Origin: Pseudomonas marvdashtae
Lineage (GTDB): Bacteria > Pseudomonadota > Gammaproteobacteria > Pseudomonadales > Pseudomonadaceae
Direction: 5' to 3'
Length of the DNA stretch: 64,000 nucleotides
Assembly: GCF_014268655.2 (NCBI RefSeq)
Contig: NZ_JABWQX020000001.1
Coordinates: 2,262,001 to 2,326,000 of the forward strand
Within the stretch, counting starts at the first letter, position 1; each line of letters begins with the position of its first letter. The translations under genes were made by a program, and so were the position numbers. This document shows, piece by piece, positions 1-64,000 of the stretch. The notes beneath the pieces were generated by a model, which had not been told where the DNA came from, did not search any database, and worked only from the letters and a program-made list of their open reading frames with translations.

Positions 1-156
1 ACTCGTTCCCTGGAGATTCTCGAATACGTCCTGCACAACGTCCTGCCGGGCCTGGACGCAGAGACGGAGGTGAAGACCCTGGCCCATGAACTGATCAGCG
101 AGGAAATCGACATGCGCCGCAGCCTGGAGCAACAGCGCGCCGAGGTGCAGGCCTGA
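1..156 (+). CDS. C-terminal end of a T3SS gene, possibly SctW/HrpJ gatekeeper (partial)
   Basis: An open frame enters from the left edge and stops at TGA 154-156, which overlaps the ATG of the next gene (ATGA). About 51 residues are visible, acidic and helical, including a VLHNVLPGL stretch and a charged tail. Position just upstream of sctV and the general look of the tail fit the SctW (YopN/HrpJ) gatekeeper family, but so short a piece cannot decide it. SctD, which is absent from the rest of the window, would be the main alternative. That it is a real translated gene is supported by the translational coupling; the family call is inference. Confidence 0.45.
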   Translation, partial: TRSLEILEYVLHNVLPGLDAETEVKTLAHELISEEIDMRRSLEQQRAEVQA

Positions 157-506
157 TGCGCCACGAAATGCTCAGCCGCCAAGAGCAGGACGCCGTCGAG
201 TTGCTCAAGGGCATGGGCGAGCTCTATCGCCGTGGCGGCCAACCGCAAAAAGGCTTGGTGATGCTGCTGATTGCGGTGCATCTGGCACCGCGCGATCCCA
301 TGTTGCTGCGTGGCCTGGCGATGGCCTTCACCGACAGCGCCCAGCCGGCCCGCGCATTAAATGCGTTGGACCGGTTGGTGGCGGCCGAAGGCGAATCGCC
401 GGGCGCGTTGTTGCTACGCAGCCGCGCGTTGTGGGGCGCCGCACGGAAGGAAGAGGCGCGCCAGTGCTTCAAACGTTATCTGATCGCCCGCAGGGCCGCT
501 CGATGA
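156..506 (+). CDS. Small TPR protein of the T3SS (SctG/YscG-like)
   Basis: A 116-residue protein with no signal peptide or membrane segment. It is built of about three helical hairpins with TPR-like spacing (GELYRRGGQPQKGLVML, then RGLAMAFTDSAQPARAL, then SRALWGAARKEEARQCF). T3SS clusters of the Rhc type and others carry such small TPR proteins beside sctV, where they act as cytosolic chaperones or partners of needle subunits (YscG/PscG type). It overlaps the previous stop by one base and sctV by four bases (ATGA 503-506), so it is part of one translationally coupled unit. The fold is visible; the chaperone role is inferred from family and context. Confidence 0.6.
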   Translation: MRHEMLSRQEQDAVELLKGMGELYRRGGQPQKGLVMLLIAVHLAPRDPMLLRGLAMAFTDSAQPARALNALDRLVAAEGESPGALLLRSRALWGAARKEEARQCFKRYLIARRAAR

Positions 507-2647
507 TGCGGGTCATGAACCACCTGAATGCCCTGGCACGCGTCGCCGCCACGCGCAGCGACGTGGTCATTGTTGCGTTCATGCTGATGGCCATCGTGAT
601 GATGATCATCCCGCTGCCCACTTGGCTGGTCGACGCGCTGATCGGCATGAACATTGCGCTGAGCATCCTGATCCTGATCGTCGCGTTTTATATTTCGCAC
701 TCGGTGGAGTTCTCCGCGCTGCCACCGCTGATCCTGCTCAGCACGCTGTTTCGCCTGTCCTTGTCAATCACCACCACGCGTTTGATTCTGCTGGATGGCA
801 ACGCCGGTCACATCGTCAAGGCCTTCGGCGATTTTGTCATCGCAGGCCAGGTTGTGGTGGGCCTGGTGGTGTTCTTGATCATCACGGTGGCGCAGTTCGT
901 GGTGATCACCAAAGGCGCCGAGCGCGTCGCCGAGGTCGCGGCGCGCTTTACCCTGGACGCGATGCCGGGCAAGCAAATGAGCATCGATAACGACCTGCGT
1001 AACGGCGACATCGATCAGCCCGAGGCCCGTCGCCGTCGCTCGCGACTTGAGCGCGAAAGCCAGATGTTCGGCGCCATGGACGGCGCAATGAAATTCGTCA
1101 AAGGCGATGCGATCGCCGGGCTGGTGATTCTTTCGGTCAATCTGCTGGGTGGCATGCTGATTGGCATGCTCGAGCGGGATATGTCATTCGGCGACGCGGC
1201 GCATACCTACTCGCTGCTGACGGTGGGCGACGGGCTGATCGCGCAGATTCCGGCGTTGTTGATTTCAGTGGCGGCGGGGACGGTGGTCACCCGCGTCAAC
1301 AGCGACAACGCCAGCGGAAACCTCGGCACGGAAATTCTGCAGCAACTGGGCGCCAGTCACATGGCGCTGGGGTTGACGGCGTTGATCCTGCTGGGCGTTG
1401 CGCTGCTGCCAGGTTTCCCGGCGCTGGTTTTCATTGGCCTGGCAGCGGTGCTTGGAGGCGCGGCATTCGTCATGTACCGCCGTGGCCGGGTGGTCGAGGT
1501 GCTTGCCGTTGAAGCTGTCAGCGAAGCGGCTGACGATCAAGCACCCGTGCCCGAACCATCCCAGCTGCTTGGCAAGCCGCTGGACAGCCGGCTGTTGCTC
1601 AGCATGGGCTCGGCGTTGGGCCAGGCGGCGCCGGAGCTGCCGCTGCGCCAGCGACTTGAAGCCTTGTGTCATGACATTCGCGCTGACCTGGGAATCGAAG
1701 TGCCCGTGCCCGACCTGTATATCGATCCGTCGATGGCGGCCAACCGCTTTGTCATTGAGCTGGAGGGCGTGCCGGTCAGCGAAGGCGACTTGCCCCCCGA
1801 TTGCTTGTTGCTCAAGGACGATCCGGTGCATGCGCACTTGCTCGACATTGCGCTGCTGGAGCACGATTCGCCCCTCAGCCAGCGGCCGGCGCATTGGCTA
1901 GAACGGCATCATCAGGACAGCCTGCAAGAGGCCGGCATCGGTTTCATGCTGCCTGACGAGGTGCTGCGCGCCATGGTCGAGCGCACGGTGCGCCGTTACG
2001 CAGCGGATTTTCTCGGGATCCAGGAGACCCGAGCGATCCTCGAGCGCATGGAAGGCCTCTACAGCGAGTTAGTCAAGGAAGTGCTGCGCATCGTGCCGTT
2101 GCAACGCATCGCCGAGGCCCTGCGCTTGCTGATCGCTGAAGGTGTCTCGATCCGCAATCAACGCGCATTGCTCGAGGCAATGGTCGAATGGGGCGCGCGG
2201 CAAACCGATGCACCGGGTCTGGCCGAACAACTGCGCGCCGCACTGGCCCGCCAGATCAGCCACCAGTTCGCCGACCGCAACCGGGTCATCAGCGCCTTCG
2301 TGCTCACCCCGGGCCTGGAAGAACAATTGCGCACGAGCACGCGGCGTCTGGAGAACCCTGGCGATTCATTGCCCGAACACACCAACCGCGCGCTGCTGAC
2401 GCAAATGCGTCACGCCTGTGAGCGCTTGCCTGAGGAAGGCCAGACGGTATTGCTGGTGCATCCCGAATTGCGGCGTGGCATGCGTCGCCTGGTGGTGCGC
2501 GGCGAGCTGGAACTGGCGGTCCTGTCGTTTCGCGAGCTGGCCGGCGAGTACAACCTGCAAGCACTCGGCACCATCAGCCTGAACGAAATCACTCATCGAC
2601 GCCCAGCCAGCGGCGTCCCGATTACTCAGATGGCGAGCGCCTCATGA
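503..2647 (+). CDS. sctV: T3SS export-gate protein SctV (HrcV/RhcV, FlhA family)
   Basis: This is the 714-residue major export-gate subunit of the inner-membrane export apparatus. The N-terminal half has about eight membrane helices and the FlhA/LcrD family block around LSTLFRLSLSITTTRLILL. It continues through the conserved cytoplasmic loop (FTLDAMPGKQMSIDNDLRNG). The C-terminal third is the soluble domain that forms the nonameric ring and docks chaperone-substrate complexes. The ATG at 503 was preferred over an upstream in-frame start at 431 because it makes the ATGA overlap with the TPR gene and places the first helix normally. It overlaps the secretin gene downstream by four bases. Confidence 0.93.
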   Translation: MMRVMNHLNALARVAATRSDVVIVAFMLMAIVMMIIPLPTWLVDALIGMNIALSILILIVAFYISHSVEFSALPPLILLSTLFRLSLSITTTRLILLDGNAGHIVKAFGDFVIAGQVVVGLVVFLIITVAQFVVITKGAERVAEVAARFTLDAMPGKQMSIDNDLRNGDIDQPEARRRRSRLERESQMFGAMDGAMKFVKGDAIAGLVILSVNLLGGMLIGMLERDMSFGDAAHTYSLLTVGDGLIAQIPALLISVAAGTVVTRVNSDNASGNLGTEILQQLGASHMALGLTALILLGVALLPGFPALVFIGLAAVLGGAAFVMYRRGRVVEVLAVEAVSEAADDQAPVPEPSQLLGKPLDSRLLLSMGSALGQAAPELPLRQRLEALCHDIRADLGIEVPVPDLYIDPSMAANRFVIELEGVPVSEGDLPPDCLLLKDDPVHAHLLDIALLEHDSPLSQRPAHWLERHHQDSLQEAGIGFMLPDEVLRAMVERTVRRYAADFLGIQETRAILERMEGLYSELVKEVLRIVPLQRIAEALRLLIAEGVSIRNQRALLEAMVEWGARQTDAPGLAEQLRAALARQISHQFADRNRVISAFVLTPGLEEQLRTSTRRLENPGDSLPEHTNRALLTQMRHACERLPEEGQTVLLVHPELRRGMRRLVVRGELELAVLSFRELAGEYNLQALGTISLNEITHRRPASGVPITQMASAS

Positions 2648-3963
2648 CGTGTTTTGTGCAGTTTCGTGGCTTCTGGATAGCCGCCGTTGCAGCGTTGGCG
2701 CTGCCCGTGATCGCCTGTGCGCAGACCATCGCCGAAGGCAGTACCGGCAACCTTGACCTGGCGTCCGGCGAAGGGCGCATCTTGAGCTTCACGGCACCGG
2801 TTGACTCGGTGCTCGTCGCAGACCCCGGTATTGCCGATTTGCAGGTGGTGTCACCCGGGTTGATTTACGTGTTTGGCAAAGCCCCCGGGCAGACCAGCCT
2901 GATCGCCCTAAGCCCTGATGGCGAGCAACTGGCGGCGTTGAGCCTGTCCGTCAGCAGCGGTACCCAGGCCATCAGTCGCCCGCTAAAGGCGCTGCATCCA
3001 GGCAGCAGCGCGCAGATATCGGCAATCGGTAATCGAGTCGTGGCCAAAGGCAGCGTCAAGAGTGTGGGCGAGGCCACCGACTTGAACGCGCTGCTGAGTA
3101 CCGAAGGCCAGGATTTCAAGAGCGCAATCAACGGTGCGTCATACGAGGGCTCGGCGCAGGTCAACATCCGCGTGCGGTTTGCCGAGGTGTCGCGCTCCGA
3201 ACTGCTGCGCTACGGCGTCAACTGGAACGCATTGTTCAACAACGGCACGTTCTCATTCGGCCTGCTCACGGGCGGCGCGTTGGCGGCAGAGGCGGCCAGT
3301 GGTGGCTCCAACGTGATCAGCGCCGGGCTGACGTCGGGCAATGTGAATATCGACGCGATGCTTGAGGCGCTGCAAAGCAACGGCATCCTCGAGATCCTTG
3401 CCGAGCCGAACATCACGGCCATGACCGGCCAGACCGCGAGTTTCCTTGCCGGGGGTGAAGTCGCCGTGCCGGTGCCGGTAAACCGCGATCTGGTCGGCAT
3501 CGAATACAAGCAATACGGCGTGTCGCTGCTGTTCAGCCCGACGGTCCTGCCCAACGACCGAATCGCCCTGCAGGTGCGTCCTGAAGTGAGCAGTCTGATG
3601 GCCTCCAGTACGGTCAGCGTGGGCGGTTATCAAGTGCCGTCGTTCAGGGTGCGGCGTGCCGATACGCGGGTTGAGGTCGGCAGCGGCCAGACCTTCGCGA
3701 TCGCCGGGCTGTTCCAGCGCGAAAGCAGCCAGGACGTAGAGAAAGTACCAATGCTTGGCGACATGCCGATCCTCGGCAATCTGTTTCGCTCCAAGCGCTT
3801 TCAGCGCAATGAAACCGAACTGGTGATTCTGATCACGCCGTATCTGGTACAGCCGGTACGTGCGCGAACCCTTGCCACGCCACTCGACGCTCGACCTGCG
3901 GACACCACCACGGCATCGGCGGGGCCGCGCAACGGCGGGATGTTCGGCTTCTACATGAATTGA
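2644..3963 (+). CDS. Tad-type secretin forming the T3SS outer-membrane ring (RhcC2, CpaC/RcpA-like)
   Basis: A 439-residue protein with a Sec signal peptide (cleavage probably after VIACA). The N-terminal domain (about residues 33-105) has the pilus-formation pattern of CpaC/RcpA, with SFTAPVDSVLVADPGIADLQ and YVFGKAPGQTSL. The C-terminal half is a secretin pore domain (EILAEPNITAMTGQTASFL, then SGQTFAIAGLFQRESS, VPMLGDMPILGNLFRS and ELVILITPYLV). There is no SctC-type N0-N1 region in it; that part is encoded separately at 5354-5959. Split secretins of this kind are known from the rhizobial T3SS (RhcC1/RhcC2) and the second P. syringae T3SS. The gene is coupled to sctV and followed after 13 bp by a CpaD-like lipoprotein. 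Confidence 0.88.
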   Translation: MTCFVQFRGFWIAAVAALALPVIACAQTIAEGSTGNLDLASGEGRILSFTAPVDSVLVADPGIADLQVVSPGLIYVFGKAPGQTSLIALSPDGEQLAALSLSVSSGTQAISRPLKALHPGSSAQISAIGNRVVAKGSVKSVGEATDLNALLSTEGQDFKSAINGASYEGSAQVNIRVRFAEVSRSELLRYGVNWNALFNNGTFSFGLLTGGALAAEAASGGSNVISAGLTSGNVNIDAMLEALQSNGILEILAEPNITAMTGQTASFLAGGEVAVPVPVNRDLVGIEYKQYGVSLLFSPTVLPNDRIALQVRPEVSSLMASSTVSVGGYQVPSFRVRRADTRVEVGSGQTFAIAGLFQRESSQDVEKVPMLGDMPILGNLFRSKRFQRNETELVILITPYLVQPVRARTLATPLDARPADTTTASAGPRNGGMFGFYMN

Positions 3964-3976
3964 ACAGGGAGCAACC

Positions 3977-4384
3977 ATGAATCGTGTACTGCTGCTGATT
4001 GGCCTGGCGCTGACGCTGCTGGCGGGTTGCAAGACCCAGCTGACACCCGCGAGCTACTCGCCGGATTACCAGGCGCTGACCCGCGCCGACGGCCGGGTCG
4101 AACTGGTGCCGGTGGAATGCTTGAAGCCTTCGGTCGAGGATCAGTTGGGCGACGATGAAGAAACGCACGTGCCGTTATTGCCACCCGGCTGCGCCAACAA
4201 CCTTACGCTTTTGCAGATGGTCGAGCAGCGTTCGGATTTGTTCCAGGGCAGGGCGACCGGTCCGACCATGGCCGCGCCAGTGGGGCGCGCGGCGCAGGTC
4301 TACATTGATGGTTATGACCGCGAGGAGCTGCGCCGGCGCCAATCCGAGCAGCAGGCAAGGGCCGACAAGCAGGAGCGCCAATGA
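3977..4384 (+). CDS. CpaD-like lipoprotein accompanying the T3SS secretin
   Basis: A 135-residue lipoprotein with a clean lipobox (LLAGC, Cys at about 18) after a hydrophobic segment. Its middle shows the pattern of the Tad-pilus lipoprotein CpaD/RcpB: a Gly-Cys-Ala start of the conserved block (PPGCANNLTLLQMVEQ), then a D-L-x-x-GR-x-x-GP segment and a YxxGY-like end. The tail is charged and probably helical. An AGGGAG ribosome site lies 8 bases upstream of the ATG. CpaD proteins act with the Tad secretin at the outer membrane, so here it probably helps assemble or stabilise the neighbouring Tad-type T3SS secretin. The family call rests on motif recognition without a profile search. Confidence 0.65.
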   Translation: MNRVLLLIGLALTLLAGCKTQLTPASYSPDYQALTRADGRVELVPVECLKPSVEDQLGDDEETHVPLLPPGCANNLTLLQMVEQRSDLFQGRATGPTMAAPVGRAAQVYIDGYDREELRRRQSEQQARADKQERQ

Positions 4385-4395
4385 CTGTCCTTGCC

Positions 4396-5178
4396 CTAGT
4401 GAGTATCGACCAGCCCCAATTCGCGCGCCTGGGCTTGCGGGTCTTCCATGGCCTTGATGCGTCGCGCTTCAGCCAACAGCTTCTCGCGTTGCGCGTTGGA
4501 AATGTCGTCAAGGCCCAGGGTGCGGATGTCCTGTTCGCGGCCGGCGAGCACGCTGATCAACAGCGCGTTGCGTTGGTGACGGGGCAGGGCCCGTGCGGAC
4601 TCGACGACGGTATGGATAGTGTCCAGCGCCCGTTGCGATTTGCCCCCCAGGGCGTAGGCCAGGGCGAGGTTGCAACGGGTGTCGAGGTCGTTGGGCGCGA
4701 TCGTGAGGCTTTGGTTGAACGCCGCCTGGGCCGCGTCGGGTCGACCCCGCAGAATCTGCGCGATGCCCAGCCGGTTGAACGCTTCGGGTTGATCGGGTTG
4801 CGCACTGGCCTGGGTCAGCACCGTCACCGCGCGGTCCAGCTTACCTTGGCGCAGTTGTGCGCTGCCCAGGCCCAGCAAGGCGGCTGCGCTGTCCGGTTGG
4901 CGTTCCAGCGCTTGTTGATAGGCGCGCTCGGCGCCTCGTGCGTCACCGTTGGCCAATCGTGTTTCGCCCAGTTTGAGCCAGGCCTCGAGTTGCGCCTGCG
5001 GCAGCTGCGTGGCCTTTTCATAAAGCCCGGCGGCGGTCACGGTGTCGCCGCGTTGTTGCAGGTCGGCTGCCAGGCCCATGAAGCGTTCGTAACTGCCGTC
5101 GGAGGCGGGCGGGGTGCTGCAGGATACGAGCGTGACGCTGCCAAGCAAGATCAACGTGGGGGCGAAGCGACTGGGCAT
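4396..5178 (-). CDS. TPR lipoprotein, TadD-like, inverted inside the T3SS cluster
   Basis: A 260-residue lipoprotein: signal peptide with lipobox LVSC (Cys about 20), Ser at +2, then about five TPR hairpins (for example AAGLYEKATQLPQAQLEAWLKLG and AERAYQQALERQPDSAAALLGLG). Tad-pilus loci encode such a lipoprotein (TadD) that works as a pilotin-like factor for the RcpA secretin. Next to the CpaC-like secretin and CpaD-like protein this role is plausible, but TPR lipoproteins are common and the call is contextual. It is transcribed against the rest of the cluster, converging on the CpaD-like gene (11 bp apart) and diverging from the secretin N-part gene, so it needs its own promoter. Confidence 0.62.
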   Translation of the reverse strand: MPSRFAPTLILLGSVTLVSCSTPPASDGSYERFMGLAADLQQRGDTVTAAGLYEKATQLPQAQLEAWLKLGETRLANGDARGAERAYQQALERQPDSAAALLGLGSAQLRQGKLDRAVTVLTQASAQPDQPEAFNRLGIAQILRGRPDAAQAAFNQSLTIAPNDLDTRCNLALAYALGGKSQRALDTIHTVVESARALPRHQRNALLISVLAGREQDIRTLGLDDISNAQREKLLAEARRIKAMEDPQAQARELGLVDTH

Positions 5179-5353
5179 GGGAAAGACTCTTGGGTCGAGG
5201 ACAGCGGGGCAATTGCTCGATCAGCTGCGGGGGCCGGTCAACCGAAACGGCTCACCCGACGCGAGCCTCATTTTATCGAGTTGAAGCGCAATAGCGAACG
5301 TTATGTGCGCGGTGTTTCCCGTTCCACCGTCGGCACCCGTGGGGGACGCCGTC
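5179..5353. promoter_or_regulatory. Divergent intergenic region between the TadD-like gene and the main T3SS operon
   Basis: The start of the long plus-strand operon (secretin N-part to sctU) and of the inverted TPR lipoprotein gene both face this 175-bp gap, so at least two promoters are expected. A short inverted repeat GGCTC-N9-GAGCC occupies 5249-5267, followed by an AT-rich patch at 5268-5287. No convincing hrp box (GGAACC-N16-CCAC) and no clear rhizobial tts box was seen, which argues against control by an HrpL-type sigma factor here. Confidence 0.45.
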
Positions 5354-5959
5354 ATGGGTAATCCTTCATTCAAAAAATGGTTTTTCTCGGCACTGATGAC
5401 GGTTCTGGCCTCGACCGGCATACGCGCCGCAGACGCGCCGGCCGGCGATGCGCCGCAGTGGTTCGCCGAGCCGTATGCCTACGTGCTGGTCGAGCAGGAT
5501 GTGCGCGCCGCACTCGAAGAGTTCGGCCACAACCTGGGGCTGGTCGTGGTCATGTCGGACAAGGTTCGTGGCAAGTCTCGCAGCAAGGTTCGCGGCGAGT
5601 CGGCGGGGGATTTCCTGACGCAGCTGTGCAACGTCAACAGCCTGAGCTGGTACTTCGACGGCAACATTCTGTACCTGAGCGCCGATGCGGAAAACGCCAC
5701 GCGCCTGTTCAAGGCTCAGGGGCACGACCTTGAGCAGCTTGAAGATTACCTGGGCAGCCTGGACGTCTACGGCAAGCAGCTTTCGTCCCGTGCGGGCCCC
5801 GATGGCGATGAGCTGTTCGTCTCGGGACCGCCGGCGTACCTGGGCATGGTCCAGCAGCATGTCGACCACCAGCAACGCCCCGTCACTGCGCCCGTCGCGC
5901 GTGAGCGCGGTGTGCGCGTATTTCGTGGGGGCGTGGTGACCCTTGAAGCCAGCCACTGA
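5354..5959 (+). CDS. sctC1: SctC N-terminal half, N0/N1-type secretin protein (RhcC1)
   Basis: A 201-residue exported protein. The chosen start (ATG 5354, after a GGGGGA ribosome site) gives a signal peptide ending near IRAADA. After it comes the T3SS secretin N0 pattern (residues about 40-100: EQDVRAALEEFGHNLGL, VVMSDKVRG, a block ending LSWYFDGNILYL) and then an N1-like domain. It stops before any N3 or pore domain, so it cannot form an outer-membrane channel alone. This is the RhcC1 half of the split secretin; RhcC2 is at 2644-3963. An upstream in-frame start at 5303 would destroy the signal peptide. The gene heads the long operon that ends with sctU. Confidence 0.82.
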   Translation: MGNPSFKKWFFSALMTVLASTGIRAADAPAGDAPQWFAEPYAYVLVEQDVRAALEEFGHNLGLVVVMSDKVRGKSRSKVRGESAGDFLTQLCNVNSLSWYFDGNILYLSADAENATRLFKAQGHDLEQLEDYLGSLDVYGKQLSSRAGPDGDELFVSGPPAYLGMVQQHVDHQQRPVTAPVARERGVRVFRGGVVTLEASH

Positions 5960-6012
5960 AACCCGACAAGCAAAAACAGCAAGCCCATAACCCACTGGTA
6001 AGGAGCAATACG

Positions 6013-6231
6013 ATGTCAGTCAGCCCTGTCGACAGCACCACCCACATCACCGCCACGCCGGAAGCGCAGTTCAATGCCGCAGTGGACAAATCCAAGGCAG
6101 AAATGAGCGATGACGAACTCACCGAAGCCCTGATCACCCAAGCCGTTACCGTCGCCGGGCAGTTCATCATCATGCCCAAGGCCCAGGAAATGCTGAACGA
6201 AGCCCAGTCGTCCGAAGACGACGAAGAGTAG
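6013..6231 (+). CDS. Candidate needle/pilus subunit (SctF position)
   Basis: A 72-residue soluble protein without signal peptide, preceded by a strong ribosome site (AGGAG, 7 bases before the ATG). It has a Thr/Ala-rich N-terminus, a helical middle (DDELTEALITQAVTVAGQF) and an acidic tail. Size, lack of a signal and placement immediately before sctI match T3SS needle or pilus subunits (NopA and HrpA type), whose sequences diverge too fast for recognition by eye. High-level expression suggested by the ribosome site would suit a filament protein. The assignment is positional. Confidence 0.5.
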   Translation: MSVSPVDSTTHITATPEAQFNAAVDKSKAEMSDDELTEALITQAVTVAGQFIIMPKAQEMLNEAQSSEDDEE

Positions 6232-6240
6232 GCCGCCGCC

Positions 6241-6681
6241 ATGACCGCAAGTCTCGCAGCACCCGCCACGGCGGCATTGCCGCCGTCAGGCGTACAGACC
6301 TCGCAGAATCTCTTCGAACACATGGCCGGCAATGCCAAGGGCATGCCCCAGGGCGCCAGCCCGCATCAGATAGGCGAAGGCTTGATGGAGCGCCTGAACG
6401 GATTCATCGACCGCTCACGCAGTTTTTCCGAACGCGCCGATGCCCTCACCAGCGGCTCACCGCCGGGCGCTGCCTCGGGGCCAGGTAATACGCCAGCGGC
6501 AGCGCCGGCACAAAACCACGCCAACAGCGGGCAGCCGCCGAAAAAGGTCGGTGAACAGCAGGTCGATCAGATCGTCCATTCGCTGGGCAAGATGTTCGAC
6601 TATTCCATCGAGACGCAAATGGTGGTGCGCGGTGCAACGCAGATATCCGGCTCCGCCAACACGCTATTGAAAGGTCAATAA
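6241..6681 (+). CDS. sctI: T3SS inner-rod protein SctI (NolB/HrpB/YscI family)
   Basis: A 146-residue protein whose low-complexity Pro/Ala/Gly middle (about 75-100) separates two helical ends. The last 35 residues (VDQIVHSLGKMFDYSIET, then QMVVRGATQISGSANTLLKGQ) are the conserved C-terminal rod helix of the YscI/HrpB family, which lines the lumen between the export gate and the needle. Placement between the needle candidate and sctJ is the position of nolB in rhizobial clusters. It starts nine bases after the previous stop with a weak ribosome site, so it is probably translated by coupling. Confidence 0.78.
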   Translation: MTASLAAPATAALPPSGVQTSQNLFEHMAGNAKGMPQGASPHQIGEGLMERLNGFIDRSRSFSERADALTSGSPPGAASGPGNTPAAAPAQNHANSGQPPKKVGEQQVDQIVHSLGKMFDYSIETQMVVRGATQISGSANTLLKGQ

Positions 6682-6684
6682 GCC

Positions 6685-7467
6685 ATGTCCAACCGCTGTC
6701 GTGCCTTGCGTTTGACGATCGTCGTTGCCTTTGCTGGATTGTTGCAGGCCTGCGATATCGACCTGTACACCAACCTGGACGAGCGCGAGGCCAATGCCAT
6801 GGTCGCCGTCCTGCTGCGCGACGGCGTTCCGGCCTCGCGCAAAGTACAGGACAACGGCCAACTGACGGTGGTGGTGGACGAAAAACGTTTCGCCCAAGCC
6901 ATGGCGTTGCTCGATGAAGCAGGTTTACCGGGCCAGTCGTTTTCCAACCTGGGCCAGGTCTTCAAGAGTAACGGCCTGGTGTCATCGCCGGTCCAGGAGC
7001 GGGCGCAAATGGTCTACGCCTTGAGCGAAGAACTGTCCCACAGCGTGTCGGAAATCGACGGCATCATCTCTTCTCGGGTGCACGTCGTGCTGCCGGACAA
7101 CGACTTGCTCAAGCGCGTGATATCGCCTTCCTCGGCATCTGTGCTGGTGCGCTACGACCCGGCCACCGATATCAATCAATTGATCCCGCAGATCAAGACG
7201 CTGGTCGCCAACGGGATTTCCGGCCTGAGCTACGAAGGCGTTTCGGTGACGGCCATCAAGGCTGCTGTCGCAGGCCAACGCAGCGGTGCCCAGCCGCGCC
7301 TGGCGAGCTTTCTGGGCATGTGGATGCTGGAAGACAATCTGCCCCGGGCGCGGCTGATCTTCGGTTTCCTGCTGCTCTGCACTCTGGGGCTTGCCGGCGT
7401 TATCGGTTGGCAGCATTGGCAGCGGCGCGGTGCCCAGTCGGTGTACGTGCTGGAAGACGCGCAATGA
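6685..7467 (+). CDS. sctJ: T3SS inner-membrane ring lipoprotein SctJ (HrcJ/RhcJ, PrgK family)
   Basis: A 260-residue lipoprotein with lipobox LQAC (Cys about 23). Two ring-building motif domains follow, with typical YscJ sequences (DLYTNLDEREANAMVAVLL, FSNLGQVFKSNGLVSSPVQE, and SSRVHVVLPDN). A C-terminal transmembrane helix lies around residues 224-243 before a short cytoplasmic tail. It forms the outer of the two concentric inner-membrane rings. It overlaps sctK by four bases (ATGA 7464-7467). Confidence 0.93.
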   Translation: MSNRCRALRLTIVVAFAGLLQACDIDLYTNLDEREANAMVAVLLRDGVPASRKVQDNGQLTVVVDEKRFAQAMALLDEAGLPGQSFSNLGQVFKSNGLVSSPVQERAQMVYALSEELSHSVSEIDGIISSRVHVVLPDNDLLKRVISPSSASVLVRYDPATDINQLIPQIKTLVANGISGLSYEGVSVTAIKAAVAGQRSGAQPRLASFLGMWMLEDNLPRARLIFGFLLLCTLGLAGVIGWQHWQRRGAQSVYVLEDAQ

Positions 7468-8099
7468 CAGCGGTTCCAAGCCCTCTGCGGCAAGCCTGGC
7501 AAACCTTGCTGGACCAACCGCTGGCCTTCGTCAATACGCGCCATCTGCATGAGTGCTGGTCGCAGCCGCTAACCGCTCAACAGCATGCGGCGCTGTACAC
7601 CATGCCGCGTTTCCAGGAGCGGCTGCTTCAGCAGTTGATGGGCCATTTCCGCCTGCCGGCGCTCGCGCTTGTGCCGCCGCCGGACGAACAGGATCTTGCG
7701 GTGCTGTTGCTCTCTCCCGAAGCGTTCAAGCGCTTGCCGCGTCTGTGCGGCGCGATCTGGCACGCGCAGACGTTGAGCCGCGAAATTCGCAGCGACCGGG
7801 TCAACTTATTGCGCGATGCGCTGGGCAGCGAGGTGTTCGCGCTGGCCCTCGCGCATCGCATGCTGGCGGGCGCTGCGGACCTGTTGCGCGAACCTGCCGA
7901 GTTGCTCGAAGCCATTGACCATGATGGCGCCCGTTGTGTGACGGCCTGGCTGCAGCGCCAGCCGGCCGGGTTGCGTGACTGGCTCCGGTTGCGTCTGGAG
8001 TTGACGCAGGTCGACGACTCGCCCAGCACGGCGGACCCGAACATCGTGCGCCGCGCCGCCGCGGCATTTGGCCCGCCAGACGGGGAGGTGGCCGGATGA
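7464..8099 (+). CDS. sctK: T3SS sorting-platform protein SctK (NolU/HrpD)
   Basis: A 211-residue soluble protein, Leu/Arg-rich and helical, with the YscK/HrpD-like pattern in the middle (LSPEAFKRLPRLCGAIWHA). SctK links the SctQ pods of the cytoplasmic sorting platform to the SctD ring. The family is weakly conserved, and the order J-K-L is the best support (rhcJ-nolU-rhcL in rhizobia, hrcJ-hrpD-hrpE in P. syringae). The ATG at 7464 is chosen for the four-base overlap with sctJ; an upstream in-frame start at 7320 lies well inside sctJ. It overlaps sctL by four bases. Confidence 0.75.
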   Translation: MTAVPSPLRQAWQTLLDQPLAFVNTRHLHECWSQPLTAQQHAALYTMPRFQERLLQQLMGHFRLPALALVPPPDEQDLAVLLLSPEAFKRLPRLCGAIWHAQTLSREIRSDRVNLLRDALGSEVFALALAHRMLAGAADLLREPAELLEAIDHDGARCVTAWLQRQPAGLRDWLRLRLELTQVDDSPSTADPNIVRRAAAAFGPPDGEVAG

Positions 8100-8689
8100 G
8101 CGGACTACCCACCCGTCCCGCAGCGCGCATCCTTCGTGCCGAACAGGCCGACCTGTGGATCGATGGCTATGCCTTTGTCCAGGCCGCGAAGGAGGAGGCG
8201 CAGAACCTGCGCAACGACAGCGCGCGTTGGCTGGAGCAGGCTCGCGAGGCGGGCTTCGAAAGCGCTCGCCAACAGGGCGCCGAAGAAGTTGGCGCGTTGC
8301 TGGTCGAGACGTCGTTGAAGGTCGATACCTGGTTGTCCGGCCTGGAAGCGTCCATGGCCGATCTGGCCCTGGGCATCGTGCGTGAAGTGCTCGACGACAT
8401 GGACGACGCTGAGCGAATCGTGCGTTGCACCCGCAAGGCACTGAACGCGTTTCGCCAGGATCAATCCCTGTGCCTGTTCGTACCCCGACAGGACGTCGAG
8501 GCGGTACGTCATCGCCTGAACTCAGAGCTGGACAGCCCGCCACTGATCACGGTCGAAGCTGACGATCAACTGGCGCCTGGCCAGGCGCGGCTGAGCTGCC
8601 CTGTCGGGTCTGTGGAACTGGGTCTGGAGGCGCAACTGAATAATCTGCGCCGCTACCTGCTGCCGTTTGCAGAAGGTCAGCAGTCGTGA
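8096..8689 (+). CDS. sctL: T3SS ATPase stator SctL (HrpE/RhcL, FliH family)
   Basis: A 197-residue protein with the FliH/YscL layout. A helical N-terminal half is rich in Ala, Glu and Gln (residues about 20-70), and a C-terminal domain carries the conserved stretch around DLALGIVREVLDDMD and the ending SVELGLEAQLNNLRRYL. It dimerises, binds the ATPase SctN and ties it to SctQ. It overlaps both neighbours by four bases, so J-K-L-N are translationally coupled. Confidence 0.85.
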   Translation: MSGLPTRPAARILRAEQADLWIDGYAFVQAAKEEAQNLRNDSARWLEQAREAGFESARQQGAEEVGALLVETSLKVDTWLSGLEASMADLALGIVREVLDDMDDAERIVRCTRKALNAFRQDQSLCLFVPRQDVEAVRHRLNSELDSPPLITVEADDQLAPGQARLSCPVGSVELGLEAQLNNLRRYLLPFAEGQQS

Positions 8690-10014
8690 GCGTTGAAGTG
8701 ACGGCGATTATTCCACGCCTGGCCGAGCGCCTCGGCGAAGCGCGGCCGCGGCCCATGAAAGGCACAGTGCGCAGCATTCGCGGCGTGCTCTTGCGGGCCA
8801 GTGTCGCCGGCGTGCGCATCGGCGAGCAATGCCAACTGCGCGATCCGAGCAGCGGTCGCAGCCTGGCGGCGGAAGTCATCGGGTTTGAGCAGGACGAAGC
8901 CATTCTGTCGCCCATCGGTTCGATGGAAGGCCTGTCGACCCGCACCGAAATCATTGCCACCGGCGAGACGCTGGGGGTCAGCGTCGGCGACGCGCAATTG
9001 GGCCGGGTGATCAGCCCGATGGGGGATTATCTGGACGGCGACGGTGTCCTGCCCCTGGGAATCATGCGGCATTACCCGCTGCATGCCGAACCGCCGCCAC
9101 CGTTTTCCCGACAACTGATCGTCAAACCCATGTCCCTCGGCGTGCGCTCAATCGATGGCTTGCTGACCCTCGCCCAAGGGCAGCGCATGGGCATCTTCGG
9201 CGAGCCGGGGGTGGGCAAGTCTTCGCTCCTGGCGAGCATTGTGCGCCACACCGACGCGGACGTGATCGTCATCGGCCTGATCGGCGAGCGGGGGCGGGAG
9301 GTGCGCGAGCTGTTGGATGTGCAACTGGATGCCCAGGCACGCGCACGCACCGTGGCGGTGGTCGCGACCTCTGATCGACCCGCCGCTGAGCGGGTGCGCG
9401 CGGCATACGTCGCCACGGCGCTGGCGGAATATCACCGCGATCAGGGCCGCAATGTGTTGCTGCTGATGGACAGCCTGACCCGGTTCGCCCGTGCGCAGCG
9501 GGAAATCGGCTTGGCTGTGGGCGAACCACCGACCCGGCGCGGGTATCCGCCGTCATTCTTTTCCGCGTTGCCGCGCCTGCTGGAGCGCGCAGGGCCTGGC
9601 CCGGTCGGCAGCATCACCGCGCTGTACACCGTGCTGACGGAGGGCGACGTATCGACGGACCCCGTGGCGGAAGAGGCGCGCTCGATTCTCGACGGACATA
9701 TTGTGCTTAGCGCTGAACTGGCCCAGCGCAATTACTTCCCCGCGGTGGACGTGTTGCGCAGCCGCAGCCGCTTGATGGATCAGGTTTGCAGCGATGAGCA
9801 GCGTCACCTGGCCATGCGCATCCGCGAGCTGATGGCGCGGCGCAATGAAATCGAAATGCTTATCCGCGTCGGCGAATACGCCGCCGGCAGTGATCCGCTG
9901 GCCGACGAGGCCATCGCACGGCATGCCGCCATCGAAGCGTTCATGCGCCAGGGCGCGGCTGAACCGAGCGGTGCCGAACAGACGCTCAGCCACATGCGCA
10001 AGGTCTTGGCATGA
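8686..10014 (+). CDS. sctN: T3SS ATPase SctN (HrcN/RhcN)
   Basis: A 442-residue hexameric ATPase at the base of the export apparatus that strips chaperones and energises unfolding. It shows a Walker A loop (GEPGVGKSS, about 171-179), a Walker B strand (VLLLMDSLTRFA) and the family block GYPPSFFSALPRLLERAG. The catalytic-site region GDVSTDPVAEEARSILDGH follows. It uses GTG at 8686, forming a GTGA overlap with the sctL stop. Length is normal for the family. Confidence 0.95.
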   Translation: MSVEVTAIIPRLAERLGEARPRPMKGTVRSIRGVLLRASVAGVRIGEQCQLRDPSSGRSLAAEVIGFEQDEAILSPIGSMEGLSTRTEIIATGETLGVSVGDAQLGRVISPMGDYLDGDGVLPLGIMRHYPLHAEPPPPFSRQLIVKPMSLGVRSIDGLLTLAQGQRMGIFGEPGVGKSSLLASIVRHTDADVIVIGLIGERGREVRELLDVQLDAQARARTVAVVATSDRPAAERVRAAYVATALAEYHRDQGRNVLLLMDSLTRFARAQREIGLAVGEPPTRRGYPPSFFSALPRLLERAGPGPVGSITALYTVLTEGDVSTDPVAEEARSILDGHIVLSAELAQRNYFPAVDVLRSRSRLMDQVCSDEQRHLAMRIRELMARRNEIEMLIRVGEYAAGSDPLADEAIARHAAIEAFMRQGAAEPSGAEQTLSHMRKVLA

Positions 10015-10027
10015 ATCCGGAGGCTTT

Positions 10028-10498
10028 ATGAAGACCAATGATTTACGCACCTTGCAGGCCTTGCGTCAGCTGCGCGAGCAGCGTGCCGCCAGCCAGTTGG
10101 CCGCTCAGCAGCAACGGTGCAGCGACACGCATCATGCCCTCAATGACGCCAGGGACAAATTGCACTTGCATCGGGAATCGCTTGCTCGCGAGGCCGAGCG
10201 CATCTACGGATCTTTCAGTGATGGGCTGTCGATCAATGCCTGGCACGCCGCCCAGGAACATTTGAACGAGCTGGCGGGTAGTCGGCGTCAGTTGGAAGAA
10301 TCAGTCGAGCAGGCTGCGCAGTTGTTCGAAGTACAGGAGCAGGAGCGCGAAGTGTTTCGCGCGGCCCGCATGGCGCGGCAGCGTCAGGCCGATGCGTGCG
10401 ACTCGCTGCTCGAGGGGCGCCTGCGAAGCGAGCGTCGCGCTGGGGAATCTCGGGACGATGCCGACGATGTTCCTGCTGCGCCGAGGGGCGCGGCATGA
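10028..10498 (+). CDS. sctO: T3SS stalk protein SctO (HrpO/Y4yJ/YscO)
   Basis: A 156-residue protein that is almost entirely alpha-helical coiled coil with high Gln, Arg, Glu and Ala content (for example LREQRAASQLAAQQQRC and ESVEQAAQLFEVQEQERE). This is typical of the FliJ/YscO stalk that inserts into the SctN hexamer and touches SctV. It has a GGAGG ribosome site seven bases upstream of the ATG at 10028. The family is poorly conserved in sequence, and position between sctN and sctQ carries the call. It overlaps sctQ by four bases. Confidence 0.78.
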   Translation: MKTNDLRTLQALRQLREQRAASQLAAQQQRCSDTHHALNDARDKLHLHRESLAREAERIYGSFSDGLSINAWHAAQEHLNELAGSRRQLEESVEQAAQLFEVQEQEREVFRAARMARQRQADACDSLLEGRLRSERRAGESRDDADDVPAAPRGAA

Positions 10499-11547
10499 CC
10501 TGCCGCGAGCGCGAATGCTTGGCGCCGGAGCCAGGCACCGATACAGCACTGAGCGGGTTGCCCATCTACGATCCGCAATGGCTGACGTTGCACAATCGAC
10601 TGCATCGCCACCGCGCACCCTGGCAGGGGCACTGCGCCGACCAGCCGGTCAGCGTGCTGTTGGCCGGTGTCACCGCGCCGCTCGAGCCATTGCTCGACAT
10701 CCATTTATCGCTGGGTAATCACCCGCTTGTGTTGCAACTGCCGACTCCGGCGCTCGAGGTGCTCGGGTTGGCGAATTACCCGCTGGAGCATTTGCAGCGG
10801 TTACCCGGCGTGCTGCTGCTGGAATTGGCTTTGCTCAGCCTGATCGAACCGCTGGAGCAACTGACCGGCCAGTCGTTGCGGGTTGTAGAACCGGGGGACA
10901 TGGCTGACTCGCCGCCTGTGCTGAGCCTGATGCTGCAGGTGCAGGTTGCCCAGCATTCACTGTGGGCGGTGCCGCTGCATATGAGCGCTGATGCCGCCCG
11001 GCTGATCGCCAAGCTATTGGATCAGTACGCCGCCCCCGCCACCCAATCATTGGCTGCGCTGTGTTTGCCGCTGGCGGTGGAGGGGGGCGAGACCTGGCTG
11101 AGCGTGGCCGAGCTGCGCAGCCTGCGGCCGGGTGATGTGCTGATGCTGGAGGACTGGCCCGAGGCGCAGGTTCGGCTGGCGCTGGGCGCTCATCTGCAAG
11201 CCCGCGCTGAACGCGATGGCGACACCTTGAAGTTGCTTGAACAACCGACTGCCGTTAACTCTTTGAAGGAACATCCCATGTCTGTAACAACCGTCGGGTC
11301 CGATTTGGACACTGCGCTCGACACCACCCTGGACGACTTGCCGCTCAAACTGGTGTGTCAGGTCGGCAGCGTGGACCTGTCGCTGGCGCAATTGCGTGAG
11401 TTGGGAGCGGGAAGCCTGGTGCAGCTGGCGCCGCAGTTGCACGCCGGCGTCGACCTTATGGTCAACGGTCGACGCGTCGGCCAGGGCCAACTCGTGAAGA
11501 TTGGCGACGGTCTGGGCGTACGTCTTCTGAGCTTCTGCACGCCATGA
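10495..11547 (+). CDS. sctQ: T3SS C-ring/sorting-platform protein SctQ, unsplit (HrcQ/RhcQ)
   Basis: A 350-residue protein with a C-terminal SPOA (FliN-like) domain (about residues 275-348: LPLKLVCQVGSVDLSLAQL, then NGRRVGQGQLVKIGDGLGVRL). A second SPOA-like stretch lies near 205-250 (VAELRSLRPGDVLMLEDW). It forms the cytoplasmic pods that recruit substrates. It is one gene here, as in rhizobia, whereas the canonical P. syringae Hrp1 system splits it into hrcQa and hrcQb. The start at 10495 gives the ATGA overlap with sctO. A probable internal start for the C-terminal domain is listed separately. Confidence 0.87.
   Translation: MTCRERECLAPEPGTDTALSGLPIYDPQWLTLHNRLHRHRAPWQGHCADQPVSVLLAGVTAPLEPLLDIHLSLGNHPLVLQLPTPALEVLGLANYPLEHLQRLPGVLLLELALLSLIEPLEQLTGQSLRVVEPGDMADSPPVLSLMLQVQVAQHSLWAVPLHMSADAARLIAKLLDQYAAPATQSLAALCLPLAVEGGETWLSVAELRSLRPGDVLMLEDWPEAQVRLALGAHLQARAERDGDTLKLLEQPTAVNSLKEHPMSVTTVGSDLDTALDTTLDDLPLKLVCQVGSVDLSLAQLRELGAGSLVQLAPQLHAGVDLMVNGRRVGQGQLVKIGDGLGVRLLSFCTP
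11278..11547 (+). other. Probable internal translation start giving a free SctQ C-terminal domain
   Basis: Inside sctQ, an in-frame ATG at 11278 is preceded by GAAGGA at 11265-11270 with a seven-base spacer. This site is stronger than that of many genes in the cluster. The product would be 89 residues and consist mainly of the C-terminal SPOA domain. Internally initiated short forms are established for YscQ and SpaO, where they bind the long form, and in P. syringae the same domain is a separate gene (hrcQb). The site is seen; its use is inferred. Confidence 0.6.
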
Positions 11548-12197
11548 ATGGCTACCAGCCCAACCTGATCGAAATCATTCTGGTCGTTGCCACCATCGGC
11601 CTTATTCCGCTGGCCGTGGTGACCCTGACGGGTTTCATGAAGATATCCGTGGTGCTGTTTCTGATTCGCAACGCCTTGGGCGTGCAGCAGACGCCGCCGA
11701 ACCTGGTGCTGTATGGCATCGCCCTGATTCTTTCGGTGTATGTGACCACGCCGTTGATTGGTGACATGTATCGCCAAGTCGAAGGGCGCAACTTGAATAT
11801 GGAAAACGTCGAGCAACTCCGGGAGCTCGGTGATGCGCTCAGGCCGCCGTTGCAGGCGCATTTGTCGCGGTTCGCCAACGAAAGCGAGCGCGGTTTTTTC
11901 GTGCAGGCCACCGAAACGATCTGGTCGCCCGAAGCTCGTGCAGACCTGCGCGACGATGATCTGGTGGTATTGGTGCCGGCCTTTGTCAGCTCTGAGCTGA
12001 CACGCGCGTTCGAGATCGGCTTCCTGCTGTACATCCCGTTCCTGGTGGTGGACCTGCTGGTCGCCAATGTCTTGATGGCGATGGGCATGTCGATGGTTTC
12101 ACCGACGCTCATATCGATACCGCTGAAGATTTTTCTCTTTGTTGCCTTGAGCGGCTGGTCGCGCTTGATGCATGGCCTGATTCTAAGTTACGGGTGA
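11544..12197 (+). CDS. sctR: T3SS export-apparatus membrane protein SctR (HrcR/FliP family)
   Basis: A 217-residue membrane protein with FliP-family blocks: the N-terminal helix region LTGFMKISVVLFLIRNALG, the periplasmic loop, and the C-terminal pair SSELTRAFEIGFLLYIPFL and ANVLMAMGMSMVSP. Five copies form the core of the helical export gate with SctS and SctT. It overlaps sctQ by four bases. Confidence 0.95.
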   Translation: MNGYQPNLIEIILVVATIGLIPLAVVTLTGFMKISVVLFLIRNALGVQQTPPNLVLYGIALILSVYVTTPLIGDMYRQVEGRNLNMENVEQLRELGDALRPPLQAHLSRFANESERGFFVQATETIWSPEARADLRDDDLVVLVPAFVSSELTRAFEIGFLLYIPFLVVDLLVANVLMAMGMSMVSPTLISIPLKIFLFVALSGWSRLMHGLILSYG

Positions 12198-12201
12198 AAT
12201 C

Positions 12202-12471
12202 ATGGGGCAGGATGTTTTTCTTTCGTTGATGAACAAGGCGTTGATGACCGTGCTGTTGCTGTCAGCACCCGCGCTTGGTATCGCCATCGTTGTTGGCCTG
12301 GGCGTTGGTTTGCTGCAGGCGCTGACGCAGATCCAGGACCAGACCTTGCCGCAAGTGGTGAAGCTGGTTGCCGTGCTGCTGGTGATCGTGTTTGTCGGGC
12401 CGCTGTTGGCCAGCCAGGTCGCCGAGCTTGGCAGCGAAGTGTTGGATAACTTCCCGTTGTGGACGCGCTGA
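12202..12471 (+). CDS. sctS: T3SS export-apparatus membrane protein SctS (HrcS/FliQ family)
   Basis: An 89-residue protein with two membrane helices in the FliQ pattern (ALMTVLLLSAPALGIAIVVG and the ALTQIQDQTLP loop, then a second helix VKLVAVLLVIVFVGPLL). Four copies wrap the SctR-SctT core. It begins four bases after the sctR stop. Confidence 0.94.
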   Translation: MGQDVFLSLMNKALMTVLLLSAPALGIAIVVGLGVGLLQALTQIQDQTLPQVVKLVAVLLVIVFVGPLLASQVAELGSEVLDNFPLWTR

Positions 12472-12477
12472 GCCTAC

Positions 12478-13290
12478 ATGGATGCCAACGTCGCCAACGC
12501 CTTCCTCGAGGTTGCGTACCCGGTCATCAGCTCGGCGGCACTGGCGGCCAGCCGTGCCATGGGCGTGGTGCTCATTACCCCGGCGTTCAATCGCCTCGGC
12601 CTGACCGGGATGATCCGCGGCTGTGTCGCGGTGGCGATCGCCATTCCGATGTTCGTACCGGTATTCGGGGCTTTCACGGCACTACCCGAGCACGGCAGCT
12701 TTTTCCTTGCGGGCTTGATGGTCAAGGAGATGCTGATCGGCGTGCTCATCGGGCTGTTGTTCGGCATTCCGTTCTGGGCGGCCGAGGTGGCGGGGGAGCT
12801 GGTCGACCTGCAGCGCGGCTCGACCATGGCGCAACTGGTCGACCCGTTGTCGTCCGGCGAATCCAGCGTCATGGCGACGCTGTTGACGGTGATGCTGATT
12901 ACGCTGTTCTTCATGTCCGGCGGCTTCATCATGTTGGTCGACGGCTATTACCACAGCTACCAGTTGTGGCCGGTAACGGCGTTCACCCCGTTATTCGCCA
13001 GCTCGGCGCTGATAGCCGTGCTGTCGATCCTCGACCAGGTGATGCGCGTCGGTGTGCTGATGGTTTCGCCGCTGATCATTTGCTTGCTGGTGACCGACCT
13101 GATGCTTGCGTACCTGTCGCGGATGGCGCCAAGTCTGCATATTTTTGACATGTCACTGCCGGTCAAGAACCTGTTCTTCACGGTGTTGATGGTGATCTAT
13201 ATCGGCTTCCTGATTCCGGTGATGCTCGATCAGTTGGGCGAATTTCGCGGTACGGTGGAGTTCCTCAAAACCCTGGCAGGTTCGTTATGA
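12478..13290 (+). CDS. sctT: T3SS export-apparatus membrane protein SctT (HrcT/FliR family)
   Basis: A 270-residue membrane protein with about six helices and FliR-family blocks (ALAASRAMGVVLITPAFNRLG, PFWAAEVAGELVDLQRGSTM, and the ending near LDQLGEF). A single copy completes the SctR5-S4-T1 gate. Its TGA at 13288-13290 overlaps an ATG at 13287, the usual coupling signal to sctU, but that ATG is out of frame with SctU (see the sctU entry). Confidence 0.94.
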   Translation: MDANVANAFLEVAYPVISSAALAASRAMGVVLITPAFNRLGLTGMIRGCVAVAIAIPMFVPVFGAFTALPEHGSFFLAGLMVKEMLIGVLIGLLFGIPFWAAEVAGELVDLQRGSTMAQLVDPLSSGESSVMATLLTVMLITLFFMSGGFIMLVDGYYHSYQLWPVTAFTPLFASSALIAVLSILDQVMRVGVLMVSPLIICLLVTDLMLAYLSRMAPSLHIFDMSLPVKNLFFTVLMVIYIGFLIPVMLDQLGEFRGTVEFLKTLAGSL

Positions 13291-13296
13291 GCCCTT

Positions 13297-14361
13297 GTGC
13301 ACCGCAGGCCTTGCGTGGGCGATAGCAGCGAAGAAAAATCCCAGCCGGCCACGGACAAGAAACTGCGTGATGCACGGCAGAAGGGCCAGGTCGCCAAAAG
13401 CCAGGACCTGGTGTCCGGGATGGTCATCCTGTTCTGCACACTCTGCATATCGATCCTGTTGCCGCGGGCGCAGGCTCAAGTGGCGGCGTTGCTGGACATG
13501 GTTGCGCTGCTGTACATCGAGCCGTTTCACTCCGTCTGGCCTCGGGTGCTGGATACAGCTGAACAGCTGGTGCTGACGATCACCTTGCCGGTGGTTTCGG
13601 TAACGGTAGGCGTGGTCATCGTCACCAACATCGTTTCAATGCGCGGCGTTGTATTTTCGGTGGAGCCGATCAAGCCGGATTTCAAACGCATCAACCCGGC
13701 TGAAGGGTTCAAGCGTATTTTTTCGATGCGCAGTTTCGTGGAATTTCTCAAGGGCTTGGTGAAGCTGGTCATGCTCGCTTTGGCATTTTATGTGGTCGGC
13801 CGGCATGCCTTGCAGGCGCTGATGGAATCATCGCGCTGCGGAGCCGGATGCATCGAATCGACGTTTTATCTGGTGCTCAAGCCCCTGATGCTGACTGTGC
13901 TGGCTGCCTTTCTGCTGGTCGGTTGCGTCGACGTGCTGATGCAGCGCTGGTTGTTCGGCCGCGACATGAAAATGACCCGCAGCGAGCAGAAACGCGAGCG
14001 CAAGGATGTCGACGGTGACCCGCTGATCAAGAGCGAACGTCAGCGCCAGCGTCGGGAAATGCAGGCGCTGGCGACCAAGCTCGGGTTGGGGCGTGCCTCG
14101 TTGATGATCGGCACCGGCGGCGGCTGGGTTGTCGGTGTGCGTTATGTCCGTGGCGAGACGCCCGTTCCCGTTGTGGTGTGCCGCGCCGAGCCGCAGGACT
14201 CGTCGGCCATGCTGGCGGAAGCGGCGACCTTGGGTATCGCCCACGGCTTGAGCGCCAAGCTGGCCGCTGAAATTGCCAAGCGTGCGGTGCCCGGTGAACC
14301 GGTGCCTGACTCTACCTTTCAGGCCGTGGCTGACCTGCTGGTAGCGGCTCGGTTGATTTGA
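13297..14361 (+). CDS. sctU: T3SS export switch protein SctU (HrcU/RhcU, FlhB family) without NPTH motif
   Basis: The FlhB-family export switch, about 354 residues. The N-terminus (DKKLRDARQKGQVAKSQDL), four membrane helices and the linker rich in Lys, Arg and Glu (about 220-250) are clear. Residues near SLMIGTGGGWVVGVRY align with the family's VVVTNPTHxAVxxRY block, so the NPTH autocleavage motif is replaced by Thr-Gly-Gly-Gly (14113-14124). The rest of the cytoplasmic domain (ETPVPVVV, AKLAAEIAK, FQAVADLLVA) is intact. The start is unusual: the ATG at 13287 that overlaps the sctT stop opens a 12-codon dead end, so SctU must begin at GTG 13297 or GTG 13315. Confidence 0.88.
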   Translation: MHRRPCVGDSSEEKSQPATDKKLRDARQKGQVAKSQDLVSGMVILFCTLCISILLPRAQAQVAALLDMVALLYIEPFHSVWPRVLDTAEQLVLTITLPVVSVTVGVVIVTNIVSMRGVVFSVEPIKPDFKRINPAEGFKRIFSMRSFVEFLKGLVKLVMLALAFYVVGRHALQALMESSRCGAGCIESTFYLVLKPLMLTVLAAFLLVGCVDVLMQRWLFGRDMKMTRSEQKRERKDVDGDPLIKSERQRQRREMQALATKLGLGRASLMIGTGGGWVVGVRYVRGETPVPVVVCRAEPQDSSAMLAEAATLGIAHGLSAKLAAEIAKRAVPGEPVPDSTFQAVADLLVAARLI

Positions 14362-14365
14362 AGGT

Positions 14366-17137
14366 TCAACTGGCGTTGCAGACGCGCGTCTTCAAACGGT
14401 CAAGGTCAGCCGCAATACGCGTCGACCAGAAATGCGCACCCTGGTTGTCAGCCTCGTTCCACGCATCCTGAAGCACGCGATGTGACAGCGGGTTGCCTTG
14501 CTTGAGCAGAAGCTGCGCCTTGATGCGCAACAGTTCCGGAACAAACCAGCGCTCCTCGCGGCTTCGAACGGTTTGCAGGGTTTCATCGACAATCTCCAGG
14601 CTGCGGTGCTCCAGCCCGAGCATGGCCAACCCCAAGGCGTATTCGCTGCGAAACAGGCTATACAGGGGGCTGCCACCCTGGTCCTGCAACTGCTCAAGGA
14701 CTTCGCCCAGGCCCGGTACGCCGTCTTCCGCAGCGCCCTGGCGGATGAGCAGTATGTGCTCGAAACACCGGCTGAACTGGCGCCACAAATAAAGATCATG
14801 AGCTTCCAAGCTGTCTTGCAGCACCGACAGGTAGTAACGCGCCTTTCGCTCATTCCCCACCAATAAAGCAGTCGGAATCGCGCCAATGCACAACGTGTAC
14901 CACAGCGTGGCTGGATGATTGAGGCTGATGGCCTGGCTCACGCTTTTTTCCAGTGTCGAGAGCGCCGCCGCGACATCCCCTTGCAACAAATGGATCTTCG
15001 CCTTCAGCGACCGCGCGGCGATACGTTGGTCGAAATGCAGGTCGATCAAGTGGGTGTTCGCCGAAAGCGGGGCGCTCAGGGCTTCGACCACCGAGCGTCG
15101 TGCATCTTCCAACCGACCCATGTGGAACTGCGCATTGGCACGCATGCGCAGGCCGAGCAACTGGCGGTCGCTGTGGGCCGCGCCTTGACTTGACGCCACA
15201 TACTGATCGGCCAGCTCAAGTGCGGCAATGTACTGATTCGCGCAGCTTCTATCGTGCCACAGGCCCCACAGCGCACGCAGTTGATGCTCGGTGTCATTGA
15301 GCATCAGCGCGTCTTCGCTGACTTGCTGCCATGCGTTGCGGATCTTTGCACCGCCACCAAAGGTAAGCATCATGACGCTGGCCGAGGCGGTCAGTAACAG
15401 CATGCGTTGGCGTTGCTGGATGGGCGCACTGTCGTAGATGGGCTGCAGGCCTCGGTTGACCCAGTCGTAGTATTCAGCGCTGAGTGAAAGGCGCAACCAG
15501 AGCGGCAGGCTGGCCAGCGTCAGCTCCACCGCCAATCCGTAGTCGCCTCGCGATGAATACGCCCAGTCGAGCGCAGCGCGAACGCTGTCGACTTGTGTCC
15601 CATACCGAGCGAGCCAGGCTTGCGGGGGGGTTGTGACGAGGCCTTGTACGGACGCTTTCAACTCATCCAGCGTCCAGTTTGCGTGACGCCGCGCAGTGGT
15701 GTCGGTTGCGCCCTGCGCCGCGAGTTTCTCTGCGGCATAGAGGCGGGTGGTTTCCAGCAGCCGGTAGCGTCTGGCCGAGCCTTGCCCGCAGGAGGTCACC
15801 AGCGACTTGTCCACCAAGTTTTCCATCAGTTGCGCCGGGTCCTGGTTGTCGACGGCAATCACGGCCTCCACCGCGCGCAAGGTGAACACGCCGGTGAACA
15901 CCGATAGTTGACGAAGCATGGCTTGTTCAGCGGCGCAGAGCATCGCGTGGGTCCAGTCCAGGGCGGCCCCCAGGGTGCGATGCCTCGGGAGCGCGGTACG
16001 CTGACCGGTCATTTGCAAGCGAAAGCTGCCGTCGAGCATCTTCACCAGCGGCTCGATGCCGAACGCTCGTACTCGTGCGGCGGCGATCTCGATAGCCAGT
16101 GCATTGCCGTCGAGTTTGCGGCAGATGGCGGCAACGGCAGGGACATCCTGATGCGTGAAAACGTAACCCAGATCGTGCGCTGCGATGCGTTCCACCAGCA
16201 ACGCGATGGCGGGGTAGGCCAGCGCTTGCACCGTGTCCAGGCGGGCCTCCGGCGTTGGAAACGGCAGGGGGGCCAGGTCATGCACGAACTCGCCTTCGGC
16301 GTGCAGCGGCTCGCGGCTCGTGACCAGCACCGAGCATTGCCGGGCACTGCGCAGGATCGTTTCGATGGACTTGGCGATTTCTTCGAGGACGTGCTCGCAG
16401 TTGTCCAGAATGAGCAATGCCTTGCTGGTGGCGAGGCTACTGGCGATGACCATTGATGGGTCGTCGGCCGTGCAGTCGATTCCCAAGGCTGCGGCGATGA
16501 CGAGGTGCACCGACTGACCGCGACTGACTGGGGCGAGATCGATAAAACTGACGCCTTGCGGATATCGGTGCCGCATCCGGTTCGCCAAGGCCAGCGCAAC
16601 CGTGGTTTTGCCAATGCCTGCAGGGCCGGTGACGGTCACGAAGCGACGCTGCTCAAGCTGTTTTTCCAGCGTGTCCAGCAGTTCTTCCCTGCCGAATATC
16701 CGCTTTATTGTGCCTTGAAGTTCAGCGTTTTCAGCCTCGTCGGGCGGCCTGGTGGAGTTCGATGGCGCGGTTATCGGCGCGGCGAAACGATAGCCGCGAC
16801 CCGGGACGGTGGCGATGTAGCCGAGGTCGCCATTGGCGCCGAAGGTGCGACGTAACGTCAGGATCTGCGCCCGCAGATTACATTCCTCGACCACCACCCT
16901 GGGCCAGACGAGAGTGAGCAATTGGGCTTTCTCCATCAGCTCACCGGCACGCGTGGCCATGGCGATCAACAGGAGCATTGCGCGGCTGCCAAGAGGGACG
17001 GGTTCGCCGTTTCTCAAGAGCAAATGATGCTGTGGGATCAGAACGTACGCGCCGAAACAGATCGCGTTGTCCGGTACAGGGATGTTCGGCCTGCTATCGC
17101 AAAGAGTTCTTTCCGGGCTGGGGCTGTCGAGATTCAT
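14366..17137 (-). CDS. Winged-helix transcriptional regulator with NB-ARC-type ATPase and TPR-like tail (STAND family)
   Basis: A 923-residue regulator. The N-terminus (about 25-120) is an OmpR-type winged helix (ELMEKAQLLTLVWP, NLRAQILTLRRTFG, TVPGRGYRF). It is followed by an NB-ARC/STAND ATPase with Walker A GPAGIGKTT (about 171-179) and a Walker B region (KALLILDNCEHVLEEI). The remaining 450 residues are helical repeats, probably ligand sensing. ATG 17137 is preferred to an upstream GTG at 17170 because an AGG site sits seven bases before it. It converges on sctU with a four-base gap and shares the 17138-17494 region with cheB. Whether it controls the T3SS cannot be read from the sequence. 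Confidence 0.82.
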   Translation of the reverse strand: MNLDSPSPERTLCDSRPNIPVPDNAICFGAYVLIPQHHLLLRNGEPVPLGSRAMLLLIAMATRAGELMEKAQLLTLVWPRVVVEECNLRAQILTLRRTFGANGDLGYIATVPGRGYRFAAPITAPSNSTRPPDEAENAELQGTIKRIFGREELLDTLEKQLEQRRFVTVTGPAGIGKTTVALALANRMRHRYPQGVSFIDLAPVSRGQSVHLVIAAALGIDCTADDPSMVIASSLATSKALLILDNCEHVLEEIAKSIETILRSARQCSVLVTSREPLHAEGEFVHDLAPLPFPTPEARLDTVQALAYPAIALLVERIAAHDLGYVFTHQDVPAVAAICRKLDGNALAIEIAAARVRAFGIEPLVKMLDGSFRLQMTGQRTALPRHRTLGAALDWTHAMLCAAEQAMLRQLSVFTGVFTLRAVEAVIAVDNQDPAQLMENLVDKSLVTSCGQGSARRYRLLETTRLYAAEKLAAQGATDTTARRHANWTLDELKASVQGLVTTPPQAWLARYGTQVDSVRAALDWAYSSRGDYGLAVELTLASLPLWLRLSLSAEYYDWVNRGLQPIYDSAPIQQRQRMLLLTASASVMMLTFGGGAKIRNAWQQVSEDALMLNDTEHQLRALWGLWHDRSCANQYIAALELADQYVASSQGAAHSDRQLLGLRMRANAQFHMGRLEDARRSVVEALSAPLSANTHLIDLHFDQRIAARSLKAKIHLLQGDVAAALSTLEKSVSQAISLNHPATLWYTLCIGAIPTALLVGNERKARYYLSVLQDSLEAHDLYLWRQFSRCFEHILLIRQGAAEDGVPGLGEVLEQLQDQGGSPLYSLFRSEYALGLAMLGLEHRSLEIVDETLQTVRSREERWFVPELLRIKAQLLLKQGNPLSHRVLQDAWNEADNQGAHFWSTRIAADLDRLKTRVCNAS

Positions 17138-17494
17138 CGTATACCTATCAGACTGACGTCTTACCAGCACATCGTGAATGCGCCTTTTCCATGTTCAGTA
17201 GGTAACTGGCAGCATCCGAGAGAATCATTACTGTTTTAGTATCGGCTGAAACATTGGCCGTTGTGGGCGTTCCCGAAATCCCGGATCTCAACACCTTGGA
17301 AATTGACGGTGAGATTTTCCGAACCTTCGGGTGCTCAAACGTATCAGAAGAGACAGGACAGGCGCTGAATGTAATCCCAGGGACACGTGAGTCGCAGGAA
17401 GCACTCCCCAGGAAGATCTCCCCAGGAAAATTCCAGAATAAGCCGCGGTTTGAAACCGTGAACATGCGACCGGGTCGCTAGTCAGGAAGTATTT
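17138..17494. promoter_or_regulatory. Divergent intergenic region with a tandem repeat and a palindrome
   Basis: A 357-bp gap with no convincing gene, less GC-rich than its surroundings. It holds an exact 11-bp direct repeat CTCCCCAGGAA at 17404-17414 and 17418-17428 (14-bp period). It also holds the palindrome CGGTTT-G-AAACCG at 17446-17458, centred 43 bp before the cheB ATG. Promoters for the regulator (minus) and cheB (plus) must lie here. The palindrome could be an operator for cheB. Confidence 0.5.
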
Positions 17495-18505
17495 ATGGCG
17501 CAACAAAGCCGTACTGACAAAATCATCGTAATTGGCGCTTCCAGCGGTGGACTCGCGGCGTTACGCGAACTGCTCGCCCATCTTCCGAGCGACTTGCGCG
17601 CTGCGATCTTCATTACGATGCACATAGGCGATCGACAAAGTCTGTTGCCACGCCTTCTGGCGCAGGTAAGTGCCATGGACATTGATTTTGCGATGTCCGA
17701 GGAAGAAATAAAGAGCGGTCGTATTTACGTCGCGCCACCGGACAGGCATCTGCTGATCAAACGGGGAACGTTGCAGTTGGCCCGCAGCGCCAAGGAAAAC
17801 CATTCCCGCCCGGCGATTGATCCGATGTTTCGATCCGCTGCCATCAGCTACGGGAATAGGACAATCGGTGTCGTGCTGACCGGTGAGCTCGATGACGGTG
17901 TCGTCGGCCTTCAGGCGATCAAGGCATACGGTGGCATGGCATTCGTTCAAGATCCGCAGACGGCCGAAGCCCCCTCCATGCCGATGAATACGCTTCGGCA
18001 TGTTGAGGTGGACGGATGCTTGCCGCTCGATGAACTGGGAAAGACCTTGGGGCAGACCATCCAGCAGTGGGGAACCGAAGCTGACTCGCCTTGGCAGCCG
18101 AGACGTATCGAGCCTTTTGCCACGGAAAACGACCTCACTGAGGATCTGAGTTCTGGCGGCGCCCATGCCTTGGAGGCGGTAGGTGAGAAGGCTGGGATGT
18201 CGTGCCCTGAATGCGGAGGCGCGCTGTGGGAGCTGGGGTCCACACCGCTGCGTTTCCGTTGCCACACCGGCCATAGCTATACCTATACCGTTTTGTCTAA
18301 AGCCCAGAATGAAACAGTGGAAGAAGCGCTCTGGGTCGCGATTCGAGCGCTGCATGAAAAGCAGTTGCTGTTGGGCCGACTGATCCAAAACAGTAAGGAC
18401 TCCGGACGAAACGCCGCCGTCCAGGAGTATGAACTGACCAGCGAAGGGCTCGAGAGCCATAAGGCGACGCTTCGAGCATTGCTGGCGAAGCTACGCCCCG
18501 TTTGA
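17495..18505 (+). CDS. Stand-alone CheB-type protein-glutamate methylesterase with a C-terminal zinc-ribbon-like domain
   Basis: A 336-residue cytosolic protein. The CheB esterase domain starts at residue 10 with no response-regulator domain. Catalytic Ser16 (GASSGG), His43 and Asp134 (TGELDDG) are all present. After about residue 200 comes a segment with CPEC and RCHTGH (about 236-262) that looks like a small metal-binding knuckle, then a helical C-terminus. No CheR, receptor or CheA gene is nearby, so the substrate is unknown. The absence of a receiver domain means activity is not controlled by CheA in the usual way. It has a good ribosome site (AGGAAG) and converges on the TctA-like gene 17 bp downstream. 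Confidence 0.85.
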   Translation: MAQQSRTDKIIVIGASSGGLAALRELLAHLPSDLRAAIFITMHIGDRQSLLPRLLAQVSAMDIDFAMSEEEIKSGRIYVAPPDRHLLIKRGTLQLARSAKENHSRPAIDPMFRSAAISYGNRTIGVVLTGELDDGVVGLQAIKAYGGMAFVQDPQTAEAPSMPMNTLRHVEVDGCLPLDELGKTLGQTIQQWGTEADSPWQPRRIEPFATENDLTEDLSSGGAHALEAVGEKAGMSCPECGGALWELGSTPLRFRCHTGHSYTYTVLSKAQNETVEEALWVAIRALHEKQLLLGRLIQNSKDSGRNAAVQEYELTSEGLESHKATLRALLAKLRPV

Positions 18506-18522
18506 GCCATGTCTGCCGGGAG

Positions 18523-19911
18523 TCAGGCGCGCATCAGGGCAACGAGTGCAGGGACAGTGAGTACGGCGGTGTAATAGCCCATGAACTGCACCCCAATGTT
18601 GAACCCCAGGAAGCGTGAAAGAAATCCGCCCAGCAGCCCGATGGTGATGATGACCAGCAAACCCAAGAGGCCACCTTCCCAGATACCAATCACCAGGATC
18701 AGGCCAACGAACGTCGAGATCACAGCTTCGTGGCTGATTTTGCGCGACACGTAGGAGGCCGCTCTGTGCGCGTAATTCATGGTGAAGGGGTAGGCAATCA
18801 GGATGGCAATGACCACTGCCAACATGCCATACCCCAAGAACTCCCAAGTGCTCAGAAGTGAGTGCAAGTTGTGCACCTGACCGGTCGCTGTGTCGACGCT
18901 AAAGCGCGGGGGCGCATTGAAGAGTGGCGCTGCCGGGCCCGCCGCAACAGGGCTCAGAGGCAGACCAAAAGCGATCAGCGGGATCAATGCTTCCGCGATG
19001 TAGGTTGATTCGGTGACTCCGTTTCGCGCGGTTATGACGGTGGTCATGCGATGGTAGACGTGCTTGACCCTGGAACCGACGACTTCGCCCATGATGACGG
19101 TCATGGCAACCGGGCTGAACACGAAGGTGGCGCTGGAGACTACGGCGGTGATGGCGGTCCACATGCTTTGTTTGCTGTCCAACACCCTGAGCGGATTTGG
19201 AAAAAATCCGCCCCAGCTTTTTACGTCGGGCGATAAGGAAAAAGTGCGCACCTCTTGGCGTCGCATGGTTGCTCGCTCGGCAGGTGCGAGCATGCAGAAC
19301 AGCGCGGCGATCAGCGGACCGATGGCAATGCCGAGGAAGTAGCTGACACTGAGCTTGACCCCATATTGCCCGGTAATGCTTTGCAGGCCGACGATCACCA
19401 TGACGAAGGGGATCAGCGTCAACACAGCCGCCAGACGGCCTTTGGAGAACCATGCAATGGCGATCGCCGCCGCCAGGAAAACCCAAGGTGCCGCGCGCTT
19501 GATCATGTCACCGAACGGCGCGAGCATCACGGCGAACAGCACGGCCATCGGCACAGCGATCAACGCGGCAATGACCGCACCGGAGATCATCTTGCGCAGC
19601 GCAATGTGGGGGACGCCCAGGTTGCGCAGGAAGTTGGCTTCGCGCATCAGTGGCGTTGCCATGGTGTCGCCCGGAATACCCAACAGGGCCGTCGGTACGG
19701 CGTGGGTCATGTGTTTGGCCACGGCGCCCGCCAGGAAGAATGTCAGCACCCCTGCGGCAGGCACGCCCAGCAGAACGACCAGTAAAGTCAGCGGCGCGAG
19801 CGTGGTGGTTTCGTCGCTACCTGAAATGAGTCCGATCCCGGCGAACACAATGGCTCCCAGGATACCCATGCCCAACGCTATCAGGATCTGATCCAGCAAC
19901 GGTTCGATCAT
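18523..19911 (-). CDS. TctA-family (tripartite tricarboxylate transporter) permease, probably for mevalonate or a related acid
   Basis: A 462-residue membrane protein with roughly ten to twelve helices. The family-like blocks are SGSDETTTLAPLTLLV and PTALLGIPGDTMATPLM in the first half, repeated more weakly in the second half (LIPLIAFGLPLSPVAAGPA). It is somewhat shorter than usual TctA (about 500). No periplasmic TctC-type binding protein is encoded nearby. It overlaps the small membrane gene upstream by four bases and lies in one minus-strand operon with HMG-CoA reductase, which suggests a carboxylate such as mevalonate as substrate. That substrate is inference. Confidence 0.7.
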   Translation of the reverse strand: MIEPLLDQILIALGMGILGAIVFAGIGLISGSDETTTLAPLTLLVVLLGVPAAGVLTFFLAGAVAKHMTHAVPTALLGIPGDTMATPLMREANFLRNLGVPHIALRKMISGAVIAALIAVPMAVLFAVMLAPFGDMIKRAAPWVFLAAAIAIAWFSKGRLAAVLTLIPFVMVIVGLQSITGQYGVKLSVSYFLGIAIGPLIAALFCMLAPAERATMRRQEVRTFSLSPDVKSWGGFFPNPLRVLDSKQSMWTAITAVVSSATFVFSPVAMTVIMGEVVGSRVKHVYHRMTTVITARNGVTESTYIAEALIPLIAFGLPLSPVAAGPAAPLFNAPPRFSVDTATGQVHNLHSLLSTWEFLGYGMLAVVIAILIAYPFTMNYAHRAASYVSRKISHEAVISTFVGLILVIGIWEGGLLGLLVIITIGLLGGFLSRFLGFNIGVQFMGYYTAVLTVPALVALMRA

Positions 19912-20378
19912 GACCGACCCCCATTGATGCTCGCCGGGCTGACCGCGGCGGGAGCATCGAAGCCTTCCGCGGAGGTCTGAAGACCTTTCTCGTAGTCAGC
20001 GAACAGATCATGAAGGTCCAACTCACGCAGCTCCGCGAGCGTGGCGGGTGGCAGGTCGCTCAGACGGCCAAGGGGACCGTATTCATTCTGCAACTCGATC
20101 AGGATCTTTGAACGCCATGCCGGATCTGCCACAAGTTCTACGACATGACGCTTGGGTTTGAACAGCGCGGCACTGATGGCTCCGCCTGCCAGGCAACCGA
20201 CAATACCCACCAGCATCGCGTACGCGCGGGCCATCTGCGCAGACTCGACCCAGCCGACAAGCAGGTGCTGCGCCACGAAGAAAGCACCCAGGCTGACGAC
20301 TGCGCCGATGCCAATGGAGTACAGCAGGTGGCGACCGTCTACCGTGTCGCCCCATACTTCAAACAGTTCGGCTTTCAT
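19908..20378 (-). CDS. Small membrane protein paired with the TctA-like permease
   Basis: A 156-residue protein with two predicted membrane helices (about residues 20-40 and 52-75) and a soluble, mainly helical C-terminal half (ELRELDLHDLFADYEKG). A GGGAG ribosome site lies eight bases before the ATG. It sits between the HMG-CoA reductase and TctA-like genes and overlaps the latter by four bases. TctA permeases normally work with a small four-helix TctB; this protein occupies that place but has only two helices and a cytoplasmic domain, so I do not call it TctB. A regulatory or accessory subunit of the permease is the simplest guess. Confidence 0.6.
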   Translation of the reverse strand: MKAELFEVWGDTVDGRHLLYSIGIGAVVSLGAFFVAQHLLVGWVESAQMARAYAMLVGIVGCLAGGAISAALFKPKRHVVELVADPAWRSKILIELQNEYGPLGRLSDLPPATLAELRELDLHDLFADYEKGLQTSAEGFDAPAAVSPASINGGRS

Positions 20379-20466
20379 AAAGGTTCTCCCATCGCCCCTG
20401 CGGGCTTTTATTGTTATGAACGTGAAGAGAGATGTGACTTGGTTCGTTTCTACGAGACGGTCCTGA

Positions 20467-21756
20467 TCATGACTGTGCACGCTTTTGCTTGAGCAGTTCA
20501 GCCGCTTTGTCTGAGCGCACGTCGCCAGACTCGACCATTTGCTTGGCCAGCCAGTTGACCTCTTCACCTCTGGCGCCAGCGGAAAGGGCGATGTTGCGCG
20601 CGTGCAACGCCATGTGACCGCGTTGGATTCCCTCAGTCGACAGTGCGCGCAGCGCGCCCAGGTTTTGTGCCAGGCCGACGGCCACAGCGATTTCGGCGAG
20701 TTCCTGGGCGGTCTTCACACCGAGGATGCGCAGCGACAATTGTGCCAGTGGGTGAGTCTTGGTGGCACCGCCGACCAGGCCGACAGGCATGGGCATTTCC
20801 AGGGTGCCGACGAGATGCCCTTTGGCATCTTTTTCCCACGTGGTCAGCGAACCGTAATGGCCGTTGCGGCAGGCATAGGCGTGTGCACCCGCTTCGACCG
20901 CGCGCCAGTCATTGCCCGTGGCGACGATCAGAGGGTCAATGCCGTTCATGATCCCTTTGTTGTGGGTGGCTGCACGATAAGGATCGATGACGGCGAAGTT
21001 GTAGGCATCGAGAATCCCTTCGATAACGTCCTCGCCTTTGAAGGCTGCAGTCGCAAGCAGCTCAGGGGCAATGCGGATTTGGGCTCGGGCAAGGCGCAGG
21101 TCGGCCAGGTTGGACAGAATCCGCAGTCGTACCTTACCGCCGGTAATTTCTTCCATCAGTGGCGCCACCGCTTCAGCCATTGTGTTCACGGTATTGGCGC
21201 CCATGGCGTCGCGCACGTCGACGATAAGGTGGGCAACCAGCATTGGCCCACGAGGGCTCTGGGCGAAGGTGTGCACTTCGATGTCGCGGCAACCGCCGCC
21301 CAGCTTGTTCAGCAGTTGATCCTTGCGGTTCGCCAGTTCGATGATTTGGTCTTTATGGCGCAAGAGACTCAGGCGTGCATTGAACGGATCTTCGATGTCG
21401 ACAATCTGCACCTGGGCGCGCATCAGCGGCAGGGAGCTGGACGTCTGGAAACCACCGGCCTCGCGCGCCAGCTTGGCCATGAACGAGGCTGCCGCGACGA
21501 CCGAAGGTTCCTCAACCACCAGCGGCACGATGACGTCGCGGCCATTGATCTGGAAGTTGCTCGCGACGGCGTAGGGTAGTTCGAATTTACCGATGACGTT
21601 TTCGATCATGCCATCGGCTATTTCCAGGGGCAGGGAGCCGGCATCGCGTAGCAGGGCAATATCGGCTTCTGGCAGCTCGAGCAGCTCTTGCAAGTGACCC
21701 AGGCGTTCGGCGGGCGACATGCTGCGGAACATGGGGAGGCGGGAGTCGATACTCAT
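20467..21756 (-). CDS. mvaA: Class II (degradative, NAD-type) hydroxymethylglutaryl-CoA reductase
   Basis: A 429-residue enzyme whose residue numbering coincides with the P. mevalonii enzyme (428 residues): Glu83 (VEEPSVVAA), Lys267 (THNKGIM), Asp283 (ATGNDW) and His381 (GHMALHA) form the active site. Asp146 is the residue that selects NAD over NADP. The pathway direction in pseudomonads is catabolic: mevalonate + CoA + 2 NAD+ to HMG-CoA, which HMG-CoA lyase then splits. No lyase gene is adjacent, but the leucine-degradation lyase elsewhere in the genome could serve. First gene of the minus operon with the small membrane protein and TctA-like permease, and divergent from a MocR regulator. Confidence 0.95.
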
Positions 21757-21826
21757 TTGACGAGTCCTGATGCAGTTATTGTTGTCGAGTGGCTGTCACC
21801 CTATGCGCATGTGTCTTGGCGAAAAA

Positions 21827-21861
21827 GGTACAGTTTGGACAGACAGTACCTAAGCTGTACC
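21827..21861. promoter_or_regulatory. Probable MocR operator in the mvaA / regulator intergenic region
   Basis: The 137-bp gap between mvaA and the divergent regulator contains GGTACAG (21827-21833) and its exact inverse CTGTACC (21855-21861), with a third related copy CAGTACC at 21844-21850. MocR proteins typically bind such paired repeats in the gap they share with their target gene. The copies sit 33-67 bp before the regulator's ATG. Confidence 0.6.
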
Positions 21862-21893
21862 CTCTGCGATTCATTCACTCAGGATTCCTTTCG

Positions 21894-23270
21894 ATGTCAC
21901 GGCTGACACTTGCCCAGCAACTGGCGGCGTCATTGGTCGAGCAAATCGGCAATGGCACCTATCGAGTCGGTGACCGCTTGCCATCGCTGCGCGAGTGCAT
22001 GCGCTTGTTTGGCCATTCGAAAAATACCGTGATCAACGCTTATGAATCGCTGGCCTCGCAAGGGCTTGTCGAAGCGCGCCATGGGCAGGGCTTCTTCGTC
22101 AAACAGGGCGCACCGAGCAACAACGAACCGGAAGAGCCGCTGCCGTTCACCCGGGCGATGGACACCATCTGGCTCATGCGCCAGCAATTTGTCCGTGAGC
22201 CCAGCCAATCGCCACTCGGTGAGGGTTTTCCGCCCGTCGAGTGGCTGATGGATTTGCGGCTGGACAAGTTCACCCGGCAAATCATGCGCATTGGGGTCAC
22301 GACACTTTTTCGCTACGGAAATCGGCTAGGGAACGCCGCTCTTCGCCAACACCTGGTGCAAAAACTCGCGACCTATTCAATTGCTGCCAGCCCTCGCCAG
22401 ATCGTTACCACCCATGGGGCGAACCACGCATTGGATCTGATCATCCGCCGTTTTATTGCCCCGGGGGATCACGTGTTGGTCGAGGATCCCGGCTATTACC
22501 CGCTGTTCGGCAAGTTGCAATTGCAAGGAGCGCTGATGCTGTCTGTGCCGAGATTGGCGGATGGACCGGACATGGAGGTGCTGGAACAGCATCTGCTTGT
22601 GCATAAGCCAAAGTTGTTCTTCATGCAGTCGGTCGGGCACAACCCGACGGGCTCCGATATTTCACCCGGCAAAGCCCATCGGTTGGTTCAGTTGGCGCAA
22701 GCGCACAACTTTATCCTGGTGGACGACGACGCGTTGGCGGATTTCAAACCGGCCTCGGCCATCAAGGTGTCCGCGCTGGACCAGTTGAGCCGCTCGCTGT
22801 ACGTAGGCAGCTTTTCCAAATCGGTCTCTGCGGCATTAAGGGTTGGGTTTATCGCTGGCAGTAAAGATGTCATCGATGAATTGGGTGACCTGAAAATGCT
22901 GCTGCATACCAGCACATCCGAGCTTTGTGAGCGAACCGTGGATGCGATTCTGATGGAGGGGCATTTCCTGCGGCATCTGATCCGTCTTCAAGAACGGCTG
23001 AAGACTGCTACCACGCAAGGGTTGCAGATTCTGGACGAAATAGGCGCCGAGGTATTTGTTCGTCCTGAGCAAAGTCTTTATCTGTGGGTCAGGTTTCCTC
23101 ACATTGACGATGCCAGGGAGCTGACGCGACAACTGCTTCCAAAGGGTTTCATGATCGCCCCTGGACACATTTTTTCACCGGAGCAATCGCGTATCAATCC
23201 ATGGACGAGATTGAATGTTGCGTATCTGAATGATCCGTTGTTCAAAGCTGTCCTGGGCTTTCGGCCATAG
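21894..23270 (+). CDS. MocR-family regulator (GntR winged helix + aminotransferase-like domain)
   Basis: A 458-residue protein with an N-terminal GntR helix-turn-helix (about 1-72: GTYRVGDRLPSLRECMRLFGHSKNTV in two parts, then YESLASQGLVEARHGQGFFV) and a fold-type I aminotransferase domain. The PLP lysine is in VGSFSKSVSAALRVGF. Such regulators sense an amino compound or PLP. ATG 21894 has an AGGA site and starts just before the DNA-binding domain; an upstream in-frame start at 21789 would run through the operator. Divergence from the mvaA operon suggests it controls that operon and itself, though mevalonate is not an amino compound, so the ligand is open. Confidence 0.87.
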   Translation: MSRLTLAQQLAASLVEQIGNGTYRVGDRLPSLRECMRLFGHSKNTVINAYESLASQGLVEARHGQGFFVKQGAPSNNEPEEPLPFTRAMDTIWLMRQQFVREPSQSPLGEGFPPVEWLMDLRLDKFTRQIMRIGVTTLFRYGNRLGNAALRQHLVQKLATYSIAASPRQIVTTHGANHALDLIIRRFIAPGDHVLVEDPGYYPLFGKLQLQGALMLSVPRLADGPDMEVLEQHLLVHKPKLFFMQSVGHNPTGSDISPGKAHRLVQLAQAHNFILVDDDALADFKPASAIKVSALDQLSRSLYVGSFSKSVSAALRVGFIAGSKDVIDELGDLKMLLHTSTSELCERTVDAILMEGHFLRHLIRLQERLKTATTQGLQILDEIGAEVFVRPEQSLYLWVRFPHIDDARELTRQLLPKGFMIAPGHIFSPEQSRINPWTRLNVAYLNDPLFKAVLGFRP

Positions 23271-23400
23271 GCAGTCCCAGGTCTTTCACCTCGTCAGATC
23301 CAGATCTGAGACCGTGCGCAAGAACTGCGAGCAATCATTCGATTTTTCATCACCGGCACGACGCTAGCGGTGGGCGGCGATGGGCTAGTTCTATCGGCCG
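23271..23400. other. Convergent intergenic gap with a short palindrome
   Basis: The gap between the MocR gene and the minus-strand polysaccharide operon. It contains the palindrome TCAGATC-CA-GATCTGA (23294-23309) and a 6-bp inverted pair CCTGGG/CCCAGG around the MocR stop codon. No U-rich terminator was seen, and no gene. Confidence 0.35.
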
Positions 23401-24507
23401 TCATTGTCCATTTTGGAGATTTATCGCGGAAAAACGCCGAGCCCAAAGATGCCTTTCACGAAATTGACGAACAGTCGAATAGTCGCTTTGACTGGCGAGC
23501 GCTGCAACGGCGGCTTCCCCCAAAGCGGTAACGTTGTCCACGATCCAGACGCCCGGTTCCCGGTCTCGCAGGGCCATTTCACCGAAGCGGGTGGAGATGA
23601 CGGGCAGGCCGAGGGCGCGGTACTCGTAGTATTTGATCGGATCGACCGAGGCGGTCAGGCGGTTGAGCTTGAACGGGATCAATCCCACCGAAAAGGTTGC
23701 CATGGCTGTAATTGCATCAGCGTAGGAGCACTCCGGGAGCAGCTCGATGTTGGCAGGCAGTACGCAAGGCGCCGGCGTGGCGAGGGGGCCGATCAGTTGG
23801 ATGCGGTTTCCCGGATTGGCCTGCGCCAGGGCGATGACCAGGTCCCAGTCGAACCAGCGACCCAGCGTGCCGACGTAACCGAGTACCTGGTGTTTGGCAC
23901 CCAGGTCCAGGCTTTCGACCGGCGCCAGTTGGTCAATGTCACACGCATTGAGGGCCAGTTTCACGTGTTCGGTCATCCCCATCAGTTTGTCGCGAAGGGG
24001 CGTTGAGGATGCCAGTACTTGGGATGCCCGACGCATGAGCTGAGCCTGGCGACGTTCCATGGACCGGCGTGACAGGCCCTGATAAAAGGCCGGGAAATCA
24101 TCCATGGCATCGTAGAGGGCATGGCTTTGCGGAAACCGCGCCAGCAGTTGCAAGGCCAGTTCGGAAGGTTTTCCCACGCAGATCATGCTGGGCCCTGGCG
24201 CAGAAAATGCCGCGACCGTTTTGAACACGTTGCGCCACAGCCACTTGAGCATCATCGCCGAGCCAGGGATGGGCTCGATGGGTAAGCTTGGAGGTTTGCA
24301 GACCTGCAACCAGGGGGGAATGCTGGCGTTTGGCGGGTCGGCCACAGGCGGCTTGAGCCTGAAGTCGTTCAATGTGGGTAAGCGCGTCGGGTACGGATCG
24401 ATCCACAGTACCGAGGCCCCGGTCTGGTGGTGATACCAGTCGACGAAATGGTGGGGACGCTGGCTGAAGCTCGCCCATGGCACCGGGGACAGATAGATCA
24501 TGGGCAT
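23401..24507 (-). CDS. Glycosyltransferase (GT4/GT-B type) of the polysaccharide locus
   Basis: A 368-residue cytosolic GT-B protein. It begins with a pattern shared by the other large transferases here (PVPWASFSQRPHHFVDW) and ends with the GT4 donor-site block (SVDPIKYYEYRALGLPVISTRFGEMA). The substrate cannot be read. The start used (24507) overlaps wecB by ten bases; an alternative ATG at 24501 makes an exact ATGA overlap and only removes two residues. It is the last gene of the minus-strand operon. Confidence 0.8.
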   Translation of the reverse strand: MPMIYLSPVPWASFSQRPHHFVDWYHHQTGASVLWIDPYPTRLPTLNDFRLKPPVADPPNASIPPWLQVCKPPSLPIEPIPGSAMMLKWLWRNVFKTVAAFSAPGPSMICVGKPSELALQLLARFPQSHALYDAMDDFPAFYQGLSRRSMERRQAQLMRRASQVLASSTPLRDKLMGMTEHVKLALNACDIDQLAPVESLDLGAKHQVLGYVGTLGRWFDWDLVIALAQANPGNRIQLIGPLATPAPCVLPANIELLPECSYADAITAMATFSVGLIPFKLNRLTASVDPIKYYEYRALGLPVISTRFGEMALRDREPGVWIVDNVTALGEAAVAALASQSDYSTVRQFRERHLWARRFSAINLQNGQ

Positions 24508-25607
24508 GCCTGGAAGTACTGCCTGAGAACATCGACGATGCGCGCTGCGGCCTTGCCGTCGCCATAGGGGGAGACCCCGCGTGCCATGGCCTGATAAGCC
24601 TGTGGGTCATCGAGCAGGCGCTGCGCCTGTTCGACGATGTTGTCCCGGTTGGCGCCGACCAGCTTGACCACGCCGAGGTCGACCGCCTCCGGACGTTCGG
24701 TCGCTTCGCGCAGTACCAGCACGGGTTTGCCCAAGGCCGGGGCCTCTTCCTGCACGCCCCCCGAGTCGCTGATGATCAGGTACGAACGCTTCATTGCGGC
24801 GATAAAAGGTGCGTAGTCCAGTGGTGCGCAGAGGATGATGTTCCGGGTCCGGCCGAGCAATCGGTGGGCGATATCCTTGACGTTCGGATTGGGATGGACC
24901 GGATAGAGAATCTGGATGCCCGGGTTCCGCTCGGCCAGGCGCTTGAGAGCCTGGCAGATATTCTGCAACGGTTCACCGAAGTTTTCCCGGCGATGGGAGG
25001 TCACCAGCACCAGGCGTTTGCCGGGGTCCAGTGGGATAGCCAACGCTGAGTCCTGGGCCGCAGTCATCAGCAAGGCATCGATCACGGTATTGCCGGTCAG
25101 GGCGATATCGCTGGCGGCGACACCTTCGCGCAGCAGGTTGTCGACGGCGCGCTGGGTGGGCGCGAAATGCCAGCGGGTCAGCTTGCCGGCTATCACCCGG
25201 TTGGCTTCTTCGGGGAATGGATTGCGCAGGTCCCCGGTACGCAGGCCTGCTTCGACATGGCCAAAGGGAATTTGCAGGTAAAAACACGCCAATGCGGCAC
25301 TCATGACCGTGGTCGTGTCGCCTTGAGCCAGTACGACATCCGGTTGTTCCGATTGGAGCACACCGTCAAGTCCGAGCAGCAGGCGTGAGGTCAGTGCCGC
25401 CAATGACTGGTTCGGGCGCATGGTGTCCAGGTCCAGGTCAGCGGTGATGGCGAATCCCTGCAGTATCTGGTCCAGCAGGCCTCGGTGTTGAGCGGTGGCG
25501 AGCACCCGGCAATCGATATTCTTTTCAGCCTGGAGCGCCTTGATCACCGGGGCCATCTTGATGGCCTCCGGGCGCGTACCGACGATGCAGAGTACCTTTG
25601 GAGTCAT
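24498..25607 (-). CDS. wecB: UDP-N-acetylglucosamine 2-epimerase, non-hydrolysing
   Basis: A 369-residue enzyme converting UDP-GlcNAc to UDP-ManNAc, a precursor for surface glycans. Motifs: GTRPEAIKMAPVIKAL at the start, the HVEAGLRTGD block, PEEANR, TSHRRENFG, and SDSGGVQEEAP near the C-terminus. Start at ATG 25607 makes an ATGA overlap with the GMC gene. No ManNAc dehydrogenase (wecC) is in the window, so ManNAc itself or a partner gene elsewhere must be used. Confidence 0.94.
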   Translation of the reverse strand: MTPKVLCIVGTRPEAIKMAPVIKALQAEKNIDCRVLATAQHRGLLDQILQGFAITADLDLDTMRPNQSLAALTSRLLLGLDGVLQSEQPDVVLAQGDTTTVMSAALACFYLQIPFGHVEAGLRTGDLRNPFPEEANRVIAGKLTRWHFAPTQRAVDNLLREGVAASDIALTGNTVIDALLMTAAQDSALAIPLDPGKRLVLVTSHRRENFGEPLQNICQALKRLAERNPGIQILYPVHPNPNVKDIAHRLLGRTRNIILCAPLDYAPFIAAMKRSYLIISDSGGVQEEAPALGKPVLVLREATERPEAVDLGVVKLVGANRDNIVEQAQRLLDDPQAYQAMARGVSPYGDGKAAARIVDVLRQYFQACP

Positions 25608-27199
25608 GCTTTTCGATTCCCTATCGTTAATGCGAGTGAGCGCGCTATTCGGTCCGCGTTGGCCATGAGGGTCAGCGTGTGGGATTTCTCGGTAAGGCTG
25701 GGCAGGCAGGCTCCGTCGACGATATGCACACCACGAAGACCCGCCACTTCGCCAAGGCAATCGGTTTGCCCGATCCTGGGCGCCGAGTGCATGGGCAGGG
25801 TGCCTGCGTAATGGATATCCGCCCCTGGCCTGCCGACGGTAAAGCTCATGGGCATCAACAGCGCGCCCATTTTCCGATAGATCCGGCGCAGCTTTGCCTC
25901 GGCCATCTTCATGAGCGCGGGGAGCTCGGGATGCACATCGCCGTTGATGCTCAACCAGCCGTCCGGGCGCAAGATCGCGGTGTTGTTCGACAGCTGGCCG
26001 GGAAGGAAGATATTCCCGACCACACAGGCGCTGAGCAGGTTTTTCAGCAATTCGATGCTGTAGCGTTTGCCCAGGGGAATCCGGCTGACAAACTCGCTCA
26101 TTGGCAATCCGGTGGTACTGAACGTCGAACCGAACGCCGTGGCACTGGACGTCAGCGCAAGAGCGAACGACAGCTGGCCCAGGCCAAATGCTGAAACCCG
26201 AGGGGTTCCGAGCATTTTCGGCAACCACAGCAGGAAGGCCGCCGTGGGCGATGACAGCAGCGGTATCGGGGCCAAATGGTTCAGGCGCTTGAGGGCGATC
26301 CGGGTCGAGGCCAGGGTGCCCGCCGCCAGCAACAATCGCGTACCGCCGAAGCGCCGGGCGGAGCGCTGGTCGGTGATTGTCCATGCACCGTCCTGGTTTA
26401 GCAGGTCGTCCACCAGAAAATCCTGCACGTGCTGGAAGCCGGGGTATTGCTTGAGTCTTTGCAACTCTTGCGACGCACTGTACAGGGCCTGGTTGTGGCA
26501 GCCCCACAAGCAGGTCCCGGACAGGTCACAGGCCTTGCGCTCCTCCAGAGGCTGGCTCAAGACGGCGACCCGGGAGCGGCCAAGGCGAAATCCCCGCTCG
26601 GGAAACCAAGGTCGGCGCCGGGAGTAGTCATCGAGCAGGCGTTGGTGCAGGGTGTCCAGCGGCAGGGGCGGTTGCGACCACTGATCGAGGCCGAAGTAGC
26701 CTGAGAGGTCGTCGTCGATCCGGCCACTGATCCCGATCCGGCGAGCCACCGTTTCGTAGGAGGCCTGCATCTCGGAATAATCAATGGGCAGCCCGGCAAA
26801 ATCGCTGGCGCCGAGCGCTGCCACGCCGCAGCCCCAGGCATTGGACAGGCCTCCGGTTGCCAATGAGCCGATGCCGATAAAGTTGTCGGTCGCGATGCGA
26901 TTGCCGGCGCTGAACCCCTCGAAGACGTGGGCGTGGGTCGGCGTCTTCAACTTGGGCGATACCGCGTCCAGTCGGTTCAACGCGTGGAAGTTTTCGCCGA
27001 TCATCCATTTCCATTGATGCTCGTCGTTGGCCCTGGCATCGAGAAAAGAGCGGGTTGGCAGCATCGACGAACCGGCATCGGCCTGGGCATCGACCATGAG
27101 CACTCGCAGGCCAGCCTTGACCAGCGGATAGGCGGCTGACGTCCCGGCCGGGCCGCTGCCGACAATGATCACATCGAATTCAGGCTTCACGGGCTTCAC
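25604..27199 (-). CDS. GMC-type FAD oxidoreductase in the polysaccharide operon
   Basis: About 531 residues. The N-terminus has the FAD-binding Rossmann motif (VIIVGSGPAGTSAAYPLV), and the C-terminus has the GMC closing block (VDGACLPSLTEKSHTLTLMA in part). The catalytic His region resembles GMC enzymes but the usual His/Asn pair is not obvious. Most GMC enzymes oxidise alcohols or sugars. Two GTG starts are possible (27199, 27190), both inside the end of the upstream epimerase gene, so translation is coupled. It probably modifies a sugar or lipid-linked intermediate; the reaction is unknown. Confidence 0.75.
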   Translation of the reverse strand: MKPVKPEFDVIIVGSGPAGTSAAYPLVKAGLRVLMVDAQADAGSSMLPTRSFLDARANDEHQWKWMIGENFHALNRLDAVSPKLKTPTHAHVFEGFSAGNRIATDNFIGIGSLATGGLSNAWGCGVAALGASDFAGLPIDYSEMQASYETVARRIGISGRIDDDLSGYFGLDQWSQPPLPLDTLHQRLLDDYSRRRPWFPERGFRLGRSRVAVLSQPLEERKACDLSGTCLWGCHNQALYSASQELQRLKQYPGFQHVQDFLVDDLLNQDGAWTITDQRSARRFGGTRLLLAAGTLASTRIALKRLNHLAPIPLLSSPTAAFLLWLPKMLGTPRVSAFGLGQLSFALALTSSATAFGSTFSTTGLPMSEFVSRIPLGKRYSIELLKNLLSACVVGNIFLPGQLSNNTAILRPDGWLSINGDVHPELPALMKMAEAKLRRIYRKMGALLMPMSFTVGRPGADIHYAGTLPMHSAPRIGQTDCLGEVAGLRGVHIVDGACLPSLTEKSHTLTLMANADRIARSLALTIGNRKA

Positions 27200-28466
27200 G
27201 TCCAAGCAACAGCCGGCGGGCAAAGGGACGGCACGCCAGCGCCGCAAGCTCCCACGCCAACGCCTTGACCGAGGTAAGTCCCAACGCAACCAGCGTGGCG
27301 ATCAGGCTGCGCCGTTGCAGGGAGCCTAGAAACACTTGGGCGCCCTGGGGGCTGGCTTCGGCGATTGCGAGTGCAACCTGCAGGCGCCAGGCCAGCTCCT
27401 GGCCGTCGGGCTTTTGCAGGACGCCGGGGTTGTCCAGGAGCGCGAGGAGTATCGGCCAGCCCATCAGCACGCGAGAGTGGATGATGTGGCGGGTTTTAGC
27501 CGCACGTTCCAACGCCCTGGCATAGCGCCTGACCAGGCTTTTTTGCGGCGGGTGTTTGAGCAGGTAGTGCAAAAGAACCGTGGCTTCCTGGAGCAGTCCT
27601 CGTCGTTGTCCGTGGCCAGAGCGATGCATGCCGTGGGCAAGGGGGCGCAGTTGGATCTCGAGTGTGTGCAGCGAGCGCTCGCTGTCCATGGGCGGCAAGC
27701 GGATGAGGGACAAAATCCGCTCCAGGCCCAGTTTCGTGCTCAAGGCCTCCCCGAGTAATCGGCGCAACAGCCTGAGCAAGGCCACCGGCACGGGGATGGG
27801 CAGGCGCGGGGCTCGGACCCGGTGCACTGCAATCAACCTCAGGAAGTGGCCGAAGGCAACCGGCTGCACGGCGCCGAGATGGAGGATCTCGGCAGGCACG
27901 TCGTCTCGCTCGACGACGGCCAGTATCGAAGCCGCGAGGTCGTCGACGTGGATAGGTTGCACGCGAGGCGCCGGCAACAGAATCGGAATGAACGGGCTTC
28001 GGCGAACCAGCCCTGACAGCAGGCCAAAGAGCCCACGTTCGGGGCCGCCATACACCTGGCCGGGACGGATCACAGTGCCTCCGGCGGCCAGCACGTGTTG
28101 TTCGATGCGCCATTTTGTCCGGCCATAAACGCTCGATGCGGTGGCTTCGGCGGTTTGACTGGAAATGAAAATGAACCTGGCCGAGCCTTGTTGGGCGCAA
28201 CGGATCAATGCCTGGGCTGCCTCGACTTCTTCGTCTTCGCCAATGTCAGTACTTGTCGATGTATCAGCCGCCAGATGGATCAATGCCTGAACGCCCGCCG
28301 GGCATTTCGGAGCCGGACCCCGCAAATCATAGGCAAGCCAGGCACAGGGCGCGGGGCACGGCTGGCGCGTGGCGCAAATGGCCTCGTGACCGCTTGCCAC
28401 CGCGAGGGCTGACAAGCGCTGTCCGATGTAGCCTGTCGCGCCGGTAATCAGTAGTTTCATCGTCAT
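27180..28466 (-). CDS. NAD-dependent epimerase/dehydratase-like protein with an extra C-terminal helical domain
   Basis: A 428-residue protein. Residues 1 to about 260 are an extended-SDR domain (LLITGATGYIGQRLSAL; active-site Tyr-Lys in VYGRTKW; VYGGPERGLFG). Residues about 280-428 form an added Leu/Arg-rich helical region with no family I recognise. The protein overlaps the GtrA gene by four bases and reaches into the GMC gene downstream. The SDR part probably acts on a nucleotide sugar; the added part may serve partner binding. Confidence 0.75.
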   Translation of the reverse strand: MTMKLLITGATGYIGQRLSALAVASGHEAICATRQPCPAPCAWLAYDLRGPAPKCPAGVQALIHLAADTSTSTDIGEDEEVEAAQALIRCAQQGSARFIFISSQTAEATASSVYGRTKWRIEQHVLAAGGTVIRPGQVYGGPERGLFGLLSGLVRRSPFIPILLPAPRVQPIHVDDLAASILAVVERDDVPAEILHLGAVQPVAFGHFLRLIAVHRVRAPRLPIPVPVALLRLLRRLLGEALSTKLGLERILSLIRLPPMDSERSLHTLEIQLRPLAHGMHRSGHGQRRGLLQEATVLLHYLLKHPPQKSLVRRYARALERAAKTRHIIHSRVLMGWPILLALLDNPGVLQKPDGQELAWRLQVALAIAEASPQGAQVFLGSLQRRSLIATLVALGLTSVKALAWELAALACRPFARRLLLGREAREA

Positions 28467-28870
28467 GCGCCTTCGACGCGGTCGGCGGGAACCGGCGGCT
28501 GCGTATCGGAATGAAACACGAACAATTTGCTGATCCAGTAGGTCAGGGCCACGCAGACCACATCGCAGAAAAATTTAATCGGGACAGGGTTATCGACGAA
28601 ATACAGTCCAAGGCTGAACAGCGCCGAAGCGATCGGGATATTGATGGCGAGTAACGAGAAATAGCGCACCGCTTGCGCCTTGCTGCTGCCGTGGGTCGAC
28701 TGGAAGGTGAAGTGCCGATGCAGGAAGAACGCAAACACCCCGGCGACGCTTTTGGCGGCGATGTTGGCCAGGACGGGTTGGTCCTCGAACAAGGCGATCA
28801 ACAGCAAAAAGGCCCCCATGTCCAGCGCATAGGCTATGAGCTGGACGACGCCGTATCGGATAAAGGTCAA
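28463..28870 (-). CDS. GtrA-family membrane protein
   Basis: A 135-residue protein with four membrane helices and the GtrA pattern (FIRYGVVQLIAYALDMG at the start, FFLHRHFTFQS after helix two, TYWISKLFVF near the end). GtrA proteins are thought to move polyprenyl-phosphate-linked sugars across the inner membrane and usually pair with a GtrB-type GT2, which is present at 29646-30668. It overlaps its neighbours by four bases on both sides. Confidence 0.88.
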   Translation of the reverse strand: MTFIRYGVVQLIAYALDMGAFLLLIALFEDQPVLANIAAKSVAGVFAFFLHRHFTFQSTHGSSKAQAVRYFSLLAINIPIASALFSLGLYFVDNPVPIKFFCDVVCVALTYWISKLFVFHSDTQPPVPADRVEGA

Positions 28871-29658
28871 GAGGTCCTCCTGATGACCACGATGTGATGC
28901 AGCGCCAACACCCGTCTCAACGGATACAGCATTTTTTCGGCGATTTTGAGCACGGGGATCAGCGCGTCAGGCAACAGCTGGCGAAAGTTCAGGCCGCCGG
29001 AAACCAGGTAGCGCGGATAACTGCCGCACACTTCTTGGTGGACGATTTCCAGGCTTGGGTACTTGCGCTCGAATGCTTGCCTGTCGCGCACGAAGACGAT
29101 GTAGCTAAGGGCCTGGTTGGCGCCGTTCATGGGGCCGCTCGACGGTGTTTCCCAAGAGGGGAAGTGCATGTCGAAGCCTTCGGACTTGAACAGGCGTTTA
29201 TAGAGAAAAGCGGCAAAGGGGCCGTGATAAGGCTCGATCAAAATGGCGCCGCCGCCGATCTTGAGCGTTCTTTCCAACTCCGTGAAAAACCGCTCGGGAT
29301 GAGGAAAGTGGTGGAAGCAGTTCTGGCCATAAAAGGCCCTGACCGAATGATCGTCCAGGCTCATCGCCTCGGCATTGAGCGCCATGTCCAGTTGTTCGGT
29401 GGCGACAATGTCGGTGGCCAATACCTCAGGGAACGAATTACGCATGGGCGCAATGCCCGCCCCCAGTTCCACCTCAAGGCCCTCGACCTCGAAGTAGCGG
29501 TCTGCCAGGCGACGAAACGCGTGGTGGAACTCTACGAAGACTTCCTGGAGCATGCGCTTGCGTTCAAGCACTTTGCCGTGAAGTTCGAAGCGTTCGCTGC
29601 CGTCGACATCGAATGCCTTGAGCGACGGGTCCGATAAAAAATCTCTCAGCGTTTTAAT
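28867..29658 (-). CDS. Class I SAM-dependent methyltransferase (probable non-ATG start)
   Basis: A methyltransferase of up to 263 residues with the SAM-binding motif VELGAGIAPMRNSFP and the post-motif block FHHFPHPERFFTELERTLK. The first ordinary start is GTG at 29571, but the 29 codons before it read as a typical N-terminus of this family (TLRDFLSDPSLKAF, DVDGSERFELHGK). No ATG, GTG or TTG occurs in that stretch up to the in-frame stop at 29686. ATT at 29658, seven bases after GGGAAG and overlapping the end of the GT2 gene, is the best candidate. The methyl acceptor is unknown; a sugar or chain end in the polysaccharide is likely. Confidence 0.75.
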   Translation of the reverse strand: MKTLRDFLSDPSLKAFDVDGSERFELHGKVLERKRMLQEVFVEFHHAFRRLADRYFEVEGLEVELGAGIAPMRNSFPEVLATDIVATEQLDMALNAEAMSLDDHSVRAFYGQNCFHHFPHPERFFTELERTLKIGGGAILIEPYHGPFAAFLYKRLFKSEGFDMHFPSWETPSSGPMNGANQALSYIVFVRDRQAFERKYPSLEIVHQEVCGSYPRYLVSGGLNFRQLLPDALIPVLKIAEKMLYPLRRVLALHHIVVIRRTS

Positions 29659-30668
29659 GAGTTTTCTTCCCGCAATGACGTTGCCTTACCACGCCTGGAT
29701 TGTCGTGGCCTGCTGGGTACCGAGGCGATGTCGTAACCGAGGAACGCCATGATCAGTTGCAGCCCCATGAGCATGGGCAGCGCGCTGAGCATCACGGTTC
29801 CGGCTGGCGTGGCGATGCCCTGCTGCGCCGACTCATACCAGTGATAGCTGCCGAAGATGATGCCGAACAACAACATGAGGATCCCGATCGGTAATTCGAT
29901 CGACGCCAGGGACATATCGCGCAAGTAGTAGTTGTACAGCACGCGCTTGGTGAAATTGCGCAGGTGCTTGAACAGGAATTCACCGACGATTTTCGAGATC
30001 TTGAGATGACTGACTTCGTCGCCGTAGCGGGCTTCCATCGGAATATCCACCACCACGGCGCGCACGGTGTTCAGGCGGAACAGGATGTCGGTCTCGAAAA
30101 AATAGCGCTGGCTGACCTTGTCCAGGGGCAGCAGCCTGGCGACGTCACGGTGAATCGCCGTGTAGCCGTTGGTGGGGTCGAACAGATCCCAATAACCCGT
30201 CGAAAGCTTGGCCATCAGCGACAACACGGCGTTGCCGAACAGGCGCAGCCGTGGCATCGATTGGACTTCTTCCAAGTTGAAAAACCGATTGCCCTTGGTG
30301 TAGTCGGCTTCTCCCGCCAGGATCGGCTCGATGAACAGCGGGATCAGGGTCGGATCCATCTGACCGTCCCCATCGATTTTGACGATGATGCTCGCACCGT
30401 CGGCGAGGGCCGCGCGATAGCCGGTCATGACCGCACCGCCCACGCCTTTGTTGACGTCGTGGGGCAGCACCTTGACCCGGTGATCGTTACAGCAGGCCTG
30501 GACGTGCCCGCCCGAACCGTCCGGGCAGGCATCGTCGATGACGTAGATTCGCCACACTTCCGGCCCGATGGCGGCTATGACGCCCGCGATGTGTGCGGTG
30601 ACCCGGTAGCTGGGGATGACGACGGCGACGCGTTGTTCGTCCGTGAAAAGCGCTGTGTTTGAGTTCAT
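29646..30668 (-). CDS. GtrB/DPM1-like polyprenyl-phosphate glycosyltransferase (GT2)
   Basis: A 340-residue enzyme. The GT-A domain (about 10-230) has VAVVIPSYRVTAHIAGVI, the VIDDACPDGSG donor site and the IVKIDGDGQMDP DxD-type block. It is followed by two C-terminal membrane helices (about 258-280 and 292-315). This layout is that of enzymes that load a sugar on a polyprenyl phosphate at the inner membrane. With GtrA (28463-28870) and the GT-C protein (30684-33089) it would form a three-part side-branch glucosylation-type system. Confidence 0.87.
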   Translation of the reverse strand: MNSNTALFTDEQRVAVVIPSYRVTAHIAGVIAAIGPEVWRIYVIDDACPDGSGGHVQACCNDHRVKVLPHDVNKGVGGAVMTGYRAALADGASIIVKIDGDGQMDPTLIPLFIEPILAGEADYTKGNRFFNLEEVQSMPRLRLFGNAVLSLMAKLSTGYWDLFDPTNGYTAIHRDVARLLPLDKVSQRYFFETDILFRLNTVRAVVVDIPMEARYGDEVSHLKISKIVGEFLFKHLRNFTKRVLYNYYLRDMSLASIELPIGILMLLFGIIFGSYHWYESAQQGIATPAGTVMLSALPMLMGLQLIMAFLGYDIASVPSRPRQSRRGKATSLREENSLKR

Positions 30669-30683
30669 CGATATCGCCCGTTA

Positions 30684-33089
30684 TTACCGGAATGAAAGTG
30701 ACCTGAACGCCACCGGAGTGTCGGTATGACCGGACGCATAAATGATCACGGACGTGGCATTGGCAGGGGCAACGACGTTCATCTCATGGGTCTCCCATTG
30801 CCTGGTGCAGTCAAACGTTTCGATGCTGGCAGTAATGAAATCGCCTTGGTCGTCCATCCAGTTGGCTTGGACTCTGCCGGCAGTAGGTGTCGCTGCGCAG
30901 CGAGCGGAAACGCTGTTGATATAGCTAAGCCCCGGTGTGACTTCGACCCGTTGTGTGGCCGGTGTCTTGACGTTGACGGTGAGAATCTTGCGCGACGCGT
31001 CATAGGATGAGGAGGACGTCAGGCTCCAGCCCTCGAGGCTGGATAATTCCGGGTTGAGCAGGAGCTCGTAACGTGTGACATCGAGTTTGCGCAGGTCCAG
31101 GTCGTCCAATCTGGCATACGACGTGGACACAGCGAGCAGCCGCTCGAGTGGCGCCTGGGGAAGGGATTTGAGGTCGATCAGCAGCCAGTTCACCTGGTGC
31201 TGGCGCAGGCGCTGGGTCAGCGCCGCGGGTGTGCGCGCGCCATCGAACTCGTTTTTCCATTTCAGGTTGTACCACGATGCGTAAAGGGCATCGCCGCGCA
31301 AACCCGCCATCAACGGCGGTGCAAAGACCGCCACGGGCTGATAGCCACTGTTCAAGGTGTTGACCGTGTCGACCATTTTTCGGATGGGCAGGCGTTCCAG
31401 CAGATAGGCCTCCCGGCCTGCCTGGCTCAACAGTGCCGAAGGGTTGATGTCGCCATAGTAAGTCGCGGCCTGAATGAAACGGGTATTGGTCAGGATCAAC
31501 AAGGTCCCGGCGACGATGGCGAGGTTGCGCGGGAAGATCCTGGCATCGGAAAAGGGCAGGGCCAGGATCACTGAAAAGAGCGCGAAGGAGGGAAAGACAT
31601 AACGCAGATACGCCGTTGAGTGAAACGTCACGAACATCGCGCCGACGCCGACCAGGAGAATGCCCAAGGCTTTTTTATTGCCGCTCAACAGCACGGCGAC
31701 GGCAGCCGTGGGCAGCAACAGCCACTGAAAGCCGGCCGCGCCGACTCGCCCCTCAATGAACTGGGACGACTTGAAGACCATTCGATAAAGGGTGTCCCAG
31801 GTCATCCCTGTACCGAACGCGGCCGGCGGTTCGAAATTGATGTTCGGCCAGAGCGGCGAGTGGAAAATGGCATTGAAAAACGGGAACACCGGGTTTCCGG
31901 TCAAGTACCCGGCAGAAACGTACGGGGTGGCACCGGCCAATAGCAGGCCGGCGCTGCCGAGCAGAAGCGTCTTGCCGAGCCCCTGGATCGCCCAGGCTCT
32001 GTACTGCAACAGGAGAATCGCCAGCAGGACCGGCAGGACGCTCAGGGTCACGGCTTTGGTCGCCATGGCGAAGCCGAGCAGGACGCCGGCCAGGAGCAGT
32101 TGCGACAGGCGCTCACTGGGATCCGGCGTGAAGCTTGAAACCTTGAGGATCGCCAGGGTCCCGGCCAGCATGAAGGCGGTCCACGCCGACTCTACGTGCA
32201 GGCTGCTGCTTTCGGCGAAGGCGAGGGGGGTCGATAGGAAAATCAGGCTTGCCCAGCGGGCACTTGTCGCAGAGCCCCCGGCCCAAAGGGTCACGTTGCG
32301 GATCTGCCACGCCAGCAGCAAGGTGAAGGCGCTATTGCCCAGGCGCGCTGCCGTTTCGCCGGCCAGCATATAGACGATGCTGTAGATCCAGTCGGCCAGC
32401 ATGGGCATGACCGCCCACACATAGGTGCTTGCATCGAACGACCACTGGTGCCGCTGGGCCAGGTGTGAGGGGACGAAGAGATGCATGGCCAGCGCGTCAT
32501 GCCCAACCTCCGGCATGAAGGCTACCAGCACGTAAAGGCAGGCGAAGCCGCAGACCATGACGTCGAGCCCGGTCTGCAAGGGTGTTTGCGCTGAGCGGGT
32601 GGCCTGGATGTGCCTCAGCAGCTCACGACCTATCGCGCTGACGTGTGTGTGCCCCAACAAAAGCGGCAAGGACAGCAGCGTGCCATACAGCCAGGGGTAG
32701 TTGATCGGCAGGTACGCAGCCAGGCCTGTCAGCGTACCGAACGTACCGGCGCCCACCAGTAGATGGACGCTCCAGTCGGCCGAGGCTTGTTGCCTGAGCA
32801 TCCACCGGCCGAGTACGGTGGCAGACAGTGCGAACACGGCGACGACAATCACAGGCCATGTTTGCCCGCAGGCGATGGACATGCACGCCAGCAACCCCAG
32901 GCAAAGAATGACCGGTGGCTTGCGCGTGAGAACGGTGAGGGCGGCCAGGCCCGCCAATGACAGCAATATCGTCCGGGTGCTGCTGTTCATGGGCGCCAGT
33001 TCAAGCGTCGAAAAACCGTACGCGCCGACCACGGCACTCGCCAGTAACACCAACAACACCACTGCGTATTTCAGGCCGAATCTGGGCAA
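30684..33089 (-). CDS. Large multi-spanning GT-C-type glycosyltransferase candidate
   Basis: An 801-residue protein with about twelve or more membrane helices over the first 520 residues and a soluble C-terminal part. The last 120 residues look like a beta-sandwich (LSSLEGWSLTSSSSYDASRK, VTPGLSYINSVSARC). An acidic pair in the first periplasmic loop is not clear to me. Such proteins use polyprenyl-phosphate sugars made by a GtrB-type enzyme, which is the next gene. The start is TTG at 33089; the ATG that overlaps the upstream stop opens only an eight-codon frame. Confidence 0.7.
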   Translation of the reverse strand: MPRFGLKYAVVLLVLLASAVVGAYGFSTLELAPMNSSTRTILLSLAGLAALTVLTRKPPVILCLGLLACMSIACGQTWPVIVVAVFALSATVLGRWMLRQQASADWSVHLLVGAGTFGTLTGLAAYLPINYPWLYGTLLSLPLLLGHTHVSAIGRELLRHIQATRSAQTPLQTGLDVMVCGFACLYVLVAFMPEVGHDALAMHLFVPSHLAQRHQWSFDASTYVWAVMPMLADWIYSIVYMLAGETAARLGNSAFTLLLAWQIRNVTLWAGGSATSARWASLIFLSTPLAFAESSSLHVESAWTAFMLAGTLAILKVSSFTPDPSERLSQLLLAGVLLGFAMATKAVTLSVLPVLLAILLLQYRAWAIQGLGKTLLLGSAGLLLAGATPYVSAGYLTGNPVFPFFNAIFHSPLWPNINFEPPAAFGTGMTWDTLYRMVFKSSQFIEGRVGAAGFQWLLLPTAAVAVLLSGNKKALGILLVGVGAMFVTFHSTAYLRYVFPSFALFSVILALPFSDARIFPRNLAIVAGTLLILTNTRFIQAATYYGDINPSALLSQAGREAYLLERLPIRKMVDTVNTLNSGYQPVAVFAPPLMAGLRGDALYASWYNLKWKNEFDGARTPAALTQRLRQHQVNWLLIDLKSLPQAPLERLLAVSTSYARLDDLDLRKLDVTRYELLLNPELSSLEGWSLTSSSSYDASRKILTVNVKTPATQRVEVTPGLSYINSVSARCAATPTAGRVQANWMDDQGDFITASIETFDCTRQWETHEMNVVAPANATSVIIYASGHTDTPVAFRSLSFR

Positions 33090-33116
33090 AATATCATCTC
33101 GGTTGCAAAAGGGTGC

Positions 33117-35558
33117 TCATACATCCCGGTACGTGTGCGGGACCCACAGTCCCCATTTGCTTTCGTAGATCGCCCGGTTTTTCTCGAAAAGTGCCTGTTT
33201 TTTTCGCGCCCCCAAGGCGTTGAACGAGGCGGACAGGTGGTGGTGAACGAAGACGTCTTCGGCACAGGCCGCGCGCATGCCAAGACGCTGTACCCGGCGG
33301 CAGTAATCGTCATCCTCGAAGAACCCCAGGCCGTACTCTTCGCACAGGCCACCGATCTGTTCGTAGGTCGAGCGCGGGAACATCACGCAGAAGAACGCCA
33401 GGGTGTTGATCTCGAACCACTCGCCCATGCGGGCGCGGGTCATTTGCGCGGCTTCGGCGGGCATGTCTTCCATGCGGCTATAGCGGGTGCCCACTTTGGC
33501 CTCATTGCCGATGTTGTTGGTGATCGGGCCGATGATGCCGATCTCCTTATGATCCCGCAGGTGGCGGATCAAGCCCTTGACCCAACCGGCGGTGACGACC
33601 GTGTCGTTGTTCAGGATCACCAGGTAATCACCGCTGGCCGCTGCGAGGCCCAGGTTGTTGCCGGCGGCGAATCCTTTGTTGTCCGGGTTGAGGATCACGA
33701 TCCGGTCTGGATGTCCCTCGGCCCAGGCAGTGAGAAAGGCTGGAGTCTGGTCGCTGGAATGATTGTCGACGACGATGATTTCAAGGTTCGGGTACTGGCT
33801 CTGGCTCAGCAGGCTGTCAAGGCAGGCCTTGGTCATTTCGAGATTGTTGTAGGTCAACACCACGACGCTGACCTTGGGCTGGGGCAATGTCGCGATGGCT
33901 TCGCGCAGGCTGGCGGCCCGGTGCTGCCAGGTTTGGCCCCGGGCGAACGATTGACGAGCCTCCAGCGTAGCGCTGGCCTCTGGCAATGTGCCGAGGACAC
34001 CGCGTATGGCCGAGATGAACTCAGTCGGCTCTTCAACCGCCCAGACCAGTTTGCCGAACTGGCTCAACTCCGGCAGCTTCACCGACACCACCGGTTTTCC
34101 CGCGCTCAGGTATTCATAGACCTTGACCGGGTTGGTGGCGAGGGTCAAAGGCATGACTTTGAATGGAAGCAGGCAAACGTCCATGGCGTGAAGGTAATAG
34201 GGCAGGGAGCCATACGGGACTTCGCCTTCCAGGACCACGTTCGGGTAGGCCTTGAAGTGTTTTTTCGCCTGGACGATATCACTGCCGATCAACAGTACCA
34301 GGTGCTGCGGAAAGGACTGGGCGACTCGCTTGACCAGGTCCAGATCGAACCATTCGGCTATGACACCGTAGTAACCGATGATCTTCCTGTCGCCGGGGGG
34401 GCGGTAGACCTTGTCGGGACGTCGGCTGAAGAAACTGAATTCGCAGGCGTTGCGGATCACCTCTACATTGCGGTTTTCCCGCTTGCCGTGTTGTTCAATC
34501 CAGTCGGAGGTCGCCACCAGCAGATCGGCCCTGCGCATCAAGGCAATCTCAAGGTCAAGCAATTCCTGGGCAACGTTGCCGAAGCCTGCGTGATGATCCA
34601 TGCAGTCATAGACCAGCGTGGAGTTGGGGACACGCCTTGCCAGCGGGAACCAGTAGGCGTGCTGGACGATGCAATCCACGGCTTCGACGCTCGCTGATCG
34701 CAGGAGCATGGCCAGGCCTTCGCACAACTGGCGAATCGCCGCCGCTGACGGCGGGGCATGATAGATGGCCGGTGCACCAAGCACCTTGAAACGGATCTGG
34801 AACAGTCGGTTGGATCCCCCCAGCGGCTTTGCTTCGAAGCCAGGAGCATCGTCGTCGATGAAGTTGTTCGAGATATAAAAAGTCGTTTGTCCGGCTCGGG
34901 CCAACTCCTTGGCCAGGTTCTGTGGACGCTGGATACGAAAATGCCAGTCAATTACACCGAACATCAGGATCACGGGCTGCCCGAGGGTGGATGGCACGGC
35001 AAGGTTTACGGGCGGTTGCAGCGGGAGGAAACCAGCGGTTGCCGCTGATTCGCCTGGCGTGGCCTTGCCGGGTTTCAACCAGCTTCGAAGCCGACGCGCC
35101 AGTTGGCTTTTTTGCTGTGCGGGAAGGGGCAACCAGGCGTAGACCCAGCGCGATAATTTATACAGCTGCTTGCGTATCGAATACCTCAGCGGTGCGCGTT
35201 CAATGGCGTTGCCCCAGTCGGAAAGCTTGAACAGCTCAGCCTGCTTCGCCGTCAGTTGGGCACTCAGATCCTGCGCCCGATCAGAAAGTGTGACGGCCTC
35301 GCTTTCTCTTGCCTGGAGTAATGCTTCGGCGTCCTTGAGGCGCTGTTCGGCGACCCGCAGTTGCTCGCGCAGTCGCCCGGTCTTGCCTTCCTGAAGTGAC
35401 AGGCGCGTGCGAAGCGCTTTTGAACCAAGGTCCAGTTGTTTGATAAGCCGATCTCGACTCTCGATTTCCTTGGCCAATTGCAAGTTTTCAAGGGTTCTGG
35501 ATTGGGTTGAGCGAGTCAGTTGGTCAATGCAATCAACAAGACGGTTGATCTGGTCCAT
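33117..35558 (-). CDS. Two-domain glycosyltransferase (coiled coil + GT4 + GT2)
   Basis: An 813-residue cytosolic protein. Residues 1-115 are coiled coil. A GT-B domain follows (about 185-530), with the acceptor-side motif HFRIQRPQNLAKELARAG and donor block NPVKVYEYLSAGKPVVSVKL. A GT2 domain fills the C-terminus from about 562 (KVSVVVLTYNNLEMTKACLD, ILNNDTVVTAGW). Two active domains suggest it adds two sugars or polymerises a repeat. It is a paralogue of the protein at 39983-42154, with the same domain order. ATG 35558 was chosen because upstream codons do not look protein-like. Confidence 0.85.
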   Translation of the reverse strand: MDQINRLVDCIDQLTRSTQSRTLENLQLAKEIESRDRLIKQLDLGSKALRTRLSLQEGKTGRLREQLRVAEQRLKDAEALLQARESEAVTLSDRAQDLSAQLTAKQAELFKLSDWGNAIERAPLRYSIRKQLYKLSRWVYAWLPLPAQQKSQLARRLRSWLKPGKATPGESAATAGFLPLQPPVNLAVPSTLGQPVILMFGVIDWHFRIQRPQNLAKELARAGQTTFYISNNFIDDDAPGFEAKPLGGSNRLFQIRFKVLGAPAIYHAPPSAAAIRQLCEGLAMLLRSASVEAVDCIVQHAYWFPLARRVPNSTLVYDCMDHHAGFGNVAQELLDLEIALMRRADLLVATSDWIEQHGKRENRNVEVIRNACEFSFFSRRPDKVYRPPGDRKIIGYYGVIAEWFDLDLVKRVAQSFPQHLVLLIGSDIVQAKKHFKAYPNVVLEGEVPYGSLPYYLHAMDVCLLPFKVMPLTLATNPVKVYEYLSAGKPVVSVKLPELSQFGKLVWAVEEPTEFISAIRGVLGTLPEASATLEARQSFARGQTWQHRAASLREAIATLPQPKVSVVVLTYNNLEMTKACLDSLLSQSQYPNLEIIVVDNHSSDQTPAFLTAWAEGHPDRIVILNPDNKGFAAGNNLGLAAASGDYLVILNNDTVVTAGWVKGLIRHLRDHKEIGIIGPITNNIGNEAKVGTRYSRMEDMPAEAAQMTRARMGEWFEINTLAFFCVMFPRSTYEQIGGLCEEYGLGFFEDDDYCRRVQRLGMRAACAEDVFVHHHLSASFNALGARKKQALFEKNRAIYESKWGLWVPHTYRDV

Positions 35559-35613
35559 GCGGTTATCTAGTCCTTTGGTACGGTTGCTGGACACGGCGCC
35601 ACGGCTAACCCAC

Positions 35614-36432
35614 TCATATGACGTCGGCAAAGCCGTTGCGTGTCCTCTGGAACCAGGCAAACCCGGAGCAGGCAATCAGCACCGAGACAGCCGAATACGC
35701 CGCCAGGTGCTCCCATTGCGGTGGCCTGCCCCAGAACAGTACATCGCGAACCATTTCCACCGGCAGCGTCAGGGGATTTGCCTGCAAGGCGGCCTGATAG
35801 CTTTGTGGAAGTATCGAAAGTGGATAGAAGATCGGTGAGAGAAACAGCATCGCGGTGATGACAATGCCGATGAACTGGCCGATATCGCGCAGGTAGACGC
35901 TGATCGAGGCGAGAAACCAGGAGACTCCCAGCGTCATCAACACCAACGGAAGAAGCACCAACGGCAACAGCAGGGCAGTTACCGGTGGGGTGCCGAACAG
36001 GACGACATAGAAAATCAGCCAGGCCAGTACGCTGACCGCCATGTGGAACAGCGCCGCGCCGAGCGACACCAGGGGGAGGGTTTCCAGGGGGAACACGATT
36101 TTCTTGACGTAGTTGGTATTGGCCAGCACCAGGCCTGGCGCACGGCTCAGGCATTCGGAAAACAGGTTGAAGACCAGCAGGCCAGCGAACAGCACCAGGG
36201 CGAATTCGCTCTTGGATTCATCGCCGCCAGACCAGCGGGCCTTGAAAACGACACTGAACACGAAGGTGTAGACCACCAGCATCAATGCCGGCGTAAAGAA
36301 CGACCACAAGATACCGAGCACCGAGCCTTTGTAGCGACCGATGACTTCCCTGCGGATCAACACGTAGATCAGGATTCGATTGATCAGGACACTCTTGATC
36401 ATGGCGGCGGGGGACGTGCTGAACGACTGCAT
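35614..36432 (-). CDS. wzm: ABC-2 polysaccharide exporter permease (Wzm)
   Basis: A 272-residue membrane protein with six helices and the ABC-2 polysaccharide export pattern: IRREVIGRYKGSVLGILWSF near the start (amphipathic coupling segment) and a late LSPIFYPLSILP block. It exports a finished, lipid-linked polysaccharide with its Wzt ATPase, which is encoded divergently at 36614. It is the first gene of the minus-strand operon that runs to 23401. Confidence 0.92.
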   Translation of the reverse strand: MQSFSTSPAAMIKSVLINRILIYVLIRREVIGRYKGSVLGILWSFFTPALMLVVYTFVFSVVFKARWSGGDESKSEFALVLFAGLLVFNLFSECLSRAPGLVLANTNYVKKIVFPLETLPLVSLGAALFHMAVSVLAWLIFYVVLFGTPPVTALLLPLVLLPLVLMTLGVSWFLASISVYLRDIGQFIGIVITAMLFLSPIFYPLSILPQSYQAALQANPLTLPVEMVRDVLFWGRPPQWEHLAAYSAVSVLIACSGFAWFQRTRNGFADVI

Positions 36433-36613
36433 CGGTGCTTGATCCTCAAGACTGTATCTGGAACTCCTTGAATCGCGTCCTCATGGAGGGTAGGCCAAGT
36501 GTCGATTCCTTCAAGTTTTTTCCCCCATCTGTGCTTAACTCATCCGCAGCGCCCAAGCAGGACTGATCGGTAGCGCCGCACTATTGGTTGCGATTCATGG
36601 AAGGGTTTTGCCG
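36433..36613. promoter_or_regulatory. Divergent promoter region between wzm and the wzt fusion gene
   Basis: A 181-bp gap from which the ten-gene minus operon (wzm to 23401) and the three-gene plus operon (wzt fusion to 42154) both start. It includes an AT-rich stretch around 36508-36540. No palindrome or sigma-54 element was seen. Both halves of the exporter can thus be controlled from one place. Confidence 0.5.
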
Positions 36614-39313
36614 ATGTCGTTTGAAGTGGCCATCAGCGCCAAAAGCCTGGGCAAGTGTTATCAGATCTACGACGCACCCAAGGACCGCCTGTTGCAGATG
36701 CTGGTGCGCGGCAGGAAGCGTTTCTACCGTGAGTTCTGGGCCTTGGACGATGTTTCCCTGACCATCGCAAGGGGGGAAACTGTCGGTATCATCGGCCGTA
36801 ACGGCAGCGGCAAATCCACCTTGCTGCAATTGATCTGCGGGACGTTGATGCCCACTCGGGGAAGCGTCCAGTCGCATGGGCGGATTGCCGCGTTGCTCGA
36901 ACTGGGGTCTGGCTTCAATCCGGAGTTCACCGGCCGGGAAAACGTCTATGTGAACGCGGCGGTGCTGGGCTTGAGTCGCGCGGAAATCGACGCTCGCTTC
37001 GATGACATCCTCGCCTTCGCCAATATCGGCGATTTCATCGACCAGCCCACCAAAATCTATTCCAGCGGCATGCTGGTACGGCTGGCCTTCGCTGTTTCGG
37101 TCTGTGTGGAGCCCGAAATCCTGATCGTCGATGAGGCCCTTTCCGTCGGTGACGCATCCTTTCAATTCAAATGCCTGAATCGGCTCGAAGCGCTGGCTGC
37201 CAACGGCACGACACTGCTGTTCGTCTCCCACGACATGAGTATGGTCAAGCGCTTCTGCCACCGGGTCATCTACCTGCGCGCAGGCCGGGTCGTTGCGAGC
37301 GGCTCGCCCGATGAAATGGCCGAGCTGCACTTGCTCGACATGCGTGACGAGCAACGTCGCTGGGCCAGTGGCGGGGTCATCCCGGTTACGCGCAAGTCAT
37401 TCATGGGCGGGCAGGAGGGCATTGCCTTTGGGACTGAAGAAGGGCACATCAGCGCTGCCTGCTTCACCAGCACCCAGCAGCTATGCTCCAGCTACCTGTA
37501 TGGCGACAACATCGAGATTTACGTCGAGGCGGTGCTGCATGAGTCGATCATGCAACCCAACATCAGTTTCACCATTCAGGAGGCGAGGCTGCTGGTGATT
37601 GGCGGGGGCAATTTCGCACTGCAACCGGGGCCCGTCGAAAACGGCTGGCGGCGTACGGCCATTACGGTGCGCTTCCCGGCCAACCTCGCGCAGGGACGCT
37701 ATCATGTCACGCTCAAGCTGTTGCACGGGGCGACGGAAGATACCTCGCAGCTGATCGAGAAGCAGGTCGCGCCCTTGGCGTTCGATATGCTGCCCAACCC
37801 GAGGAATTTCTTGGGCATGGTTGACCTGGGGTTGCAGAGGATCGATCTACCACCGGTCGAGTCGCTGCCCAAGCCCTGCGGGACTCAAGGAACGAGGCTT
37901 TTGACGCAACAACGGGACGAACGCACTTGGCAGGTCGCCATATTTGGCACGTTCGACGTAGAAAACTACGGCGATCTGCTGTTTCCGATCATCGCCGAGG
38001 CGGAGCTGACCCGGCGCTTGGGCCCGGTCAATCTGCATCGGTTTTCCTATCACGGGAAAACCCGGCCGGAATGGCCCTATGCGGTCACGTCGTTGACGGA
38101 GCTGCCCCACATAGCGCCCAGCCTGGATGGGGTATTGATCGGCGGCGGCTTCCTGATCCGATTCGATAAAGTCGTTGCCCACGGCTATGGTCCGACAACC
38201 GACGAGATCCATCACCCTACCGGTTATTGGCTGACCCCTGCGCTCATCGCGCTGCAGCACGCAATCCCACTCATGTGGAACGCCCCGGGGATGCATTGCA
38301 ACGCAATTCCCGACTGGGCCAGGCCGTTGTTGAAAATGGCCCTTGAGCAAAGCCAGTACGTGCGCGTCCGTGACGCACTGTCGCGCGATGCCCTCGGCGC
38401 GCTTGCCGGACAGGCCGAAATCGAAGTGCTGCCCGATACCGCGTTTGGCTTGCCATGCCTGATCGATGAGCAGCAGCCCTCGGCCGAGTTCATTCGCCTG
38501 CGCCAGCACGCCGGGTTGAGCGGGCCCTACATCGTGATCCACGCCATTCATGTGGTGGAACCCTTTGTAAGACTGTTCGAAGACCACGCCGAGGCGTTCC
38601 AGGGCTATCAGTTCCTGGTGGTGCCGATTGGCCCCGTCCTGGGTGACGATCCGTCGGTGATTGCCGCGCGCTTGCCTGGGGCTGTCACCTTATCGTTCTG
38701 GCCGGAACCGTTGCTGATGGCGCAGATCATCAGCCAGGCCCAAGCGGTGATCGGCCACAGCTATCACCTGGCGATCACCGCCCTGGCGTTTGGCGTCCCG
38801 GTGTTTTGCTCGGCGGACCTGACCACGGGCAAGTACACCGCGCTGGCCGGGTTCGACACACTCCATGCGTTGCCGGACGTGGCGACGGTCGATCCGCAAT
38901 GGTTCCGCGCCCGCGTGGGCAAGACCCACCCATCGCCCGCGGCGCGTGCGGCGGCGGATCGGTTGGTCGAGCATTGGGACCGAGTCGCGGCGATCATTCG
39001 CCGGGGTAAAACGGCGTCCCAACCAGTGTTAGGGGCTTTTCTACAGCATCTGCCCAATCTGCTCGAGGCGGCGGCCGAGGGGCTTGAACCATCGCCTGCG
39101 GAGTGTCCGGCAAGCCCCGTTGTGCCGAAGCCGGACGTCATTGAACCTGCACAAAACCTTGCCCAGCAGCAACGGATCGTCCAGCTCCGTGAGCAACTGG
39201 CCCGCAGTGACGCCAGGATGCTGGAGCTACAGAACTCCCATTCATTCCGAATGACCGCACCACTGCGTTCCATCGCCCGTGGTATCAGAAACCTCACAGC
39301 GATCAAGAACTGA
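36614..39313 (+). CDS. wzt: Wzt-type ABC ATPase fused to a polysaccharide pyruvyl transferase domain
   Basis: An 899-residue fusion. Residues 1-250 are a Wzt ATPase (Walker A GRNGSGKST at 61-69, signature YSSGMLVRLAF near 147, Walker B ILIVDEALSVGD). Residues about 260-400 are a Wzt-type carbohydrate-binding domain. From about 438 to 720 is a CsaB/WcaK-type pyruvyl transferase domain (AIFGTFDVENYGDLLFPII, VLIGGGFLIRFDK, IGHSYHLAITALAFGVPVF). The last 50 residues are coiled coil with the HSFRMTAPLRS tail seen in glycosyltransferases. ATG 36614 has a GGAAGG site. The frame is unbroken, so this is a true fusion. It likely ties pyruvate capping to export. Confidence 0.87.
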   Translation: MSFEVAISAKSLGKCYQIYDAPKDRLLQMLVRGRKRFYREFWALDDVSLTIARGETVGIIGRNGSGKSTLLQLICGTLMPTRGSVQSHGRIAALLELGSGFNPEFTGRENVYVNAAVLGLSRAEIDARFDDILAFANIGDFIDQPTKIYSSGMLVRLAFAVSVCVEPEILIVDEALSVGDASFQFKCLNRLEALAANGTTLLFVSHDMSMVKRFCHRVIYLRAGRVVASGSPDEMAELHLLDMRDEQRRWASGGVIPVTRKSFMGGQEGIAFGTEEGHISAACFTSTQQLCSSYLYGDNIEIYVEAVLHESIMQPNISFTIQEARLLVIGGGNFALQPGPVENGWRRTAITVRFPANLAQGRYHVTLKLLHGATEDTSQLIEKQVAPLAFDMLPNPRNFLGMVDLGLQRIDLPPVESLPKPCGTQGTRLLTQQRDERTWQVAIFGTFDVENYGDLLFPIIAEAELTRRLGPVNLHRFSYHGKTRPEWPYAVTSLTELPHIAPSLDGVLIGGGFLIRFDKVVAHGYGPTTDEIHHPTGYWLTPALIALQHAIPLMWNAPGMHCNAIPDWARPLLKMALEQSQYVRVRDALSRDALGALAGQAEIEVLPDTAFGLPCLIDEQQPSAEFIRLRQHAGLSGPYIVIHAIHVVEPFVRLFEDHAEAFQGYQFLVVPIGPVLGDDPSVIAARLPGAVTLSFWPEPLLMAQIISQAQAVIGHSYHLAITALAFGVPVFCSADLTTGKYTALAGFDTLHALPDVATVDPQWFRARVGKTHPSPAARAAADRLVEHWDRVAAIIRRGKTASQPVLGAFLQHLPNLLEAAAEGLEPSPAECPASPVVPKPDVIEPAQNLAQQQRIVQLREQLARSDARMLELQNSHSFRMTAPLRSIARGIRNLTAIKN

Positions 39314-39315
39314 CA

Positions 39316-40002
39316 ATGCTAGATCTCTCGCGTCTCACGCCAGCGGCTCTAAGGACTCATCCCTTCACATGGGCTGAAATCGGCAACCTGTACTCGGCCG
39401 AGGATGCCGCCGCGCTGGCGGCGTCCTTTCCCCATGATCACTTCAAGACGGTGAGTGGTTATGGCGGCGAGAAAAATTATGACTACGAGGCTCGCGCCTT
39501 GCTGGGCATGGGCACCGATACCATCGCTTTTGCGCAGGAGCTGAGCGAGGCGTGGTTGCGGCTGGCGCAGGACCTTGGCTCGGCCGGCTATCGCGAGGCC
39601 ATGTCGGAGCTGACCGGAATCGATCTGCGCAGCGTGCCGATGGAGGTCAATGTCTTTCATTACGGCCCCGGCGCGAGCCTGGGAGCGCATCCGGACCTGC
39701 CCGATAAACTGGTCACCCATATCCTCTATTTCAATGAGTCCTGGGACCGCAACGACGGCGGTTGCCTGAACATCCTGCACCGCAACGATCCCACTGCCGT
39801 GGCGGCGGAGATCGAGCCGCTGGTGGGCAATTCGGCGATCCTGGTGCGCTCGGATAATTCCTGGCATGCCGTCACGCCCGTGGTACGCGGCTGCCATTCT
39901 TCCCGACGCAGCCTGACTGCGACGTTTTATCGACCGGGTTCTGTCAGTTCCCTGTGGCCGCCGGGTGACGGCACTGCGCTGCATGAGTATCCACGTGCTT
40001 AA
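39316..40002 (+). CDS. 2OG-Fe(II) oxygenase (prolyl-4-hydroxylase-like)
   Basis: A 228-residue enzyme with the double-stranded beta-helix metal site: His and Asp in GAHPDLPDK, the distal His in NSWHAVTPV and the 2-oxoglutarate Arg in SRRSLTATFYRP. It would hydroxylate a substrate using O2 and 2-oxoglutarate. It starts two bases after the wzt fusion and overlaps the following glycosyltransferase by 20 bases, so it belongs to the polysaccharide operon. The substrate is unknown; a sugar or lipid part of the glycan is more likely than a protein in this setting. Confidence 0.82.
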   Translation: MLDLSRLTPAALRTHPFTWAEIGNLYSAEDAAALAASFPHDHFKTVSGYGGEKNYDYEARALLGMGTDTIAFAQELSEAWLRLAQDLGSAGYREAMSELTGIDLRSVPMEVNVFHYGPGASLGAHPDLPDKLVTHILYFNESWDRNDGGCLNILHRNDPTAVAAEIEPLVGNSAILVRSDNSWHAVTPVVRGCHSSRRSLTATFYRPGSVSSLWPPGDGTALHEYPRA

Positions 40003-42154
40003 GCCTGACAGCCCCTTCATCGACCGCGACGCCGCCTTGGCTCAACGAGACGCGGCCATCAACGAACGCGACATCGCCTTGGCAAAAGTCGACTTCCTGC
40101 AAAAGACCCGTTCGTGGCGTTTTACCCGGCCATTGCGGTCGCTTTTCCGGGTGCTGCGTTATGGGTTCGCCGCCACCGAGGAATTACCCGAAACAACCGC
40201 TGCGATCGTCTACCCGGCAGCACCGGAGCCATTGCCGAACGTCGAGGTGCAAGCTGATTTCGGCACAAAAGGCCGCCTGGATATTCTCTGCTTCGCCAAC
40301 ATCGACTGGGCCGCACGCTTCCAGCGACCGCAGCAGTTGATGAGCCAGTTTGCGAGCAATGGCTATCGGGTGTTCTATATCGTTCCCTGCGAAGTGCCGG
40401 AACAGGGGCAGCCCTATCGATTGACATCGGTGGCGCCCAATATTTACGAAGTGGCACTGCAGCGCGATTTCCAGGAGGCGTATTACGAAAAAATAGTCAC
40501 GCCTGAAAATCATCAGGCCTTGTTGCGTGCCATGGCTGCGTTGACCGCCGATCTGCAGATCAGAACCGCACTTTCGGTGGTGCATATCGCTTATTGGAGC
40601 CCCGTGGCACTCAGCCTGCGCACCAGGTATGGCTGGCGCATCCACTATGACTGCATGGATGACTGGGATGGGTTTCCGAACATCGGCGAACAACTGCTGA
40701 GCGAAGAAAAGAACCTGGTTGTCCAGGCGGATCTGGTGACTGTTTCCGCCGCGTTGCTTCACCAGAAATGGTGTGCCCATAACCCCCGCTGCGTGCTGGT
40801 CCGAAACGCGGTGGATTTCGCTTTTTTTCGCCAGCACTGTTTCACCAATGATCTACTGGGCGGGCTTGCCGGCCCGGTGATTGGCTACTACGGCGCCCTG
40901 GCGCAATGGCTCGATTATCCCTTGCTGGCGGCCATGGCGGACCGGCGGCCGGAATGGAATTTCATCCTGGTGGGGGATGTTTTCGTCGACGATATGGCGG
41001 GCCTGGAGCACAAGCCCAATGTGCAGTTGTTGGGTCGCAAGCCTTACTCGCAGATGCCGCTTTACCTGGATCACTTCGATGCCTGCCTGATTCCCTTCAG
41101 GCTCTACAACGTGACGCATGCGGTCGATCCGGTGAAGTTCTACGAGTACATGAGCGCGGGCAAGCCGGTGATCTCCACGCCACTGGCGGAAATGAACGTC
41201 TATAAGGACTTGCTGTACTTCGCCACCGGGGTCGATGAATTCATCGAGCAGATCGAGCGAGCCTTGGCCGAGCGCGACCTGGCGCTCAACAAGCGCCGCG
41301 TGGAACTCGCCCGGGCCAATGATTGGAAGGATCGATTCAACAGCCTGCAAATGGCAATCGCCGGACTGTACGAAAAAGTCTCCATCGTGCTCGTGACGTA
41401 CAACAACCTCAACCTGACCATTCAATGTGTCAACAGCATTCTGGCTAACACCACCTGGCCCGATTACCAGCTGATTGTTGTCGACAATGGTTCGGACGAC
41501 GGCACGGGTGACTATCTTGAACGCCTGCGCCAGGAAGTACCGACCGCGAAGATCATCCTCAACCCGGACAACCGGGGCTTCGCCGCGGCGAACAACCAGG
41601 GTTTGCGCGAAGCCGACGGTGACATCCTGCTGCTGCTCAACAACGACACGGTAGTGCCTGGCGGCTGGCTGGACCCGCTGGTCATGCATTTGAGGGACCC
41701 GAGTATCGGCCTGGTCGGACCGGTCACGAATGCGGTAGGCAACGAGGCGAAAATCGAGGTTTCCTACACCGACATCCAACAGATGCAAAATTTTGCCGAC
41801 CGCCATACCGAGGCCCACCAGGGACAGTCGTTCGATATCTCGATGCTGGCGATGTTTTGTGTGGCCTTTCGCCGCAGCATCCTCGAAGAGGTGGGGTATC
41901 TGGATGAGGCATTCGGTATCGGGATGTTCGAAGACGACGACTACAGTCGACGCGTCCAGTCGGCCGGCTATCGGACAGTCTGCGCCGAAGATGCGTTTAT
42001 CCACCACTACGGGCAGGCCTCGTTCAGAAAGCTGATCGCCAGTGGCGAATATCAGGCCCTCTGGGATAAAAACCAGGCGTACTTCGAAAGCAAATGGGGC
42101 GCTTGGCAAACCCATGTCCAGCGTGACGAGACTGGGGTGGGAGGGAAGGGCTAA
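39983..42154 (+). CDS. Two-domain glycosyltransferase (coiled coil + GT4 + GT2), paralogue of 33117-35558
   Basis: A 723-residue protein. A short helical N-terminus (RDAALAQRDAAINERDIALA) with a WRFTRPLRS tail motif leads into a GT-B domain (about 90-430: DILCFANIDWAARFQRPQQL, DPVKFYEYMSAGKPVISTPL) and a GT2 domain from about 464 (KVSIVLVTYNNLNLTIQCV, LLLNNDTVVPGGWLDPL). ATG 39983 is used; it lies inside the end of the oxygenase gene. Same layout as the minus-strand protein at 33117-35558, so the pair probably arose by duplication and flanks the exporter genes. Confidence 0.86.
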   Translation: MSIHVLKPDSPFIDRDAALAQRDAAINERDIALAKVDFLQKTRSWRFTRPLRSLFRVLRYGFAATEELPETTAAIVYPAAPEPLPNVEVQADFGTKGRLDILCFANIDWAARFQRPQQLMSQFASNGYRVFYIVPCEVPEQGQPYRLTSVAPNIYEVALQRDFQEAYYEKIVTPENHQALLRAMAALTADLQIRTALSVVHIAYWSPVALSLRTRYGWRIHYDCMDDWDGFPNIGEQLLSEEKNLVVQADLVTVSAALLHQKWCAHNPRCVLVRNAVDFAFFRQHCFTNDLLGGLAGPVIGYYGALAQWLDYPLLAAMADRRPEWNFILVGDVFVDDMAGLEHKPNVQLLGRKPYSQMPLYLDHFDACLIPFRLYNVTHAVDPVKFYEYMSAGKPVISTPLAEMNVYKDLLYFATGVDEFIEQIERALAERDLALNKRRVELARANDWKDRFNSLQMAIAGLYEKVSIVLVTYNNLNLTIQCVNSILANTTWPDYQLIVVDNGSDDGTGDYLERLRQEVPTAKIILNPDNRGFAAANNQGLREADGDILLLLNNDTVVPGGWLDPLVMHLRDPSIGLVGPVTNAVGNEAKIEVSYTDIQQMQNFADRHTEAHQGQSFDISMLAMFCVAFRRSILEEVGYLDEAFGIGMFEDDDYSRRVQSAGYRTVCAEDAFIHHYGQASFRKLIASGEYQALWDKNQAYFESKWGAWQTHVQRDETGVGGKG

Positions 42155-42175
42155 GTCGAAGAGGCAGGCTCCAAC

Positions 42176-43027
42176 TCAGCCCCCAGGCAAGTCCTCAGCC
42201 ATCAGCTGAAAAGCCCTGGGAGTAAACCCGAGCCGGTCCCGGGCATCCGAATGGTCGAACACCAAATCCTCATTCATTCGCCCCACCAGCGCGCTGGAAA
42301 GGTGTCGATAGCGAGGCAGCCAGCGCATGATCGAAACGCCCCGGCTCAACGCCTTGGCGGGCAGGCGCAATGTCCGTTCAGGGCGGCCCAGGGCCTGGAA
42401 AATGCGTTGCACCATCGTGTGATAAGACAGGACTTCTCCCCCCGAAAGGTCGTAGCCGCCACTGGGCAAGTCAGCTGTGCCGATGGCGGACAGGCACGCC
42501 TGGATCACGTCATCGCCATGCACCGGCTGACGCAGCCCGGTACCGCCACCGATCAGCGGAAAAAAACCGAAGCGTTGAATGAACCGCGCTATTTCAGAAA
42601 TGTTCTTGTCGCGACCAAAGCCATAGATCATGGTCGGGCGCAGGATCACCCATTCGATTTGCCGTTCGATCGCCCACTGTTCGAGCTGCTCTTCGGCATG
42701 TATCAAGCGTTGCGTCACCTGTCTTTCGCGAATATCAGGTGATGCTTGCTTGGCAAAACGGCTCGTGGACGACAGGACGACAACGCGTCTGATGCGGGTG
42801 CTGGCAAGGCGCCTTAAATAGTCGGCAAGCACCCAGATGGGCGCAAATGACAGGAAAACGTCCAGCTCCAGTGCGTGCCAGTCATCAGCCTTTCGCCACG
42901 TCACACCGGAGCAGGGCACCTTGGGTAGGCCTCGGGTGAAGGCGCTCGTTGTGTGACCGCTTTGGGCCAGCAACGGCAGGGCGCGCTCGCCCAGGAGGCT
43001 GGAACCGCCCAACATCCCTATCCGCAA
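42176..43027 (-). CDS. NAD-dependent epimerase/dehydratase-like protein (TTG start)
   Basis: A 283-residue extended-SDR-like protein with a Gly-rich nucleotide loop at the very N-terminus (RIGMLGGSSLLGERALPLL), a strand VVVLSSTSRF and LRPTMIYGFGRDKN. The usual YxxxK catalytic pair is not evident, so it may not be an active epimerase. TTG at 43027 is favoured because ATG 43015 would cut off the first beta strand. It converges on the plus-strand glycosyltransferase and follows the GT2 gene by 10 bp. Confidence 0.72.
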   Translation of the reverse strand: MRIGMLGGSSLLGERALPLLAQSGHTTSAFTRGLPKVPCSGVTWRKADDWHALELDVFLSFAPIWVLADYLRRLASTRIRRVVVLSSTSRFAKQASPDIRERQVTQRLIHAEEQLEQWAIERQIEWVILRPTMIYGFGRDKNISEIARFIQRFGFFPLIGGGTGLRQPVHGDDVIQACLSAIGTADLPSGGYDLSGGEVLSYHTMVQRIFQALGRPERTLRLPAKALSRGVSIMRWLPRYRHLSSALVGRMNEDLVFDHSDARDRLGFTPRAFQLMAEDLPGG

Positions 43028-43037
43028 TTGAGGTCCC

Positions 43038-43991
43038 TTAGCGTAGATTCCATGTGCCTTTGAGCCGCAGAGTCGCATGGCGAAGGACCATCAGGCTGAA
43101 TCGAAACCAGACGCCGATCACCACGCTGATCCAGAGGACGGCAGGGTATTTGCGACGGAAGTACTTGCGATAGAAACGCAAGAATCCCAGGTGCTTGTGC
43201 CATTCGACAAAATACGGACGGTGCCGACTGCAAACCCCGAATACATGCATGACCCGGGCACCTGGCACGAACAGAACGCGCCATCCGGCCTGATGAAAGC
43301 GCATGCACCAGTCCAGGTCCTCGCAATGAAGGAAATAGTCTTCGTCCCACAACCCGACGCTCTCGATGGCTTCGCGCTTGACCAGCATGCACGCCCCCGA
43401 GATGGCTTCAACGACAATGGGCGCGCTGGGCAGCGGCTCCTTGTGCAGTAGAAAATCCGACAACACCGACGGGAAAAAAGTTGAGAGCCGCGAAAGCCCG
43501 AAAGCCCGCATGAAGGCGCGCCTTGGCGTCGGAAACACCCGTCGTCCGCCGGCTTGCTCGCTGCCGTCCGGATTGCACAGGAACCCTCCGACCATGCCGA
43601 TCTCCGGCGAGCTGCGCAGCGTCAGCAGCAATCGGCTTATCGCATCAGCGGCCAATACCGTGTCCGGGTTCAAGAAAAATAAATTGGGCGCCGCTGACAG
43701 GCGGGCTCCCTGGTTGCACGCCACGGCGAAGCCGAGGTTCGCGGCATTGCGCAGGATATCAAGCGAGTCGCCAGCCGCGTGGGTTCGTTCAAGCAGCTTC
43801 AGGCTGTCATCGCGAGAATCGTTGTCCACCACGATCACCCTGGACGCACCGGCGGCAAACGCCGACTCCACGCACTCCAGCAAGTATTCGCCAGCGTTGT
43901 AATTGACGATGATCACATCACACTCGCCACGTGGAGACGATGTGGCCAATTCATCAATAGCGAGCAGTTCCACTGCTTCCAACTTCGTCAC
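43038..43991 (-). CDS. GT2 glycosyltransferase (rhamnosyltransferase-like)
   Basis: A 317-residue protein with an N-terminal GT-A domain (DVIIVNYNAGEYLLECVES, NAANLGFAVACNQG, LFFLNPDTVLAADA), the catalytic region CEDLDWCMRFHQAG, and a C-terminal hydrophobic helix (ISVVIGVWFRFSLMVL). The pattern is that of WbbL-type dTDP-rhamnose transferases, but the donor is not proven; no rml genes are in the window. GTG start at 43991. It forms a two-gene minus unit with the epimerase-like gene. Confidence 0.83.
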   Translation of the reverse strand: MTKLEAVELLAIDELATSSPRGECDVIIVNYNAGEYLLECVESAFAAGASRVIVVDNDSRDDSLKLLERTHAAGDSLDILRNAANLGFAVACNQGARLSAAPNLFFLNPDTVLAADAISRLLLTLRSSPEIGMVGGFLCNPDGSEQAGGRRVFPTPRRAFMRAFGLSRLSTFFPSVLSDFLLHKEPLPSAPIVVEAISGACMLVKREAIESVGLWDEDYFLHCEDLDWCMRFHQAGWRVLFVPGARVMHVFGVCSRHRPYFVEWHKHLGFLRFYRKYFRRKYPAVLWISVVIGVWFRFSLMVLRHATLRLKGTWNLR

Positions 43992-44118
43992 TCCCTGTAC
44001 GAACCTGAATACGTATGGGATCGCAACTACTCAGGCCTGTATCCACCATAGCAGGTCCTCGCCCGTCGACCAGTCCGGGCGCGGATGTGTGCTCCGTGGA
44101 CCGTCACGTCTGGCCGCT

Positions 44119-45225
44119 TTAACGCTCAATCAGCTCGCGAACGTGCTTGGCGATGGCCAGGCACGACGTCAGCCCAGGGGACTCGATGCCGAACAAGTTG
44201 ATCAGCCCCGCAACGCCATGCTCGCGCGGGCTGCTGATCAGGAAATCGCAGGCAGGCTCGCCAGGCGCCGAGATCTTCGGGCGAATCCCGCTATAGCCCG
44301 GCTGCAGGCTGCCGTCCGGCAAGCCGGGCCAGTAATTGCGAATGGCGGAATAGAAGCCGTCTGCGCGAGCTGGATCGACCTGATAATCCTCGGTTTCGAT
44401 CCATTCGGTGTCCGGGCCGAAGCGTGCCTGCCCGCCCAGATCGATGGTCATGTGCACCCCGAGGCCATCGGCTTCCGGTGCCGGGTAGATCAGGTGCGTG
44501 AAGGGCACAGGCTTTGACACGCTGAAGTAACTTCCCTTGCACAAATAGTCACGTGGCACCGTGTCGGGCGCCAATCCAACGATGCGCCGGGCCAATGCCG
44601 GGGCCTGCAGGCCAGCCGCATTGATCAGTCGGCGACAGGCGAGCGCCATGGGGGCCTCCCCACCGACGTCAAGCAGAAAACCGTCGGCCGTCACTTTTGC
44701 AGCGAGCAATGGGGCATGGAACGCGATGCTGGTGCCGGCTGCCTCGCAATCCCCTTGCAGCGCCAACATCAGCGCATGGGAATCAACGATGCCAGTCGAA
44801 GGTGAATACAACGCAGCAATGCATTCAAGGGCCGGTTCCAAAGCGGTGGCCTGATGACGATCAAGCAGGCGCAGATCATCTACACCGTTCTCACGCCCTC
44901 GCTGGAGCAATACCTGGAGCTGGCCTACTTGCGCGTCAGTGTTGGCGACGATCAGTTTTCCTGTTCGACGCGTATTGACGCCGTGGCCGTCGCAATAGGC
45001 GTAGAGCGCATGCCTGCCCTCGACGCAGAGTCGGGCTTTCAAACTCCCGGGGGGGTAATAGATCCCCGCATGGATGACCTCCGAGTTACGCGAGCTTATG
45101 CCAATACCGATGGCTTCTGCGGCTTCGATCACCAGCACTTCGTGGCCGGCCCGGGCCATTTCGCGCGCGACAGCAAGCCCCACCACGCCCGCACCCACCA
45201 CCACGCAATCGATATCGACACTCAC
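44119..45225 (-). CDS. FAD-dependent oxidoreductase, L-2-hydroxyglutarate oxidase (LhgO)-like
   Basis: A 368-residue DAO-superfamily protein with the dinucleotide motif [17 protein letters not shown] and family sequences typical of LhgO ([56 protein letters not shown]). It likely oxidises a 2-hydroxy acid and passes electrons to quinone. GTG 45225 is chosen because AGGAGC lies six bases upstream; the in-frame ATG at 45249 has no such site. It stands alone on the minus strand. Confidence 0.82.
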
Positions 45226-45406
45226 GTCACAGCTCCTATGAATGCTCATGCACTTAAGTACAAATAAAAATTGTGTTTGTGAAAAATTTATATTGATTTT
45301 TATTAGGTTGGTGCGGCTTTAGCATAAATCACCTGCAAAAAAGACGTTGGGCAACGCGTGCAATGCCCAATCTCACAACCCCATGAATAGCTGTATCGGA
45401 GTCCTG
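45226..45406. promoter_or_regulatory. AT-rich divergent region with two inverted repeats
   Basis: The gap between the LhgO-like gene and the VOC gene is strikingly AT-rich from 45261 to 45306. There AATAAAAAT (45263-45271) and its exact inverse ATTTTTATT (45296-45304) flank a 24-bp centre, as expected for a dimeric regulator. A second inverted repeat TTGGGCA (45347-45353) / TGCCCAA (45364-45370) lies 36-60 bp before the VOC start and could be an operator or a small hairpin in the leader. Confidence 0.5.
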
Positions 45407-45832
45407 ATGAGTCTTTCTCCTTTCCATCTCGCAATCCCGGTTTATGACCTCGCTGCAGCCCGCACCTTCTACGCAGAGGTCTTTGGCCTTTGCGAAGGGC
45501 GCTCCAGCAGCCAATGGGTCGATTTCGACTTCTACGGTCATCAATTGGTGATCCACGAACACCCGAAGACCGCTTCTCAAGACAGCGTCCACAGTAACCC
45601 GGTGGATGGTCACGACGTACCGGTCCCGCATTTCGGGATTGTTCTCGAGTGGGCGCAATGGGAGGCCCTGGCTGAGCGTCTCAGGTCCTTTGGTACCGAG
45701 TTTGTGATTGAGCCCTACATTCGATTCAAGGGGCAGGTCGGTGAACAAGCGACCATGTTCTTGTTCGACCCCTGCGGTAACGCGCTTGAGTTCAAGGCAT
45801 TCAAGGATATGAGTCAGCTTTTCGCGAAATAA
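45407..45832 (+). CDS. VOC-family (glyoxalase/dioxygenase-fold) protein
   Basis: A 141-residue protein with paired beta-alpha-beta modules: [21 protein letters not shown] at the start, a metal-type His near position 6, QLVIHEHPK in the middle and [13 protein letters not shown] at the end with the usual Glu. It is a likely metal-dependent lyase, isomerase or dioxygenase of unknown substrate. ATG 45407 has a CGGAG site. It converges on a LysR gene. Confidence 0.8.
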
Positions 45833-45880
45833 TACTGCCGATAGCGGGCTGCGCTTATCGTCTGGTTGCCGTGGGAGCCG

Positions 45881-46756
45881 TCAAGGCTTCTTCAAACCCT
45901 GTTCGGTAATCAGTTGGACCAGCGCTTTTACCGGTTCGGTGAGGCTGCGGCGGGCACGGTGCACGAGGCCGATATCGCGGTGGAACGTGCGCTGTTTCAG
46001 GTCTACGGCGCGGACCGCTGCCGGCCACTCCTGTAGGGTGGCGGTTTCAGGCACCAGGGCCACGCCGACGCCGTTGGCCACCAGCTTGACGATCGCATCC
46101 AGCTCGTCGAGCTCGCACACTTCGTGCAATACGACGTGGGTTTGTCGCAAGAAACGGTCTACCTGCCGGCCGCCGAAAGAAGATCGGTCGTAACGAATGA
46201 ATGGCTGGGTTGAAACCAGCTCCGACCAGTCATCGCCCGGCATATCGGCCGGGACGATGAGGCGATAGGGTTCACGTGTCAACGTTGTCCAGCGCAAGTC
46301 ACTTTGAAGCGAGAAGGGCGGACGGATGATCGCTGCCATGTCGATTTCGCCGGCATCCACCTGATTGACCAGTTCCATGGAAAGACCCGGAATGACACGT
46401 GTCCTGCATTGCGCAAACTGCTGATGAAAATGAGCAATCGCTTGCGGTAGGAATGAGCGTTGCACAGAGGCAATCGCGCCAATCGTTACCAGGACGCTGG
46501 TGGGCAGCCCGACGTTTGTCGTGCCCAGATTCTGGAACTGACGGACCAGGTCCTGCCCTTGCAGCAGCACCTGTTGCCCCATTCGGTTGAGCTGGGCTGA
46601 TCGTCCTTTACGGTCAAACAGCTCGACGCCGAGCTCCGCCTCAAGGCGTTGCATTTGCGCACTGACAGCGGCCTGGGTGAGCCCTATCTTGCTGCCGGCC
46701 GCGGCGAAGGTTCCCTCTCTCGCCACCGCAATGAATGTTTTCAGTTCTTTGATCAT
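45881..46756 (-). CDS. LysR-family transcriptional regulator
   Basis: A 291-residue regulator with the N-terminal helix-turn-helix (LKTFIAVAREGTFAAAGSKI, LTQAAVSAQMQRLEAELGVE) and a periplasmic-binding-like effector domain from about 90. ATG 46756 is chosen; the alternative TTG at 46762 adds two residues. The neighbouring genes do not fix its target. A palindrome upstream (46829-46844) is a candidate autoregulatory site. Confidence 0.87.
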   Translation of the reverse strand: MIKELKTFIAVAREGTFAAAGSKIGLTQAAVSAQMQRLEAELGVELFDRKGRSAQLNRMGQQVLLQGQDLVRQFQNLGTTNVGLPTSVLVTIGAIASVQRSFLPQAIAHFHQQFAQCRTRVIPGLSMELVNQVDAGEIDMAAIIRPPFSLQSDLRWTTLTREPYRLIVPADMPGDDWSELVSTQPFIRYDRSSFGGRQVDRFLRQTHVVLHEVCELDELDAIVKLVANGVGVALVPETATLQEWPAAVRAVDLKQRTFHRDIGLVHRARRSLTEPVKALVQLITEQGLKKP

Positions 46757-46828
46757 GGTCAAAGAGTAATGATGTTTCTACGGTGAATACATTTGTTTTT
46801 TTGTTGGCGGGTAGCGGATCGTAAAACT

Positions 46829-46844
46829 TGCATATCGTTATGCA
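46829..46844. promoter_or_regulatory. Palindrome upstream of the LysR gene
   Basis: TGCATA-TCGT-TATGCA is an exact inverted repeat lying 73-88 bp before the LysR start, within an otherwise gene-free gap of 146 bp. Place and symmetry suit LysR-type binding, probably autoregulation. Confidence 0.5.
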
Positions 46845-46902
46845 GTAATCACGACAGTTGGTGTCGTTCTCGCGGAGCGAAGGTCCCGCTCAGGCCCATC
46901 TG

Positions 46903-47637
46903 TCAGGCTGTCATTGCCCGATTCGCGGCAATAATTTGCTCATGGGTAAACTGACTGCCCGGGGCCATGAAGCAGGCCAGGAGTGCGTCCCGGTTGTGTG
47001 GCGCTTTTATTTTATCCGCTGCACACAAGGCCAGTTTCAGCTCCGGCAGTGTCAGTTCGGTGCAGTACGCCGGCGTGCCCGGTTGCTGACGCCATGAGTC
47101 CTCAAGGGAGCCCGCGGCAAGCGCGGTGAAGCCGGTGTCCTCGACAAGACCCTGCGCTAATGCCTCAGCCTCGGTGTCATCCCCCGCTACGGGGATGGCG
47201 ATACGTGTCGAAGACCCGGCGGGTTGGCCTTTGTCGGCAAGCGTTGCTGCGAGCACGGCGTTCCATGCCTTGACCACCGGGCGGCCGATCTGCTCGCTCA
47301 CCCAGACGCTTTCGGGCTTGCCACTGTCAATGTCCTCAATCGCCCCGTCACGTCCCGGGTAGTAATTGGAGGTGTCGATGACGACGGCTTTCTCGGAAGC
47401 ATTGCGCAGCGTCTGCCTGAGATCGGGATATTCAGCGAATGGAACCGAGAGGATAACGGCGTCCACCTCAGACACCGCTTCTTCCCTGGTCACGGCGCGT
47501 ACGCCGATTTCGTTGGCAAGGGCCTGAATACTCTGCGGCCCCCTCGAGTTCGCCAGTTTGACCTCATGACCGCACGCCGCAAGTTTACGGGCGAGGGTTG
47601 CCCCAATGTTGCCCGCGCCGATAATTCCGATTTTCAT
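46903..47637 (-). CDS. NADP-binding reductase (F420-dependent NADP reductase fold)
   Basis: A 244-residue Rossmann protein: KIGIIGAGNIGATLARKLAA at the start, a second block VKLANSRGPQSIQAL that suits NADP phosphate binding, and VIDTSNYYPGRDG. The family resembles F420H2:NADP oxidoreductase but in pseudomonads, which lack F420, it presumably reduces another small substrate. GAGG ribosome site. A 36-bp gap separates it from the SDR gene upstream, so both may be one TetR-controlled transcript. Confidence 0.82.
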   Translation of the reverse strand: MKIGIIGAGNIGATLARKLAACGHEVKLANSRGPQSIQALANEIGVRAVTREEAVSEVDAVILSVPFAEYPDLRQTLRNASEKAVVIDTSNYYPGRDGAIEDIDSGKPESVWVSEQIGRPVVKAWNAVLAATLADKGQPAGSSTRIAIPVAGDDTEAEALAQGLVEDTGFTALAAGSLEDSWRQQPGTPAYCTELTLPELKLALCAADKIKAPHNRDALLACFMAPGSQFTHEQIIAANRAMTA

Positions 47638-47673
47638 TTCAATGACCTCTTCACAGATAACAATTGTTGACCG

Positions 47674-48432
47674 TCACGCTGCCGGTGCTTTGTATTCCGC
47701 CAGCATTTTCAATACCTCATCGTGTGAACCGCTCGCTTCAGCAAACCGTAAAGGCTTGGCGCGTTCGACAACCAGTTCGCGCGGGGTAGGAGACAGCTTG
47801 AGCAGTTCGAAGATTTCATCCAGGAACTCCTCCAAAGGCATGGCATGTTCGTCGTTTTCCTGACCGAGCAAAGAGGTGCGCACACCCGGTGGCGCAAGCT
47901 CGATAACCTCGACTGACGAGGCTTGCAGCTGCACGCGAAGGCTTTGTGTGAATGAATGAACGGCCGCTTTGGTTGCGCTGTAGGTCGGTGTCGCCGGCAG
48001 TGGGACAAATGCCAACGCTGAGCTGACATTCACGATCGTGGCACTGGGCTGCTTGATCAGTTGGGGCGTGAAGGCATACACCATGCGAATCGTGCCAAGC
48101 AGGTTCGTTGCCACGATGTCTTCGGCTGTGCTCAGGTAGCCGGAGTCAGTCAAATCCTCCCAATGCATGATCCCGGCGTTGTTGACCAGGACGTTCAGAT
48201 TCGGGTGGCTGACCGCAAGCGCTTCGCTGCTGCGCTGGATCGATTGTGGATCGCAGACGTCCAGCACTACCGATTCAATGCCTGGATGTTCCGAGACAAT
48301 TTTGTCGAGCAAAGCCTTGCGCCGTCCCGCGATGATGACCCTGTTGCCCGCCTTGTGAAGCCTGAGCGCCAAGCCAAGGCCGATACCTGAGGTGCTGCCG
48401 GTAACCAGAATCGTATTGCCAGTGCCGTTCAT
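47674..48432 (-). CDS. Short-chain dehydrogenase/reductase (DltE-like)
   Basis: A 252-residue classical SDR: cofactor loop TGSTSGIGLGLALRL, NNAG motif, and catalytic Ser...YSATK (TPTYSATKAAVHSFTQSL). ATG 48432 has TGGAG eight bases before it; longer starts would run into the operators. It is divergent from a TetR gene and its promoter carries two operator palindromes, so it is probably induced by an aldehyde or other small effector. Confidence 0.88.
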   Translation of the reverse strand: MNGTGNTILVTGSTSGIGLGLALRLHKAGNRVIIAGRRKALLDKIVSEHPGIESVVLDVCDPQSIQRSSEALAVSHPNLNVLVNNAGIMHWEDLTDSGYLSTAEDIVATNLLGTIRMVYAFTPQLIKQPSATIVNVSSALAFVPLPATPTYSATKAAVHSFTQSLRVQLQASSVEVIELAPPGVRTSLLGQENDEHAMPLEEFLDEIFELLKLSPTPRELVVERAKPLRFAEASGSHDEVLKMLAEYKAPAA

Positions 48433-48457
48433 AGTAAACTCCAGTGAGATGCTGAAA

Positions 48458-48502
48458 CGGACAGATGTCCGCTTTTTCAAACTTAGCGGACAGCTGTCCG
48501 CT
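48458..48502. promoter_or_regulatory. Two palindromic TetR operators between SDR and TetR genes
   Basis: Site 1: CGGACA-GA-TGTCCG (48458-48471). Site 2: AGCGGACAGCTGTCCGCT (48485-48502), an exact 18-bp palindrome. Both share the GCGGACA/TGTCCGC half-site and are centred 29 bp apart. They lie in the 100-bp gap between divergent genes, the classic arrangement for a TetR repressor controlling its neighbour and itself. Confidence 0.8.
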
Positions 48503-48532
48503 TTGCAATGCGCTCAAGGAAAAACTTTGCCC

Positions 48533-49159
48533 ATGCCTGACGAATTGGTGATGCGTTCTGACGCCAGGAAGAACCGCGAACGGATACTGGAAGTCGCCGT
48601 GGTGGAGCTCACAAATGATCCTGCCGTTGCGCTGAGCACGATTGCCAAGAAAGCCGGAGTCGGACAGGGCACCTTCTATCGGCACTTCGCCACCAGGGAG
48701 AGCCTGGTATTCGAGGTGTATCAATTCGAAATGCAGCAGGTGGCCTCGTTGGCGGAACAGCTGCTCGCGACAAAACCGCCGAAAGAGGCGCTCCGAGAAT
48801 GGATGGACTGCCTCGTTGAATATGCGATGACCAAGGCGGGACTTGCGACCGCGATACGCCAGGCCGCTTCCGCTTACGAGTTCCCTGGAAAATCCGGCTA
48901 CGCGCCAGTCCAGGAAGCAGCCGAATTGCTTTTGAGGGCTAACGAAAAGGCCGGAACGATTCGTAGCGGGGTCACTCACGACGACTTTTTCCTGGCCACT
49001 GCCGGAATTTGGCAAATAGACTCCCGGAGCGAATGGCGCCCACGTCTCGCCAGGTTGATGGACCTGGTGATGGATGGCTTGTGCGCAGGCAGCCCCGAAA
49101 GCCTGAAGGCAAGTGCAGTTGATGACGGTCCCAGCGGTCCAGCCTTGAACCAAACCTGA
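48533..49159 (+). CDS. TetR-family repressor
   Basis: A 208-residue regulator with the TetR DNA-binding domain (RERILEVAVVELTNDPAVAL, STIAKKAGVGQGTFYRHFAT) and a C-terminal ligand domain. ATG 48533 is used, after an AAGGA site with a rather long spacer; ATG 48551 is an alternative. It very probably represses the divergent SDR gene through the two palindromes in between. Confidence 0.87.
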   Translation: MPDELVMRSDARKNRERILEVAVVELTNDPAVALSTIAKKAGVGQGTFYRHFATRESLVFEVYQFEMQQVASLAEQLLATKPPKEALREWMDCLVEYAMTKAGLATAIRQAASAYEFPGKSGYAPVQEAAELLLRANEKAGTIRSGVTHDDFFLATAGIWQIDSRSEWRPRLARLMDLVMDGLCAGSPESLKASAVDDGPSGPALNQT

Positions 49160-49160
49160 A

Positions 49161-49201
49161 AACCCCACCGGTCATCGCCGTGCTTGAAACGCGATGACCG
49201 G
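49161..49201 (-). terminator. Terminator hairpin between tetR and dctA (convergent)
   Basis: CCGGTCATCGC (49168-49178) and GCGATGACCGG (49191-49201) form an exact 11-bp stem with a 12-base loop. Read on the minus strand it is followed by a GGGGTTTT run, so it fits a terminator for dctA; it may also serve tetR. Confidence 0.65.
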
Positions 49202-49214
49202 AGTGTCGCACTGG

Positions 49215-50522
49215 TTACTTCTGCGCCAGTAACGCCTTTCGTGCCGCCTTGTCGTGTTTCATGGCAGCGATTTCACGCTCGCAGGCCTCGACGTCAAAAG
49301 AGTTGTCCCACTTGGCAATGGCGATGGTGCCGATGCCATTACCGATCAAGTTGGTTACGGCTCGCGCTTCGTTCAGGAACCGGTCGATGCCCAGGAGCAA
49401 AACCAGGCCTACCAGAGGGATTGAGTGAATGGTTGTGAGCGTCGCAGCGAGCGTTACGAAACCCGCGCCTGCAACGCCAGCCGAGCCTTTTGAGGTCAGC
49501 AGGAACACGCCCAGCAGGATCATCTGATCCACGAATGTCAGCGGTGTGTTGGTCGCCTGGGCGATAAAGATGGCGGCCATCGTCAGATAGATGCAGGTGC
49601 CGTCCGCATTGAAGGTGTACCCGGTTGGCAACACCATGCCCACCACGGATTTTTTGCAGCCGAGTTTTTCAAGCTTGACCATCATTCTCGGCAGCACGGC
49701 TTCGGTGGAGCAGGTGCCAAGGGTGATGAGAATTTCATCCTTGAAATAACGAAGAAATTGCATCAGCGGCATGCCCGACCATCGAGCAACCGTGCCCAGC
49801 ACGACGACGATGAAAAACAAGGTGGTGATGTAGAGCGCGACCAGCAACTGGCCGAGCGACAGCAAGGTCCCAATCCCGTATTTGCCGATGGTGAAAGCCA
49901 TGCCGGCACCGGCACCAATCGGCGCCAGGCGCATGACCATTGCGACGATCTTGAACAGGCCTTGCAGGAACAGATCGATGGTGTTGATCAGCGGCTTGCT
50001 GGTTTCGCCCATTTGAACCAGGGCAACCCCCATCAGCACCGAAAGCAGGATGACCTGAAGCATGACGCCATTGGAGAATGCGCCGACGAAGGTCTGCGGG
50101 ATGATGTTGAGGAAGAACTCAACGGTGCCGCCTTGCTCACTCGCGACTTGGCTGTATTTGCTGATGGCGCTGCCATCCAGCGCGCCAGCGTTGATGTTCA
50201 TGCCCACGCCTGGCTTCACGAGATTGACCACGATAAGGCCGATGACCAGGGCGATGGTCGAAAGAATCTCGAAATAGATCAGCGCCTTTACGCCAATCCG
50301 TCCGACTTCCTTGATGCTGCCCATCTTCGCGATACCGACAACCACCGTGCCGAAAATAATCGGCGCCAACAGCATCTTGATCAGTTTGATGAAACCGTCG
50401 GCAAAGGGCTGGAGCTTGGCGCCAATATTGGGCATGAAGTAACCGATTGCTGCACCGATCACGATACCGATCAGCACTTGCACATATAGCTGGCTGTACC
50501 AGCGGGACTGGGAGATTTCCAC
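49215..50522 (-). CDS. dctA: C4-dicarboxylate/H+ symporter DctA
   Basis: A 435-residue DAACS-family carrier with eight helices and two re-entrant loops. Motifs: SKGSAGVAGAGFVTLAAT in the substrate region, STEAVLPRMMVKLEKLG, MVLPTGYTFNADGTCIYLT. It imports succinate, fumarate, malate and possibly tartrate. GTG start at 50522 with GAGG seven bases before it. It follows D-tartrate dehydratase on the same strand by 100 bp, which suggests uptake of tartrate or of the pathway's dicarboxylates. Confidence 0.92.
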   Translation of the reverse strand: MEISQSRWYSQLYVQVLIGIVIGAAIGYFMPNIGAKLQPFADGFIKLIKMLLAPIIFGTVVVGIAKMGSIKEVGRIGVKALIYFEILSTIALVIGLIVVNLVKPGVGMNINAGALDGSAISKYSQVASEQGGTVEFFLNIIPQTFVGAFSNGVMLQVILLSVLMGVALVQMGETSKPLINTIDLFLQGLFKIVAMVMRLAPIGAGAGMAFTIGKYGIGTLLSLGQLLVALYITTLFFIVVVLGTVARWSGMPLMQFLRYFKDEILITLGTCSTEAVLPRMMVKLEKLGCKKSVVGMVLPTGYTFNADGTCIYLTMAAIFIAQATNTPLTFVDQMILLGVFLLTSKGSAGVAGAGFVTLAATLTTIHSIPLVGLVLLLGIDRFLNEARAVTNLIGNGIGTIAIAKWDNSFDVEACEREIAAMKHDKAARKALLAQK

Positions 50523-50584
50523 GGGAGCACCTCATTTTATTTTTGTGATGGGCATGTGGCTTGGCGTCGAGGGGACACCGGGTG

Positions 50585-50611
50585 CTGCGGCCTCTTTCAA
50601 AGAGACCGCAG
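50585..50611 (-). terminator. Hairpin between the tartrate dehydratase gene and dctA
   Basis: CTGCGG-C-CTCTTT and AAAGAG-A-CCGCAG form a long stem with one mismatch and a minimal loop in the 100-bp gap. It has no U tract on the minus strand, so it is more likely an mRNA-stabilising or partly terminating hairpin that lets dctA be expressed at a different level. Confidence 0.4.
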
Positions 50612-50622
50612 ATCGGCGCTAG

Positions 50623-51792
50623 TCAGCCTTCGCCCAACTCACGCATGACGGCATACAAGGCGGATTTGGCTTCAAAGCCGACACCGGGAATATCCGGCAG
50701 GCCGACATAGCCGTTTTCCACACGAATGCCGTCAGCGAAGCCGCCAAAAGGCTGGAACACGTCGGGATACGATTCGTTGCCGCCCAAGTGCAGGCCCGCG
50801 GCGATGTTCAGGGACATCTGGTGCCCGCCGTGAGGCACTACGCGGCGCGAAGACCAGCCCATTTCCTCCATCACTTTCAGGGTGCGCATGTACTCCACGA
50901 GTCCGTAGGACAGGGCGCAGTCAAACTGGAGATAGTCGCGATCAGGGCGCATGCCGCCGTGGCGCAGCAGGTTGCGGGCGTCCTGGTGGGAGAACAGGTT
51001 TTCCCCGGTGGCCATGGGCAATTCATAGTGATTGGCGAGCTCGGCCTGAAGCGCGTAGTCCAGCGGATCGCCGACTTCTTCGTACCAGAAGAGGTTGTAT
51101 TTCTTGATGGCTTCGGCGTAAGCGATGCCTGTTTGAAGGTCGAAGCGACCATTGGCATCGACCGCCAGTCGACGACCGTCCCCAACCACTTCGAGTACCG
51201 CTTCGATGCGCCGGATATCTTCATCCAGCGGCACCGCACCGATCTTCATCTTGACCACGTCGTAGCCACGATCCAGGTAGCTCTGCATTTCTGCCTTGAG
51301 CTTGGTCTGATCCTTGCCAGGGTAGTAGTAGCCGCCCGCTGCGTAGACCCAGACCTTGTCATCTGCCTCGCCGTTACGGTAACGGTCCGCCAGCAGGCGA
51401 TAGAGCGGTTTGCCTTCGATCTTGGCGACCGCATCCCACACGGCCATGTCGATGGTGCCCACTGCGACCGAGCGCTCGCCATGGCCGCCTGGCTTTTCGT
51501 TGGTCATCAGGGTTTTCCAGATGGCGAACGGATCCAGGTTGTTGTTTTCGTGGTCGACCAGCGTATCCGGGTCAGCTTCGGTGATACGCGCCAGGAAGCG
51601 ATCACGCATCAGCGCGCCTTGACCGTAGCGGCCGTTGGAGTTGAAGCCGTAGCCGATGACCGGCTTGCCGTCGCGAATCACGTCGGTGATGACAGCGACA
51701 ACCGAGCAGGTCATTTTCGAGAAATCGATATAGGCGTTGGCAATGGGCGAGGCGATGGAAACGGTTTTTTCACGAATGTCTACGATACGCAT
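50623..51792 (-). CDS. tarD: D(-)-tartrate dehydratase, enolase superfamily
   Basis: A 389-residue enolase-superfamily enzyme, the same length as characterised D-tartrate dehydratases. It shows the KxK base (VVKMKIGAVPLDED), metal ligands in LAVDANGRFD, WYEEVGDP and ATGENLFSHQDA, and a His in VVPHGGHQMS. It removes water from D-tartrate to give oxaloacetate. ATG 51792 follows a GAGGAG site. Divergent from a LysR regulator and upstream of dctA, it forms a small tartrate-use unit. Confidence 0.88.
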   Translation of the reverse strand: MRIVDIREKTVSIASPIANAYIDFSKMTCSVVAVITDVIRDGKPVIGYGFNSNGRYGQGALMRDRFLARITEADPDTLVDHENNNLDPFAIWKTLMTNEKPGGHGERSVAVGTIDMAVWDAVAKIEGKPLYRLLADRYRNGEADDKVWVYAAGGYYYPGKDQTKLKAEMQSYLDRGYDVVKMKIGAVPLDEDIRRIEAVLEVVGDGRRLAVDANGRFDLQTGIAYAEAIKKYNLFWYEEVGDPLDYALQAELANHYELPMATGENLFSHQDARNLLRHGGMRPDRDYLQFDCALSYGLVEYMRTLKVMEEMGWSSRRVVPHGGHQMSLNIAAGLHLGGNESYPDVFQPFGGFADGIRVENGYVGLPDIPGVGFEAKSALYAVMRELGEG

Positions 51793-51891
51793 GGCGGGCT
51801 CCTCTTGTTGTTTGCAGCCCCACGTTATGCGTTGAGATGTCACCCGCCCAATGCTATTAATGCCGCACCCTATGCACAGGAGGCATGGCCC

Positions 51892-52767
51892 TTGGAACTG
51901 GTTTGGCTTGAAGACTTTTCAGCGCTTGCGGAGTACGGCAGCTTTGTTCGAGCGGCTGAGGCGCGGCACGTTACCCAGCCGGCATTCAGTCGCAGAGTTC
52001 GCTCGCTGGAGAGTTGGATGGGCGTGCAGTTGTTCGTCCGTACGCCTCAAGGCGCGACGCTGACGGACGCAGGGCGGCAAATTCTGCCCAGTGCCCAGGA
52101 GGCGGCCAGGCGCTTGTACAGAATCCGCAGCGAGGCTCAAGAGATCGCCGGAATGACAGCGAGGTCGCTGCAATTCGCGGCCACGCACTCGCTGTCATTT
52201 ACGTTTTTTCCCAAGTGGCTTCGAAGCTCGGAGAACGGTGCGCCCATCGAGGCTGTGCAGCTGCATTCAGACAGCATGGCCGTCTGCGAGCAGATGCTGA
52301 TTCATGGCCAGGTGCAGTTTCTGCTCTGCCATCGCCATCCCGACGTTCCGCCTCTGCTGGCCCCTGATCAGTTCGTCGGCAAGAAGGTCGGTGAAGACGT
52401 GCTCATCCCGCTAGCGAGTGCGTCCGCCCAATTCGGCACCTCGCCCGCGGCATTGCCCTACCTGGCCTACACCCACGAGTCTGGACTGGGACGTATCGTC
52501 GCCCATAGGCTGCGTGGTAAAGAAGATTACCTTCACCTCAAGCCCCTTTTCAGCAGCCACCTGGCAGCGGTGCTGATGTCCATGGCCCTGGAAAGCAAAG
52601 GCGTGGCCTGGTTACCCAAGAGCCTCACCGAACAAGAAATGCTCGACGGGCGCTTGGTCAGGGCGCTCGACGAAAGTTGGGACATACCGCTGGAAATTCA
52701 TCTGACCCGTCCAACGGCACCGCTCAGTCAATCGGCCGAAGCATTCTGGGCCCGGGTGGGCACTTGA
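51892..52767 (+). CDS. LysR-family regulator of the tartrate unit
   Basis: A 291-residue regulator with helix-turn-helix VWLEDFSALAEYGSFVRAAE and VTQPAFSRRVRSLESWMGVQ. No ATG fits; TTG at 51892 is preceded by a perfect AGGAGG eight bases before, which settles the start. It is divergent from tarD with a 99-bp gap and so probably activates tarD-dctA. It converges with the sugar-binding-protein gene, two bases apart. Confidence 0.87.
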   Translation: MELVWLEDFSALAEYGSFVRAAEARHVTQPAFSRRVRSLESWMGVQLFVRTPQGATLTDAGRQILPSAQEAARRLYRIRSEAQEIAGMTARSLQFAATHSLSFTFFPKWLRSSENGAPIEAVQLHSDSMAVCEQMLIHGQVQFLLCHRHPDVPPLLAPDQFVGKKVGEDVLIPLASASAQFGTSPAALPYLAYTHESGLGRIVAHRLRGKEDYLHLKPLFSSHLAAVLMSMALESKGVAWLPKSLTEQEMLDGRLVRALDESWDIPLEIHLTRPTAPLSQSAEAFWARVGT

Positions 52768-52769
52768 GG

Positions 52770-53696
52770 TTATTTGTAATGTTGTTCAAACACCGCCAAT
52801 TGCTCGGGCTTGATCAACTGGAAGGGCACCCAGACGTCCGTTTCCACCGGTTCGCCCTTGATCATCTTGAGTGCTGATTGCACCGCGCTGGTCGCCTGGG
52901 CCTTGGGATCCTGGAAGACCGAGGCGACCAGCATCCCACGCTTGATCGCCGCCAGGCCGTCAGGCAAGCCGTCGATGCCGACAATCGCGACCTCGCCCTT
53001 GGCTTTGCCAGCCTGCTGCAAGGCCATGGCCGCACCAATGGCCATTTCGTCGTTGTTGGCGACGATGGCATCGAAACGACTGCCCGCCAGTAGCCAGTTG
53101 CTGGTCAAGTCCATGCCTTTGTTACGTTGCCATTCGGCGCTTTGCTGCTCGACGATCTTGATGCCGGGAAAATCCTTGAGCACCTGTTTGACCCCTTCGG
53201 TACGGTCGTGGGTGGCGTTTTGCGCCAGGTCACCCATGATGATTGCGAGGTTGCCCTTGCCACCGAGCCTTTCGGCCAAGTAGCGCATTTGCAACTGCCC
53301 GGCCTCAATGTCATTGGAGGCCACGGTGACGACGCCTTTGGGCAAAGTGCGCTCGTCCGGGTGACGGTTGACGTAGACCAGCGGCGTCTTCGCTTCGACC
53401 GCGGCGCGGGTGATGTTGGCGGTGGCGGAGGTGTCCACCGGCAGGACAATAACGGCGTCGACTTTTTGATTGATAAAACCCTGGACCTGATTGAGCTGGC
53501 GTACCACGTCGCCCTGGGCGTCCTCGAACTGGATCTGCACGTTTTCCTTTTTCGCGGCCTCATCCAGGCCGTTACGCACGTAGGTCATGAAGTTGTCGTC
53601 GACCCTGGCGATGCTGACGCCGATGCGATAGTCGGCGGCGGCCCATTGGCTGAAGAGCGATAGCAGGGTGGCGAAAAGCAGTGTGCAACGACGCAT
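52770..53696 (-). CDS. Periplasmic sugar-binding protein (RbsB/inositol-binding type), no ABC partner nearby
   Basis: A 308-residue protein: signal peptide cleaved near QWAAA, then a type-I periplasmic-binding fold (RIGVSIARVDDNFMTYV, DAVIVLPVDTSATANI, VANNDEMAIGAAMAL, IVGIDGLPDGLAAI). Homologues bind ribose, inositol or similar polyols. AAAGGA ribosome site. It is the third gene of a sigma-54-driven operon with a sugar isomerase and Gfo/Idh dehydrogenase. No ABC ATPase or permease gene is adjacent. Confidence 0.85.
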   Translation of the reverse strand: MRRCTLLFATLLSLFSQWAAADYRIGVSIARVDDNFMTYVRNGLDEAAKKENVQIQFEDAQGDVVRQLNQVQGFINQKVDAVIVLPVDTSATANITRAAVEAKTPLVYVNRHPDERTLPKGVVTVASNDIEAGQLQMRYLAERLGGKGNLAIIMGDLAQNATHDRTEGVKQVLKDFPGIKIVEQQSAEWQRNKGMDLTSNWLLAGSRFDAIVANNDEMAIGAAMALQQAGKAKGEVAIVGIDGLPDGLAAIKRGMLVASVFQDPKAQATSAVQSALKMIKGEPVETDVWVPFQLIKPEQLAVFEQHYK

Positions 53697-53776
53697 GATG
53701 GTTTTCCTTTTGTTGTTATGGGCTGAAACGTCATCAAGAGCAGAAATTTGCCGCGTGTGCTGATTACATGCGGGCC

Positions 53777-54568
53777 TCATCCATCAAGCGTGAAGGCCTG
53801 CCTGAAGCGCTCAAGCGCGACCTCGCTGTCACCGCTGGCCCAGCCTTCGAGGCCGACGACACCGCTGTATCCCATGCCAAACAAGGTCCTGGCAATGGCG
53901 GGGTAATGGATTTCGCCAGTGCCGGGTTCCATGCGACCCGGGACGTCGGCGACCTGGATTTCGCCGATGGCGCTGCCGGCGCGCTGGATCAGTTCGATCA
54001 GGTTTCCTTCGCCGATCTGTGCGTGATAGAGGTCCAGGTTCATCTTCAGGTGCGGGCTGCCCACAGCCTCGATCAGCGCCAGGGTCTCGTCAGCGCGGGC
54101 GAACGGTGTGCCGGGGTGGTCGACTTCGGTGTTGAGGTTTTCCAGCAGGAAGACCCGACCCGCGTCTTCGCCCAGGCGGGCGATTTTTTCCAGCGTCTTG
54201 CAGGCGTTCAACCACATGCGGCCGGTGGTCTGGATCACCGGTTTGACCGGCAGGCCTTGACCATCCAGGCCGGTGCCATGCAGGTTCAGGCTTGGGCAAC
54301 CCAATTGAGCGGCGATGGCCAAGGATTCCTTGGCGCTGTCGAGCAGTTGCCGGATGCCCTCGGGATCGATCAGGTTGCCCTCGATGTAGCCGGTCATGGA
54401 GGTGAAATCCGCGCCGGTCGCCACCAGGGCCTGGATGTCTTTGCTCGTCCAGTTCCATATCTCGACGCTGAAGCCCAGGCCGTGGATGCGCTTGACCCGT
54501 TCGACGAAGGGCAGGTCGAGGAAGACCATCTCGGCGCTGATCGCCAGCTTGAACGGTGTGAAACTCAT
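53777..54568 (-). CDS. Hydroxypyruvate-isomerase-like TIM-barrel sugar isomerase
   Basis: A 263-residue AP-endonuclease-2-type TIM barrel. Metal-site residues appear in LLENLNTEVDHPG (Glu), NLDLYHAQIGEG (Asp, His), QVADVPGRMEPGTGEIHY (Asp, Arg, Glu) and VGLEGWASGD (Glu), matching the Hyi/OtnI pattern. It would isomerise a keto or aldo acid or sugar. Four-base overlap with the dehydrogenase gene upstream; 80 bp separate it from the binding-protein gene. Confidence 0.83.
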   Translation of the reverse strand: MSFTPFKLAISAEMVFLDLPFVERVKRIHGLGFSVEIWNWTSKDIQALVATGADFTSMTGYIEGNLIDPEGIRQLLDSAKESLAIAAQLGCPSLNLHGTGLDGQGLPVKPVIQTTGRMWLNACKTLEKIARLGEDAGRVFLLENLNTEVDHPGTPFARADETLALIEAVGSPHLKMNLDLYHAQIGEGNLIELIQRAGSAIGEIQVADVPGRMEPGTGEIHYPAIARTLFGMGYSGVVGLEGWASGDSEVALERFRQAFTLDG

Positions 54569-55587
54569 GAGAGCGCTCCTTGCACACGCACCGTTTTGCC
54601 TTGTTGGAAGGACTCGATACAGGCACGGGCAATCGCCAATGCCGCTCGCGCGTCTTCACCGCTGGCCAATGGTTTTTCACCACTGCGAACGCAATGGACA
54701 AAGTGGTTGAGCTCGGCCACATAGGCATCCCGCAGCAAGTCAGTGTCCATGCGCTGGGTGTCGGCCTGGACGCCATTGGCCAGGTACCGCAGCAAATCAG
54801 AGTCGTTGACGTTGCCCATGGTCAACATGCCCGCGCTGCCGAACACTTCGCCACGAACATCGTAGCCATACACGGCCTGGAAATTGGCCTCGGCCGTGGC
54901 GATGGCGCCGTTGTCGAAACGGATCGTGACCACGGCGGTATCAAGAAAGCCCTTGTCCTTGTAGGCGGGTGCGATCAGGGCGTCGGCCATGACAAATACT
55001 TCAACCGCCTCGGCGCCCGGATTCAGGTAGCGCAGGGTGTCGAAGTCGTGGATCAGGGTTTCCAGGAAGATCACCCATTGCGGCGACGCCGCCGGATTGT
55101 TCAGCGCCGGGTCGCGGGTCAGCGAGCGCAGCAGTTGTGGCGTGCCGATCCGACCGTCAACCACGTCCAGATGAGCGGTGCGGAAGCTCCTGGCAAAGCG
55201 CCGGTTGAAGCCGACTTGCAGCGTCACCCGTGCATCGGCAGCGGCGGCGATGGCGCGGTCCGCTTCGTCCAGGGTGATGGCCATCGGTTTTTCACAGAAC
55301 ACACTTTTGCCAGCCCGGGCTGCACTGATCACCAGTTCAGCGTGGCTGCGCGCCGGGGCGGCAATCAGCACGGCGTCGATGTCCGGGTCATCAAGCAGTT
55401 GCTGTGGATCGGTATAGATCTTTTGTACACCCAACTCTGCCGCCAGGCGCGCGGCTTGGCCGGAGGTAGGGTCGGTGATGGCGGCGAGGCACGCGCCGTG
55501 AATGTGCCGGGCGGCGGTCAAACCGTGAAAACTGCCCATGCGGCCGGCACCGATGAGGCCCAGGCGAAGTGGGTTGGATGTGCTCAT
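54565..55587 (-). CDS. Gfo/Idh/MocA-family sugar dehydrogenase (inositol 2-dehydrogenase-like)
   Basis: A 340-residue NAD(P)-dependent oxidoreductase: nucleotide loop LGLIGAGRMGSFHGLTA, catalytic-lysine block VFCEKPMAITLDEAD, and the late His region ETLIHDFDTLRYL. IolG-like enzymes oxidise inositol, but the other iol genes are absent, so the substrate is open. ATG 55587 has GGGAG eight bases upstream. First gene of the operon; the promoter at 55654-55669 is a sigma-54 type. Confidence 0.87.
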   Translation of the reverse strand: MSTSNPLRLGLIGAGRMGSFHGLTAARHIHGACLAAITDPTSGQAARLAAELGVQKIYTDPQQLLDDPDIDAVLIAAPARSHAELVISAARAGKSVFCEKPMAITLDEADRAIAAAADARVTLQVGFNRRFARSFRTAHLDVVDGRIGTPQLLRSLTRDPALNNPAASPQWVIFLETLIHDFDTLRYLNPGAEAVEVFVMADALIAPAYKDKGFLDTAVVTIRFDNGAIATAEANFQAVYGYDVRGEVFGSAGMLTMGNVNDSDLLRYLANGVQADTQRMDTDLLRDAYVAELNHFVHCVRSGEKPLASGEDARAALAIARACIESFQQGKTVRVQGALS

Positions 55588-55653
55588 GAACTTGACTCCC
55601 TTAATTGTTTTTACGACTCGGCGGTATGAATGTCCTCGTCTGTCCAGGCAAGG

Positions 55654-55669
55654 AGCAAGCGCTGTGCCA
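55654..55669 (-). promoter_or_regulatory. Sigma-54 promoter of the Gfo/Idh operon
   Basis: Read on the minus strand the sequence is TGGCAC-AGCGC-TTGCT, a full match to the -24/-12 consensus with GG and GC ten bases apart. Transcription would start near 55643, about 55 bases before the Gfo/Idh ATG. Confidence 0.88.
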
Positions 55670-55734
55670 ATAATTAAGTATTTGAAACACAAGAGGATTT
55701 ACGGTGATCGCGCTTGAGTCGATGTTCATTTGCA

Positions 55735-55757
55735 TGACATGTCTATACTGACATGTC
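55735..55757. promoter_or_regulatory. Paired enhancer sites for the divergent sigma-54 activator
   Basis: TGACATGTC occurs twice (55735-55743 and 55749-55757, 14-bp period). Each contains the 8-bp palindrome GACATGTC. They lie 66-88 bp upstream of the -24 element of the Gfo/Idh promoter and just before the activator gene, the usual place for enhancer sites of a bacterial enhancer-binding protein. Confidence 0.7.
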
Positions 55758-55782
55758 GAAATTATGGACATGGAGCCGGACA

Positions 55783-57786
55783 ATGAACGATCAGCCCGCA
55801 GCATTGACCGCCGAAGACCGCGATTACCTCACCGCGCTTGGCCCAGCGTCCTTGAACGAGGGGCCAAGCACTGCGCTGGATGAGGCCTGGCGCGCGTGCC
55901 TGGCGGGTGAGATTCATCGGCCCGGCGGGATCAGGCGAGTGATTTGGGAGTCCTGGTTGCGCAGCGTCGGTGCCGGCCTGGATCCGGAAGACGGCGAGTA
56001 TCGTTTTGTCGCGCCCGCCGCCCTGACCGCGACACTGGCCGCCAACCGGCTGCTGATCGCCGCGGCGGCGCAAGTCATGCGTGGTTTGCTTGCCTACAAC
56101 CCCAGGGGGCATATCAACCTGACCGATGCCGAAGGCACCACGTTGTACTTCTGTGGCCTGGACCTCACTCCCATAGGCAGCCGACTGTTGGAATCAGTGC
56201 AGGGCACCAATTGCACCGGGCTGGCGATCCTCGAAGACCGTTTGGTCTACGTGCTGGCCGAGGAAAACTTCGGGCTTGGCCTGCGTCAGCGCCGCATGCA
56301 TTGCGCCGCTGCGCCCATCCGCGATGCCCAGGGCCGGACGCTGGGTATGTTGACGTTGACGGCGGAGCCAGGCTGGTTTCATTTCCATACGCTGGGCACC
56401 GTCCAGGCCGCGGCCGAGGCGGTCTCCAGGCAAATGGCGCTGCAAGCCTTGCTGGAAGAACAACAAACAGTCCTCGAGGTACTCAACGAGGGCTTGGTGG
56501 TTTTGGATGAGCAAGGCCGCATCAAGGCGCTCAATCATTACGCCCGACAGCTGTTTCGCGTGGGCCATGACTTGCTCGGCAGCCCGTTCGAGAGTCTGGG
56601 CAAGAGTGAGTTGACCGATGCAGTCCTGCTCGCAAGCGGGGAGACGGTGCGAGACTTGGATTGCACCTTTGAACTGCATGACCGCAGCCATCTGGCCTGC
56701 CTGGTATCGGTCTGCCCGCTGGAGCAAGGCGGGCGGATCGTTTCGTTGCGCGAGAATCGACGCATTCGGGAAATCACCCGGCGGATCATCGGCACCCAGG
56801 CCAGCTACACCTTTGAAACCATCCTCGGCCGTTCCCGGGCAATTCAAGATGCGATGCACCTGGCGCGGATTGCCAGCCGCAGTGATTCGACCACGCTGAT
56901 CCTCGGCGAGAGCGGCACGGGCAAGGAGCTGTTCGCCCAGGCCATCCATAATGCCAGCGACCGTTGTGGCGGTCCTTTCGTGGCGGTGAACTGCGGCGCA
57001 ATTCCCCGTGACCTGGTCCAGAGCGAACTGTTCGGCCATGTCGAAGGTGCATTCACCGGATCGGCTCGCGGTGGGTCGGCGGGCAAATTCGAATTGGCCG
57101 ATGGCGGGACGATCTTTCTCGACGAAATCGGCGACATGTCTTTTGATGCGCAGGTCAGCTTGCTGCGTGTCCTGCAGGAAGGCGAGGTGACACGGGTGGG
57201 GGCGAAAAAATCGCTGCGGGTCAATGTGCGCATCATCGCCGCCACCCACCGCAACCTCAGCCAAGCGGTGGCCGAGGGTGCTTTTCGCGAGGACCTTTAC
57301 TACCGCCTCAACGTACTGAACCTGACGGTGCCGCCACTGCGGATGCGCCGCGACGATGTGCCGTTGCTGGCGCGGCATTTTCTCGCCCGTTGTGCCCGGT
57401 CGCTACGCAAGTCGATGCACGACCTCTCTTCGGAAGCGCTGGACATGCTCAGCAGCTATCACTGGCCGGGCAATGTCCGTGAGCTGGAAAACGTCATTGA
57501 GCGGGCGACCAACCTGGCGATGAGCGAACTGATCCTGCCGGGCGATCTTACGCTGGAGATCAGGCAGCGAGGGCGGCCATCGACGGCGTGGGGCAGCGTC
57601 CCTGAGCCTCGGGCGGCTGCGGACCTCGGCACCCATGAAATGAACGCAATCATCGCCGCTCTGAAGGACACCCGCGGGAACATCCGCCTGGCGGCTCAGC
57701 GGTTGAATGTGTCACGTGGCGGGCTGTACAACAAAATGAGTCGATTCGGATTGAAGGTTGATGCGTTCCGTTCAAAGTCAGACTGA
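55783..57786 (+). CDS. AcoR-type sigma-54-dependent activator of the Gfo/Idh operon
   Basis: A 667-residue enhancer-binding protein: N-terminal GAF-like sensor region (about 70-210), PAS-like segment (about 230-320), AAA+ domain (Walker A LGESGTGKE; sigma-54 loop GAFTGS in place of GAFTGA; Walker B GGTIFLDEIGDM) and a C-terminal Fis helix-turn-helix (NIRLAAQRLNVSRGGLYNKM). The GAFTGS variant keeps the key FT residues. ATG 55783 has a GGAG site. Divergence from a consensus sigma-54 promoter makes the Gfo/Idh operon its probable target. Confidence 0.9.
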   Translation: MNDQPAALTAEDRDYLTALGPASLNEGPSTALDEAWRACLAGEIHRPGGIRRVIWESWLRSVGAGLDPEDGEYRFVAPAALTATLAANRLLIAAAAQVMRGLLAYNPRGHINLTDAEGTTLYFCGLDLTPIGSRLLESVQGTNCTGLAILEDRLVYVLAEENFGLGLRQRRMHCAAAPIRDAQGRTLGMLTLTAEPGWFHFHTLGTVQAAAEAVSRQMALQALLEEQQTVLEVLNEGLVVLDEQGRIKALNHYARQLFRVGHDLLGSPFESLGKSELTDAVLLASGETVRDLDCTFELHDRSHLACLVSVCPLEQGGRIVSLRENRRIREITRRIIGTQASYTFETILGRSRAIQDAMHLARIASRSDSTTLILGESGTGKELFAQAIHNASDRCGGPFVAVNCGAIPRDLVQSELFGHVEGAFTGSARGGSAGKFELADGGTIFLDEIGDMSFDAQVSLLRVLQEGEVTRVGAKKSLRVNVRIIAATHRNLSQAVAEGAFREDLYYRLNVLNLTVPPLRMRRDDVPLLARHFLARCARSLRKSMHDLSSEALDMLSSYHWPGNVRELENVIERATNLAMSELILPGDLTLEIRQRGRPSTAWGSVPEPRAAADLGTHEMNAIIAALKDTRGNIRLAAQRLNVSRGGLYNKMSRFGLKVDAFRSKSD

Positions 57787-57837
57787 ACGTCATCCAGATT
57801 GCTCGATTCCTCGCGCAACCCGTTTGACCGCGGGAAC

Positions 57838-58734
57838 TTACCTGACGCCGGGGACCGACGGGAGCAGGAATTCAAGCGCCTCGTCAACTAACCGCTCCGG
57901 CACCTGCTCTGCAATGTAATGCCCTGACGGCAACGCTTTTCCTCGCACGTCAGTCGCCACTTTTTGCCATTCGCCGAGCGGATCGAAGCAATGGCCCACG
58001 GCGCCGTCAGCCCCCCATAACGCAAGCAATGGCGTTGAAAGTTTCTTCCCGGCTTGCAGATCGCTCTTGTCATGCTCCAAATCGATACTGGCACTGGCTC
58101 GGTAATCTTCACACACACCATGGGCGGCGCCAGGAAGTGCCAGGCATCGCAGATATTCAGCGAACGCTGAGTCGGTAAAAGGCGCCATGCCAGCGCTGCG
58201 AGCGCCCATGACGCTGCGCAGATACAGCTCTGGATCAGCCTCGATGAGCGTCTCGGGGAAGGGCGCGGGGCGAATCAAGAAAAACCAGTGCCAATAGGCC
58301 CGGGCGAAAGCTTCGTTGGTCTGTTCATACATCGCCAGCGTTGGAGCGATATCCAGGGTGATCAACCGCTTCACTGCGTCTGGATGGTCCATCGCCATGC
58401 GAAAGGCCACCCGAGCACCTCTGTCGTGAGCCATTACGTCGAACTTTACGAATCCCAGTTCGCGCATGAGACCCAACCCGTCCAGGGCCATCTGCCGCTT
58501 GGAGTAGGTGAGGTGCTCGGCGTCGCTTGCCGGTTTGTCGCTATCGCCGTAGCCGCGAAGATCCGCCGCGACCACGGTGAAATACTTCGCCAGGGGCTCG
58601 GCGACCTTGTGCCAGATGACGTGAGTCTGCGGGTGCCCGTGAAGCAGTAGCAAGCCATGGCCGCTTCCACCTTTGCGGTAGTTGACGGTTATACCGTTGA
58701 CTTGGCATCGGCCCGATTCAAATGAGGCAAACAT
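57838..58734 (-). CDS. Alpha/beta hydrolase, haloacetate dehalogenase-like
   Basis: A 298-residue hydrolase. The oxyanion region is LLLHGHPQTHVIWH. The nucleophile is Asp104 (MAHDRGARVA), as in fluoroacetate dehalogenases rather than Ser in esterases. The cap carries YWHWFFLIRPAPFPE, which resembles the halide-binding Trp/His region. The catalytic His is in LPSGHYIAEQVPE. It is predicted to cleave haloacetate or an epoxide-like ester. AAGGAG ribosome site. It stands alone between two sigma-54 regulons. Confidence 0.83.
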   Translation of the reverse strand: MFASFESGRCQVNGITVNYRKGGSGHGLLLLHGHPQTHVIWHKVAEPLAKYFTVVAADLRGYGDSDKPASDAEHLTYSKRQMALDGLGLMRELGFVKFDVMAHDRGARVAFRMAMDHPDAVKRLITLDIAPTLAMYEQTNEAFARAYWHWFFLIRPAPFPETLIEADPELYLRSVMGARSAGMAPFTDSAFAEYLRCLALPGAAHGVCEDYRASASIDLEHDKSDLQAGKKLSTPLLALWGADGAVGHCFDPLGEWQKVATDVRGKALPSGHYIAEQVPERLVDEALEFLLPSVPGVR

Positions 58735-58856
58735 CGCTTGGCGCTCCTTCTGATTGTTGCGCCTATTTTAGAGCGAACGATCCTTCCTGCCAGGGCGCGG
58801 CGTGTGAGCGCTTTCTTCACGGATCGTGTGCAACCGCGCAGGGGGTGTGGCAGGCG

Positions 58857-58893
58857 TGGCACAGCTGTCCCGGCAAATGCGACAACTGTCGCA
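58857..58893. promoter_or_regulatory. Two enhancer-like palindromes upstream of the PQQ dehydrogenase promoter
   Basis: Site 2 (58878-58893) is TGCGACA-AC-TGTCGCA with exact 7-bp arms. Site 1 (58857-58872) is a weaker version sharing the ACA-N2-TGTC core, centred 21 bp before it, two helical turns. They lie about 70-105 bp upstream of the -24 element. The GACA...TGTC core resembles the sites at 55735-55757, consistent with related AcoR-type activators. Confidence 0.65.
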
Positions 58894-58961
58894 TGCCGAT
58901 GCAACCCGTAACCTGGCTTGAAAGCCCCGTAAAACGGGACCTGCGACGATTTTTAAAACGG

Positions 58962-58977
58962 TGGCATGGGGGTTGCT
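58962..58977 (+). promoter_or_regulatory. Sigma-54 promoter of the PQQ dehydrogenase gene
   Basis: TGGCATGGGGGTTGCT has GG and GC with the correct ten-base spacing and differs from consensus only at the C of TGGCAC. The transcript would begin near 58988, about 47 bases before ATG 59035. Confidence 0.82.
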
Positions 58978-59034
58978 CCTCTTCTGGTGCGCAGCGCAAT
59001 GGCTTCGCTACTAATAAGAATCAGGAGTTCCCCC

Positions 59035-61212
59035 ATGACACAGATTGGCCTCGCCGTGCCTACTGCTTCTCGGAGCGCGCCCCTTCGTGTTCCGCTCAAG
59101 ACGCTATTTGTCGTGCTGGCGCTGACTCTCAATGCCGCGCCGGGCTGGGCCCAGGACATGCCAGCGAATGTCGACGGCAAGCGCATCATCGCCGCCGATC
59201 AGGAGCCCGGTAACTGGATGAGCACCGGCCGCACCTACGACGAGCAGCGCTACAGCCCATTGAAGAAAATCAGCGACCAGAACGTCGGCCAGCTGGGGCT
59301 CGCCTGGAGCTACAAGCTGGACCTGGATCGGGGCGTCGAAGCCACGCCTATCGTGGTCGACGGCGTGATGTACACCACCGGTCCGTTCTCCGTGGTCTAC
59401 GCCCTGGACGCACGCGACGGCAAGCTGATCTGGAAGTACGACCCCAAGTCCGACCGCAACCGCGCCGGCGAGGCGTGCTGCGATGCGGTCAACCGTGGCG
59501 TCGCGGTGTGGAAGGGCAAGGTCTACGTGGGTGTGCTCGATGGTCGCCTGGAGGCCATCGATGCGAAGACCGGCCAGCGCGCCTGGTCGGTGGACACCCG
59601 GGCCGATCACACGCGCAGCTACACCATCACCGGTGCCCCTCGCGTGGTCAACGGCAAAGTGGTGATCGGCAACGGTGGTGCCGAGTTCGGCGTACGCGGT
59701 TATGTCACCGCCTACGACGCCGAAACCGGCAAGCAGGCCTGGCGTTTCTTCACGGTGCCGGGTGACCCCAAGCTGCCGCCGGAAGACAAGGCCATGGCCA
59801 TCGCCGCCAAGACCTGGCACGGCGATGCCTACGTTGCTCAAGGCGGTGGCGGCACGGCCTGGGACTCCTTCGCCTTCGACCCGGATCTGAATCTGCTGTA
59901 CATCGGCGTTGGCAACGGTTCGCTGTGGGACCCGAAATGGCGCAGCCAGGCCAAGGGCGACAACCTGTTCCTGTCCTCGATTGTCGCGGTCAATGCCGAC
60001 ACGGGCGAGTACGCCTGGCACTACCAGACCACGCCCGGAGACGCCTGGGACTACACCGCCACCCAGCACATGATCCTGGCGGACCTGCCGATCGATGGAA
60101 AGCCGCGCAAGGTGCTGATGCAGGCGCCGAAAAACGGGTTTTTCTACGTGATCGACCGCGCCACGGGTGAGCTGCTGTCGGCCAAGGGCATCGTTCCGCA
60201 AAGCTGGACCAAGGGCATGGACATGAAGACCGGGCGGCCCATCGTCGATGACGAGAACGCCGCGTACTGGAAGGACGGCAAGCGCAAGTTGGTCACGCCC
60301 GCGTTCTGGGGCGCCCACGACTGGCAGCCGATGTCCTACAACCCGAACACCGGCCTGGTGTACATCCCGGCGCACATCATGTCCGCCTATTACGAACACA
60401 TCCCCGAGGCGCCCAAGCGCAACCCGTTCAAGAGCATGTACCAACTGGGCCTGCGCACCGGGATGATGCCCGAGGACGCCGATGGGTTGCTGGAAATGGC
60501 CAAGGGCTGGTCGGGCAAACTCATCGCCTGGGACCCGGTCAAGCAGCAACCGGCCTGGGAAGTGCCCTACGTGACGATCTTCAACGGCGGCACCTTGAGC
60601 ACCGCCGGCAACCTGGTGTTCGAGGGCAGCGCCGATGGCCGGGTAATCGCCTATGCCGCCGATACCGGCAAGAAACTCTGGGAGCAGCCAGCGGCCAGTG
60701 GTGTCATGGCTGCGCCGATTACCTACAGCGTGGATGGTGAGCAATACGTCACCTTCATGGCCGGTTGGGGCGGTGCCTTCTCGACGTTCGCGGGTGCCTT
60801 GTCCTTGCGCGCCGGGGTCCGGCCGTTTTCCCAGGTGTTGACCTACAAACTGGGCGGCACCGCCAAGCTCAACGAGCCGGCACCGCTTGCCGACACCCCG
60901 AAACCGCCGCCATTGACCGGTGACACCGCCGCGGTGGACGCCGGCGGCAAACTTTATGACGGCTATTGCTCGCAGTGCCACGGCATCCATGCGGTCAGCG
61001 GCGGCGTGCTGCCGGACCTGCGCAAGCTGACGCCGGAAAAACACCAGATGTTCCTCGGCATTCTCTTCGGTGGCCGAGTGCCCGACGGCATGCCGTCCTT
61101 TGCCGACGCCTTCACGCCGGCACAGGTGGAGCAGATTCATCAATACCTGATCAAGCGCGCCCACGACCTGCAGCAGGAAGGCGGCGTCTGGAAAACCTTT
61201 AGCGCCAAATGA
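59035..61212 (+). CDS. PQQ-dependent quinohemoprotein alcohol dehydrogenase (type II)
   Basis: A 725-residue periplasmic enzyme. The signal peptide ends near PGWAQ. An eight-bladed propeller follows with the adjacent cysteine pair Cys148-Cys149 (GEACCDAVNRG) and the catalytic-Asp loop GDAWDYTATQ. A C-terminal cytochrome c domain has CSQCHG (Cys645, Cys648, His649) and a later Met in PDGMPSFADAF. The fused haem distinguishes it from ExaA. It oxidises alcohols to aldehydes. AGGAG ribosome site; sigma-54 promoter upstream; aldehyde dehydrogenase downstream completes the path to the acid. Confidence 0.94.
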   Translation: MTQIGLAVPTASRSAPLRVPLKTLFVVLALTLNAAPGWAQDMPANVDGKRIIAADQEPGNWMSTGRTYDEQRYSPLKKISDQNVGQLGLAWSYKLDLDRGVEATPIVVDGVMYTTGPFSVVYALDARDGKLIWKYDPKSDRNRAGEACCDAVNRGVAVWKGKVYVGVLDGRLEAIDAKTGQRAWSVDTRADHTRSYTITGAPRVVNGKVVIGNGGAEFGVRGYVTAYDAETGKQAWRFFTVPGDPKLPPEDKAMAIAAKTWHGDAYVAQGGGGTAWDSFAFDPDLNLLYIGVGNGSLWDPKWRSQAKGDNLFLSSIVAVNADTGEYAWHYQTTPGDAWDYTATQHMILADLPIDGKPRKVLMQAPKNGFFYVIDRATGELLSAKGIVPQSWTKGMDMKTGRPIVDDENAAYWKDGKRKLVTPAFWGAHDWQPMSYNPNTGLVYIPAHIMSAYYEHIPEAPKRNPFKSMYQLGLRTGMMPEDADGLLEMAKGWSGKLIAWDPVKQQPAWEVPYVTIFNGGTLSTAGNLVFEGSADGRVIAYAADTGKKLWEQPAASGVMAAPITYSVDGEQYVTFMAGWGGAFSTFAGALSLRAGVRPFSQVLTYKLGGTAKLNEPAPLADTPKPPPLTGDTAAVDAGGKLYDGYCSQCHGIHAVSGGVLPDLRKLTPEKHQMFLGILFGGRVPDGMPSFADAFTPAQVEQIHQYLIKRAHDLQQEGGVWKTFSAK

Positions 61213-61219
61213 ACGCCCG

Positions 61220-61254
61220 CGATGCAGGGGGGCGGGGCGCCCCTGCATCGTTTT
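61220..61254 (+). terminator. Intrinsic terminator or attenuator between the PQQ dehydrogenase and aldehyde dehydrogenase genes
   Basis: CGATGCAGGGG (61220-61230) pairs exactly with CCCCTGCATCG (61240-61250) over a 9-base loop and is followed by TTTT. It sits only 8 bases after the stop and 26 bases before the next ATG, so it should lower, not necessarily stop, read-through into aldA. Confidence 0.75.
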
Positions 61255-61279
61255 CGACACCGTCCGCGAGAGCAAGCAC

Positions 61280-62716
61280 ATGAACGAAATCATCGATTAC
61301 CAGAACTTCATCGCCAACGCCTTCGTTCCTGGCGACCCCAGCATCGAAGTGCGCAACCCGGCCAACGACCGACTGTTGGCGCGGGTGCCCGAAGCCAGTG
61401 GCGAGCACGTTGAAGCGGCTATTTCCGCGGCGCGCAAGGCGCAGAGAAGCTGGGCGGCCCGACCGGCCATCGAACGCGCCGGCTACCTGCGCAAGATCGC
61501 CAGCAAAGTGCGCGACAACGCCGAACGACTCGCCCACATCATTACCGCCGAGCAAGGCAAGGTGCTGGGGCTGGCGCGGGTGGAGGTCAACTTCACCGCC
61601 GATTACCTGGATTACATGGCCGAATGGGCACGGCGTCTCGAAGGTGAGGTGCTGACCAGCGACCGCGTCGGCGAAAGCATCTTCCTGCTGCGCAAACCCC
61701 TGGGTGTGGTGGCCGGTATCTTGCCGTGGAACTTTCCGTTCTTCCTGATCGCTCGCAAAATGGCGCCGGCCTTGGTGACCGGCAACACCATCGTGATCAA
61801 GCCCAGTGAAGAAACCCCGATCAATTGCTTCGAGTTCGCCCGCCTGGTGGCCGAGACCGACCTGCCGGCCGGGGTGTTCAACGTGGTCAGCGGCACGGGG
61901 GCGACAGTGGGGCATCAGCTGACCAGCCATGCCGGCATTGATCTGATCAGCTTTACCGGCAGCGTCGGCACTGGCTCGCGGATCATGGCCGCGGCGGCGC
62001 CGAACATCACCAAGCTCAACCTGGAACTGGGGGGCAAGGCGCCGGCTATCGTGCTCGCGGACGCCGACCTGGAGCTGGCGGTCAAGGCCGTCACCGCGTC
62101 GCGGGTGATCAACACCGGGCAAGTCTGCAACTGCGCCGAGCGGGTGTACGTCGAAAGCAAGGTCGCCGATCAGTTCATCGAGCAGATTGCCGCGTCGATG
62201 GCCGCTACCCGGTACGGCGACCCGCTGGCCAAAGACGATCTGGACATGGGGCCGCTGATCAATCAGGCCGCGCTGGACAAGGTCGCGCAAATGGTCAAGA
62301 GCGCCACGGGGCAGGGCGCCGAAGTGGTGACTGGCGGCGCCGTGGCCGACAAGGGCCAGGGTTTCCATTACCAGCCAACCGTTCTGGCCGGCTGTGGCAG
62401 CGACATGGCGATCATGCGCCAGGAGATCTTTGGCCCGGTGTTGCCGATCCAGATCGTCGAAGACCTGGACGAAGCCATCGCCCTGGCCAACGACAGCGAA
62501 TACGGCCTGACTTCATCGGTCTACACCCGCAGCCTGAGCGCGGCCATGCGCGCCAGTCATGAACTGGATTTTGGCGAAACCTACATCAATCGCGAGAACT
62601 TCGAAGCGATGCAGGGCTTCCATGCGGGCACGCGCAAGTCCGGTATTGGCGGCGCGGACGGCAAGCACGGCTTGTATGAATACACCCACACCCACGTGGT
62701 CTACATACAAATCTGA
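61280..62716 (+). CDS. aldA: NAD-dependent aldehyde dehydrogenase (AldA, lactaldehyde/glycolaldehyde type)
   Basis: A 478-residue ALDH: cofactor loop SFTGSVGTGSRI, general-base Glu in LNLELGGKAPAIVLADADL, and nucleophile Cys283 in TGQVCNCAERVYV. The Asn-Cys-Ala-Glu-Arg pattern after the nucleophile and the ending GADGKHGLYEYTHTHVVYIQ are typical of AldA. It would oxidise the aldehyde made by the PQQ enzyme upstream, after transfer to the cytoplasm. The ribosome site is weak. Confidence 0.9.
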   Translation: MNEIIDYQNFIANAFVPGDPSIEVRNPANDRLLARVPEASGEHVEAAISAARKAQRSWAARPAIERAGYLRKIASKVRDNAERLAHIITAEQGKVLGLARVEVNFTADYLDYMAEWARRLEGEVLTSDRVGESIFLLRKPLGVVAGILPWNFPFFLIARKMAPALVTGNTIVIKPSEETPINCFEFARLVAETDLPAGVFNVVSGTGATVGHQLTSHAGIDLISFTGSVGTGSRIMAAAAPNITKLNLELGGKAPAIVLADADLELAVKAVTASRVINTGQVCNCAERVYVESKVADQFIEQIAASMAATRYGDPLAKDDLDMGPLINQAALDKVAQMVKSATGQGAEVVTGGAVADKGQGFHYQPTVLAGCGSDMAIMRQEIFGPVLPIQIVEDLDEAIALANDSEYGLTSSVYTRSLSAAMRASHELDFGETYINRENFEAMQGFHAGTRKSGIGGADGKHGLYEYTHTHVVYIQI

Positions 62717-62732
62717 TCCATGGCCTGGGCCT

Positions 62733-62771
62733 AAAAAAATGCCGGCGCCCTGCACGGGGCGTCGGCATTTT
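62733..62771. terminator. Bidirectional terminator between aldA and the AcoR-type gene
   Basis: An A7 run leads into ATGCCGGCGCCC, a short loop and GGGGCGTCGGCAT followed by TTTT. The stem has one mismatch. A and T tracts on both sides let it serve both convergent genes. Confidence 0.85.
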
Positions 62772-62791
62772 CTATTGGCGCGGACGTGGTA

Positions 62792-64000
62792 TCAGGGCTG
62801 GTCGTTGGGCGCGACGACGCCGTGCTTTTTCATCTTGCGATACAGCGTCGAGCGCGAGATGCCCAGGTCCGTCGCGGCGGCGCTGATGTTCCAGCGATGC
62901 CGGCGCAGAGTGCCCAGCAAGTGGCGGGACTCTTCGCCGCCCAGTTGTTCTTCCAGATTGCCGGCCTGCGGCTTAACGCCGGTAGCCATTGGCAGCCTCT
63001 GCGGTGTCAGCAATTCGCAGGGCAGGCAGTCCAGATCGATCACGCCGCCTTCGGCCAGGGCCACCGCGTAGCGCAGGCTGTTGAGCAGCTGGCGAATGTT
63101 GCCGGGCCATGGGTAATCGAACAGGCATCGGCGGGCATCGGCGTCCAGCCGCAACCCGCGGGCGTCGGTCTGGGCTGCGAGCAGCGTGTCGATCAGCTCG
63201 GCTCGGTCACTGCGCTCGCGCAACGCCGGCAGCGCGAGGTTCATGCCGGCGAGGCGATAAAACAAGTCTTCGCGAAAGCGCTTCTCGCCGATCATGCTGT
63301 GCAGATCCTGATGGGTGGCCGAGATCACTTGGACGTCCAGCATCACCGGCGCCTCGGCCCCCAGTGGCGAAATTTCTCGTTCTGCCAGCACGCGTAGCAA
63401 GCGGGTTTGCAGGTGGGCGGGCATGTCGCCGATCTCATCGAGAAAGAGGGTGCCGCCGTTTGCCAGTTCCAGCTTGCCTTTCATGCCCTTTCGGTTGGCG
63501 CCGGTGAAGCTGCCGGCGCGATAGCCGAACAGTTCGCTCTCGATCAACGTCTCCGGGATAGCCGCGCAGTTCAGCGCAACGAAAGGTCCGGCGCGACGAC
63601 TGCTGGCATGGTGAATGGCACGGGCAAAGGCCTCCTTGCCGGTGCCGGTCTCGCCGGTGATCAGGATCGCAATGCCCTTGTCGATCACCTTGCGCACGCG
63701 CCGCACGTTCTGTTGCAGCCGGGCATCGCTACCTGCGAGTTGTTGCAGTTCCGGGTGGGCCTGAAGGGCGGGGCGGGCGACGGGCAGCGGGCGGTGCTGT
63801 TCGGAGGGGATACGCAGGCCGACGTCCAGCAAGGCCTCATCACGCAGGCCACGCAAGCGCACCCCCTGGGCGCCACCCTTGGTCAGCTGGAGCAATTCGT
63901 CCACCGTGGTTGGGAGCAGGCTGTCGATGCGAGCGCCGAGCAATCTGGGATTGTCGGCCAGATCCAAGGCGACAAACGCGGCACGGTTGGCCCCGATGAT
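62792..64000 (-). CDS. AcoR-type sigma-54-dependent activator (partial, N-terminus beyond window)
   Basis: The C-terminal 402 residues of an enhancer-binding protein whose frame stays open to the right edge. Visible parts: the end of a PAS-like sensor region (IIGANRAAFVALDLADNPRL), AAA+ domain (Walker A TGETGTGKE, sigma-54 loop GSFTGA, Walker B GGTLFLDEIGDMP) and a Fis helix-turn-helix (NISAAATDLGISRSTLYRKM). It converges on aldA across a shared terminator. By place and type it is the likely activator of the sigma-54 promoter before the PQQ dehydrogenase. Confidence 0.9.
   Translation of the reverse strand: MIGANRAAFVALDLADNPRLLGARIDSLLPTTVDELLQLTKGGAQGVRLRGLRDEALLDVGLRIPSEQHRPLPVARPALQAHPELQQLAGSDARLQQNVRRVRKVIDKGIAILITGETGTGKEAFARAIHHASSRRAGPFVALNCAAIPETLIESELFGYRAGSFTGANRKGMKGKLELANGGTLFLDEIGDMPAHLQTRLLRVLAEREISPLGAEAPVMLDVQVISATHQDLHSMIGEKRFREDLFYRLAGMNLALPALRERSDRAELIDTLLAAQTDARGLRLDADARRCLFDYPWPGNIRQLLNSLRYAVALAEGGVIDLDCLPCELLTPQRLPMATGVKPQAGNLEEQLGGEESRHLLGTLRRHRWNISAAATDLGISRSTLYRKMKKHGVVAPNDQP

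Follow-up and report, generated by a model that had tools for sequence, protein, structure and literature searches.

The window analyzed here, a stretch of 64,000 nucleotides from Pseudomonas marvdashtae, holds a T3SS locus in which a secretin gene is followed by two lipoprotein genes resembling outer-membrane parts of the Tad pilus.

156..506, + strand: SctY-like TPR chaperone, context gene (NF052415, 69.3 bits against a cut-off of 70)
503..2647, + strand: SctV export gate, context gene, with a 4 nt overlap with the secretin start (TIGR01399, over cut-off)
2644..3963, + strand: RhcC2-type secretin, Tad RcpA/CpaC subfamily (Pfam; RcpA 8odn, E 2e-56; rooted tree)
2749..2955, + strand: N-terminal pilus-type domain of the secretin, residues 36-104 (T2SS-T3SS_pil_N, E 3.9e-19)
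3977..4384, + strand: lipoprotein of 135 residues, here termed mini-CpaD; its lipobox is LAGC, with the cysteine at Cys18 (Pfam, profile-profile comparison, dN/dS)
4115..4300, + strand: C-terminal block of CpaD (residues 47-108), carrying the motifs GCANN, DLFQGR and GP (Pfam Pilus_CpaD; motif positions)
4396..5178, - strand: TadD-like TPR lipoprotein of 260 residues, its gene running toward the CpaD-like one (TadD model; lipobox)
5354..5959, + strand: RhcC1, corresponding to the N-terminal portion of SctC, the T3SS secretin, and transcribed away from the TPR gene (TIGR02516)
6685..7467, + strand: SctJ inner-ring lipoprotein, context gene (TIGR02544, over cut-off)

The split RhcC1/RhcC2 pair, the inverted TPR gene between its halves, the SctY-SctV linkage, and a HrpK-like translocator nearby (an upstream 1133-aa ORF with a HrpK1 domain, E 2.7e-27) identify the locus as a further member of the Rhc subgroup II T3SSs. 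RhcC1 matched the N-terminal part of TIGR02516 with E 2.6e-22, below that model's whole-protein cut-off. The paper on subgroup II T3SSs describes two P. syringae strains in which the opposite-facing TPR gene alone separates the neighbourhood of the two secretin genes; in its main text the terms Tad, CpaD, and lipoprotein are absent (Gazi 2012, PMC3574062).

The secretin matched Pfam Secretin with E 3.5e-45 and, in a tree rooted with an outgroup, fell inside the Tad secretins as a member of the RcpA/CpaC subfamily. The nearest solved chain by sequence was RcpA; none of the 20 solved-chain matches at E ≤ 1e-5 is named as a T3SS secretin, although the name of 8jvb is a generic type II/III one. 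The CpaC/RcpA N-terminal pattern noticed in the preliminary description is in agreement with this placement and with the pilus-type domain at residues 36-104. A Tad-type outer-membrane channel is already known in relatives of this rhizobial-type T3SS.

The CpaD signature block said to follow the secretin was found as described: the gene starts after a spacing of 13 nt, and its motifs lie at 4187-4201 (GCANN), 4235-4252 (DLFQGR), and 4259-4264 (GP), so that a block with the GC motif and a Cys pair adjoins an RcpA/CpaC-type secretin. The suggested Pilus_CpaD search returned a match (E 5.7e-4) in which residues 47-108 cover profile positions 139-197 of 200, leaving the N-terminal two thirds of the profile unmatched, but the protein on its own stays below the curated cut-offs (20.1 of 31.1 bits for PF09476; 13.1 of 94.45 for TIGR02522). 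Its other Pfam match was only a weak lipoprotein-signal model, and mini-CpaD had neither a clear PDB match by sequence nor a PDB fold match at E ≤ 0.001. Alignment A4 covers 80 of the 92 subgroup II loci; the other 12 (L005, L178, and ten from the 80 genome loci) were omitted because their start codons were doubtful. In A4, Cys48 and Cys72 are invariant in all 80 rows and 76 members match Pilus_CpaD at E ≤ 0.01. Profile-profile comparison with 14 Tad CpaDs yielded E 3e-13, and the Klebsiella orthologue passes the Pfam model (33.3 bits) and fails the NCBIfam one (28.0). The dN/dS values of 0.11-0.20 in six comparisons indicate purifying selection on the CpaD-like gene. By these profile comparisons, the 3977-4384 protein is a homologue of the C-terminal third of CpaD and not a family member by cut-off.

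The inverted TPR lipoprotein of TadD type was likewise recovered: the 4396-5178 gene lies on the minus strand and encodes a lipobox (LVSC), a feature of 83 of 86 subgroup II TPRs, and our own TadD model, built from six Tad-locus proteins, matched the protein with 78.3 bits (E 9e-22). The TadD profile check was thus significant with a purpose-built model rather than a library one; the library matches listed for this protein included no model of TadD. A long TPR protein of the same genome also reached 62.9 bits with this model. Since the own-genome TPR controls (17 matches, including the window's own protein and several within one ORF) did not contain PilF (C2:481806-482504), the comparison was repeated with 19 PilF proteins. 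The TadD model gave the T3SS TPRs a median of 83.0 against 46.2 for PilF, with the lowest T3SS score (52.1) overlapping the highest PilF score (56.4).

These overlapping tails bear on another explanation, in which the secretin and CpaD came from Tad while the TPR lipoprotein is a PilF/PilW-type or general TPR protein, recruited as a pilotin and merely resembling TadD. In the reverse search, a T3SS TPR model scored 28 TadDs at a median of 65.0 versus 42.1 for the 19 PilF proteins, and 22 of the 28 lay above the highest PilF (51.5). The TadD set is not independent of the TadD model, because 22 of its members were picked in Tad loci as matches to that model, while six were chosen for their annotation or their location within such a locus; five of these six were also above the highest PilF, the sixth being the annotated TadD L107 with only 22.7. 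A PilF model had no preference for the T3SS TPRs (median 30.0 versus 30.4 for TadD). In a quick tree the TadDs took an intermediate position, with the T3SS TPRs on one side and PilF on the other; L107 joined PilF as a long branch, and no starred branch forces this order. Recruitment from outside Tad would fit the block after the TPRs, which did not discriminate clearly (its model scored 17.2 bits, a control 16.4, and just 41 of 86 proteins reached E < 0.01), and the orientation of the gene, which lies opposite to the secretin in 70 of 76 loci. It would also fit the structural model, which resembles the pilotins PilW (2vq2, TMt 0.79) and PilF (2fi7, 0.73) as well as MamA and designed TPRs, with no TadD structure among the 50 fold matches listed. 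We regard a non-Tad origin of the TPR protein as unlikely. Judged against PilF and the own-genome TPRs, and with the overlap in the tails, the protein has, by sequence score, TadD as its nearest family among the TPR families compared.

The expected co-occurrence in related T3SSs was borne out by 80 loci retrieved through their secretins, which were the 80 best among 266 relatives. At E ≤ 0.01, a CpaD model derived solely from five Tad-locus proteins matched the ORF next to the secretin in 78 of them, as well as in all 12 subgroup I loci and all 11 further subgroup II loci, the window included; among 29,414 ORFs it had no match away from a secretin. A chance motif as the source of the CpaD likeness is ruled out by this adjacency together with the family and profile matches above. 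The TadD model found the TPR gene in 76 of the 80 loci, and the four others are locus ends with 82-507 nt of locus left. Across the CpaD-like and TPR genes dN/dS was 0.11-0.29, indicating purifying selection on both.

Components of the Tad pilus beyond the outer membrane were sought as well. CpaB/RcpC occurred in 0 of 80 T3SS loci versus 38 of 39 Tad loci, CpaF in 0 of 80, and the window's first 20 kb contained none of CpaF, CpaB, CpaE, and TadB. In the genome itself no CpaF (the Tad ATPase) was found, the best match having 42.9 bits over about 150 residues and none reaching E ≤ 1e-30. This rules out that the three genes are part of a tad locus of their own genome, and no separate tad locus was found that could claim them. 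The secretin, CpaD-like, and TPR proteins are, by sequence, all related to Tad outer-membrane parts and form a conserved set. The idea that the whole assembly set was taken over went too far: CpaB/RcpC was not found in the loci, only the C-terminal part of CpaD remains, and linked TadD is missing from subgroup I.

That last observation covers the stretches examined of 12 subgroup I loci, none of which has a linked TadD; four of them (L110, L168, L169, L170) show no T3SS marker in the stretch and owe their assignment solely to their secretin and CpaD. Identical scores were obtained for L168 and L169. The NGR234 subgroup I CpaD passes the Pfam and NCBI CpaD models (195.2 bits with the latter), and that of B. 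barranii passes Pfam (61.3) and fails NCBIfam (86.3). A CpaD-like part in a T3SS, which the preliminary description had not seen described, is thus not new for subgroup I, where four RefSeq records name the gene as CpaD family, but the mini-CpaD of subgroup II is unannotated. Work by Clock in 2008 reportedly found that every rcpA-like gene had a linked rcpB- or cpaD-like gene, a finding that may already have included the rhizobial genes. The median lipid-to-motif distance is 53 in subgroup II (n = 81) versus 125.5 in subgroup I (n = 10).

The secretin tree was built from rows thinned by identity (17 subgroup II, 11 subgroup I, 49 Tad); the AU test left out the long branches L106 and L107, and the bootstrap and outgroup trees omitted another 16 Tad rows and three rows from each of the two subgroups. 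Subgroup I grouped with two Azospirillaceae Tad secretins (98/95), the AU test gave p = 0.021 against one T3SS clade, and the T3SS secretins formed a single block in 0% of 200 bootstraps; the subgroups were apart again in the tree with the outgroup. The CpaD tree agrees, with a weak backbone, and the subgroup II CpaD profile matched Tad CpaD (E 3e-13) better than subgroup I (E 1e-4). The position of subgroups I and II apart inside Tad suggests two captures. Alternatively, an Rhc T3SS ancestor captured the Tad genes once and diverged fast, subgroup I losing TadD and subgroup II the N-terminal part of CpaD, so that the two-clade pattern would be a tree artefact. The long subgroup II secretin stem (0.77-0.89) and the weak CpaD backbone could be read in this way, and the split RhcC1/RhcC2 layout, described as common to both subgroups (Gazi 2012, PMC3574062), is easier to obtain from one event. 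Given the tree tests and profile scores above, we consider a single capture somewhat unlikely. Two separate captures, if true, would revise the single-recruitment scenario proposed by Abby and Rocha (2012, PMC3459982).

We consider it probable that the outer ring of this T3SS is a Tad-pilus outer-membrane module grafted onto a T3SS base, with a TadD-like pilotin and a stabilizing mini-CpaD, and we infer a Tad-like assembly route for the ring. The TadD-like lipoprotein would take the secretin to the outer membrane and allow its multimerization, as TadD does for the Tad secretin, for whose assembly TadD is reported as essential (Denise 2019, PMC6668835). The lipid-anchored mini-CpaD would sit on the secretin via its conserved C-terminal part and stabilize the ring, and its Cys pair may form a disulfide. 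RhcC1, which preserves the N-terminal segment of a conventional T3SS secretin beside the Tad-type one, could join the foreign ring to the SctD/SctJ inner rings, replacing CpaB/RcpC. The lipoproteins could instead be mere passengers, or could now serve a different function such as signaling, chaperoning, or contact with peptidoglycan, with the secretin assembling alone or with RhcC1; the P. syringae pv. oryzae 1_6 cluster is described as having no TPR gene (Gazi 2012, PMC3574062), and none lies in the examined stretch of the Klebsiella plasmid locus (L003). Near-constant adjacency, lipoboxes, and purifying selection argue against this possibility, which appears very unlikely.

Extending the grafted-module reading, we tentatively propose, at slightly less than even chances, that the Tad module, made up of secretin and CpaD and in some cases TadD, is a portable cassette captured at least twice by Rhc-type T3SSs. 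Subgroup II would have pared it to a minimal self-sufficient kit of secretin, CpaD C-terminal part, and TadD pilotin, able to function where the genome encodes no Tad pilus, while subgroup I, without TadD, may borrow one from a host tad locus. The exchange of a T3SS channel for a pilus channel is puzzling because a secretin is of little use without its sorting and stabilizing factors; if these came along with it, the exchange is easier to understand. Two unnamed or generically named genes of Pseudomonas and rhizobial T3SSs would then gain a testable job, and the essential part of CpaD may narrow to about 60 residues. The findings hint that pilus outer-membrane modules are reusable as a set, and the unannotated pair of mini-CpaD and TadD-like protein in subgroup II looks new relative to database annotation.

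Among known systems, the window shares its gene layout with the subgroup II T3SSs of P. syringae (T3SS-2) and NGR234 (pNGR234b). In subgroup I (pNGR234a of NGR234; y4xK) a Tad-type secretin is likewise followed at once by a CpaD lipoprotein, but that CpaD is full-length (200 of 200 Pfam positions in NGR234) whereas the window's is cut down, and the secretin comes from another part of the Tad tree. The PilF/PilW type IVa pilotins are also TPR lipoproteins with a fold similar to that of the window's TPR protein, although their sequence scores are on the whole lower than those of TadD, overlapping in the tails. In the Tad pilus itself (CpaC-CpaD-TadD or RcpA-RcpB-TadD), all three outer-membrane parts appear homologous to those of the window, the T3SS CpaD being shorter by about 70-85 residues between the lipid and the GC motif.

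The window (contig 1 of G000, the 5.9-Mb Pseudomonas marvdashtae genome, 2262001-2326000) opens with about 14 kb that read as a T3SS cluster, in which SctY-like, SctV, secretin, CpaD-like, TPR, RhcC1, SctJ, SctL, and SctN genes were tested with models. The genes around the secretin are as follows.

Genes around the secretin, each tested with models
156-506, SctY-like protein
503-2647, SctV
2644-3963, secretin (RhcC2)
3977-4384, CpaD-like lipoprotein (mini-CpaD)
4396-5178, minus strand (inverted), TPR lipoprotein
5354-5959, RhcC1

The TPR and CpaD-like genes are convergent and 11 nt apart. Only 175 nt (5179-5353) lie between the TPR gene and rhcC1, which are divergent and may therefore be under common control. 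Upstream of the window, a 1133-aa ORF contains an HrpK1 translocator domain (E 2.7e-27); the gene directly to the left of the window is SctD-like (L231:8856-9800, G000). The C-terminal Y4YQ_C domain of this SctD-like protein overlaps a match (E 6e-4, below cut-off) to type II secretion protein B; the protein could be the contact to the foreign secretin ring. Beside the cluster, 17495-18505 encodes a C-terminally extended protein of the CheB methylesterase type.

The secretin displays a pilus-type N-terminal domain (E 3.9e-19) and a secretin domain (E 3.5e-45). Its closest solved structure by sequence is RcpA (8odn, E 2e-56), and none of the 20 structure matches at E <= 1e-5 in this sequence search is a T3SS secretin by name. 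The three other secretins of G000 are distant (best 80.8 bits), and the closest named secretin belongs to Pseudomonas fildesensis (97% identity). The Tad origin of rhizobial RhcC2 is already published (Abby and Rocha 2012).

To assess the CpaD identity proposed for 3977-4384 in the preliminary description, we searched 29,414 stop-to-stop ORFs from 143 loci with a model of five CpaDs from Tad loci only, two of them near-identical. At E <= 0.01, the secretin-adjacent ORF was matched in 78 of 80 genome loci, taken as the best 80 of 266 relatives in a secretin search, in 12/12 loci of Rhc subgroup I (the NGR234 pNGR234a type), and in 11/11 further loci of subgroup II, window included; no ORF without an adjoining secretin matched. 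The stricter E <= 0.001 retained 73/80. L051 and L052 gave the weakest matches. Pilus_CpaD (Pfam) matched 76 of the 80 aligned subgroup II proteins, and hhalign related subgroup II to 14 Tad CpaDs (E 3e-13, 68 columns, C-terminal part) and to subgroup I CpaDs (E 1e-4), while Tad and subgroup I CpaDs aligned over 183 columns (E 9e-24). The sequence evidence for CpaD homology is thus strong at the family level, whereas the window protein alone falls below the curated cut-offs (Pfam, 20.1 vs 31.1 bits; NCBIfam, 13.1 vs 94.45).

The subgroup II protein is thus a lipobox plus the C-terminal third of CpaD, without the remainder. In subgroup II a median of 53 residues separates the lipid Cys from the GC motif (n = 81); the median for subgroup I is 125.5 (n = 10), and among five Tad CpaDs, the three with a pattern-detected lipobox have 129-137. 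A few Tad loci likewise match the CpaD C-terminal part only (L180, 115-codon frame). Cys18 (lipid), Cys48, and Cys72 are invariant across the 80 aligned rows, and all 14 Tad CpaDs and all 10 aligned subgroup I proteins likewise have the equivalent Cys pair.

The proposal that 4396-5178 is of TadD type gained support. A model built from six TadDs of Tad loci scored the window protein at 78.3 bits (E 9e-22), and a TPR frame starts ~300-960 nt from the secretin in 76/80 genome loci (best 80 of 266 relatives); the four others have only 82-507 nt of locus beyond the CpaD-like gene. With this model, T3SS TPRs have a median of 83.0 (52.1-100.0, n = 86) vs 46.2 for PilF (16.3-56.4), overlapping in the tails, and 22 more Tad-locus proteins, picked by the same model, score 72-192. 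The reverse model, from 18 T3SS TPRs, gave medians of 65.0 (22.7-111.1) on 28 TadDs (these 22 and the first six) and 42.1 (19.1-51.5) on 19 PilF, and at most 36.6 on own-genome control TPRs; among the six TadDs not model-picked, five scored 65-99 and L107, annotated TadD, 22.7. Counting against this assignment, the TadD model gives 62.9 bits to a long TPR protein of G000, and a quick tree places TadDs between T3SS TPRs and PilF, an order not forced by any starred branch. Likewise, a post-TPR block model had the T3SS TPR as top match in 81/86 loci, yet with E < 0.01 in only 41, and did not separate the window protein (17.2 bits) from one control (16.4). The predicted fold (pLDDT 89.4) resembles those of the type IV pilotins PilF (2fi7, TMt 0.73) and PilW (2vq2, 0.79), which appear among the 50 listed matches with designed and eukaryotic TPR proteins and MamA. 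A lipobox was found in 83/86 T3SS TPR proteins.

Against six Pseudomonas relatives, dN/dS was 0.07-0.13 for the secretin, 0.11-0.20 for the CpaD-like gene, and 0.14-0.29 for the TPR gene; all three genes are therefore kept.

Without TadD, RcpA reportedly neither multimerised nor got to the outer membrane, and RcpB levels are said to be dependent on RcpA. Homology to the Tad parts makes the TPR lipoprotein the likely pilotin for the secretin, and mini-CpaD the secretin's likely lipid-anchored partner. RhcC1, the N-terminal remnant of a T3SS secretin, would join the ring to SctD, replacing CpaB/RcpC. TadD is described as essential for Tad secretin assembly (Denise 2019, PMC6668835, citing Clock 2008), and RhcC1 was proposed as the link of the ring to SctD by Abby and Rocha 2012.

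In a careful secretin tree (53 rows after thinning, 200 bootstraps), two Azospirillaceae Tad secretins came out as the sister (98/95) of subgroup I (100/100), with subgroup II (100/100) placed elsewhere; T3SS secretins formed a single block in 0% of the bootstraps. Rooting with the three other own-genome secretins, on very long outgroup branches, kept the subgroups apart, both inside Tad (96/93, 92/93). The CpaD tree agrees, with a weak backbone. An AU test rejected one T3SS clade with moderate strength (p = 0.021; 75 rows, quick tree). Thus a history with two captures, or with a first capture replaced by a second, is favoured, though not proved, over the single-recruitment scenario of Abby and Rocha 2012.

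The CpaD relation of subgroup I is already public in annotation. The gene after RhcC2 is annotated as CpaD family in NGR234 (195.2 bits with TIGR02522), Bradyrhizobium barranii, Mesorhizobium huakuii 583, and R. etli Mim1, as hypothetical in M. huakuii 7653R, and is unlisted in Bosea vestrisii. The subgroup II records examined name a hypothetical protein and a tetratricopeptide repeat protein. In the accessible text of Gazi 2012 (PMC3574062) and Tampakaki 2014 (PMC3973906), y4xK appears once each, as rhcC2 neighbour or putative lipoprotein, and there is no occurrence of Tad or CpaD.

Related arrangements were seen elsewhere. A Klebsiella pneumoniae plasmid typed conjugative (L003, NZ_CP035384.1 22008-43171) carries a subgroup II type T3SS core with RhcC2 and mini-CpaD, no TPR gene in 21 kb, and a transposase gene 1.3 kb beyond mini-CpaD; matching hits came from two further Klebsiella plasmids. 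L105:9938-12192, on a Sinorhizobium meliloti plasmid, combines a Tad-type secretin with a 101-aa ORF and with a TPR gene matched by the TadD model (E 5.7e-10), and has no Tad or T3SS markers in 21 kb; it is possibly another stand-alone outer-membrane cassette. An L,D-transpeptidase gene lies beside three Rhizobiales subgroup II clusters (L007:15550-16218, L008:15543-16205, L012:15781-16332), and another adjoins cpaF in a Rhizobium Tad locus (L109:15543-16115).

A separate tad locus as the true home of the secretin and lipoprotein genes was rejected, since a search of G000 found no CpaF. We compared CpaF in ten genomes, five with subgroup I secretin-CpaD pairs and five with subgroup II. Full CpaF (479-499 bits) occurs elsewhere in all five subgroup I genomes (G035, G122, G137, G174, G223; T3SS genes were seen in the stretch only for G137 and G174). 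Among the subgroup II genomes it occurs only in G170 (480 bits), with 139 bits or none in G000, G050, G244, and G254. Linked TadD was found in 0/12 subgroup I stretches. In these ten genomes, the distribution is consistent with TadD being borrowed in trans by subgroup I and self-carried by subgroup II.

The idea that the whole Tad assembly set was taken over was not supported: CpaB (RcpC) is present in 38/39 Tad loci, whereas searches within the 80 T3SS loci found neither CpaB (0/80) nor CpaF (0/80). The gene order of the window is that of Rhc subgroup II, known from P. syringae T3SS-2 and NGR234 pNGR234b in Gazi 2012 (PMC3574062). At the cluster edge, the large regulator encoded at 14366-17170 (minus strand), with a PhoB-type DNA-binding domain, a STAND/AAA ATPase, and weak TPR matches, resembles PSPPH_2539 of the same paper.
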